A stretch of DNA of 36,941 nt from an uncultured Planctomycetaceae bacterium (GTDB lineage Bacteria; Planctomycetota; Planctomycetia; Gemmatales; Gemmataceae): positions 1 to 36,941 of the forward strand of contig CALARU010000111.1 of assembly GCA_937888715.1 (NCBI GenBank), written 5' to 3'. Positions 1-36,941 of the stretch are shown here, piece by piece; positions within the stretch are counted from its first letter, which is position 1, and each line of letters opens with the position of its first letter. Position numbers and translations under genes: made by a program. The notes beneath the pieces were generated by a model. That model did not search any database and was not told the origin of the DNA. It saw only the letters and a list, made by a program, of their open reading frames with translations.

Positions 1-65
1 TTGCCTCGGCTTAATTTGGGAAAGTTGCCAGAAGTGGGTTTTTCAGGGACGACTAGACTAAGCTT

Positions 66-1004
66 TTAATACGCATCGGGCACTTCGCCACCTCTGGCTG
101 TACCTAGCGCACGCCAAGTTGCAATCGCAATGTTATTTGTTACAAAGCGAATGGAACCATCCACCATGCCAGCGTTAACCCCGCCCGAATGTCTACTTCT
201 TGCAAATTGGTTAGAACCATTGCTTGCGGTAGCATTTGTGCAAGGCGGGTTGGGCGCAGCAGGATCGCAATTTTGCGGAGGCACATCGGGAGTGCTGGAA
301 TTCGGCCCTGCAAATGTGGTGACGCCACTTGCAGGCCCCCACCAACCAAAGCCCCGCAAATCCGCCCGCTGCCCTTGAATCACTTCTGATATCAACAAAG
401 TATTCGAGGTTCCATCTGAAATATGAAGAAGAGATGAGCCAACATTAGGGCTGAATGGGGCCTGTCCAAAAGTAATCGTAACTCCGCCCACCGTGACTGT
501 AGGCACTTGATAAATAGTGGTATTACCATAGTTGATTGCATAATTATGGGAGGTCATACTGCCAATAGGAGCATTAGGGCTATTTTCAGTGGGGCAGGTC
601 ATCACCGAATAACGCCGCTGGGTGACCTGCAAATTTACTCCACCTGCATACCGTGGCCCGGTGCTGTCATTCCCCCCATAATTCTGATAAATTTTAAAAG
701 CATTTTCTTGTTCGATGAAGGGCAAAATGGCAACCTGCCAAGTTCCCCAACAGCAATAAAGGTCGCCATAATTTACGGTGCCTGGAGACATACCCGCAGG
801 CAGGGCTTGTTTGCTATCATGAAACGCATGAAAGCCAATTGCAAGTTGTTTAACATTATTCTGGCATTTCATCCGAGAAGCAGCTTCCCGGACTTTTTGC
901 ACTGCGGGAAGAAGCAATCCAATAAGAATGGCAATGATCGCAATCACCACCAGAAGTTCAATAAGGGTAAAGCCTTTGTGTCTGCGGTGAGAGGAAGTAA
1001 ACAT
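66..1004 (-). CDS. DUF1559 pseudopilin-like protein
   Basis: A 312-residue protein of the DUF1559 family, which is greatly expanded in Planctomycetes. The N-terminus has a short basic leader (residues 1-10), then GFTLIE with the prepilin peptidase site after Gly11 and the conserved Glu16, followed by a hydrophobic helix to about residue 32. The rest is the DUF1559 globular part, ending in the family motif H-x9-DG (His272 to Asp282). It should be processed like a type II/IV pseudopilin and assembled at the cell envelope; the exact role of the family is unknown. The start is supported by GGAG six bases upstream. A transthyretin-like lipoprotein gene lies 39 bp upstream on the same strand, a common arrangement for this family, so the two are probably co-transcribed. 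Confidence 0.93.
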
Positions 1005-1043
1005 GAATGGCTCCAGCTGTAACGAGAAAGAAAGAACAAATGG

Positions 1044-1463
1044 TTATTTAAGATGGAAATCAAATTTATTAGGGCCCTGAGGTGTGACTTCAACAGCAAG
1101 AGTCGACTTGGTGTTGTAAATATCTGGAAACAATTCCTTGGATTGATAGACAGCCCCAGGCGCAGCGGTGGGATCAGGCTTTTTACCTTTATAATCAGGT
1201 GCTGAAACAAGAACCTGATATTTACCCGGGGATAACCCTTTTTCCGCAGGTATTTTATACCGGCCTGCTTGAATCATCGCACCTTCTAAGTACCCCTCTG
1301 TTGGAACCAAGGGATGGAACTGGATGCTCCCTTCGGTTACCGGTTGCCCCTTAAAAGTAATTTCGCCTTGAATCGGATGGCGTTTATTTTCAGCACTGCA
1401 ACCGCTAAGAAAATACAATAAGACTGCAACAAAAACTTTGATTAATTTGCCCATATTTATCAT
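1044..1463 (-). CDS. Transthyretin/carboxypeptidase-regulatory-like lipoprotein
   Basis: A 139-residue predicted lipoprotein. A short hydrophobic signal ends in a lipobox LSGC (Cys at about residue 22), so it should be lipidated and periplasm-facing. The mature part reads as a small Ig/transthyretin-like beta domain, with IQGEITFKGQPVTEGSIQF near the start and a GLSPGKYQVLVSAP strand-turn-strand in the middle. This pattern is typical of planctomycete lipoproteins found beside DUF1559 genes. AAGGA lies just upstream of the chosen ATG; a second ATG three codons in (position 1454) is an alternative start and does not change the signal. It is likely the first gene of a two-gene operon with the DUF1559 gene. 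Function beyond envelope association is unknown. Confidence 0.85.
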   Translation of the reverse strand: MINMGKLIKVFVAVLLYFLSGCSAENKRHPIQGEITFKGQPVTEGSIQFHPLVPTEGYLEGAMIQAGRYKIPAEKGLSPGKYQVLVSAPDYKGKKPDPTAAPGAVYQSKELFPDIYNTKSTLAVEVTPQGPNKFDFHLK

Positions 1464-1508
1464 TTTTCCTTACTTTATTTAAGATATCAATAAAAGCATG
1501 ATGTTTTA

Positions 1509-1655
1509 TTATATTTTAATTTCAAATGTTGGGTAATGCAACAATAATCCTAAACCAAAGCAAATGGAACTATCGACCGTACCAGCAGTTACATCACCTG
1601 AAGGTCTGTTTAAGGATGATTTGCTCAAAGAAGGGGGAAAAATATTTATCTTGAT
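1509..1655 (-). pseudogene. Eroded C-terminal remnant of a DUF1559 gene
   Basis: One minus-strand frame here is open without a plausible start and reads RPSGDVTAGTVDSSICF in its middle. This aligns with [17 protein letters not shown] at the end of the intact DUF1559 gene at 66-1004. The DNA also matches over about 70 bases (1557-1630 against 144-217). In the remnant the conserved His has become Pro and DG has become DS, and no pilin-like N-terminus is present to the right, so this is a decayed tail, not a gene. It accounts for most of the roughly 300-bp gap between the lipoprotein gene and the first kinase gene. The homology is seen directly; the inference is that this locus once held a further DUF1559 copy. 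Confidence 0.75.
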
Positions 1656-1765
1656 TTAATTTTATAAGTAATTAGTTTAAGAAGATATTGAGACTGGGCA
1701 AAAGCAACGGAGATTCTAATTTAAGAAAAATATATATTTGAGCACTAACAAACAGGTTTAATCTA

Positions 1766-2971
1766 ATGCTAGATGATGACTTAAAAATCACATGGGCAGG
1801 CAAAAAAGTTGCTGACAGATTTGATGTTATTAAACCTATGAGCACAGGTGGCATGGGTGCTATATTTTTAGCATTTGATAATAATTTAAATAAGAACGTT
1901 ATATTAAAAACCCCTTTGATCAAAGATTCTTCAAACAAGAAAGAAATTACAGATAGATTTTTTCGCGAAGTTTATTGTTTAACTACCCTAGAACACCCTT
2001 TTATTGTCCCCATTATTTATACTGGTATTCATGAAGAACACCCTTTTATTACTTGTAGATTTATCAACGGGGGCAATCTTCGCGATTTAATTAATCATTC
2101 CATTATTAAACACATACCTTTACCTTTTGAATCCCTTTACGATTGGGTCCCTAAAGTTGCAGCTGCACTAAGTTTTATGCATGCCAATGATTGGGTCCAT
2201 CGCGATATCAAACCCGATAACATTCTTTTTGATACCAATCGCAATACCTATTTGACCGATTTTGGAATTTCTAAACACCTCTCTTTTGATCCTACCAATT
2301 GTTTAACATCAAGTAACTCGGTTTTAGGTAGCCCCATGTATATGGCACCGGAACAACACCTAGGCCATACACCGACCCCTAAATGCGATCAATACAGTTT
2401 GGCTGTGGTTATTTACGAAGCACTTTCTAATAAATTGCCTTTTAATGGTAGAACCCAAAGCGCTATCTTGCTTGAAATTATCAGGCAATGCCCCATTCGT
2501 CTAAAATCTCAACACACAAACGCACCAATTTCAGATAAAGTGAATCATGCAATCATGAAAGCATTACAATTCGACCCTGATCTTAGGCATGATTCGATAG
2601 AGGTTTTTCTTAAGGCTCTATTTAATGATTCGGAATTCTGGATTTATTTAACCTACTACCATAAAAACACCTACAGCGCTTTACCCCCCCCGAATGGATA
2701 TCCTCCCAAAACCCAAACAGAAGTCCCTATGTTTTATACAGACATAATGCCTTCTGAAAATTTTTCCCCCAGCTTTCAAAATGAATTGCAAAAAATATAT
2801 GACTGTATTTCTACTAAACAAATATTCTTAAATCCTGAACAATTAATCAACCTTTTAAATTTGATGGTTGCCAACGATATTTTTAACAAAAACAAGTGTC
2901 ATGAAATAATTGAAGCAATCGAATTTATATTTCTTTTAGATTCAAATAAAACGGATGTAGGAATTTTATAA
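1766..2971 (+). CDS. Ser/Thr protein kinase, soluble (paralogue 1)
   Basis: A 401-residue Hanks-type kinase. Visible motifs: a glycine-rich loop STGGMG at 26-31 (first Gly of the usual GxGxxG replaced by Ser), ATP-binding Lys48 in VILK, helix-C Glu68, catalytic loop HRDIKPDN at 145-152 with Asp147, DFG at 165-167 and MAPEQ at 193-197. The kinase domain ends near residue 290. A roughly 110-residue Pro/Asn-rich tail follows that I do not recognise, and there is no transmembrane segment, so the kinase is probably cytoplasmic, unlike PknB-type kinases. The upstream RBS is weak (CAGG). A close paralogue lies at 4559-5542. Codon use is clearly A+T-rich compared with the operons further right. The substrate is unknown. 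Confidence 0.93.
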   Translation: MLDDDLKITWAGKKVADRFDVIKPMSTGGMGAIFLAFDNNLNKNVILKTPLIKDSSNKKEITDRFFREVYCLTTLEHPFIVPIIYTGIHEEHPFITCRFINGGNLRDLINHSIIKHIPLPFESLYDWVPKVAAALSFMHANDWVHRDIKPDNILFDTNRNTYLTDFGISKHLSFDPTNCLTSSNSVLGSPMYMAPEQHLGHTPTPKCDQYSLAVVIYEALSNKLPFNGRTQSAILLEIIRQCPIRLKSQHTNAPISDKVNHAIMKALQFDPDLRHDSIEVFLKALFNDSEFWIYLTYYHKNTYSALPPPNGYPPKTQTEVPMFYTDIMPSENFSPSFQNELQKIYDCISTKQIFLNPEQLINLLNLMVANDIFNKNKCHEIIEAIEFIFLLDSNKTDVGIL

Positions 2972-3077
2972 ACAACATAACTTTTCAATATTTTTTGCCG
3001 AAATATCAAGCATCTACTGTAAGAAATCACAAATTAAAAATAGCTGCAAATTATTATGCGGATCTTTTAACTCATAG

Positions 3078-3278
3078 CTATGGCCAGCTGAAATGGAAAC
3101 CCGCAGAACCTAGAACTAAGCACCAATCCTGTATCCACAAACCATAGGTGATACTAGTAAGAGCACTGACAGTAATAATAAAATGCCGTAGGCTTTTATG
3201 TTTTTGCATTAATTGTTCCAGGCAATTTGTCTGTTTGGTTTTTTGATACAGATTAATTTTATAGGTAGCCCAACCCAT
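3078..3278 (-). CDS. Small hypothetical membrane-associated protein
   Basis: A 66-residue open frame I do not recognise. It starts with a basic, polar stretch (residues 1-33) and ends with a hydrophobic, Trp-rich segment (about residues 34-64) that could form one membrane-spanning helix or a hairpin. The reason to take it seriously is the ribosome binding site: AAAGGAG lies seven bases before the ATG, one of the better ones in the window. It sits between the two kinase paralogues on the opposite strand, upstream of and in line with the BON-domain gene. It may be a small stress or envelope protein, but the sequence gives no family assignment. Confidence 0.5.
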   Translation of the reverse strand: MGWATYKINLYQKTKQTNCLEQLMQKHKSLRHFIITVSALTSITYGLWIQDWCLVLGSAGFHFSWP

Positions 3279-3436
3279 ATATTTTCTCCTTTAAAAGAGC
3301 CTTAAGTAAATAAACCCACTGAAACTTATTTTTTGATTAATACAAATTATAATCGGGTTCAAAATGGCAAGAACACTTACAATCTTACAACTGGTTTTTG
3401 TATACCCTAAGCTTTGCAAATAAATGCTTTCAGTTA

Positions 3437-3478
3437 AATTAAAATTCTTCGCTTGATGAAAAATCAACAGGCGAAGAA
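3437..3478 (-). terminator. Rho-independent terminator after the BON-domain gene
   Basis: On the minus strand, arms TTCTTCGC/GCGAAGAA enclose a second paired segment TTGAT/ATCAA around a five-base loop, with a three-base bulge. The hairpin (3445-3478) is followed by a T-rich stretch. It lies just past the stop of the BON-domain gene at 3515. A perfect 16-bp palindrome (CTTAAAGTACTTTAAG, 3490-3505) sits between the stop and this hairpin. Confidence 0.6.
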
Positions 3479-3514
3479 AGTTTTGCCTACTTAAAGTACT
3501 TTAAGGTTTAATAA

Positions 3515-4168
3515 TTAAGGAGAAACCGTAATCATATTATCCACCGCCATAACTCCGGGCGCAGCCCATGCTACATCCTGCGCTTCTTCTTTCTCAGCCC
3601 AGGAGCGCACATTCCCATGTAAAGTTACTTTCCCATCGATTGCATCAATGGTAATTCGCCTTGCATCGATATCGGCACTACGGTGAAATGCGGACTTAAT
3701 TTTATCCAATAAATCTTTAGGGGAAACCCGTGATTTAACAGTCATTTGATTGGAAATAGAAACAACGCCGGGGAGGAAGCGCACGGCATTCATGGCGGCA
3801 TCCCTATGATATTGCCATTCTAATTCACCACTAAGAGAAACCCTGCCACTACTTATTGTAATTTTAATTTTTTCATCAGGAACGGAAGTATTATTCTTGA
3901 GAGCAATGATACAAGCCTGGGCGATATCTTCATCGGTAGGCTTTTTAAGACCTAAGAGTTTAACATCAATTTCATCAGCTACTGCTTTTACGCCATAAAC
4001 GCGTTTGGAAGCTTTTTCTGCAGCATATTTTTCTGCAAAAGTTGCTACATGCCCGCTCAGAGTAATAACACAATTATTGGCAACAACACCAATATGTGCC
4101 TCGTTGACACTGGGTTCCCACTTTAATTCATTTTCCACATCGCATTTCAATTCGCTGTCAGTTTTCAT
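3515..4168 (-). CDS. Triple BON-domain protein
   Basis: A 217-residue protein made of three BON domains in tandem, at about residues 1-72, 75-150 and 151-217. Each has the repeating pattern of a helix, a V-x-L-x-G-x-V strand (ITLSGHV, VSLSGEL, VTLHGNV) and a following helix ending near a G-V-x-x-V/I-x-N/D motif. BON domains bind phospholipid or other hydrophobic ligands and are found in osmotic-shock proteins such as OsmY. No signal peptide is visible, so the protein may be cytoplasmic. The frame stays open upstream to 4294, but GGAGGT six bases before the ATG at 4168 fixes the start. It lies between two kinase paralogues and faces the second one across a roughly 390-bp intergenic region. Confidence 0.9.
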   Translation of the reverse strand: MKTDSELKCDVENELKWEPSVNEAHIGVVANNCVITLSGHVATFAEKYAAEKASKRVYGVKAVADEIDVKLLGLKKPTDEDIAQACIIALKNNTSVPDEKIKITISSGRVSLSGELEWQYHRDAAMNAVRFLPGVVSISNQMTVKSRVSPKDLLDKIKSAFHRSADIDARRITIDAIDGKVTLHGNVRSWAEKEEAQDVAWAAPGVMAVDNMITVSP

Positions 4169-4558
4169 GGTAAAACCTCCGGTGTGCTTACACTTTAAAA
4201 TTAAAGGCAGACATTCCCAAATGCATATCACACACCACTCTGCATCAGGGTAATTTATCAACCCTTGAAGAACTAAAGTCTCTATGCAATACAACGTAGG
4301 AGAACAAGTAAAGATGACAAAAATAGTTTAATTTTCTTTTCAGTAAAAAGTAATTATAAGGTATTAATTTGGATTCTTTCATATTACAATTTTAAAGGAT
4401 CAGCAAACTAGTCAAATGTTAATTTTAATTAAAAGATATAGTTATCTTGTTTCAAATTCACAAATCGTCACCTTATTAGTTAGAGTGGCTAATCAAAGGC
4501 ATGAAAGTTTAGGAGTTCCCCCCCGTTAAACCATTTTTGCCCTAGAAGGAATCTTACC
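4169..4558. other. A+T-rich divergent intergenic region
   Basis: This 390-bp stretch separates the BON-domain gene (leftward) from the second kinase gene (rightward) and must hold promoters for both. I see no gene in it. A small inverted repeat, AAGATA-TAGT-TATCTT at 4433-4448, could be an operator but is short enough to be chance. No convincing -35/-10 pair could be assigned by eye. Confidence 0.4.
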
Positions 4559-5542
4559 ATGATTAATCAAAATTTAGGAATCTCCTGGGTAGGTAAAAAA
4601 ATTGCTGACAGATTTGATGTGATAAAAGCCATAAGCAATAACGGAATGGGTGTTGTTTTTTTAGCATTTGATAATAATTTGCAAAAGAATGTTATTTTAA
4701 AAACACCATTAATTAAAGATCCTTCGATGAAGGCAGAAATTACCGAAAGGTTTTTTCGGGAAGTTTACGCTTTAACTACTTTTCAACATCCTTTTATTGT
4801 TCCCTTCATTTTTTCTGGCGTCCATGAAGATCATCCTTTTACAGTTTCCAGATATATCAACGGCGGCGATCTTCGTGATTTAATTAATCATTCAATTATT
4901 GACCACAAAACTTTAACGTTAGAATCTTTGTACGCTTGGGTTCCTAGAGTTGGTAAAGCCCTAACTTATATGCATGCTAATGATTGGATACACCTGGATA
5001 TAAAACCTGATAACATTCTTTTTGATACTAATGACAATTGTTATTTGACCGATTTCGGAATTTCTAAACACTTGGTTTTTGACCCATCTAATTATTTAAC
5101 ATCTGCGAGTTTCGTATTAGGCAGCCCTATTTATATGGCACCTGAACAACACCTAGGTCATAAACCTACCCCTAAGTTTGATCAATTCAGTTTAGCTGTG
5201 GTTATTTACGAAGCCCTTAGCAATAAATTGCCTTTTTATGGAAGAACCCCAAGTGCAATTTTACTGGATATTATTCGGTCAAATATAATTCCTTTAGAAT
5301 CACGTATTTATGGTTCCTCCATTAGTAAGTCTGCAAGTAATGCGATAATAAAAGCGTTACATTTTGATCCTAATCAAAGACATGAATCGGTCGCAGTTTT
5401 TATTCAGGAACTATTCCAAGATTTAAACGGGACTCGAAAAATTCAAACTGTTCCTACTTCGACAGATTTACCGATTGCTCACATGCCTATTAACCGCATA
5501 AGCAAACACTTCCGAAAATCTCTTTTAGTTATAAGAAGTTAA
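4559..5542 (+). CDS. Ser/Thr protein kinase, soluble, non-RD (paralogue 2)
   Basis: A 327-residue paralogue of the kinase at 1766-2971, colinear through the whole kinase domain with long identical stretches such as FDNNLxKNVILKTPLIKD and NGGxLRDLINHSII. Lys48, Glu68, Asp147, Asn152, DFG 165-167 and APE 194-196 are retained. Two positions have drifted: the glycine loop reads SNNGMG, and the catalytic HRD is HLD because codon 146 is CTG (4994-4996). The catalytic Asp remains, so it is a non-RD kinase and may not need activation-loop phosphorylation, or may be weakly active. It lacks most of the C-terminal tail of paralogue 1 and has no membrane segment. The RBS GAAGGA is well placed. The substrate is unknown. 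Confidence 0.9.
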   Translation: MINQNLGISWVGKKIADRFDVIKAISNNGMGVVFLAFDNNLQKNVILKTPLIKDPSMKAEITERFFREVYALTTFQHPFIVPFIFSGVHEDHPFTVSRYINGGDLRDLINHSIIDHKTLTLESLYAWVPRVGKALTYMHANDWIHLDIKPDNILFDTNDNCYLTDFGISKHLVFDPSNYLTSASFVLGSPIYMAPEQHLGHKPTPKFDQFSLAVVIYEALSNKLPFYGRTPSAILLDIIRSNIIPLESRIYGSSISKSASNAIIKALHFDPNQRHESVAVFIQELFQDLNGTRKIQTVPTSTDLPIAHMPINRISKHFRKSLLVIRS

Positions 5543-5579
5543 TCTGATATCTTTAAGAGATTATGCGCTGACATGTAAA

Positions 5580-5620
5580 CCCTGCAAGTTAGTGGTTTCC
5601 TTAGAGATACTATTGCAGGG
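5580..5620 (+). terminator. Stem-loop after the second kinase gene
   Basis: Arms CCCTGCAA (5580-5587) and TTGCAGGG (5613-5620) pair perfectly, and an inner TAGT/ACTA pair extends the stem past a two-base bulge. It lies 38 bp after the kinase stop. There is no clear T-tract, so it may be a factor-dependent terminator or an RNA-stabilising hairpin. Confidence 0.4.
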
Positions 5621-5702
5621 CCCCTTCAATCAAAGTTTAACTTTTACCAAATAATCATCCGATTCTATCAAGTCGATTAATAGCAATTAAACGCTTCCCC
5701 TG

Positions 5703-5728
5703 CCTAAAGGGGCCCCATTTCCTTTAGG
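5703..5728. repeat. Intergenic 8-bp inverted repeat
   Basis: CCTAAAGG at 5703-5710 and CCTTTAGG at 5721-5728 form a perfect 8-bp stem with a ten-base C-rich loop. It lies in the 330-bp gap between the second kinase and the nuclease gene, a gap that otherwise contains only the stem-loop at 5580-5620. It could be a terminator core or an operator; no T-tract follows on either strand. Confidence 0.35.
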
Positions 5729-5872
5729 GTTCAATCCCATGTTATTCCTAGGGTCAACCTTTAAAGATATAACTATGGTTGTTGAAGCCATGATTTTGTT
5801 GCTTCAATGATTTCGAGAACACTATAAAGATTGCATCGCTATTTATACCAATATAGCCATAACGGAAAAATA

Positions 5873-6706
5873 ATGCTGAGCAGCACCTTCTGCCATATTC
5901 CCGGGGTTAGTGAGAAAACCGAGCAAGCGCTCTGGTCGCTAGGCATCCATTCCTGGGGCTGTTCGCTTCCCCCAGCCGAGGTAAAACTGAAACGCGCAAC
6001 CCGTGATTGCTGGGACCAACACATCCAAGATTCACTTAGCCATCAAGAAAACCTTACCCCAAAGTACTTCTCAGACAAATTACCTAGCAAAGAACTTTGG
6101 CGACTCTTTCACGATTTCCAACAAGTCGCTGCATTTCTCGACATCGAAACAACCGGCCTATTCGGTGGCGATATCACCACCATCGCACTCTACGATGGCG
6201 TTTCCATCAAACACTATGTCAATGGCGTAAACCTGCACGAATTCCCGAACGATATTCAAAACTATAAGCTTCTCATTTCCTACAATGGCAAATCCTTCGA
6301 TATACCCTTCATTGAAACTTACTTTAAAATCCGGGTAACCCAAGCCCATATCGATTTACGATACCCATTAAAAAGCCTCGGCTTGCAAGGCGGCTTAAAA
6401 GGTTGTGAAAAACAATTGGGTATCAATCGTGATGAGTTGAATGATGTGAATGGCTACGATGCAGTATTGCTTTGGAATGAGTACAAAAAAAAGGGCGACA
6501 AAGCTGTTTTAGATACCCTGCTTGCTTACAACATTCAAGATACGATCGTGCTGCATACCCTTATGGTGCATACCCACAATGAAAAGATAAAAACCACGCC
6601 CTTCGCAAAGGCGTACACATTGCGAAAACCAGAACTCCCGGAAATTCCATTTAAGGCAGACTTCAACATTGTAAGACGGGTTCGCATGGGATCGTTCGGA
6701 TATTAG
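5873..6706 (+). CDS. DEDDy RNase H-like exonuclease domain protein (YprB-type)
   Basis: A 277-residue protein of the RNase_H_2/YprB-like superfamily. The three exonuclease motifs are clear: FLDIETTGL with Asp90 and Glu92, NGKSFDIPF with Asp143, and YNIQD with Tyr219 and Asp223, giving a DEDDy set of metal ligands. The N-terminus, STFCHIPGVSEKTEQALWSLGI, resembles a helix-hairpin-helix nucleic-acid-binding segment and is typical of this standalone family. An upstream in-frame ATG at 5831 exists, but the family normally begins at the MLSSTF position and ACGGA precedes that ATG, so 5873 is chosen. It is probably a single-strand DNA or RNA 3'-exonuclease; the substrate is unknown. It appears to be monocistronic. 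Confidence 0.87.
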   Translation: MLSSTFCHIPGVSEKTEQALWSLGIHSWGCSLPPAEVKLKRATRDCWDQHIQDSLSHQENLTPKYFSDKLPSKELWRLFHDFQQVAAFLDIETTGLFGGDITTIALYDGVSIKHYVNGVNLHEFPNDIQNYKLLISYNGKSFDIPFIETYFKIRVTQAHIDLRYPLKSLGLQGGLKGCEKQLGINRDELNDVNGYDAVLLWNEYKKKGDKAVLDTLLAYNIQDTIVLHTLMVHTHNEKIKTTPFAKAYTLRKPELPEIPFKADFNIVRRVRMGSFGY

Positions 6707-6729
6707 CGAATACACTGCCTCGTGCAATC

Positions 6730-6763
6730 AAAAAGGGGAGAGCCAAACTTGGCCGCTCCCCTT
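6730..6763 (-). terminator. Rho-independent terminator of the oxidoreductase/hydrolase unit
   Basis: A strong hairpin has outer arms AAGGGGAG/CTCCCCTT and an inner GCCA/TGGC stem. On the minus strand it is followed by TTTTT, ending the leftward unit whose last stop is at 6790. It lies between convergent genes and may also act on the rightward nuclease transcript. Confidence 0.8.
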
Positions 6764-6789
6764 AATTATTACTCAAGTAACTTGCTGTA

Positions 6790-8226
6790 CTAAACTTTCT
6801 GAGGCACGACAAAACCATCACGATAAGGCCTGGTAAGAAGCGCATTGGCCTCTGCATCACTGGTGAACTTTTCGCTTGCAGCATCGAAATCCAACTTACG
6901 GCCAAGCTTATAACTCATGCCATCCAACTTAAGGCCATTGCCTTTGGTAAGATGTTCTTCCATCCTGCCAAGGGTTTCGTAAGCGTTCTTGTCATCGCCA
7001 AACGCTTTGGTTTTTTCAGAGAAAGGAACATCTTTGCCCAACCTGACTGAGAGGTTTGCAAGATGACAACAAGCGCTAGAGTAGTGTCCTTCAAGAACTT
7101 CTGCATCAAGCAATTCGTTTTTACGGGAACGAACAGCCGAGATGAAATTTCCGAAGATACCACCACCAATACCCCGCTTGGGAGCATCGATGGAAACAAG
7201 AGGTTCGCCCTTGTCTGAGCCTTTTTTGAAGAACTTGCCTCCTGCAATCGTACCATTTTCGAAGTGAAGGATATTGCCTACTTTTTCGCCCATGAGAGAA
7301 TCAGTCTTCAAGCCACGAACTTCAAAAACAAGCATGGTCTGACCGAAGTCGAGGAAGCTGATCTGAGTGTTGGGAGTTTCGCCTTGATCCGTATAACCAA
7401 ATCTCCCCCCGAGAGAAATAACAGATTTGGGAAGAGTAGCGTTGGGTATGAGCCAGCGGGCAATATCCATCTGGTGAACGCCCTGATTGCCAATATCACC
7501 ATTACCGAAATCCCAGAACCAATGCCAATTGTAATGAACAAAGTTTGAGTTGAAAGGTCGAGAGGAAGCGGGCCCGAGCCAAAGGTTGTAATCAATTTCC
7601 GTAGGGGCCCGGGAGTTATCCTTAATACCAATGGTGCCTCGGGGTTTGTAGCAAAGAGCCCGGGAAACAAGCAATTTGCCATAAGTTCCAGCTTTGACAA
7701 TTTCAGCAAGTTTGGCCCAACTATCACTGGATCTGCTTTGGGTACCATGTTGAACCATGCGCTTGTTTTTGCGTGCGGTTTCAACAGCGATGCGTCCTTC
7801 ATGAACATTATGGCTCATGGGTTTTTCAACATAAACATCCTTGCCCGCCTGACACGCCCAGATGGTCATGAGGCTATGCCAGTGGTTGGGGGTTGCGATG
7901 GAAACAGCGTCCACATTTTTATCAGCAAGTGCTTCGCGGATATCTTGAACAGTTTTGGGAGCCTTGCCTGTTTTGCCTTCAACATCCTTGACCCGTTTGG
8001 AAAAAGTCCGCTTATCGGGATCAACCAAGTAAGCGATCTCGACCCCTTTCTGCGAAACATACCCACCAACATGGGCAGAGCCCCTGCCATTCAATCCTGC
8101 AATCGCAACACGAACAGTATCATTTGCGCCCAGCACCTTGCCCGAAGATTTTGTACCTGCAATCGTAATGGTTGCAGCAACTGCAAGTGCAGCTTTGCCA
8201 AACTGTCTGCGATCTAATCTGGTCAT
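6790..8226 (-). CDS. Gfo/Idh/MocA family oxidoreductase, Tat-exported
   Basis: A 478-residue NAD(P)-dependent oxidoreductase-like protein. The N-terminus carries a twin-arginine signal, DRRQFGKAALAVAA, so it should be exported folded with its cofactor. After it comes a Rossmann strand-turn VRVAIAGLNGRGSAH, then ATPNHWH and the family hallmark EKPMSHN. The C-terminal half is the usual beta-sheet substrate domain. Upstream in-frame starts exist to 8265, but GGGAG six bases before the ATG at 8226 makes this the best start. Planctomycetes encode many such secreted paralogues whose sugar substrates are unassigned. It lies 45 bp after the secreted hydrolase gene and ends at a strong terminator, so it is the last gene of a likely three-gene unit. 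Confidence 0.92.
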   Translation of the reverse strand: MTRLDRRQFGKAALAVAATITIAGTKSSGKVLGANDTVRVAIAGLNGRGSAHVGGYVSQKGVEIAYLVDPDKRTFSKRVKDVEGKTGKAPKTVQDIREALADKNVDAVSIATPNHWHSLMTIWACQAGKDVYVEKPMSHNVHEGRIAVETARKNKRMVQHGTQSRSSDSWAKLAEIVKAGTYGKLLVSRALCYKPRGTIGIKDNSRAPTEIDYNLWLGPASSRPFNSNFVHYNWHWFWDFGNGDIGNQGVHQMDIARWLIPNATLPKSVISLGGRFGYTDQGETPNTQISFLDFGQTMLVFEVRGLKTDSLMGEKVGNILHFENGTIAGGKFFKKGSDKGEPLVSIDAPKRGIGGGIFGNFISAVRSRKNELLDAEVLEGHYSSACCHLANLSVRLGKDVPFSEKTKAFGDDKNAYETLGRMEEHLTKGNGLKLDGMSYKLGRKLDFDAASEKFTSDAEANALLTRPYRDGFVVPQKV

Positions 8227-8271
8227 GTTCATCTCCCAAAAATAATCGGTATCATCAACACTCAAGACGAA

Positions 8272-10275
8272 TTATTCAAACTTCCAGGCATCGTTGAAGA
8301 AGCCTGCGGTTTTAACTTTGCCCGGAAACCGTGCATTAGGCGCAATGTTCAAATCGATCACCGCATAATCAGGCAACTTGGCAATCTGCCTAGCGTTGTT
8401 CAAATAATCATAATCCCTGAAAGTAAACCCACTGTTAAGCACGACATACTTGCCTGGGTTTTCTGGGTTGGGATGAATCATGATAAGTGCATGATCACTG
8501 GAACTGAACTTTTCCTTGTTCACCACTAATTCAGAACCCCATTGCACAGGAAGCTTGGAAGCAATCTTTGCTATAAGTTTGTTGCTGCTCGCATCACCCC
8601 AAAGGATCAAATGATTTTTCTTGATATCTTCCTCGGTAACGTCGGTATCGTTTTTAACACGGGCCTCGCCTCGGAACTGCTTACGCCAATGATCCAAAGA
8701 ACGATCCATCTCGGCTTTCACCCAAGCCTGTACTTTAGGGTTCTTGGATTCACCGGTAGGGCGAACCACCAAAAAGCTATCCATAAACGCATCATCAATG
8801 GGGCCGGATAAACCATGCACTTTGCGCTCGCCCGGCGCAGTGGGCGCGGTCACCAATTTCCAGATATTGTTTTCTTTACGAAAATGAGCAACCCAAGAAC
8901 GATCAGATTGTGGCGCATCGCAAGTGATTTCAACACCATCAAGAATAACCTTGGTTTTTTGCGTAACATCCAGCGGGCATAATCCACTGGGCATTCTCAA
9001 AGTCAACCCTTCAACATTAGTGGTGCTGGCTTTGATGGTTTTAGAATCGACTATTTCTGCATCAACCAACGCTTTTTCCCAATGCTGTTTAAGAAGATCA
9101 ACCTGCACCCAAAGCATCTGATTATAACGCAGGGTATAGGTAGAGAAACGAATCCGCTTTGGAATCGGGTTACGACCTTTTTCAACAATGGCATCAATAC
9201 GATCGCTGACTTCTTTTTTCGCAGCCGGATGATAGCTGTGCCCGGTTTTTGGCCCGATAATATGACGAAGCTCTATGCCTTCTTTTTTCAAATAGGTTTC
9301 CATGATATCAGCGGCTTGCTTTTGATTATCAATCTCGCCGCTATAAGCAACGACTGGAAGATTGGCGAGGTTGATGGCCCAATCGGTGCAATCATACCAA
9401 TGAAGCAGCTTCTTTTCCCAAGCATTGGGGGTGATGATTTCTTTCTGAAAGACTCTTAGGAATTCAGGGGTTTCCGAAAAGCCAGCACCCGGAGCTGCAG
9501 CGGCCCATCTTCCAGGGTAATGCACTGCGAACTGCCAGCATGCTGCACCGCCCATCGAGAAACCGCGAATCACAACCCTATTGCGATCAATCGAATAATT
9601 GTTTTCAACATGATTCATTGCTTCGATGCCATCCATTTCGCCTGCGAACTTATTGGCACAGCAATATCTGCCATACAGCTGCAGCACCATGCCGCCCGCT
9701 GGAACAAATTGGCCTGCACTACGCATCACACCTTCAACAAAGTTTAACTCAGAAAGTTTTTCCCCTCTGCCATGGCACCAAAGATCAAGCCTGCGCTTGC
9801 GATCAGCCATACCGGTGTAATCAGCAGGGATAGCGATGCCATAGGGTTGAACAGAATTATCAATTTTGGAACGATAACCACGAACAACCAAACCGGTAGC
9901 AGTAATCCAAGGTGCTTTACCTTCGGCAAGAGACTTGGCACGATCCATGCCTAATTGCAGGTGTTTCTTGGCTATGGGGAATTCTTTGACATCGTAAAAT
10001 TCGTTGTGGGCAAGAGCATAGCGAACGCTGTTATGAAAGATTTCGACATCTGGAAGAAGCTCTGCTTGGGGTTTTCCAGCGAGTGATTTTTTGAGTATGG
10101 CAATTTGTTTGCCCAGATCATCAACACCTTTTTGCAAATCAGCACGAACCTCTGCAGGCACCATGACTCCCTCTGGGGGAACGGGTCGCACTTTTTCAGC
10201 GATGTTATCCTGCGGGCCATCCGCAAGTACAAAAAGCACGGATGCGAAAAAAAGTGAAGCAGTAAGGATTCTCAT
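8272..10275 (-). CDS. Secreted alpha/beta hydrolase (prolyl-oligopeptidase/esterase-like)
   Basis: A 667-residue protein with a Sec signal peptide (about residues 1-18). The central domain is an alpha/beta hydrolase: an oxyanion-type strand with HGRGEK, then GFSMGGAACWQ with the nucleophile in G-x-S-x-G, followed by WAAAAPGAGF. An aspartate is likely in the AYSGEIDNQ region and the histidine in GPKTGHSY. The C-terminal 280 residues carry a beta-rich region with no family I can name. The domain order resembles planctomycete prolyl-oligopeptidase-family or carbohydrate-esterase proteins. The chosen ATG has a purine-rich GAGAG upstream. It sits between two Gfo/Idh/MocA genes, which suggests action on a carbohydrate or glycoconjugate; the substrate is inferred, not seen. 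Confidence 0.87.
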   Translation of the reverse strand: MRILTASLFFASVLFVLADGPQDNIAEKVRPVPPEGVMVPAEVRADLQKGVDDLGKQIAILKKSLAGKPQAELLPDVEIFHNSVRYALAHNEFYDVKEFPIAKKHLQLGMDRAKSLAEGKAPWITATGLVVRGYRSKIDNSVQPYGIAIPADYTGMADRKRRLDLWCHGRGEKLSELNFVEGVMRSAGQFVPAGGMVLQLYGRYCCANKFAGEMDGIEAMNHVENNYSIDRNRVVIRGFSMGGAACWQFAVHYPGRWAAAAPGAGFSETPEFLRVFQKEIITPNAWEKKLLHWYDCTDWAINLANLPVVAYSGEIDNQKQAADIMETYLKKEGIELRHIIGPKTGHSYHPAAKKEVSDRIDAIVEKGRNPIPKRIRFSTYTLRYNQMLWVQVDLLKQHWEKALVDAEIVDSKTIKASTTNVEGLTLRMPSGLCPLDVTQKTKVILDGVEITCDAPQSDRSWVAHFRKENNIWKLVTAPTAPGERKVHGLSGPIDDAFMDSFLVVRPTGESKNPKVQAWVKAEMDRSLDHWRKQFRGEARVKNDTDVTEEDIKKNHLILWGDASSNKLIAKIASKLPVQWGSELVVNKEKFSSSDHALIMIHPNPENPGKYVVLNSGFTFRDYDYLNNARQIAKLPDYAVIDLNIAPNARFPGKVKTAGFFNDAWKFE

Positions 10276-10302
10276 GGTAGCACTCTCTAAGGTGTGAAAG
10301 AA

Positions 10303-10342
10303 CCCACCCTGCTTTCACAAGGTGGTGAAATCACAGGGTGGG
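10303..10342 (-). promoter_or_regulatory. Intercistronic stem-loop
   Basis: Perfect 9-bp arms CCCACCCTG and CAGGGTGGG enclose a further TTTCAC/GTGAAA stem. It sits in the 98-bp gap between the first Gfo/Idh/MocA gene and the hydrolase gene. On the minus strand no clean T-run follows, so partial termination or mRNA processing within the unit is more likely than full termination. Confidence 0.55.
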
Positions 10343-10373
10343 AAAAAGAATCAACAGAATCAACCAGCTAATA

Positions 10374-11768
10374 CTAAAGCGAATAACCCTTGCGATATTC
10401 AAAATGCAAGTGTTGCTCGGCAGCAGAATCATTGGTGAACTTGAACGCTGGGCCATCCCATTCAAGCTTCTTGCCTGCCATCTTCATGCCAACATTACCA
10501 AGCAAAATAGCTTCGGTAAGCATGCCAGCATAATTGAAGTTCGACATTGCAATGGAAGGATCATTCTTGCGAATAGCTTCAACCCATTCAGACTTCATGC
10601 CGCCATCGCCCTTGCCATTGCGGGGAAGAACCTGAGCAACCTTGGGTTTTTCCATAGCCGAACCATCAAGGTTATAGATTCTAAATGAAGCACCATAATC
10701 GTTGGGGGAATAAATGATCCCCTTATCACCAACGAGGATGGAACCGGAAGCAACAAGCTTTTCTTCCTTGCCATCTTTGCCCTTGGCAAGAACTTTAGCC
10801 TGAAGTTCCTTGGGAGGATGAACAAGAACATTATCTTTCTTGCCTTCGTACCAGTTGAGGGTGACAGGCGCCATGGTATCGCGCGCTGGGAATTGCAAAG
10901 CAACCGTTGCCCAACCTGGATAGGTTTCGACATTGGTCTTTTCGCAATTGGAAAGAACAGAAGTCGGGTGGCCAAGCTTCAGAGCCATGAATGCCATGTT
11001 AGCAGTATGGCAAGCCATATCACCAAGGGCGCCAGTGCCGAAATCCCACCAGCCACGCCAAGCAAAAGGATGATAACCAGGAGCATAAGGGCGCATTTGG
11101 GAAGGCCCGATGAATTCATCCCAATGAACATGTTTAGGGCATTCATGGGTACCGGTTGGTCGGGTGGTAACTTTAGGAGCTTGTGGCCAAATAGGCCTGT
11201 TGGTCCAAACATGAACTTCCTTAACTTGGCCAATAACGCCTGCACGGATAAGTTCAACTGCTTCGCGGAGGCCGTTTTCAGCGGTACCTTGATTACCCAT
11301 CTGGGTGCAGACCTTCTTTTCAACAGCAAGTTCACGAAGAACGCGAGCTTCTTTTACAGTGTGAGTTAAAGGCTTTTGCACATAAACATGCTTACCCATT
11401 CGCATAGCCATCGCAGCAGCGGGTGCATGGGTATGATCAGGGGTACCGATAACTACAGCATCGATATCCTTGCCCATTTCTTCAAGCATTTTGCGGAAGT
11501 CATTATATTTCTTAGCTTTGGTGAACTTTTCACCCTTCTTGCCAAGGGTGTTATCATCGATATCGCAGATACCAACAACTTCGCCAAGGGCGCCCGCTTG
11601 GTCGATATCGCTACCGCCTTTGCCACCAACGCCTACGCCAGCAAAGCGAAGGCCTTCGAGAGCGGATTTCTTTTCTTGTGCGCCAGCAATGCCACCTGCC
11701 AGCCAAAAGCCAGCACCAGCAATGGAAGTTTGTTTAACAAAACTGCGACGATCAGGTTTTCTAATCAT
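10374..11768 (-). CDS. Gfo/Idh/MocA family oxidoreductase, Tat-exported (second copy)
   Basis: A 464-residue protein. A twin-arginine signal PDRRSFVKQTSIAGAGFWLA is followed by LRFAGVGVGGKGGSDI (Rossmann Gly-rich turn), VVIGTPDHTH and the signature QKPLTH, here with Gln in place of the usual Glu of EKP. The C-terminal substrate domain contains WDFGTGALGDMACH, a segment common to planctomycete members with a likely catalytic His. The start at 11768 is fixed by AGGAG eight bases upstream; the frame is open to 11828 without support. It is only distantly similar to the copy at 6790-8226, so this is not a recent duplication. It is probably the first gene of the unit with the hydrolase and the second oxidoreductase. 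The substrate is unknown. Confidence 0.92.
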   Translation of the reverse strand: MIRKPDRRSFVKQTSIAGAGFWLAGGIAGAQEKKSALEGLRFAGVGVGGKGGSDIDQAGALGEVVGICDIDDNTLGKKGEKFTKAKKYNDFRKMLEEMGKDIDAVVIGTPDHTHAPAAAMAMRMGKHVYVQKPLTHTVKEARVLRELAVEKKVCTQMGNQGTAENGLREAVELIRAGVIGQVKEVHVWTNRPIWPQAPKVTTRPTGTHECPKHVHWDEFIGPSQMRPYAPGYHPFAWRGWWDFGTGALGDMACHTANMAFMALKLGHPTSVLSNCEKTNVETYPGWATVALQFPARDTMAPVTLNWYEGKKDNVLVHPPKELQAKVLAKGKDGKEEKLVASGSILVGDKGIIYSPNDYGASFRIYNLDGSAMEKPKVAQVLPRNGKGDGGMKSEWVEAIRKNDPSIAMSNFNYAGMLTEAILLGNVGMKMAGKKLEWDGPAFKFTNDSAAEQHLHFEYRKGYSL

Positions 11769-11793
11769 TTTGATTGCTCCTAGAAATAAATAA

Positions 11794-11825
11794 CAAAAAC
11801 AGTACCACCTCCGGTATAGAGGTGG
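11794..11825 (-). terminator. Probable terminator after the YdjM-like gene
   Basis: Arms CCACCTC (11805-11811) and GAGGTGG (11819-11825) form a 7-bp hairpin. On the minus strand a TTTTTG run begins a few bases later. It falls between the stop of the metal-dependent hydrolase gene (11858) and the start of the oxidoreductase gene (11768), marking a likely transcript boundary. Confidence 0.5.
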
Positions 11826-11857
11826 CAAAAGGCTGGATCAGAATCTAGAGGTCTAGT

Positions 11858-12610
11858 CTAAAGCTGAGAGAAGCGTTGTGCAACAGGTTTTACAGTTTTT
11901 GTGAGAGGTTGCACTTTGGGGGGCATAACATGCAAGCCATCGCTATTAGGCTTTTTGTCACTTTTTACCGCTAAGGCATGATGTTCAAAATCAATCCAGG
12001 CAAAATAACTGACTGCAATGCACAAAGACCATGCAAACAAGTTGGGAAAAAGCGAAGGGCCAAAGAACTTGACAGCAGTTCCTGCAAACTGGTTAAGCTC
12101 AATACTTACACCGTTAAAATCAACACTACAAAGCTCATCCAAAACCAAATGCGACAAGAATCCAACCATAGCACTAGCAGCCATATAAACACGAAGCATT
12201 GTAGAGTCATGGGTATAACAAAGGAAAACCAGACCGCCCGCAATAACCATCGCGGGGATACTATGGAACATCCCCCGGTGCACACTTAAATGCCTAAATA
12301 TATTCGAAAGCCCAAATCGTATAAATACATAAAGAATAGCTAATATCGCAAATGTTTGATCTTCAGTGAGGCCAAATCCCAGCATGCGCTTAAGCAGCAT
12401 CAACGGCACAACCACCGCAGTAAGGTTGAACATTTCGCGTACGGGAACGCCACTACTACTATCGAGATCGGGTAGCAACCCACTAACTGCGGTAATACCC
12501 GCAGCCATCAAGCTGGTGCCCCAATCGAGATCAAAATAAAAAGTAGCAAGCAAGCCGTTAGCTACTGCCAGCATGGAAGAAAACTTAAGATGTCCGCGAT
12601 AACTAGCCAT
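11858..12610 (-). CDS. Membrane-bound metal-dependent hydrolase (YdjM/LexA-regulated type)
   Basis: A 250-residue integral membrane protein with about five hydrophobic spans. The family's metal-binding motifs are visible: GLLPDLDSSSG near residue 45, HRGMFHS near residue 115 and SHLVLDEL near residue 160. This is the pattern of the YdjM-like inner-membrane metal-dependent hydrolases, whose substrate is not established. AAGGAGG lies just before the ATG, one of the strongest RBSs in the window. The 60-residue C-terminal tail is basic and cytoplasmic in appearance. The gene lies 34 bp after the prolyl oligopeptidase gene on the same strand and may be co-transcribed with it. Confidence 0.88.
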   Translation of the reverse strand: MASYRGHLKFSSMLAVANGLLATFYFDLDWGTSLMAAGITAVSGLLPDLDSSSGVPVREMFNLTAVVVPLMLLKRMLGFGLTEDQTFAILAILYVFIRFGLSNIFRHLSVHRGMFHSIPAMVIAGGLVFLCYTHDSTMLRVYMAASAMVGFLSHLVLDELCSVDFNGVSIELNQFAGTAVKFFGPSLFPNLFAWSLCIAVSYFAWIDFEHHALAVKSDKKPNSDGLHVMPPKVQPLTKTVKPVAQRFSQL

Positions 12611-12644
12611 AAAGCACCTCCTTGTGCCAAGCGAGAACTATAAA

Positions 12645-14783
12645 TCAATCAGGCTTCATGCCCAGATTTTTAAAGAGAAATCCCATTTGATCTGCAACTT
12701 CATCAAGAATTTTGGCAGTAGGCTTACCCGCACCATGGCCCGCCTTTGTTTCAATCCTAATAAGCATGGGGTTGGGCCCCTTGTTGCACTCTTGCAACAT
12801 TGCTGCAAATTTAAAACTATGGCCAGGCACCACACGATCATCCGTATCCGCAGTAGTAATCATCGTGGCAGGGTAGCGAGTTCCCTTTTTAAGATTATGA
12901 TAAGGCGAGTAAGCGTAAATAGCTTTGAATTCATCTGCATTATCCGCAGAACCGTAATCATCAACCCAGAAACGCCCAGCAGTAAACTTATGAAACCGAA
13001 GCATATCCATCACGCCCACCGCGGGAAGGCATGCACCGAATAAATCGGGCCGCTGCGCCATGCAGGCACCCACCAACAATCCACCATTGCTACCACCCTG
13101 AATCGCCAGCTTAGAGCTTTGGGTGTATTTTTCATTAATGAGCCATTGCGCCCCTGCAATAAAATCATCAAAGACATTTTGTTTAAGAAGCTTGGTGCCC
13201 GCTTTATGCCAGGCATCGCCATACTCGCCACCGCCACGCAAGTTTGCAACTGCGAATACCCCACCCATTTCCAACCAAGCTATCCTGCTGACAGAAAACG
13301 AAGGCGTAAGCGAAATATTAAAACCACCATACCCATACAGCAGCACCGGGTTGTTGCCATCTTTCTTCAACCCCTTGCGGTAAGTGATAAACATAGGCAC
13401 CTTAGTGCCGTCCTTGCTTGGATAAAAGACTTGCTCGACCTGATAATCATCGGGGTTGAACTTAACCTTTGCGGTGCGATAAACTTCGCTGGTACCTTTT
13501 TTCAAATCATAACGATAAATGGAAGGTGGTGTTGCAAAGCTGGAAAAAGAGTAAAAGGTTTCGCTAGCGTTTTGCCTGCCACCAAAACCACCCGCAGTTC
13601 CAATCCCAGGCAGGGGAAATTCAGATGATGTTTTTCCATCGAGTGAAAACATCCGAACTAAAGTCCGGGCATCCTTCAAATAGCTTGCAATCAATTGTTT
13701 TCCAAAAAGGCTAGCACCCTGCAGAGCTTCTTTTGTCTCGGGGATAACTTCCACCCAGTTGGCAGGTTCAGGCTTTTCAAGGCTTATTGATACAACCCGG
13801 TGCAATGCAGCTTTGTAATTCGTCTTGAAATAAAGGGTGCTACCATCATTACCCACCAAGGAATATTCATTGTCAAAATTATCGATCAGATCCACGGGTT
13901 GCGAATCTTTTTTAGTCAGATCAAAATAAGTAACCCGATAATTATGATCGGTGCCTTTCCACGTGGTGATGAGCAGGTATTTCCCATCTTCAGTAACTTC
14001 GGTTTGAAAACCCCATTCAGGATGATCAGGGCGCTTGTAAATTAATTTATCTTCTGATTGAGCTGTTCCAACTTTGTGGAAATAAACCTTCTGATTGAGA
14101 TTAAGCCCTTGGAATTTAGTGCCTGCTGCGGGTTCATCAAACCTGCTGTAATAAATACCCTTGGCATCTGGAGTCCATGCAGGGCTTGCAAATTTGACCC
14201 AACGAAGCTCGTCTACAAGCTGTGCCCCAGTATCAACATTTAAAATGCGCCAAACATGCCAGTCAGAGCCTGCTTCAGCGATGCCATATGCAAGAAGCTT
14301 CCCATCATCACTGGGAATCCAAGAGGAAAGAGCAACGGTGCCATCTTTCGCCATGGTGTTAGGGTCTAGGAGTATGCGGGGTTTTCCTTGAAGTCCATCT
14401 TGAACTAAAAGAACCGCTTGGTTTTGCAATCCATCATTGCGGGTGAAGAAATACCTGCCTTCACGAACAACTGGCGTAGAGAATTTTTCGTAATCCCACA
14501 GCTCTGCAAGGCGCTTGCGAATTTTTACGCGCTCGGGGATCGCAGCCAGATAGGCATTGGTGATAAGATTTTCCGCTTCAACCCAATCTTTCACTTCAGT
14601 AGAATTTCGAACATCATTTTCTAACCAACGATAAGGATCCGTAACTTTAGTTCCATGATAATTATCGACCTGTTCAATTTTTTTAGTGCTTGGATATTTC
14701 AATGGAGAGCCCTGAGCTTTAAGTGATTGGCTACTGAATAAAGAGATAATAACCCCAAGAAGAAACAAGGATCGATATTTCAT
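12645..14783 (-). CDS. Prolyl oligopeptidase, S9A family, secreted
   Basis: A 712-residue serine peptidase that cleaves short peptides after proline. A signal peptide (residues 1-22, ending near SLKAQ) is followed by the S9A N-terminal segment YPSTKKIEQVDNYHGTKVTDPYRWLE, the seven-bladed propeller and the alpha/beta hydrolase domain. The catalytic triad reads Ser565 in GGSNGG, Asp648 in DTDDRVV and His683 in AGHGAG, close to the spacing in the mammalian enzyme (554/641/680). Upstream in-frame codons to 14840 exist, but the ATG at 14783 gives a proper signal peptide. The RBS is weak. Length and motifs are complete, so it should be active in the periplasm or outside the cell. Confidence 0.94.
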   Translation of the reverse strand: MKYRSLFLLGVIISLFSSQSLKAQGSPLKYPSTKKIEQVDNYHGTKVTDPYRWLENDVRNSTEVKDWVEAENLITNAYLAAIPERVKIRKRLAELWDYEKFSTPVVREGRYFFTRNDGLQNQAVLLVQDGLQGKPRILLDPNTMAKDGTVALSSWIPSDDGKLLAYGIAEAGSDWHVWRILNVDTGAQLVDELRWVKFASPAWTPDAKGIYYSRFDEPAAGTKFQGLNLNQKVYFHKVGTAQSEDKLIYKRPDHPEWGFQTEVTEDGKYLLITTWKGTDHNYRVTYFDLTKKDSQPVDLIDNFDNEYSLVGNDGSTLYFKTNYKAALHRVVSISLEKPEPANWVEVIPETKEALQGASLFGKQLIASYLKDARTLVRMFSLDGKTSSEFPLPGIGTAGGFGGRQNASETFYSFSSFATPPSIYRYDLKKGTSEVYRTAKVKFNPDDYQVEQVFYPSKDGTKVPMFITYRKGLKKDGNNPVLLYGYGGFNISLTPSFSVSRIAWLEMGGVFAVANLRGGGEYGDAWHKAGTKLLKQNVFDDFIAGAQWLINEKYTQSSKLAIQGGSNGGLLVGACMAQRPDLFGACLPAVGVMDMLRFHKFTAGRFWVDDYGSADNADEFKAIYAYSPYHNLKKGTRYPATMITTADTDDRVVPGHSFKFAAMLQECNKGPNPMLIRIETKAGHGAGKPTAKILDEVADQMGFLFKNLGMKPD

Positions 14784-14912
14784 ATTGGTACACCAAAAAG
14801 CAATAAAGCCAAGCCGTAAGGATAGTGCTTTTAATAGCATTGGGCTTTAAGAGCATAATAATAAAATCAACTGCTGATGAAAAACAGATTCAGCTTCAGT
14901 AAAGAGAGTTAC

Positions 14913-15143
14913 TTAGTTTTCGGGTGCAGGCGCTGGTGCAGGTGCGCCATCTTTTGTAAGTTTACCTGGCCTTGCAATCACTTTATCAACTGAATCGGGT
15001 GGGCCATTAGGGGTAGTCAACCTCATATAATCCCAAAAAAGAAAACCTCCACCTATTAATTGTGCAAGCAATGATAAAATCAAAATGCCTGTGTATGCAT
15101 CACTGCGTGTGCCTGATGAAGAGGCCTTTGCCTTGGCTGCCAT
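14913..15143 (-). CDS. Small single-span membrane protein
   Basis: A 76-residue protein I cannot assign to a family. A Ser/Ala/Lys-rich N-terminus (1-17) leads into one membrane helix (about residues 18-40), followed by a hydrophilic C-terminal part ending in an Ala-Pro repeat. AAGGAGGG precedes the ATG by nine bases, so translation should be efficient. It is the last gene of the 14.9-18.2 kb envelope cluster, 45 bp after the coiled-coil protein gene, and is probably co-expressed with it. Confidence 0.75.
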   Translation of the reverse strand: MAAKAKASSSGTRSDAYTGILILSLLAQLIGGGFLFWDYMRLTTPNGPPDSVDKVIARPGKLTKDGAPAPAPAPEN

Positions 15144-15188
15144 GATTGGATACCCTCCTTGATAAACTTCTTGGTTTAGCTTTTAAAT

Positions 15189-16058
15189 TTAGCTGCCTAA
15201 AATGCGACTTGCAACACGATCACCTGCAATCGGCTTATCTGACAACGGTTTAACTGGTTGGGCAACAGCTTCATTAGGTGTAACTTCGAGAATACGAACA
15301 GTGCCCAGATACTTGGATTGGGTAGCCACCGCAGAAAGCCTGAAGACTTCAAGAGTATGACCTTTAGTAAGGCCAGCATCAGAGCCAATGGAAATTTTGA
15401 TCAAGCCGCTAGAATCAGCAACCTTGACCATGCCTTCGATATTGTCTGGGGGGGGATTCTTACTCGCTTTGTTGACTTGTGAAAGAGCCGAGGTACCACC
15501 TGATTTGGTGCGTTCCATATCTTTTGCCATTTCCCTCAACTGTACTTCTAATCGTTCATTAGTTGATTTAAAAGTTTGTGCAGAGATTCTTTCGGAAATT
15601 TCCTTTGCGCGAGTCTGTTCCAACAGGGTGGAAATTTCTGAATTGCGTCTCACTTCCGCTTTCAGAATCTCGCTCATCTGCGCATTTTGTTCTTGCCTAC
15701 GACTTGATTCTGCAATCGCAGTCTGAAGCACGATATCTTTTTCATTCAGCTTTTTAGAAGCTTCATTGTATTTCTTATCCAAATCATCCTTCACCCTTTT
15801 AAAATCTTCCACTTCCGTTTTCAGCTTGGCAATTTCAACTTCTTTTTCCTTCACCGAAGAAGAGCCACTTTCCTGAAGCGTTTTATTTTCTTCCTGATAG
15901 GTGGTGTTGCTGGCTTTCAGCACGTCTCGCTCGCGCTGTACTTTTACAATTTCAGCATTCTTATTGGTGTCTGCGGTGAAGACCATCAGACCCATTGCAC
16001 CTACGAACAAACTGAATATTAAATTCACAAATACCAGAATTTTTCCTACAGGTGTCAT
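15189..16058 (-). CDS. Membrane-anchored coiled-coil protein with C-terminal beta domain
   Basis: A 289-residue protein. An N-terminal membrane helix (residues 5-27) is followed by a long heptad-rich coiled coil (about 33-190; many Lys/Glu with Leu/Ile/Val at regular spacing) and a compact beta-rich domain (about 208-289) that reads GMVKVADSSGLIKISIGSD and ends with PIAGDRVASRIL. The beta domain resembles the small barrels at the C-termini of FlgT- or MreC-like envelope proteins; this is a resemblance by eye only. The topology places the coiled coil and barrel in the periplasm if the helix is an uncleaved anchor. It belongs to a run of similarly built proteins and may be part of an envelope-spanning scaffold. 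No named family is recognised. Confidence 0.8.
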   Translation of the reverse strand: MTPVGKILVFVNLIFSLFVGAMGLMVFTADTNKNAEIVKVQRERDVLKASNTTYQEENKTLQESGSSSVKEKEVEIAKLKTEVEDFKRVKDDLDKKYNEASKKLNEKDIVLQTAIAESSRRQEQNAQMSEILKAEVRRNSEISTLLEQTRAKEISERISAQTFKSTNERLEVQLREMAKDMERTKSGGTSALSQVNKASKNPPPDNIEGMVKVADSSGLIKISIGSDAGLTKGHTLEVFRLSAVATQSKYLGTVRILEVTPNEAVAQPVKPLSDKPIAGDRVASRILGS

Positions 16059-16285
16059 GGCCAGATCCTCACTTCAATGTTAGGACTTTACAGCAGTCAA
16101 AAACCATTACTATAATCTTAACAGAAACCAAGCAATATATCTTGACAATAGTAATATTCACATCCGGGCGGGACTATGCCTTGTATTAGAATGGTTGTCA
16201 ACTGCAACAATCGCCAGCCAAAGGAATGGGCCAGAAATAGTTGCAAGCATCTAAAAAAAGGGGTAAGAAGGGAAAGAGTGGCAGG

Positions 16286-17110
16286 TTAGGGGAGGGTAAC
16301 CAAGCCCGAATTGCGTAATTCATTAAAACGTATAACCAATTCTGCGCGTCTTTTGGCCAAATCGAAATGTTCGAGGGTTAAATTAACATAAGCTTGTTCG
16401 ACTGCATCAAACTCTTCTAAGAATTTTTGGCGCTTCAGTTTTTCATCTTCAATGATGGTTTGCAAACCTTTGACAAGAATGATGGGTTTGCCATCGGGCC
16501 CTAGTACAGTTTTATTATCCGCATCTTTTTGAAGGTGATCAGCCTGAAGGTCGACAAGTTTCTTATTTTCCTTTGAGGTATCATCCAGCACTTTTTGCAT
16601 GGCCCTTATATCATTATCGAGATCATCAATTTTTTTACCAAGTGCGTTCAGGTTCTCGAACGGATTCCCATCGCTGTCTTTTATCTCTTCAAATTGTAAA
16701 GGAATAAACTTGGCTGTTAAGCGAATAGGTTGCCCGTCCTTCAAAGTAATGTTCTTGGCAGGTTCTTTCTCGGATGCCTTGGTTTTTAGAAACTCCAATT
16801 GCTCGAAATAATACTTCTCAGTGACTGCAACTTGCGACTCAAGCTTTTGCATTTTTTCACGGCCCGACTGATAACGGTTTACAGCAATCTGAATCGGACT
16901 AGGCGGGCCTTCCTTAGGATCTTTAAACCATAAGTCTATCTTTGCCTTGCGCTGATCAATTTCCTGCCAAGAGCCATCCTTGGGTTTGCCATCTGCCCCA
17001 ATTACCGGAGTAAGAATCGGATTGGAAAAAAGAGAAATCCCCCAAGTTGCAAGGGTGAAGCTGCTTAACGCAAGCAGGTAGACCATTTTTTTGCCGATAT
17101 TAAGAGCCAT
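16286..17110 (-). CDS. Membrane-anchored coiled-coil protein
   Basis: A 274-residue protein not assignable to a named family. An N-terminal membrane helix (about 8-30) precedes a conserved-looking short segment IDQRKAKIDLWFKDP and then long charged helices with coiled-coil character (about 85-120, 160-200 and 225-270). A central IRLTAKFIPLQFEEI stretch is probably beta-structured. The start follows ordinary spacing. It lies 25 bp after the 355-residue gene and 227 bp before the next one, so the cluster may have a second promoter in that gap. It appears to share its overall build with both neighbours. Confidence 0.78.
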   Translation of the reverse strand: MALNIGKKMVYLLALSSFTLATWGISLFSNPILTPVIGADGKPKDGSWQEIDQRKAKIDLWFKDPKEGPPSPIQIAVNRYQSGREKMQKLESQVAVTEKYYFEQLEFLKTKASEKEPAKNITLKDGQPIRLTAKFIPLQFEEIKDSDGNPFENLNALGKKIDDLDNDIRAMQKVLDDTSKENKKLVDLQADHLQKDADNKTVLGPDGKPIILVKGLQTIIEDEKLKRQKFLEEFDAVEQAYVNLTLEHFDLAKRRAELVIRFNELRNSGLVTLP

Positions 17111-17135
17111 GGCTTCCTTTTAACTTTATCCGGGT

Positions 17136-18203
17136 CTAGTGGTTCGCTTCTACCGCACGAAGTTTCTTTTCTTGATCCTCATTACCCACCCTATACCCTT
17201 GAAGTTTTTTATGCACCGAAAACAAGCGTTCGCTGATCAAATGAAAATTACCAACGACCTTGCTGGTTTGATCCCGCTGTTCTTCCAGATCTTTTTCCAT
17301 CTTTGCAAGCAATAGCTTCTCTTTTACCAAAAGAGCTTTCTGGGTTTTTATACGCTCATCATACTCCAGCTTGAATCCTTCGATTTGCTTGGCACGCTTG
17401 GCCCTACGGGCCATCTCATTAAGCAGTTCACGATGCTCCGTAACGAAAATGGCCTCTTCTCTGGTAAGATGAGCCTCCAGATGCTCGAAGGTGCGAGTCA
17501 GCACCACCGCATGCCCATCCATCGCTTTGGAAGCATAATCTGGGCCAACTACCGCTATCAACCTGCGCATCGACTCTTCCGAACCCTCATCCACAACCTG
17601 GTACAGGGACAGTAACAACGCAGCGATAGCAGTTCGGGATTCAGATTTACTGATAATATGCGCTTGTTGTGGGAGTCTGTTTTTTTCGCGCGGTTCTGCG
17701 GATAAGAATAAATTATCCACACTTTCACGAAGGGAAGTGTACTCATCTGCAAGTGTCTTGGGATCAGCCTTGTTGACTAAATCATCGTACTTACGCCTAT
17801 CTACATAAGTAATTGCATTTTCAAGAAGCAACTTCGCAAGAAACTGGGCCTTCTTATCACTACCTTCGATTTCTTTTTCTTTGTCATCAAATTTCTTGTG
17901 CATGCGCTTAACTTCATCGACCTGAGTTAAAACAACCCTGTTGTCGATTTTCAACGGGCCACCCGCATCTTTGAAAATCGCTTTTAATGCGCCATCCTCA
18001 AGGCCATCGAGATTAGATTTGATGTTTATATTTGTTTTAGTGGTTTCATCATCATCAAAAGGCAAGCCATTAAGAACAATATCCTGCCTAAATACCAGAT
18101 AAGTCCAGTTCTTGCGAACGCCCAAATCTTGAACTAAGATAACTCCCAGGCCAAAGGCCAGCAGAGTGTTTAACAGCGCAAAGATTTTTCCAAGTAAGGA
18201 CAT
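17136..18203 (-). CDS. Membrane-anchored coiled-coil protein, first of cluster
   Basis: A 355-residue protein of unknown family. It starts MSLLGKIFALLNTLLAFGLG, a single N-terminal membrane anchor (about residues 4-25), followed by a Lys/Glu-rich body with several helical segments and a strong coiled-coil stretch near the C-terminus (about 260-345). An upstream in-frame ATG at 18227 lacks an RBS, while CAGG lies seven bases before the ATG at 18203, which is therefore chosen. It heads the four-gene leftward cluster and is divergent from a kinase gene starting 250 bp away, so the two may share a regulatory region. A role in the envelope is inferred from its build only. Confidence 0.78.
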   Translation of the reverse strand: MSLLGKIFALLNTLLAFGLGVILVQDLGVRKNWTYLVFRQDIVLNGLPFDDDETTKTNINIKSNLDGLEDGALKAIFKDAGGPLKIDNRVVLTQVDEVKRMHKKFDDKEKEIEGSDKKAQFLAKLLLENAITYVDRRKYDDLVNKADPKTLADEYTSLRESVDNLFLSAEPREKNRLPQQAHIISKSESRTAIAALLLSLYQVVDEGSEESMRRLIAVVGPDYASKAMDGHAVVLTRTFEHLEAHLTREEAIFVTEHRELLNEMARRAKRAKQIEGFKLEYDERIKTQKALLVKEKLLLAKMEKDLEEQRDQTSKVVGNFHLISERLFSVHKKLQGYRVGNEDQEKKLRAVEANH

Positions 18204-18452
18204 CGAATAACCTGTCTCTTGTTCCATAAGATGGATTGCACTAGAGAACCTATCTCTTAATTATATCTTTCCCCATAACAAGGCGTTAGGCCAATAAAAT
18301 GTTACTGATATTTAAGCCAAGCTGTATCTATTAAACCGATCGATATGGATTTGCCGAATGCAACTGTTTCCCAATCCCAACCTCTTTATAAAAAATTCGT
18401 GAAGATTTTGTTCTTAATACGCTAATTATTTAATCTAAGATAAGATGACGCT

Positions 18453-19775
18453 ATGAAAGAACCACCCGAAACCCCTGATGCAACCAAACCCCAAGGATAT
18501 ATCCAACCCTTGGGAAAGATTGGCCAATACGATCTGCTTAAGAAAATAGCAGAAGGTGGCATGGGTTCGATCTATATGGCACGCAGCACCAAGGATAAAT
18601 CGGTGGTTGCGATCAAAGTGATGTCGCCCCTTTATGTTCATAACCCTGTGTTATTAAAGAGGTTCGAACAAGAATACCGGGTTGCAAGCAAATTTAATCA
18701 CCCCAATCTAGTGCGAGCACTCGAATTTGGCACCGATAACGAACTACCTTTTCTCGTACTGGAGTTTGTGAATGGCGAATCGTTGGGTGTTATAATCAGC
18801 AAGCAAGGAAAATTTGAAGAATTGGAAGGGATAAAAATCATTGCCCAAGTCGCCAAGGCACTGAATCAGGTTCATAAAGATAAGCTAATCCATCGTGATG
18901 TTAAACCAGACAACATTCTTGTAGGAAAAAACGGGATAGCCAAGTTGACAGATTTAGGCTTGGTCAAAGAAATATTAGTGGGGGACCTCAACCTGACTCG
19001 GTCAGGAAGGGGGTTGGGAACGCCAAACTTCATGGCTCCAGAGCAATTCCGGGATGCTAAGAATGCAGATATCCGATGCGATATTTACAGTTTGGGTGCC
19101 ACCCTTTACACGATGTTAACAGGGGAACTGCCTTATAAATCGGTCAATCCGCTGGAAACTTGGATGAAAAAGGTACAAAACGATTTGCCCACCCCCCGAG
19201 AGCTGAATCCCCGCATTTCAGAACGAACCGACTGGGCAATTCGTAGAGCCATGGATAGTGATCCTGATATCCGCCCTTCAAGCTGCAGAGAATTTGTCGA
19301 AGATCTTGTGGGCAAGAGTACCCGAAAATCAACAGTTACTACCCCAGCATTAGATAAAACAGAAGCCAAACAACCTATAGAAACAATTTGGTTCATGGCT
19401 TATAACGATGACCAAGGCAAACAGCATGCGGTAAAGGGAACTGCCAAGGCAATCCGAAGAAGCTTTAAGGATGGAATTTTAGAAGACCCATTAAAATACA
19501 AACTGGCTAAAAGTGTAGAAGGCCCATTTGAAGAGATGAAGGTGTTCCCTGAATTTAGAGATTTAGCAGTCCACCTGACCAAGCCGAACTCTACCCCAAA
19601 CTCTAAAACCCAACCAGCCGACCCAGTGCCAAATCCCACCTCAGAACCGACCAGAATCATGACTGGTATTAATCGATCAAAATCTGGCACCCCACCCTGG
19701 GTTTTCTATGTGGTAGCTGCAAGTACCATAATTGCGATTTCTCTAATTATCATTAGTGTTATTTATTTAAAATAA
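18453..19775 (+). CDS. Ser/Thr protein kinase, tail-anchored
   Basis: A 440-residue Hanks-type kinase. The kinase domain (about 26-290) has IAEGGMGSIY (glycine loop), Lys55 in VAIK, HRDVKPDN (147-154), DLG instead of DFG (167-169) and MAPEQ (194-198). A 65-residue segment follows (about 310-375) with W at its start and a GPFEEM motif, reminiscent of GYF_2-like modules in planctomycete kinases; this is uncertain. A Pro/Thr-rich linker then leads to a single membrane helix at 416-439, the very last residues. The kinase is thus tail-anchored with no extracytoplasmic sensor. It is transcribed divergently from the coiled-coil cluster, whose proteins could be its substrates. The RBS is weak. Confidence 0.93.
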   Translation: MKEPPETPDATKPQGYIQPLGKIGQYDLLKKIAEGGMGSIYMARSTKDKSVVAIKVMSPLYVHNPVLLKRFEQEYRVASKFNHPNLVRALEFGTDNELPFLVLEFVNGESLGVIISKQGKFEELEGIKIIAQVAKALNQVHKDKLIHRDVKPDNILVGKNGIAKLTDLGLVKEILVGDLNLTRSGRGLGTPNFMAPEQFRDAKNADIRCDIYSLGATLYTMLTGELPYKSVNPLETWMKKVQNDLPTPRELNPRISERTDWAIRRAMDSDPDIRPSSCREFVEDLVGKSTRKSTVTTPALDKTEAKQPIETIWFMAYNDDQGKQHAVKGTAKAIRRSFKDGILEDPLKYKLAKSVEGPFEEMKVFPEFRDLAVHLTKPNSTPNSKTQPADPVPNPTSEPTRIMTGINRSKSGTPPWVFYVVAASTIIAISLIIISVIYLK

Positions 19776-19868
19776 TAATCAAACAGTAAACCCCTGATGA
19801 AAATCTTGGTAGCAGCTACGCATCATTTCCATCAAGACTTTAGTAATCGTCTGGGCTTTTTATTTTTC

Positions 19869-20768
19869 TTATTCTGTTTCAGAAGAAGCGTGCATTTCTT
19901 GGAGTGTTTTTTCAATGCCTTCTGCAATTTCATCTAAAGGAAGATGATTCAAACTAGATTTATAAAAAGGGTTTTGCAATTCTATCCCAATTTGATCCAA
20001 AGAAAGCAGAGGATAACTCACCAGCATGATTACCAGAGGTACAAGCCAGTCTGTTTCCATCTGATGAAGCAATGCAAAGGGTAAAGTAATAAGAAATATG
20101 GCAACAAATCTGCGGATTTTAACAGAATACACAATCGGTAACGGGGTCTTCAAGATTCGCTCACACGCTCCAATGTGATCAATCAACAAAGATCTTTCCC
20201 TTTCCATCTGAGCAAATGCAAATGAATTGAGAACCCCTTTATCTAATGCTGAACGAAGCAATCCCGCAATCTTTAATGAAACATAAAAAGGCATATGACT
20301 TGATGCAATCAACTTTTCTGCTTCACTTTTTCCCAACAACTGTTCAAACTTTGCCAATTCTTTTTCCGATCGCAATGATGATTTTGCTGCATAAGGAAAA
20401 GCCTTCACCCAGGTTATCAATTCCGTACACCATACTTTGTCCGTAGGGCCATAAGCCAGCGATTCTAAAGCAAGATTTCGACTTTGATTTACAATCCCAC
20501 CCCATAAGGTTCTTCCTTCCCACCAGCGATCGTAGCCTGCATTGGTGCGCAAAATTAACAACAAGCCAAGGGCTGCACCCGCTATTTCATGCGGCCCCAC
20601 CTCCAACCCTAGGTTCACTTGAAAAACATCTTCAATGTAATGATCAACAACACATATGATCGCCGCTATTAATCCAAAAACAAAAACATTTAATATGACA
20701 ATTGGGGTTACGGAACCCTTAATTAAAACTGCTTCACGCCAGAATGTAACAAACGATTCAAACTTCAT
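19869..20768 (-). CDS. Bestrophin-family anion channel
   Basis: A 299-residue membrane protein of the bestrophin (RFP-TM) family. The family hallmark is clear near residues 70-100: LILRTNAGYDRWWEGRTLWGGIVNQSRNLA. There are two N-terminal membrane helices (about 24-42 and 62-75) and a hydrophobic pair near 210-245. Bestrophins form pentameric anion channels; bacterial members conduct various ions and several eukaryotic members pass chloride and bicarbonate. AAAGGTGG precedes the start. The gene begins 17 bp after the stop of a class III cyclase on the same strand, so the two are very probably co-transcribed; that pairing is discussed as a finding. Length and motifs are complete. Confidence 0.9.
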   Translation of the reverse strand: MKFESFVTFWREAVLIKGSVTPIVILNVFVFGLIAAIICVVDHYIEDVFQVNLGLEVGPHEIAGAALGLLLILRTNAGYDRWWEGRTLWGGIVNQSRNLALESLAYGPTDKVWCTELITWVKAFPYAAKSSLRSEKELAKFEQLLGKSEAEKLIASSHMPFYVSLKIAGLLRSALDKGVLNSFAFAQMERERSLLIDHIGACERILKTPLPIVYSVKIRRFVAIFLITLPFALLHQMETDWLVPLVIMLVSYPLLSLDQIGIELQNPFYKSSLNHLPLDEIAEGIEKTLQEMHASSETE

Positions 20769-20785
20769 CTAAACCACCTTTGCCT

Positions 20786-23014
20786 TTATTTCTGATGCAT
20801 CTGTTGACCACCATCCCATGAAGCATCAGGGGGATTCTGCAGATAATCCCTGCAACGATCAACATAAATTTGACACAACTTATCATCAGGATTTTCACTT
20901 GCTAATTTTTGGAATAAACTCAACCCAGCCGGCCAGTCTTTTTTAACATAAGCAGAAAACGCAATTTTGAAATCAGTACAAAACTTTACTATCTTACTGG
21001 ATGTCTCATTGGCCAGGCCCATAAGTTCATGTACCATGATTTTCTTATCTTTCCCCTTCACGCCTACCAAATCAATCGGTCGAGAAACCAACCTATCATC
21101 ACAAGCCTTTAAAGTGGCATCTGAAATCATAATCGTTGTATCATAAACCTTGTTTAATCCTTCAAGCCGACTTGCAAGGTTTACATTATCACCAATCACG
21201 GTATAGCTTAAATGTTCTTCAGTACCAATGTTTCCAAGCACCACATTACCAGTATTAATACCAACTCGGGCTTTGAATACCGGCTTATTCAATCTAGCCC
21301 ATTCTTTTTGCAGGAAGGAAAGATTGTGTAGACCTTGAATTGCAGTTTTGCAAGCTTTGAATGCATAGTCATCGCAATCCCTGGGGGCATTCCAATACGC
21401 CATCACTGCATCACCAATGTATTTATCAACTGTACCTCCGTTTCTTATGATCACCGAAGAAAAACAGCCGAGGTATTCGTTTAATTGAAGCACTAAATCA
21501 TTAGGGGAAAGGTTTTCAGAGTAATAAGTGAAGTTTGCAATATCTGCAAACATGATAGAAACATCTTTTTCTTTCCCGCCTGGTATAGCGCCGGTTCCTG
21601 CATCAAATAAACTTTTAAGCACATCCTTGGGCAGATACTGCGTAAAAGCTTGAAGCCCAATTTGCATCAAACTCATGGAATGAGCCAAATTCTTAATTTC
21701 TATGATTTTTGAATCATCTCTAACTTTATGGGTAAAATCAAGCTTTCCAATTTTCTGAGCCAGTAAAACCAAACTTTCTATGGGTTTAGAAGCCGACCGT
21801 GCAAGTAAGAACGAAAGAATAACGCTGATAACCATCACCGAGGCCAAAATACCAATAGCCAAATAAAAATGCCAGTAAGCATTTGAAAACAACACTTTCT
21901 CAGGCACATAAAGGCACACATACCAATCAGGAGCGGTTCCTGGTAAAACCGTTTTAATAATCCCGACATAATCTACCCCATCAACATCAAAGTGGAACAA
22001 ACTTTCAAAATCTCCACTTATCTCGAGTCCACTTAAAACCGTATCAGGCAGACTCAGGATCATTTTTTCAATAGCAGGATCCTTCATATCTTTTGGCAGG
22101 GAATAATAAATGGTATCCCCATCCGAATCTTTTGGAAAAACATTTTCTTTGCGGGAGTGGGCTAAAATTATTTTCGTGCTATCTGGAAGTCTTTCAAAAA
22201 TAAAACCATTGATCCCTCTTTTATGTATTTCCTGCATTGTTTCATTAAGATAATCACTAATCCATTCGGTACTGATACCCATTGACAAAACCGCAAATAA
22301 TTCACCTTTGTCATCTCCTAGGCCTGTCGAATAAAATAAACCCGTTCTGATTGCCTTAAAATTTTTCGAAAAGGTAAAGCAATTAGTCCATCCCCCTTTT
22401 TTTAAAACAGGTTGTGCTTTTCCCTGAACATAAAAGGGCCTTTTTCGGTAGTCATATCCACCGTTTTCATCCACCGATAAAGGTTTATTTGGAAAATCAG
22501 GATAAGAATAAGTTTTTAAAGTAAATGTGCCTGAAGGATTTGGGATTGTTTCCTCAATAATGATATCTTTTTCAGTATAAAGTGAACTTTCACTAAATCG
22601 CGAAAGGCTTTTTGTGTCATATTTGAATCCAGGTTTTTCATCCAGCGAAAGTCTAAGTGAATATCCTGTTTTATCTTCTGTAAAAATGGTGTGTCCTAGG
22701 TTGTGATTTACAATTAGGCTGTGAGAAAGAGTACTCAAAATCAACGGATAATCTACCTTACCATTTTCCATTCTGAAAGCGAAACGATATGTTGCCTCGA
22801 TAACATCTTCAGCATCTTGAAGAAAATTTTCCACCTTAAGAGTGACCGCTCGGGTAAGCAAATGGCCAACCTCTTGGGTGTAATTAACCCGGGCCGTATA
22901 AGAAAGCCTAAGACTTAACAAAGTGATTGTCAGGCCAGAAAACAAAGTCAAACCAATAAAACAAATCAACAGTGCAGTTCTAAGACGGTACTTACTCAAC
23001 AACGGTATTTTCAT
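20786..23014 (-). CDS. Class III adenylate cyclase with Cache and HAMP domains
   Basis: A 742-residue transmembrane cyclase. Order: membrane helix (about 13-35), a large extracytoplasmic Cache-type sensor (about 36-375, with RKRPFYVQGKAQPVLKKGGW), a second membrane helix (about 380-405), HAMP (about 406-458) and the class III catalytic domain (about 483-665). The catalytic domain has metal-binding Asp491 (FADIANF) and Asp535 (YIGDAVMAYW), base-binding Lys531, and Asn612/Arg616 in VNLASR. At the second base-specifying position, Thr605 occurs in SYTVIG where class IIIa enzymes have Asp, which marks it as class IIIb. ATP is therefore the likely substrate. A C-terminal extension (about 670-742) may be one TPR-like helical unit. 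AGGA precedes the ATG. A bestrophin gene follows 17 bp downstream. Confidence 0.93.
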   Translation of the reverse strand: MKIPLLSKYRLRTALLICFIGLTLFSGLTITLLSLRLSYTARVNYTQEVGHLLTRAVTLKVENFLQDAEDVIEATYRFAFRMENGKVDYPLILSTLSHSLIVNHNLGHTIFTEDKTGYSLRLSLDEKPGFKYDTKSLSRFSESSLYTEKDIIIEETIPNPSGTFTLKTYSYPDFPNKPLSVDENGGYDYRKRPFYVQGKAQPVLKKGGWTNCFTFSKNFKAIRTGLFYSTGLGDDKGELFAVLSMGISTEWISDYLNETMQEIHKRGINGFIFERLPDSTKIILAHSRKENVFPKDSDGDTIYYSLPKDMKDPAIEKMILSLPDTVLSGLEISGDFESLFHFDVDGVDYVGIIKTVLPGTAPDWYVCLYVPEKVLFSNAYWHFYLAIGILASVMVISVILSFLLARSASKPIESLVLLAQKIGKLDFTHKVRDDSKIIEIKNLAHSMSLMQIGLQAFTQYLPKDVLKSLFDAGTGAIPGGKEKDVSIMFADIANFTYYSENLSPNDLVLQLNEYLGCFSSVIIRNGGTVDKYIGDAVMAYWNAPRDCDDYAFKACKTAIQGLHNLSFLQKEWARLNKPVFKARVGINTGNVVLGNIGTEEHLSYTVIGDNVNLASRLEGLNKVYDTTIMISDATLKACDDRLVSRPIDLVGVKGKDKKIMVHELMGLANETSSKIVKFCTDFKIAFSAYVKKDWPAGLSLFQKLASENPDDKLCQIYVDRCRDYLQNPPDASWDGGQQMHQK

Positions 23015-23111
23015 GAGTTCCTATTTCATTATCTAAATCATAAAGCTTCTATCTGTAATGTAAAATAACACCTAGTCGCTTAAAGAAAGAATTAATTCTT
23101 GAATCTTATCG

Positions 23112-24215
23112 CTACTTGCATAATAAGTTGACTGCAAATGATGCTAGCCAGTGTTCGCCAGCGTAATCTCCACTACTAATATGCCCAAGGGAAGCTTCTG
23201 CATGTTTCCTTGCGCTATGCAAAAAAATCATTCGTCTGGGATCACCCTCTGAAAGCGCGAGCCCAATATTTTTCATGCACCATGCCCTACTCAGGTTTAA
23301 ACCATCAAGATGAACAATCTGGGGGTCTGTACGATCAGAAACAACAGCAGGACTAAAAAGGCTGGCAGGTTCATTTTGCAACAAGTTGGGATAAAACTTA
23401 TCAAGCCAAATAGAGAACTCTTTTTGAGGCAGAATTCTCCGCATTAAATCAGCTTCCATCAGGCTTGGAGAAAAGAAATCAGCACCATCGGGTTCCCACT
23501 TTGCAGGAATCATTTCATCTTTAAGATAATAATCCCTAGCTCGCTTTATTATCAATTGCTCGAGTTCCTTGTTTTCCATCTGCCTCGAATAATCAAGAGC
23601 GTATGTCAATCCAAAAGCCGTGTTCGAATGCACGCCACTGCGAATAGGGTAAGTTTGCTTGGGGAAATATGAAATATAGCGCCCGACTATGATTTCTTCG
23701 AGAGGTTTTAGATGTTGTGCCAGTTCTTTTCCCAGTGGGTCTTCCCAAGTGCGAAGTTCCAAAGTAAGTTTTAAAAACCATGACCAACCATACGGTCTTT
23801 CGAAAGATTTACTTTCAGGTTTCAGAAAGAATGCAGCTTCTGCTAACAAGTTTTCTTTAGTGATATTCTTTGCCAAAGCTTTTCGTATTTCCTCTGCTTC
23901 TTTTAATTGAGGAAACTCCTTCAAAATCTTCACCAGCATCCAATGGCCATGAACCGAACTGTGCCAGTCATAGCACCCATGGAATGCAGGATAAAGTTGT
24001 TTAGGGCTGAGAATATCCTTGGGGCCTTCAAGAACATTGCCCGGTTTATTGGGGTATTCCCTGTGAATGTTTTTAAGTGCCAGGCCTGCGAATTTTGTGG
24101 CTTGTTCTTCGCTGAGTTTCAGCATAAAACCTTCCGGTGATTTAATTTGTTGTGCACTAAGTGGATTGCAACAAAGGAAACTGAACAAAAAAAGAAAGCA
24201 AGATCTTGGCATCAT
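23112..24215 (-). CDS. DUF2891 secreted protein
   Basis: A 367-residue protein of the DUF2891 family, recognised from YPAFHGCYDWHSSVHGHWMLVKIL near residues 75-98. It is all-helical in appearance, with a signal peptide (residues 1-21, ending in PLSAQ), so it is exported. The fold suggests an alpha/alpha toroid like those of glycan-active enzymes, and the conserved Asp/His cluster in CYDWHSSVHGH could be a catalytic or metal site; neither is established. Its ATG overlaps the stop of the upstream sulfatase gene in an ATGA junction, so the two proteins should be made in fixed proportion. That supports a joint role in sulfated-glycan breakdown. Confidence 0.85.
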   Translation of the reverse strand: MMPRSCFLFLFSFLCCNPLSAQQIKSPEGFMLKLSEEQATKFAGLALKNIHREYPNKPGNVLEGPKDILSPKQLYPAFHGCYDWHSSVHGHWMLVKILKEFPQLKEAEEIRKALAKNITKENLLAEAAFFLKPESKSFERPYGWSWFLKLTLELRTWEDPLGKELAQHLKPLEEIIVGRYISYFPKQTYPIRSGVHSNTAFGLTYALDYSRQMENKELEQLIIKRARDYYLKDEMIPAKWEPDGADFFSPSLMEADLMRRILPQKEFSIWLDKFYPNLLQNEPASLFSPAVVSDRTDPQIVHLDGLNLSRAWCMKNIGLALSEGDPRRMIFLHSARKHAEASLGHISSGDYAGEHWLASFAVNLLCK

Positions 24216-25594
24216 GAACCCTTTTTATTGTTAGCCTTCTTTTCCGCACCTTGTTTATAGTTTTTCCACCAGTCGGGGCCTTCCGCTTCGATTTCTTTCG
24301 TCAGCTTTTTAATTTCCATCGTCATCTCTAAAAGTTTTGCCTGCTGCGTTTCATTGACCATTTCTTTTTCACTAGGATCTTCTTTGAGATTATAAAGTTC
24401 AAATTTGGACATCTCTTCGTTAGCGATAATTTTCCAATCTCCCTGCCTCATTGCAATTTTCATCACCCCAGGCGCGATATCGCAGTGCCAATATAAAGAC
24501 TTAGCCCTTTTCACTTCAGATTTTGTTATTGCATCGAGGAAATTACCGCCATCAATGGTGCGATCTTGAGGAAGCTTTGCGCCACTAACATTACAAGCCA
24601 TGGCAAAAAAATCGGAACCAATAACTGGAACATCACAGGTAATGTTTGCATTCACATGGCCGGGCCAACGAACAATTCCTGGAACCCGTATGCCACCTTC
24701 GTAAACCGCACGCTTTCTACCACGCAACCCGCCGGTAGTGCCTCTGCCCGGGGATTTGATTCCATCACCTTCGGGGCCGTTATCGGAAGTGAAAAATACC
24801 AATGTGTTTTCCGCAAGCTTCATATCATCCAATGATTTCATCAATTTCCCAAACGCATCATCCATCTGGGTTACATCAGCAAGGTATTCAAGCTGCACCT
24901 TATCTTCAATTCCCTCGTACATTTTTTTATACCGATCCGCAGCAGCGATCGGGTAATGAGGTTCATGGCTCCAAACCGCCAAGAAAAAAGGCTTGTCTTT
25001 ATCCCGCTTATTACCCAACCAATCAATGGCCTCTTTTACAATAAAAGGTGAAGAGTGATCATCAGTCATAGTAACGGGCTGCCCATTTCGAACAAAGTTA
25101 ACAGGGAAGGCATGACTAGGGCCTGCATTATTTTGGGTGGCTAACCAATGATCATAACCATGATCGTTAGGTTGTGGCTGAGTGGGTTTGTTGAAATGCC
25201 CATTGAGGTGCCATTTTCCCACATGGCATGTGGTGTATCCAACTTGTTTAAGTAGAAGGGGAAGTGCAAGTTCACTTTTACGGAGATGGATTTCACGATT
25301 TTCAGGAATCCAAGTGAAGACACCATTGCGATAAGGAGTACGGCCAGTCAATAAAGCAGAACGAGAAGGGGAGCAAACAGCGCCTGCACTATAGCACTGG
25401 GTAAATTTTGCGCCTTGCTTTGCAAAGGCATCAAGGTTTGGGGTTTTGCAAAGTTTATTACCAAAGCAAGCAAGATCTCCCCACCCAAGATCATCTGCGA
25501 GGAAAAGAATAATGTTGGGAGCCTTGGCAGCATGAAGAGGAGAGCCAATTAAAAATAGCGAGCAACAAGCAAACGCAAAGGTTGATAACTTCAT
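24212..25594 (-). CDS. Secreted sulfatase (arylsulfatase type)
   Basis: A 460-residue sulfatase with a signal peptide (about residues 1-22, ending near PLHAA). ADDLGWGD near residue 35 supplies metal-binding aspartates. CSPSRSALLTGR near residue 75 is the Cys-type motif whose Cys is converted to formylglycine by the maturase. VGKWHLNG and FTSDNGPEG carry the other metal and sulfate-binding residues. The ATG at 25594 is preceded by GAG at normal spacing; a TTG four codons upstream is less likely. Planctomycetes carry many such enzymes to desulfate algal or host glycans. It is translationally coupled by ATGA to the DUF2891 gene. The exact substrate cannot be read from the sequence. Confidence 0.93.
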   Translation of the reverse strand: MKLSTFAFACCSLFLIGSPLHAAKAPNIILFLADDLGWGDLACFGNKLCKTPNLDAFAKQGAKFTQCYSAGAVCSPSRSALLTGRTPYRNGVFTWIPENREIHLRKSELALPLLLKQVGYTTCHVGKWHLNGHFNKPTQPQPNDHGYDHWLATQNNAGPSHAFPVNFVRNGQPVTMTDDHSSPFIVKEAIDWLGNKRDKDKPFFLAVWSHEPHYPIAAADRYKKMYEGIEDKVQLEYLADVTQMDDAFGKLMKSLDDMKLAENTLVFFTSDNGPEGDGIKSPGRGTTGGLRGRKRAVYEGGIRVPGIVRWPGHVNANITCDVPVIGSDFFAMACNVSGAKLPQDRTIDGGNFLDAITKSEVKRAKSLYWHCDIAPGVMKIAMRQGDWKIIANEEMSKFELYNLKEDPSEKEMVNETQQAKLLEMTMEIKKLTKEIEAEGPDWWKNYKQGAEKKANNKKGS

Positions 25595-25892
25595 AATAAT
25601 TCTCAATAGTTGGGCAAGATTGTAGAAGACAAAAAGAGGGCATCACCATGTCATAAATTACACAAAAGAAGCTTAGGAAGGGTAAAAAATATTGAACAAG
25701 AGGCAAAAAAAGAGAAAAGGTTGGGCCATAAAAAGCAGAATAAAAGCGAAAATAACGATGAAATACGATGAAAACTGGGATCAGAGCAAAAGCTGTCTTA
25801 CCCGAAAAGTCTCAAATTGCTATAAAAAGCTACTGTAAGCAAAGATAAGTCGATGTTTGAAAGCATCGTAAGTAAACAAAAGGAGATGAATC

Positions 25893-26147
25893 ATGCCAGC
25901 CTCAAGACCGAGAACAACCGCTTGGAAAAAACGCACCAAGATACGAAAAGCCAAATTACTGAAAGCATATGATACAAAACTTGGGATTCCCCCAGCAATA
26001 ATGGAAGTCAAGAAAAAGGGCCCCAAAGTATCCAAGAAGACACCAGGAACTGCGCCTGCTGCCAAAGCTGCTCCTGCTGCCAAAGCTGCTCCTGCCAAGG
26101 CTGCACCCGCTGCCAAAGCCGCTCCTGCCAAGGCTGCCAAGAAATAA
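25893..26147 (+). CDS. Small Lys/Ala/Pro-rich histone-H1-like protein
   Basis: An 84-residue, highly basic protein. The N-terminal half (1-46) is Lys/Arg-rich with a short non-repetitive core KLLKAYDTKLGIPPAIMEV; the C-terminal half is a low-complexity tail of AAK, APA and KAA units, like the tails of histone H1 and bacterial H1-like proteins such as HctA/AlgR3-type. It probably binds nucleic acid, though a basic ribosome- or RNA-associated protein is also possible. AAGGAG seven bases before the ATG and a strong terminator 20 bp after the stop mark an autonomous, well-expressed gene. The tail is encoded by imperfect 15-18-bp tandem units (about 26058-26142) that may vary in number between strains. 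Confidence 0.82.
   Translation: MPASRPRTTAWKKRTKIRKAKLLKAYDTKLGIPPAIMEVKKKGPKVSKKTPGTAPAAKAAPAAKAAPAKAAPAAKAAPAKAAKK
26058..26142 (+). repeat. Imperfect tandem repeat inside the H1-like gene
   Basis: Units of the form GCTGCCAAAGCTGCTCCT recur back to back with 15- and 18-bp lengths, all in frame and coding for Ala-Ala-Lys-Ala-Ala-Pro. Copy changes would lengthen or shorten the basic tail without shifting the frame. Confidence 0.75.
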
Positions 26148-26169
26148 GCAGACGATGATCAACAGTTAA

Positions 26170-26206
26170 AAGAGTCTGGGAATTTAAAATCCCGGGCTCT
26201 TTTTTT
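26170..26206 (+). terminator. Rho-independent terminator of the H1-like gene
   Basis: A 12-bp stem (AAGAGTCTGGGA with TCCCGGGCTCTT, two G-U pairs) encloses an eight-base A/T loop and is followed directly by seven Ts. It lies 22 bp after the stop and is one of the clearest terminators in the window. Confidence 0.9.
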
Positions 26207-26370
26207 AAATCGCTTTAATCACTTCCCCCATCGAAACCCCATGAAGCTCGTCAATATTTTTCCTAAAGCGATCATGCAGGCCAAGATTCCCTTTTAAGTT
26301 TAGAGTTTCAATTACTCACTTCTCATAGTTAAATGAAGTTTTCAAAACTCTGCACAGGGTAATTGTGACA

Positions 26371-26937
26371 ATGAATCTTGCGAAAAAAATCTTTCTGTTG
26401 GGTTGGTTGCTCTTCCTGATAGGCTGTCTTGGTTACTATGTTTCGCACACCAACGAATTCACCCCAAAACACATCACCGAATTTGTCAGGCGGTTTGAAG
26501 GCCACTTATTGCTGGCCTATTTTATAATAAGTTTTCTGCGGGGCTTTACCCTAATGCCCAGTACTCCTTTTGTAATCGCAGGAGTATTGCTATTTCCGGA
26601 GAATAAAATAATCGTGCTGCTCATCAGCCTTGGTGGGATATTATTTTCCGCAACACTCATCTACTTTCTTTCTGAATTTCTTGGATTTGACAGTTATTTT
26701 GAAAAGATCGCTCCTGAAAAAATGATTTCGATCACCACTAAAATCAACAGCCCTTGGGGGTTTTTATTCGTCGTCTTGTGGTCGTTCTTCCCACTCGCAC
26801 CCACAGATCTTGTCTGCTACCTGGCAGGTACCATTCGCATGAATTTTTTTAGATTCATCCTTGCGGTGGCTTTGGGAGAATTGATCATCTGCCTGTTTTA
26901 CACTTATTCAATTGGAAGCCTGAATCTTCTGCAATAA
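26371..26937 (+). CDS. VTT/TVP38-TMEM64-like membrane protein
   Basis: A 188-residue integral membrane protein with about five hydrophobic spans. Reading from the N-terminus: an anchor helix, then FLRGFTLMPSTPFVIAGVLLFP, a second long hydrophobic segment with GG-x-x-x-S, and later WSFFPLAPTDLVCYLAGTIRM. The paired P-x-x-P/F-x-x-A-G segments are the signature of the VTT (DedA/TVP38) superfamily of flippase-like proteins. A GTG two codons upstream (26365) is an alternative start; the ATG is better spaced from AGGG. It converges on the asd gene with six bases between the stops. It differs from the DedA gene at 34035-34787. The substrate is not known; a role in lipid transport is family-level inference. 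Confidence 0.82.
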   Translation: MNLAKKIFLLGWLLFLIGCLGYYVSHTNEFTPKHITEFVRRFEGHLLLAYFIISFLRGFTLMPSTPFVIAGVLLFPENKIIVLLISLGGILFSATLIYFLSEFLGFDSYFEKIAPEKMISITTKINSPWGFLFVVLWSFFPLAPTDLVCYLAGTIRMNFFRFILAVALGELIICLFYTYSIGSLNLLQ

Positions 26938-26942
26938 TGAGC

Positions 26943-28073
26943 TTATTTTCTGAGGATGATACGAAGCATTCTGCGTAACGGCTCTGCAGCACCCCATAAC
27001 AACTGATCGCCACAAGTGAATGCACCCAAATATTCTGGCCCCATGGCAAGTTTGTGCAATCGGCCTATAGGGATGCTCAAGGTTCCTGTAACCGCTGCAG
27101 GGGTTAATTCTTTTTCAGAAGCTTCCCTTTCATTGGGAACCACTTTCACCCAAGAATTTCCCGAGGCGATAATTGCATTAATTTCTTCCAGAGGAATATT
27201 CTTTTTCAGCTTGATAGTCAAACCTTGCGAATGGCAGCGCATAGAACTGATACGAACGCAAATACCATCGATGGGAATAGAGCCTGGTGTGCGAAAAGCA
27301 GGCAAGCCTAAAATCTTGTTACACTCCGCGCCACCCTTCCACTCTTCTTTGGATTGCCCGTTTTCATGTGGAACATCAATCCAAGGAATCAAACTGCCAG
27401 CAAGGGGAACACCCCTGAAATTCTTCGTGGGGATTTGCGCAGAGCGAAGGACGCTTGCAACCTTGCTATCAATTTCGAGGATTGGTGATGCAGGGTCTGC
27501 AAGCTCATACTTGACTGCATCATGTAACACACCCATTTGCAACAGCAGCTCTCGCATATTCTGTGCGCCTGCACCAGAAGCAGCCTGATAAGTCATTGCA
27601 CTAACCCACTCAATAAGGTTAGCTTTGAAAAGCCCCGCCAACCCCATTAGCATCAACGATACCGTGCAATTACCACCGATCCAGTTTTTGATCCCCTTGG
27701 AAAGTGCAGCATCAATTACAGGTCTATTAACCGGATCAAGAATAATAATGGCATCGTCATTCATACGTAAAGTAGAGGCAGCATCGATCCAATGGCCGTT
27801 CCAACCATGGGCACGAAGCTTGGGAAAAACCTCTTTGGTATAGTCGCCCCCTTGGCAGGATAAAATGATATCAAGCTTAGAAAGGGATTCGATATCGGAT
27901 GCATTTTTAAGGTTGGGAGCTTCTTTTCCTGCAAACACAGGTGCTTTGCCACCTGCAGAAGAGGTTGAAAAATAGATAGGCTCAATCAGATCAAAATCTT
28001 TTTCATCGACCATGCGCTGCATCAGCACCGAGCCCACCATGCCACGCCAACCTACCAAACCTACCTGATTCAT
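26943..28073 (-). CDS. asd: Aspartate-semialdehyde dehydrogenase
   Basis: A 376-residue enzyme that reduces aspartyl-4-phosphate to aspartate semialdehyde with NADPH, feeding lysine, diaminopimelate, methionine and threonine synthesis. The N-terminal nucleotide loop reads [18 protein letters not shown]. The catalytic Cys136 is in [10 protein letters not shown], as in the enterobacterial enzyme (Cys135). Further family features are [15 protein letters not shown] and the MRCHSQ segment with the second catalytic residue. Length and motifs match the gamma-proteobacterial-type Asd, not the shorter Gram-positive type. It stands alone, apart from other lysine-pathway genes. The start has GGA nine bases upstream. 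Confidence 0.95.
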
Positions 28074-28137
28074 TTCAATATTTCCAAAGTCTGATTACAA
28101 ATAGAACCTAATGCTAGATTATGAAAAATTGCGCCGC

Positions 28138-29565
28138 TTATTTACCCAAGCGCTGGCTCATAAGCTTGGAAAGCTCTGAAACCGTACCTTGGTGCGCGGG
28201 GTCATTAGCTAAGTTTTTCAACTCTTTCGGGTCTGCATCATGATCGTAAAGTTGAACACCATCTTTGCCCTTATTCCATTCGGTATAGCGATAGCGTTCG
28301 TTTCGAATGGTGTACCCATTAATATTTTTGCCCAAAATTGTTTGAGTGATTGCAGGGCGGTTCCACTGCGCTTTAGGATCTTCAAGCAAAGGTTTCAAGC
28401 TTTTGCCATCGAGGTAATCAGGATACTTCAGGCCACAAAGATCAGCCACGGTAGGATAAATATCAAGCATTTCCACTGTGCGTGGGGAACTAACATTTGT
28501 GGTTTTAGACTTGGGCGCAACCATGATCAAGGGAACACGGGCAGACTCTTCGAAAATACTTCGCTTTTGCCATAAACCATGTTCACCCATGTGATAGCCA
28601 TGATCGGAAGTAAAAACGATGAGGGTATCATCAGCAAGTTTAAGGCGATCGAGTTCATTGATAATTCTTCCCACCTGCGCATCCATAAAACTAATACTCG
28701 CAAGATATGCTTGGGTGGCTTTTTTGCGCAAGCCATCCGTAAGTTGTTCCTCCTCTTTTTTGAAGCTAAGAAAAGCTGCAGCAGGAACTCCCTTCTTATG
28801 GTTGGCATCCACCACAGGAAGGGTGATTTTATCGAGAGGATAAAGTTCAAAGTATTTCTTGGGTGCAACATAGGGCGTGTGTGGGCGATAAAGGCCCACC
28901 GCAAGGAAGAAGGGTTTTTCCTTCATCTGGTTCAAAAGCTTGATAGATTCGGTTGCACCAATACCATCGGTTTGTTCTTCATCTTTTCCCTCTGCAGCGA
29001 GCCAACTTAGGGTACCGCCAAACTGGCCTTTGGTAAGGGTAAAAATCTGGGGCTCATCATCTTTGTCACGACCTTTTGGGTTGACAACTTTTTCCCAAGA
29101 TTGGGGATCATCTAGGCCGCTAGTGCCTATGCCATTAGGCACATTGTAATGGTAAAGCTTTCCCACCCGGGCAACAGAGTACCCGTTTTTCTTGAAGAGT
29201 TCGGGCATGGTGACGGTGTTAGGGATAGTTTCACGGAAGTGAGGCGAACCACCAAACTTACCCACATTGGCCTGCCCTGGGTTGGTTTTCACACCATTGA
29301 TATCGGGCCTTCTCCCAGTAAGAAAAGAAGTTCTACTTGGGCTGCACAATGGAAATTGACAATAAGCCCTATCAAATTTCACACCACGCTTTGCCAACGC
29401 ATCAAGGTTGGGAGTTTTTGCCAAGGGATGACCATAGCACCCCAGTGAATTATTAAGATCATCACTAATGATGAAGAGGACATTTTTTTTCTCTGCAGCA
29501 TTCAGCGATGTCATGGGTATGAAAAAGATGGTTGCCAGAAGAGTTAACGTAATTTTTCGGTACAT
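28138..29565 (-). CDS. Secreted sulfatase (iduronate-2-sulfatase-like)
   Basis: A 475-residue sulfatase. A signal peptide (residues 1-25) is followed by ISDDLNNSLGCYGHP with two metal-binding aspartates, CSPSRTSFLTGRRPD (the formylglycine site), VGKLYHYN and FTSDHGYHMGEHGLW. The SDDLN and DHGYHMGEH segments are typical of the iduronate-2-sulfatase-like subfamily common in Planctomycetes, which acts on sulfated glycans. AAGGA precedes the ATG at 29565 by nine bases; a second ATG two codons upstream is only three bases from it and is less likely. It is not in the same unit as the sulfatase at 24212-25594. A small stem-loop precedes it at 29591-29616. Confidence 0.93.
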   Translation of the reverse strand: MYRKITLTLLATIFFIPMTSLNAAEKKNVLFIISDDLNNSLGCYGHPLAKTPNLDALAKRGVKFDRAYCQFPLCSPSRTSFLTGRRPDINGVKTNPGQANVGKFGGSPHFRETIPNTVTMPELFKKNGYSVARVGKLYHYNVPNGIGTSGLDDPQSWEKVVNPKGRDKDDEPQIFTLTKGQFGGTLSWLAAEGKDEEQTDGIGATESIKLLNQMKEKPFFLAVGLYRPHTPYVAPKKYFELYPLDKITLPVVDANHKKGVPAAAFLSFKKEEEQLTDGLRKKATQAYLASISFMDAQVGRIINELDRLKLADDTLIVFTSDHGYHMGEHGLWQKRSIFEESARVPLIMVAPKSKTTNVSSPRTVEMLDIYPTVADLCGLKYPDYLDGKSLKPLLEDPKAQWNRPAITQTILGKNINGYTIRNERYRYTEWNKGKDGVQLYDHDADPKELKNLANDPAHQGTVSELSKLMSQRLGK

Positions 29566-29590
29566 AATCATAATTCCTTATTGCAAGAAG

Positions 29591-29616
29591 CTTCCTACTA
29601 TTAAACTAATAGGAAG
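29591..29616 (-). promoter_or_regulatory. Stem-loop upstream of the sulfatase gene
   Basis: On the minus strand CTTCCTATTA pairs with TAAT and AGGAAG across a three-base loop, with a three-base bulge on one side. It lies in the 105-bp gap between the glycosyltransferase stop and the sulfatase RBS. No T-tract follows, so a 5'-leader structure is as likely as a terminator. Confidence 0.35.
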
Positions 29617-29670
29617 GGCAGGCATTCGCCAACAAATTATTAAATTAGGGCTAAGTGAACTTGGACATGA

Positions 29671-31311
29671 TCACTGCTTTTTTGCCAGTACCACATACCG
29701 CTTCTGATCCATGAAATCGCGCGTGATAGAAAAAGTATCGACCTGCTTCCATGGGAAAGTGATTTTACCCACATCAATCAAGCAAGGATCAAAACAAAAA
29801 TAAGTAACACCTTCACCGCTAGAATCAACGGGAAGTGCCTTAACAAACTTCCCGTAGTAGTATGTAAACTTATGGTTGGTAATTCCAATGCTCACCAAAT
29901 TAACATCTGGCGGGAGCTGGCTTTTAATCCGTGCCATCTCTTCCACCGTTTTTTCACTTCGCTGAACTTTAACATCCATGAAATACCCAAGATTGAAAAT
30001 CACAAGGGCCAAACCCATGGCACAAAGATTACCCTGCACCTTTTGCAGGTTCTTCATCATCGAAATACCCAATAGGAAAAGAGATATCGAATAGAAAATC
30101 GTTTGAGGCAAAGGCAATATCCAACGCTCAAAAGTAAACCTTGGAATTTTAAAAGGGAGCAGAGCAATAGCGAGCGAAATCAGAATAAAAATTGCAGCTA
30201 CCAAGAATGTAAACCTAAGCCAGGGCGCCTTGCCTTTTGCATCTACTGAAACAATAGCGACCTCTGCAACAGCACCCATGAAAAGAGTTAGCAAGGGATA
30301 CAGGGTTGCAAAATAGCGAGTCTGCCCGCCTGGAGGAATCCAGACCGTAAGAAATGCAAAACCACAGGCAAACAGTGCAAACATCAGTGCGGGTTTATAA
30401 AGTTGAAGTCTGCTACGAAAAGAGGGCAGTAGGTAGGCAAACAAAAGAAGCGACCAAGGAAGGATCGAACCTAAAATCTCAAACGGGTAACTCCCCAAAT
30501 GTTTGAAAAAGTGCATCATGTTCCAAGAATGAAATCGTGAAGCAGTATCGTTCAACCACAAAGCTTTTGCCTCTGCAATGCCATGCAGAGAAATGTAAGG
30601 CAGCATCCAAGCAGCGACCACTGCAATAGTGCAAGACAAGCCCACCAGCATGGGAAGGGTGAAAAGATAGCGCATGTTTCTTGCATATAAGAGATAGAAA
30701 AAAACGCTGGCGCAAAAGTATGCCAAGGGTTGCAGGCCCCCTTTGCAAAGTGAGGCAAACCCCACCATCACTCCAGCACTAATCCAAGTTGCAACAGCGG
30801 GCCATTTGCCTTCATAGCCCCAATGCCAAAGCATTAGAGATGCACTTAAAAAGAAAATATAAACCGCTTCGGGTTCTGCCTTCTGGCTCATGATCATGAT
30901 TTCGCCATTGGTTGCAAACGCCAGCGCACTGGCAAAAGCTCCAACGCAAGAAAAGAAATTGCGAGCATAGGCATAGATCAAAAGGCTGGTAAGAAGCACC
31001 GCAACCGCAGAGGGAAAGCGCACTGCAAAGGGATCATTATTACCAAACACAAGTGTGCTTCCCAACATCAGCCAAGAACTTAAAGGGGGGTTGCTCTGAA
31101 AAAGTTCGCCTTGTTCTCTTGGGGTGATGTAATCATCAAAGTATTGCATTTCAAAAGCAACAAGGGCCCTGCGGGTTTCTTCACCCCTCATGGTTAAAAT
31201 TCCCAATCTGGGAAACAAAGCAAGAGTTAGAAGCAGAACCAAAATCCAGAATGTTTTTTCTCTAATGCTATTAGAAAAAGCGCTTCGAAAGGTGGGTTGA
31301 ACAAATTCCAT
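29671..31311 (-). CDS. Glycosyltransferase family 39 (ArnT/PMT-like) membrane protein
   Basis: A 546-residue polytopic membrane protein with about 11-12 spans. The first extracytoplasmic loop has MRGEETRRA near residues 41-49, the acidic pair (Glu44, Glu45) expected at the active site of GT-C enzymes of the ArnT/PMT type, and FQSNPPLSSWLML follows as in that family. Such enzymes move a sugar from a polyprenyl-phosphate donor to lipid or protein on the periplasmic side. The soluble C-terminal part (about 445-546) carries a small alpha/beta segment with YYGKF and a terminal KRYVVLAKK, often seen in bacterial GT39 proteins. The start lacks a good RBS. It may continue into the sulfatase gene 105 bp downstream. 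Donor and acceptor are unknown. Confidence 0.9.
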   Translation of the reverse strand: MEFVQPTFRSAFSNSIREKTFWILVLLLTLALFPRLGILTMRGEETRRALVAFEMQYFDDYITPREQGELFQSNPPLSSWLMLGSTLVFGNNDPFAVRFPSAVAVLLTSLLIYAYARNFFSCVGAFASALAFATNGEIMIMSQKAEPEAVYIFFLSASLMLWHWGYEGKWPAVATWISAGVMVGFASLCKGGLQPLAYFCASVFFYLLYARNMRYLFTLPMLVGLSCTIAVVAAWMLPYISLHGIAEAKALWLNDTASRFHSWNMMHFFKHLGSYPFEILGSILPWSLLLFAYLLPSFRSRLQLYKPALMFALFACGFAFLTVWIPPGGQTRYFATLYPLLTLFMGAVAEVAIVSVDAKGKAPWLRFTFLVAAIFILISLAIALLPFKIPRFTFERWILPLPQTIFYSISLFLLGISMMKNLQKVQGNLCAMGLALVIFNLGYFMDVKVQRSEKTVEEMARIKSQLPPDVNLVSIGITNHKFTYYYGKFVKALPVDSSGEGVTYFCFDPCLIDVGKITFPWKQVDTFSITRDFMDQKRYVVLAKKQ

Positions 31312-31450
31312 TACGGATAAATCCTACTTGATTATAAACACTCCCTGTCTCATCGTCTTTGATAGGCAAGGCCTTAATAAGAGAAGAGCGCAGTATGGAC
31401 AAAGAAACCGGGAAGATGGGAGAGATACTATCTTTATTGGGATTATAATC

Positions 31451-31492
31451 AAAAAAGCCCAGGCCCTCTTCTTAAAGAGATACCTAGGCTTT
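31451..31492 (-). terminator. Terminator after tRNA-Phe
   Basis: On the minus strand AAAGCC-T-AGG-TAT-CTCTT pairs with AAGAG-GG-CCT-G-GGCTTT around a short loop, followed by a T-run. It lies eight bases past the tRNA, so it ends the tRNA (and probably the rplC-tRNA) transcript. Confidence 0.75.
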
Positions 31493-31499
31493 CTTAATG

Positions 31500-31572
31500 T
31501 GGTCAGAGTCGGGATTGAACCGACGACCCCAGCCTTTTCAGGGCTGTGCTCTACCGGCTGAGCTATCTGACC
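31500..31572 (-). tRNA. tRNA-Phe (anticodon GAA)
   Basis: A full cloverleaf on the minus strand. The acceptor arms GGTCAGA and TCTGACC pair over seven bases with discriminator A. The D arm contains AGCTCAGCCGGTAGAGC, the anticodon stem CAGCC/GGCTG carries the loop CTGAAAA with GAA at 34-36, and the T arm is GTCGG-TTCAATC-CCGAC. CCA is not encoded: the genome continues CAT after the discriminator, so tRNA nucleotidyltransferase must add it. The gene lies about 100 bp after rplC in the same direction. Confidence 0.95.
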
Positions 31573-31675
31573 ATCCAGGAGCGGGTTCAGGTTTCCCCTA
31601 AGCCACGCTTCCATGCCACTAAATAGGCAATTTAAAACTATCGTAATAAACCTCCAGCGTCAACTGGCAAGCCGA

Positions 31676-32383
31676 TTACTTGATCTTATTGGTCGCACGT
31701 ACCATCACCAAACCACCATTGGCACCGGGGATTCCACCTTCTACCAACAATAGATGATTTTCTACATCAATCTTAACTACTGTCAGATTGCGGACCGTTA
31801 CTCGCTCGGCACCGTAACGACCTGGCATAGGACGACCCTTTTTAGGACGACCGCTACCTCGGTTACTTGCCATCGAACCGGTACCACCGATCGATCGATG
31901 CACCTTCTTGGCACCGTGACTTGCAGGCATACCTGAGTAGTTATCTTTTTTCATGGTACCAGCAAAACCACGACCTTTGGTTGTGCCAATCACATCGACA
32001 TACTTAATATCTTTGAAAATTTCATCCACGGTAAGCACTTTGCCTACGATGAGATCTTCACTAGCCTTTTCAAGGCGGAATTCGCGAATGTATTTTTGTG
32101 GCTCGCAGTTTGCCTTAGGTGGATACTGCGTTCCAGCGGGGGCTTTCTTCCTGCGGTTTGATTCCATTTCGCTAGAGATATGGCCACGCTCTGCTTTGGT
32201 TGCTTTCCTGCGGGGTTTCTCTTCAAATCCGATTTGTACTGCATCATAGCCATCGCGTGTCAAGTCTCGCACTTGTAACACGGGGCAGGGCCCAAGCTTG
32301 ATAACCGTTACTGGGTAAACTTTACCTTCATCGTTATAGACTTGTGTCATACCGATTTTGGTTCCAAGTAATCCTATTGGCAT
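31676..32383 (-). CDS. rplC: 50S ribosomal protein L3
   Basis: A 235-residue ribosomal protein L3. The start MPIGLLGTKIGMTQVY is the canonical N-terminus, and KGRGFAGTMKKDNYSGMPASHG and GRPMPGRYGAERVTVRNL are the conserved core motifs near the peptidyl-transferase centre. It is about 25 residues longer than the enterobacterial protein; most of the excess is in the basic region RKKAPAGTQYPPKANCEPQ (about residues 78-96). GGAG precedes the ATG by eight bases. In most bacteria rplC lies between rpsJ and rplD in the S10 operon. Here the downstream neighbour is tRNA-Phe and the upstream neighbour is a divergent protease gene, so it stands alone. Confidence 0.96.
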   Translation of the reverse strand: MPIGLLGTKIGMTQVYNDEGKVYPVTVIKLGPCPVLQVRDLTRDGYDAVQIGFEEKPRRKATKAERGHISSEMESNRRKKAPAGTQYPPKANCEPQKYIREFRLEKASEDLIVGKVLTVDEIFKDIKYVDVIGTTKGRGFAGTMKKDNYSGMPASHGAKKVHRSIGGTGSMASNRGSGRPKKGRPMPGRYGAERVTVRNLTVVKIDVENHLLLVEGGIPGANGGLVMVRATNKIK

Positions 32384-32603
32384 TGCTAATTCTCCATCTA
32401 AATAAGCAACTGTCTTACCCGAACGGGAGTCCGGTGAGCATCATTGCCGAGCCTTTTTACGAGCTCTTGTTCATGAACTACTAAAATAGGGAGGAAATTG
32501 ATGTTTGTCCACCCGGATTTTCATTTATCCGCACCCCAAGGCAGATTATTGTTGTTACTATCATGATTAAGCGACTTTAAGCACCCTAGCGGCTTTGGAC
32601 ATT

Positions 32604-34028
32604 ATGAATCACCCCATATTCCGGAATTTGATTTTATTGCTAATTCTGACGGGTTTTTCTGCCTATTTACTAGGTGCGGGCGAAGACGAGTGGAAATTTG
32701 AAGTATTGCACCGAACAACAGGCCTGCCCTTCTATGGGTTATTAATCTCAGAATCACCAAATCAGGCAGTTTTTAAGTGCATTGTGAGAAAGCCTGGCTC
32801 GCCAACCCTTGTTTTCACTGAAAACTTCGAAAAATCAACCATCCTGAAAATAGACCGACTGCCCGAACCAGAACGCATCCTGCTTGCAGCCAAGCTAGAT
32901 TCCCTTGCCAAAGAACGCGAACGCCTTGCCAACACCCTGCGATCCCTCGATCCGAAATCCATCGCGGGTAAAAACCCGATCGAATATGTGAAATTAGAAA
33001 AAGCAATCTGGCCCGCTTCTAAAAAAGACAACGCCTTTTCCTACAGTTCCCAATATTTCACCCTGGTGACCAACTCCCGCCCAGAAATGGCACAGCTTGC
33101 TGCAATCCAACTCGAACAGGTTTATTCCGCCTATGCCAGAACTCTGCCCCCACGCAGAATCAATATCAAGCCTACCACCATTCTGCTCACCAATTCTGTC
33201 GAAGGATACCACGCCATTTTGAAAAATAGTGCCATCAATATCAAAAACCCGGCCTACTTCGACCTCAGCAAAAACCAGATTATTTGTGGCAGCGACCTCG
33301 ATAGGCTTAGCACTTCTCAAGAAGAGATAAGTTCCTTTCATGCGAAACAATTGCAGGATCTTCTAAAACGAGAAAACGATTTGAAGCTGCTTTATAAAAA
33401 CAAAATCCCACCCGATCTTAGTGCCTCTCTTCTCGATAGCCGTAAGAAAATCAAACAGGCGGATGATGGGAATTTGGAAATGATCACGAAAGAACGGAAA
33501 AGACTTTTCAAAAGGCTTTACCATGAAGCTTTTCATGCGTATCTTTCATGCGCTGTATTCGACCCCAGAGAAGGCGAAATACCCCTTTGGCTAAATGAAG
33601 GGCTGGCACAAATATTTGAAGCTGCAGTTTTTGAAATAGGAGAGCTTCGAATCGGACATGCAGACAAAACCAGGTTGGACTATGTCAAACTAGCGCTGAA
33701 TCAAAACAGCCTTCCCACAATCAAAGATCTGCTCACCTCGCAACCCGCCCTGTTTCTTGTTTATCACCCCGCCGAAAAAGAAACCTCTCAACGCATGTAT
33801 TTTGCCAGCTGGGCCCTTGCATTCAATCTGGCATTCAAACAAAAAGTTTTGGGTAAGCAAGTTCTCGATGATTACGCCAAGGCACTTAAAAATGGTGGAA
33901 ACCCCATCGACTGTTTTGAAAAACTCACAGGCAAACCCTTACAGGATTTCGAAAAAGAACATCAAGCCTATTTAAAAGGGCTTCGACTCGATGGCATTTC
34001 AAATAACGGTATTTCAAATGGAAAGTGA
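32604..34028 (+). CDS. DUF1570-like zinc metalloprotease, secreted or anchored
   Basis: A 474-residue protein. A hydrophobic N-terminal signal or anchor (about residues 5-24) is followed by a 120-residue segment with a charged helical stretch (LAKERERLANTL), then a protease-like domain. The zincin motif HEAFH (His307, Glu308, His311) is followed by LWLNEG with Glu332 as the likely third zinc ligand, the layout of DUF1570/gluzincin-like proteins common in Planctomycetes. The tail (about 430-465, FEKLTGKPLQDFEKEHQAYL) resembles the end of that family. A TTG at 32595 opens the frame earlier, but the ATG at 32604 gives the better signal. The RBS is weak. It is divergent from rplC. The substrate is unknown. 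Confidence 0.85.
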   Translation: MNHPIFRNLILLLILTGFSAYLLGAGEDEWKFEVLHRTTGLPFYGLLISESPNQAVFKCIVRKPGSPTLVFTENFEKSTILKIDRLPEPERILLAAKLDSLAKERERLANTLRSLDPKSIAGKNPIEYVKLEKAIWPASKKDNAFSYSSQYFTLVTNSRPEMAQLAAIQLEQVYSAYARTLPPRRINIKPTTILLTNSVEGYHAILKNSAINIKNPAYFDLSKNQIICGSDLDRLSTSQEEISSFHAKQLQDLLKRENDLKLLYKNKIPPDLSASLLDSRKKIKQADDGNLEMITKERKRLFKRLYHEAFHAYLSCAVFDPREGEIPLWLNEGLAQIFEAAVFEIGELRIGHADKTRLDYVKLALNQNSLPTIKDLLTSQPALFLVYHPAEKETSQRMYFASWALAFNLAFKQKVLGKQVLDDYAKALKNGGNPIDCFEKLTGKPLQDFEKEHQAYLKGLRLDGISNNGISNGK

Positions 34029-34034
34029 TTCGTT

Positions 34035-34787
34035 CTAAGCCGGGTTATCGATTTTGCCCGAAGAAAGCGCTTGCCCCGAGGGAGCACTTACATTTTCAAT
34101 GGAAGGTTTTTTATCGGTATGCGGGATATGGCTTGCAACCTGATGACCAATAATGGGCACTTGTTCTGGATCGCCCTCGGAAACAGGCTTACGCAAAAAC
34201 TTATAAAGCAAATAAACTGCAAGTCCAATCAGCCCAACCAAAATAATGATGGGCCCCAACTTCATTAAAGCACCCTCTGCATTTTCCAACACTTCCTGAA
34301 ACTTTTCTCCAAACCAGAATGCCAACAGGAAAAAAAAGGTATTACCAACACCCGCTCCCAATCCATCTGCTATCACAAATCTGGTAACACTCAACCTAAG
34401 CAACCCCGCTGTAAGAAACAAAGGCATCCTCACCCCGGGTACCAACCTGCCAAACAAAAGAATATTCACCCCATACTTTTCAAAGTTATCGAGAATGCGC
34501 CCTTGCGTTTCTTTGGGCACCCAACGCAACATCCAAGGAAGATTAAACAATCTTTTCCCATAAAACCGACCAGCTATGTATAAAATACTATCACTTAAAA
34601 CCACTGCTAAGATACAGGTGGGAAGCATCAACCAGCGTGCCAACCCATATTCAGGGTGATGGGCAGTCCATAATCCTGCGCAAACAATCGCAACCTCTTC
34701 AGGAATGGGCGCACCCAATCCAGATGCAATAAACATCCCGAAAAAAAAGGCAAACGCCTGCAGTGCCTGTACATCAATTTCAAACAA
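34035..34787 (-). CDS. DedA family membrane protein
   Basis: A 250-residue DedA/VTT protein. Near the N-terminus GAPIPEE and later GRLVPGVRMPLFLTAG are the two family signatures, with the membrane-embedded acidic and basic residues thought to drive proton-coupled lipid transport (undecaprenyl phosphate or phosphatidylethanolamine flipping in studied members). About five hydrophobic spans end near residue 195; a roughly 50-residue hydrophilic tail follows. The start is TTG at 34787, preceded by GGAG at seven bases and immediately by an in-frame stop, so no earlier start is possible. It converges on the DUF1570-like gene with six bases between the stops. Confidence 0.92.
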   Translation of the reverse strand: MFEIDVQALQAFAFFFGMFIASGLGAPIPEEVAIVCAGLWTAHHPEYGLARWLMLPTCILAVVLSDSILYIAGRFYGKRLFNLPWMLRWVPKETQGRILDNFEKYGVNILLFGRLVPGVRMPLFLTAGLLRLSVTRFVIADGLGAGVGNTFFFLLAFWFGEKFQEVLENAEGALMKLGPIIILVGLIGLAVYLLYKFLRKPVSEGDPEQVPIIGHQVASHIPHTDKKPSIENVSAPSGQALSSGKIDNPA

Positions 34788-34956
34788 TCAACATCTCCAT
34801 GAATAACTCAGCCTCTACCAAGTTCTTTTATAACCAATAACCCCCAGTTTTTGCAAAGCCATTATCCTTTTTAACCCATAGCCTCTTTTAACCCTTCATG
34901 TTATGTTTAATCCTTGGATTTATTATGACTCCCTTAAACAAGAGTGTATCTACATC

Positions 34957-35778
34957 ATGCAACTTGGATTAATCAACTCCGCTTGGGCACAGGCAGGAAA
35001 AGCCACTTCCTACGGCATACAAAAAACCAAGGAAATCGGGTTCGATTGCATCGATATTTTTGCAGACCCACTCGATACCGATGCTAAAGAACGCAGGCTC
35101 ATTCGCACCGAATGTGAAAAAGTCGGCCTGCCTATCATCAGCGTGGCTTGCGTTGCAACAGGCCTGATCGATTTTAATCCAAGTGTGCAACGCTTCCACA
35201 TGGATCGCTGCAATAAATACCTCGATATGTGTTACGAGTTCGATGCCAAAAACCTTTTGCTCGTCCTCGGGGAATATATCTGGGAAAAACAAGTCATCCC
35301 GCCCCAAGAACAATGGAACACCGCAGTTCATAATACCCGCGAACTAGGTAAATACGCCCAAGGCCTAGGCCTGCAAATTGCTATCGAGCTCGAACCCTTC
35401 AAACTTTCCCTCGTTCATAATGTAGAAAGCATGGTTCGCTTTCTCGATGAAGTCAATCACCCCGCAGTTCAGGCCAACATCGATATTTCTCACCTACTCC
35501 TTTCCAATACCCCCGCTGCTGAATTAAAAAAACTTAAAGACAAAGCCATCCATGTTCATATCAGCGATTGCGATGGTAAAGTGCATGGCGACCTACCCCC
35601 CGGCAAAGGCGTGGTGGATTTTCCGCCATATCTGGAAGAAATCAAGAAGTTGAATGTTCCGGGTGCAATCAGCATTGAATTGGAGTATTCCCCCGAACCT
35701 GAAAAGATTTATGAGTGGGTACTTGAGGCATACCAAAGCACGAGTAAATTGTTAAAACAAGCCGGGCTTCGAGGTTAA
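34957..35778 (+). CDS. Sugar phosphate isomerase/epimerase (xylose isomerase-like TIM barrel)
   Basis: A 273-residue member of the AP-endonuclease-2/xylose-isomerase-like TIM-barrel superfamily. The start MQLGLINSAWAQAG is the normal first strand. Metal-ligand candidates are the Glu of IAIELEPF, Asp and His of ANIDISHLLL, the His of HVHISDCDGK and the final Glu of SIELEY, all at beta-strand ends. Members interconvert ketoses or epimerise sugar derivatives using a divalent metal. The frame is open from an ATG at 34903, but the extra 18 residues do not fit the family and have no RBS. The neighbours do not form an obvious operon. The specific sugar is unknown; a link with the secreted Gfo/Idh/MocA and sulfatase genes is only thematic. 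Confidence 0.88.
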   Translation: MQLGLINSAWAQAGKATSYGIQKTKEIGFDCIDIFADPLDTDAKERRLIRTECEKVGLPIISVACVATGLIDFNPSVQRFHMDRCNKYLDMCYEFDAKNLLLVLGEYIWEKQVIPPQEQWNTAVHNTRELGKYAQGLGLQIAIELEPFKLSLVHNVESMVRFLDEVNHPAVQANIDISHLLLSNTPAAELKKLKDKAIHVHISDCDGKVHGDLPPGKGVVDFPPYLEEIKKLNVPGAISIELEYSPEPEKIYEWVLEAYQSTSKLLKQAGLRG

Positions 35779-35847
35779 ATCGCAAGTAATATGGTTATTG
35801 CCGTTCTTAAGATGTAACCATTAGGAACTTTTGAGTACTTTAGAAAC

Positions 35848-36594
35848 ATGAACAACAACAGCAAACCATTGGCAAACAAAGCTTTAGGAGAATTATTTTC
35901 CTCACATTTAAAGCAACAAATCAATCTTTTTGAACAAGGGCTCGGTGCGCCTTCAAACTTGGAAACAGCCATCCCGCATGGCACCCTATCTGATGTTGGA
36001 ATAGATCCAATACCCGCATGGAAAGATAGTATTTTCCCTACCCTTAAAAATACCAAGGGAGCAATTGCGAATATATCCGCACCCCCCGGTTGGCAATCAC
36101 TACTCTTTAGCCTGCCTGCGCTTTTCGGGATTCCTTTTGCCAGCGGGCACTTCCCTCAAGCAGTAAGAAACCCCATCGAACTTTCCAATTTCATTCGTGA
36201 AGAAACAGGCTGGCAAAATCTGCTGCCTTTGCCCGAACTCGAAGGATGGTCTAAAGGGAACCTGCAAAAACAACTCATCAGCGTAGGCATCTGCAGACTT
36301 GCAGGAGGGCACGACCAAGCTACAATTCTATTAACAAATATTAAAGATCAATTAAGTAATGATGTTGTTCAGAATGAATTAGGTGCAAACTATTGGGCTA
36401 TGGGCGATCATGCAAAAGCACTACAAGCTTGGGATAAACTAGGCACAGAACCGTTTGCATTTTTCAATCGAGGGCTGGCACATTTAAGATTGGGCCAGGA
36501 AAAGATCGCACTCGACCAATTGCAAAAAGCTTCTGAACTCATTCCCAATTCTTCAGGCTGGCATCACCTTGCTGTGCTTTATCAAAGTGTTTAA
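35848..36594 (+). CDS. TPR-like hypothetical protein
   Basis: A 248-residue protein without a recognised full-length family. The N-terminal half (1-130) is a Pro/Gly-containing region of unknown fold. The C-terminal half is helical with TPR character: IKDQLSNDVVQNELGANYWAMGD, followed by HAKALQAWDKLG and FFNRGLAHLRLGQEKIALDQLQKASEL, which match the W-x-x-LG-Y-A-F-A-P spacing of two to three repeats. No signal peptide or membrane helix is visible, so it is probably a cytoplasmic scaffold or adaptor. No RBS is obvious. It follows the isomerase gene after 69 bp and may be co-transcribed. Confidence 0.72.
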   Translation: MNNNSKPLANKALGELFSSHLKQQINLFEQGLGAPSNLETAIPHGTLSDVGIDPIPAWKDSIFPTLKNTKGAIANISAPPGWQSLLFSLPALFGIPFASGHFPQAVRNPIELSNFIREETGWQNLLPLPELEGWSKGNLQKQLISVGICRLAGGHDQATILLTNIKDQLSNDVVQNELGANYWAMGDHAKALQAWDKLGTEPFAFFNRGLAHLRLGQEKIALDQLQKASELIPNSSGWHHLAVLYQSV

Positions 36595-36627
36595 AAGCAT
36601 TCTCACCGCTAAGACGCGAAGGAAGAT

Positions 36628-36681
36628 AAGGAAGATTTCTTTCAGAGCCGGAAGCGTTAGCGACGGTTTGTCAATTATCCT
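36628..36681 (+). repeat. 54-bp direct repeat, copy 1
   Basis: This segment is identical over all 54 bases to 36888-36941. It contains GAGCCGGAAGCGTTAGCGACGG, in which CCG, GC, GC and CGG can fold around GTTA as a hairpin. Upstream, CTAAGACGC precedes both copies, but copy 1 has about ten extra bases before the identical part. Confidence 0.85.
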
Positions 36682-36792
36682 TTTACATTTGCTTATGCTT
36701 CCTTCGCTTGCGCTTCAGACTTGTAGGACAAGCAAGGCAAAGGAATAAGCTACTGCTTCTTTATGCTCTTTGCGGACCTTCCTATTGCCGTC

Positions 36793-36814
36793 ATTCTCCG
36801 CGAAAGCGGGGAAT
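36793..36814. repeat. REP-like palindrome with GAAA loop
   Basis: ATTCTCCGC and GCGGGGAAT form a 9-bp stem with one G-U pair, closed by a GAAA tetraloop. The sequence resembles the widely dispersed bacterial REP-type intergenic element. It lies between the two copies of the 54-bp repeat. Confidence 0.65.
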
Positions 36815-36842
36815 CCAGAAATACAGGCAGCCAAAACACTAG

Positions 36843-36862
36843 ACCTCCGCATACGCGAAGGT
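36843..36862. repeat. Second REP-like palindrome
   Basis: ACCTCCGC and GCGAAGGT form an 8-bp stem with one mismatch around ATAC. It is similar in style to the palindrome at 36793-36814, 28 bp away, and the two may form one bipartite REP element. Confidence 0.45.
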
Positions 36863-36887
36863 GACAAAGGCGCGGGGCTAAGACGCT

Positions 36888-36941
36888 AAGGAAGATTTCT
36901 TTCAGAGCCGGAAGCGTTAGCGACGGTTTGTCAATTATCCT
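36888..36941 (+). repeat. 54-bp direct repeat, copy 2
   Basis: Identical to 36628-36681 and reaching the window edge, 260 bp from the first copy. The identity may extend further to the right. Confidence 0.85.

Follow-up and report, generated by a model that had tools for sequence, protein, structure and literature searches.

We analysed a 36,941-nucleotide stretch of DNA (hereafter, the window), which carries a class III adenylate cyclase gene (20786–23014; an open reading frame of 742 amino acids) and, downstream of it on the same minus strand, a bestrophin gene (19869–20768; 299 amino acids). The stop codon of the cyclase and the ATG of the bestrophin are separated by 17 bp (20769–20785). 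Ninety-seven base pairs upstream of the cyclase, also on the minus strand, is a gene encoding a DUF2891 protein (23112–24215), as annotated by Pfam. This gene overlaps by 4 bp a sulfatase gene (24212–25606, minus strand; PF00884), which is likely the head of the transcription unit containing the cyclase. On the other side, a Pfam-annotated Ser/Thr protein kinase gene on the plus strand (18453–19775) converges with the bestrophin gene. Further out, the window encodes three successive proteins without any Pfam match (15189–18227), conserved in sister species, and, upstream of the sulfatase gene, an open reading frame with an Ala/Gly-rich repeat (25820–26140; AAGAALAGAALA), similar to one in genome G001.

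The bestrophin matches the Bestrophin_2 profile (PF25539) over its full length (residues 9–291; E = 8e-71; 239 bits against a cut-off of 27), aligns with the Klebsiella bestrophin KpBest (E = 4e-33), and contains the signature RTNAGYDRWWEGRTLWG. The PF01062 profile had no match anywhere in the window genome; bacterial bestrophins belong to PF25539. The pore neck is formed by Ala65, Leu69, and Leu73, residues that are unlike those of both KpBest and human Best1.

The catalytic domain of the cyclase (PF00211; 21035–21571, minus strand) spans residues 482–660 (E = 1e-22; 81 bits). It retains the two metal-binding aspartates (Asp491 and Asp535) and the transition-state residues Asn612 and Arg616. 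The base-specifying residues are the adenine-specifying Lys531 (codon 21422–21424) and the class IIIb-type Thr605 (codon 21200–21202), both on the minus strand, giving the overall pattern DKDTNR. The gene arrangement and these two residues, with Thr rather than Asp at the specificity position, had been described in an earlier sequence-only reading of this DNA, and our open reading frames, profile matches, and alignment bear out both descriptions. Hydropathy indicates helices at residues ~10–38 and ~379–410, and hence a two-helix membrane protein. A HAMP match at residues 403–455 was sub-threshold (19.4 bits against a cut-off of 25), and no dCache or Cache profile directly matched the window cyclase itself; homologues with the same layout do match dCache_1 (E-values down to 4e-13), and a TPR-like tail was likewise assigned through homologues. 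An AlphaFold2 model built from three sequences had a pLDDT of 33 and was discarded. The solved structures nearest to the catalytic domain are Cya2-derived domains, P. aeruginosa CyaB, and Spirulina CyaC. Judging from this architecture, the protein is most likely an ordinary ligand-sensing membrane adenylate cyclase: the dCache-like periplasmic domain would capture a small molecule, the HAMP domain would pass the resulting change on to the catalytic part, and the catalytic homodimer would produce cAMP.

The sequence-only reading took the threonine as a mark of class IIIb cyclases, several of which respond to bicarbonate. We surveyed related enzymes for this residue. In a sample of 68 class III catalytic domains from the window genome and its relatives, 42 have the full Lys/Thr pattern and 4 have Lys/Asp. 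Within the window genome, Lys/Thr accounts for seven of the 11 cyclases and Lys/Asp for one, the other three combining Asp or Asn with Gly. Thr605 alone thus does not set the window cyclase apart, as threonine is the commonest state. Since related Lys/Thr enzymes such as Anabaena CyaB1 and P. aeruginosa CyaB are reported to be activated by bicarbonate or CO2 (PMC10117731, PMC8230467), such stimulation would be possible for the window cyclase as well. Two paralogues in the same genome, 74% (C121) and 50% (C246) identical to it, have neither a bestrophin nor a carbonic anhydrase nearby within the stretches read, which speaks against a cyclase–bestrophin unit. The three cyclases with Asp or Asn plus Gly (contigs 235, 175, and 361 of the window genome) carry an unusual combination and may act on a different substrate.

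We then examined how widely the adjacency is conserved. It was found in five species of one planctomycete genus, whose cyclases are 72–85% identical. The spacing varies from 17 bp in the window genome to 188 bp in G004, 228 bp in G001, ~245 bp in G005 (read from overlapping contig ends), and 1944 bp in G006, in which a 591-amino-acid gene on the opposite strand separates the two genes. Nothing about the pair can be learned from genomes G002 and G003, where the relevant contigs are missing or end inside neighbouring genes. We scanned GTDB genomes with a bestrophin alignment and retained the best 80 loci (L127–L206). Of the four loci from this genus, three have a cyclase catalytic domain near the bestrophin (the fourth ends at a contig edge), compared with none of the other 76, which span several phyla. 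On the bestrophin tree, the adjacency corresponds to one gain (branch support 100). Conservation outside close relatives, the check named in the sequence-only reading, therefore goes against the proposed unit: the adjacency is confined to one genus, and even there its spacing and intervening genes vary. In one sister species, the cyclase is duplicated in tandem (L032 129–3534; G005 contig 363), a locus at which cyclase paralogues seem to break assemblies.

The genes around the pair help to interpret its persistence. The DUF2891–cyclase order is kept in all five species, with gaps of 97, 97, 97, ~75, and ~43 bp, a steadier spacing than that to the bestrophin, and G001 equally preserves the surrounding genes (sulfatase, DUF2891, kinase, and three others). 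Because the whole neighbourhood is conserved to the same degree, the lasting pair is no evidence of coupling. G001, G005, and G006 share conserved sequence immediately upstream of the bestrophin, G006 doing so despite its intervening gene. The region of 190–245 bp that precedes the bestrophin in sister species is absent from the window genome, and the 17-bp closeness is thus due to the loss of this conserved stretch. Such a short gap makes co-transcription likely in the window genome; promoter and terminator scans performed no better than on shuffled sequences, except for one marginal terminator-like site within the G001 bestrophin gene. Four sister species also have an ArsR-type gene and a gene for a His-rich protein between the bestrophin and the kinase (L061 6783–7552), both of which are missing from the corresponding interval of the window (19776–19868). 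Given that each genome of the genus carries 5–13 class III cyclases and that the family has 81 bestrophins, we estimate that chance adjacencies are expected on the order of 0.1, before allowing for the selection of the finding, so that one such adjacency is unsurprising. Overall, the cyclase–bestrophin pairing, real yet lineage-specific and made up of two members of known families, is probably incidental.

A different partner recurs beside the bestrophin. In the 80 best loci, no true neighbour family is commoner than beta-carbonic anhydrase (PF00484), which occurs in 26 of them, mostly in the same orientation and no more than ~110 bp away. These pairs occur in Planctomycetota, Melainabacteria, Pseudomonadota, and Myxococcota. 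The anhydrase lies upstream of the bestrophin in Planctomycetota and Melainabacteria and downstream in Methylobacter and Nitrotoga, suggesting multiple origins of the pair. The zinc-binding and Asp-Arg motifs (Cys-x-Asp-x-Arg and His-x-x-Cys) are intact in 25 of the 26 anhydrases, the exception being a 74-amino-acid fragment. In 50 of the 80 loci, neither a cyclase nor an anhydrase is near the bestrophin, partly owing to short contigs. The association also held for loci not chosen by their neighbourhood: across 95 genomes from the family, 23 of the 81 bestrophins lie no more than 5 kb from a beta-carbonic anhydrase (~0.6% expected for each), and eight lie on the same strand at a distance of 150 bp or less. 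These 23 include many relatives of one another and so do not represent 23 independent events. It is this recurrent partner that ties the channel, and not the adjacent cyclase, to CO2/bicarbonate handling. Of the inorganic-carbon signalling and transport unit put forward in the sequence-only reading, the link between bestrophin and inorganic carbon is therefore probably right, by way of the anhydrase neighbours, and the cyclase–bestrophin unit finds no support. Our search of the open-licence literature found no description of a bacterial bestrophin with a cyclase, nor of one with a carbonic anhydrase, although such descriptions may exist outside it.

In five loci (L131, L134, L135, L142, and L148), the order is ArsR–carbonic anhydrase–bestrophin, apparently the ancestral arrangement. 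Four sister genomes retain the ArsR–carbonic anhydrase pair apart from the bestrophin (L237 3521–4622, L238 3017–4153, L239 386–1488, and L240 4617–5753). No beta-carbonic anhydrase adjoins the bestrophin in the window or at this locus throughout the genus, and no anhydrase of the partner type was found in the window genome, where the best candidate is 52% identical and sits beside a second bestrophin. Since the ArsR–carbonic anhydrase pair survives elsewhere in the genus, the bestrophin apparently parted from these partners before it joined the cyclase; the direction of this change, read from the tree, appears to be separation from the anhydrase.

Other bestrophin genes were encountered in the genus. 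The second bestrophin of the window genome belongs to another clade and lies behind a Ser/Thr kinase gene, 1.6 kb from a divergent beta-carbonic anhydrase gene (L068 2480–5687; contig 82). Five other genomes from this genus (G002–G006), as well as G034, show similar spacing. In G003, a C-terminal bestrophin remnant, 91% identical, adjoins a gene for a SulP–carbonic anhydrase fusion (L065 6649–9699; contig 187), a fusion gene that no other genome of the genus was found to carry.

The account we favour, and consider fairly probable, is that two separate systems stand side by side: an anion channel, probably for bicarbonate, parted from its anhydrase, and an unrelated sensor cyclase. The bestrophin would be a pentameric anion channel from a clade of bacterial proteins operating with beta-carbonic anhydrase, passing bicarbonate (or chloride in exchange) across the membrane as the anhydrase interconverts CO2 and bicarbonate. 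It would have been separated within the genus from its ArsR–carbonic anhydrase partners, with the anhydrase subsequently lost from the window genome, and the cyclase would move with the upstream sulfatase–DUF2891 genes. That the bestrophin handles bicarbonate in concert with carbonic anhydrase is the most likely assignment, drawing on gene neighbourhood, the bicarbonate permeability of human bestrophins (PMC8496536), and the proposed role of algal BST1-3 in supplying bicarbonate to CAH3 (PMC6708349). Counting against the separate-systems account are the persistence of the adjacency over five species, the 17-bp gap, the Na+ conduction of KpBest, neck residues that match neither type, and the 50 loci in which neither partner gene is near the bestrophin.

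The first two of these observations would fit a functional bicarbonate unit, in which the class IIIb cyclase signals bicarbonate by means of cAMP, the bestrophin carries it, and the cyclase takes the anhydrase's place. The Lys/Thr catalytic site, the bicarbonate- or CO2-activated relatives of the cyclase, and the anhydrase-linked clade of the bestrophin also agree with such a unit. We nevertheless regard it as quite unlikely: the pair is absent beyond the genus and interrupted in G006, the bestrophin has a separate upstream region in sister species, threonine is the majority state of these cyclases, and the paralogous cyclases have no bestrophin or anhydrase near them. More doubtful still is a genus-specific replacement, in which a bicarbonate-responsive class IIIb cyclase would have taken over from the anhydrase beside a bicarbonate-conducting bestrophin; if true, the two genes would form a bacterial unit for both sensing inorganic carbon, via cAMP, and moving it.

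The third and fourth observations bear on the cargo of the channel. KpBest conducts Na+ (PMC8496536), and a Methylobacterium bestrophin homologue has been linked with chloride export (PMC4271186), so the window bestrophin might be a chloride or cation channel that serves to balance osmotic pressure or charge and plays no part in inorganic carbon, its anhydrase neighbours reflecting pH or charge balance only. Against this stands the recurrence of the anhydrase, both upstream and downstream of the bestrophin and among distant phyla; we consider the reading rather improbable, less so than the bicarbonate unit. A somewhat better, still tentative, candidate concerns the cyclase half and is compatible with the separate-systems account: the cyclase may belong to the sulfatase–DUF2891 group and sense a putative breakdown product of sulfated polysaccharides, the window bestrophin having merely been appended to the transcript by a deletion. 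The conserved DUF2891–cyclase order and short spacing, the overlap of the sulfatase and DUF2891 genes, and the putative dCache-like periplasmic sensor are consistent with this, and the paralogues that stand elsewhere without sulfatase or DUF2891 neighbours weigh against it; as to the ligand, the nearby sulfatase gene gives no more than a hint.

We find the wider carbonic anhydrase–bestrophin pairing a more interesting result than the cyclase pairing. It bears on the physiological role of bacterial bestrophins, for which one Na+ channel characterized in vitro stands against the bicarbonate conduction of animal and algal proteins. The repeated pair points to inorganic carbon, and a two-gene test is feasible in carbonic-anhydrase-deficient E. 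coli.

Several known systems resemble parts of this locus. The class IIIb cyclases P. aeruginosa CyaB, Spirulina CyaC, and Anabaena CyaB1 share the Lys/Thr base-specifying residues and the catalytic domain with the window cyclase, which has a putative dCache-like and HAMP sensor module where they have N-terminal modules of their own. KpBest shares the full-length family match with the window bestrophin and differs from it in the neck, with Ile/Ile/Phe in place of Ala/Leu/Leu, and in that relatives of the window bestrophin adjoin carbonic anhydrase. SulP–carbonic anhydrase fusions similarly join an anion transporter to a beta-carbonic anhydrase, but do so in one fused protein and with a transporter fold unlike that of bestrophin. 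A parallel in function would be Chlamydomonas BST1-3 and the lumenal CAH3, in which a bestrophin is believed to cooperate with a carbonic anhydrase, as we propose here (PMC6708349). The algal partners are eukaryotic thylakoid proteins and do not form a gene pair, whereas here the link lies in the bacterial gene neighbourhood, and the window genome lacks the anhydrase.
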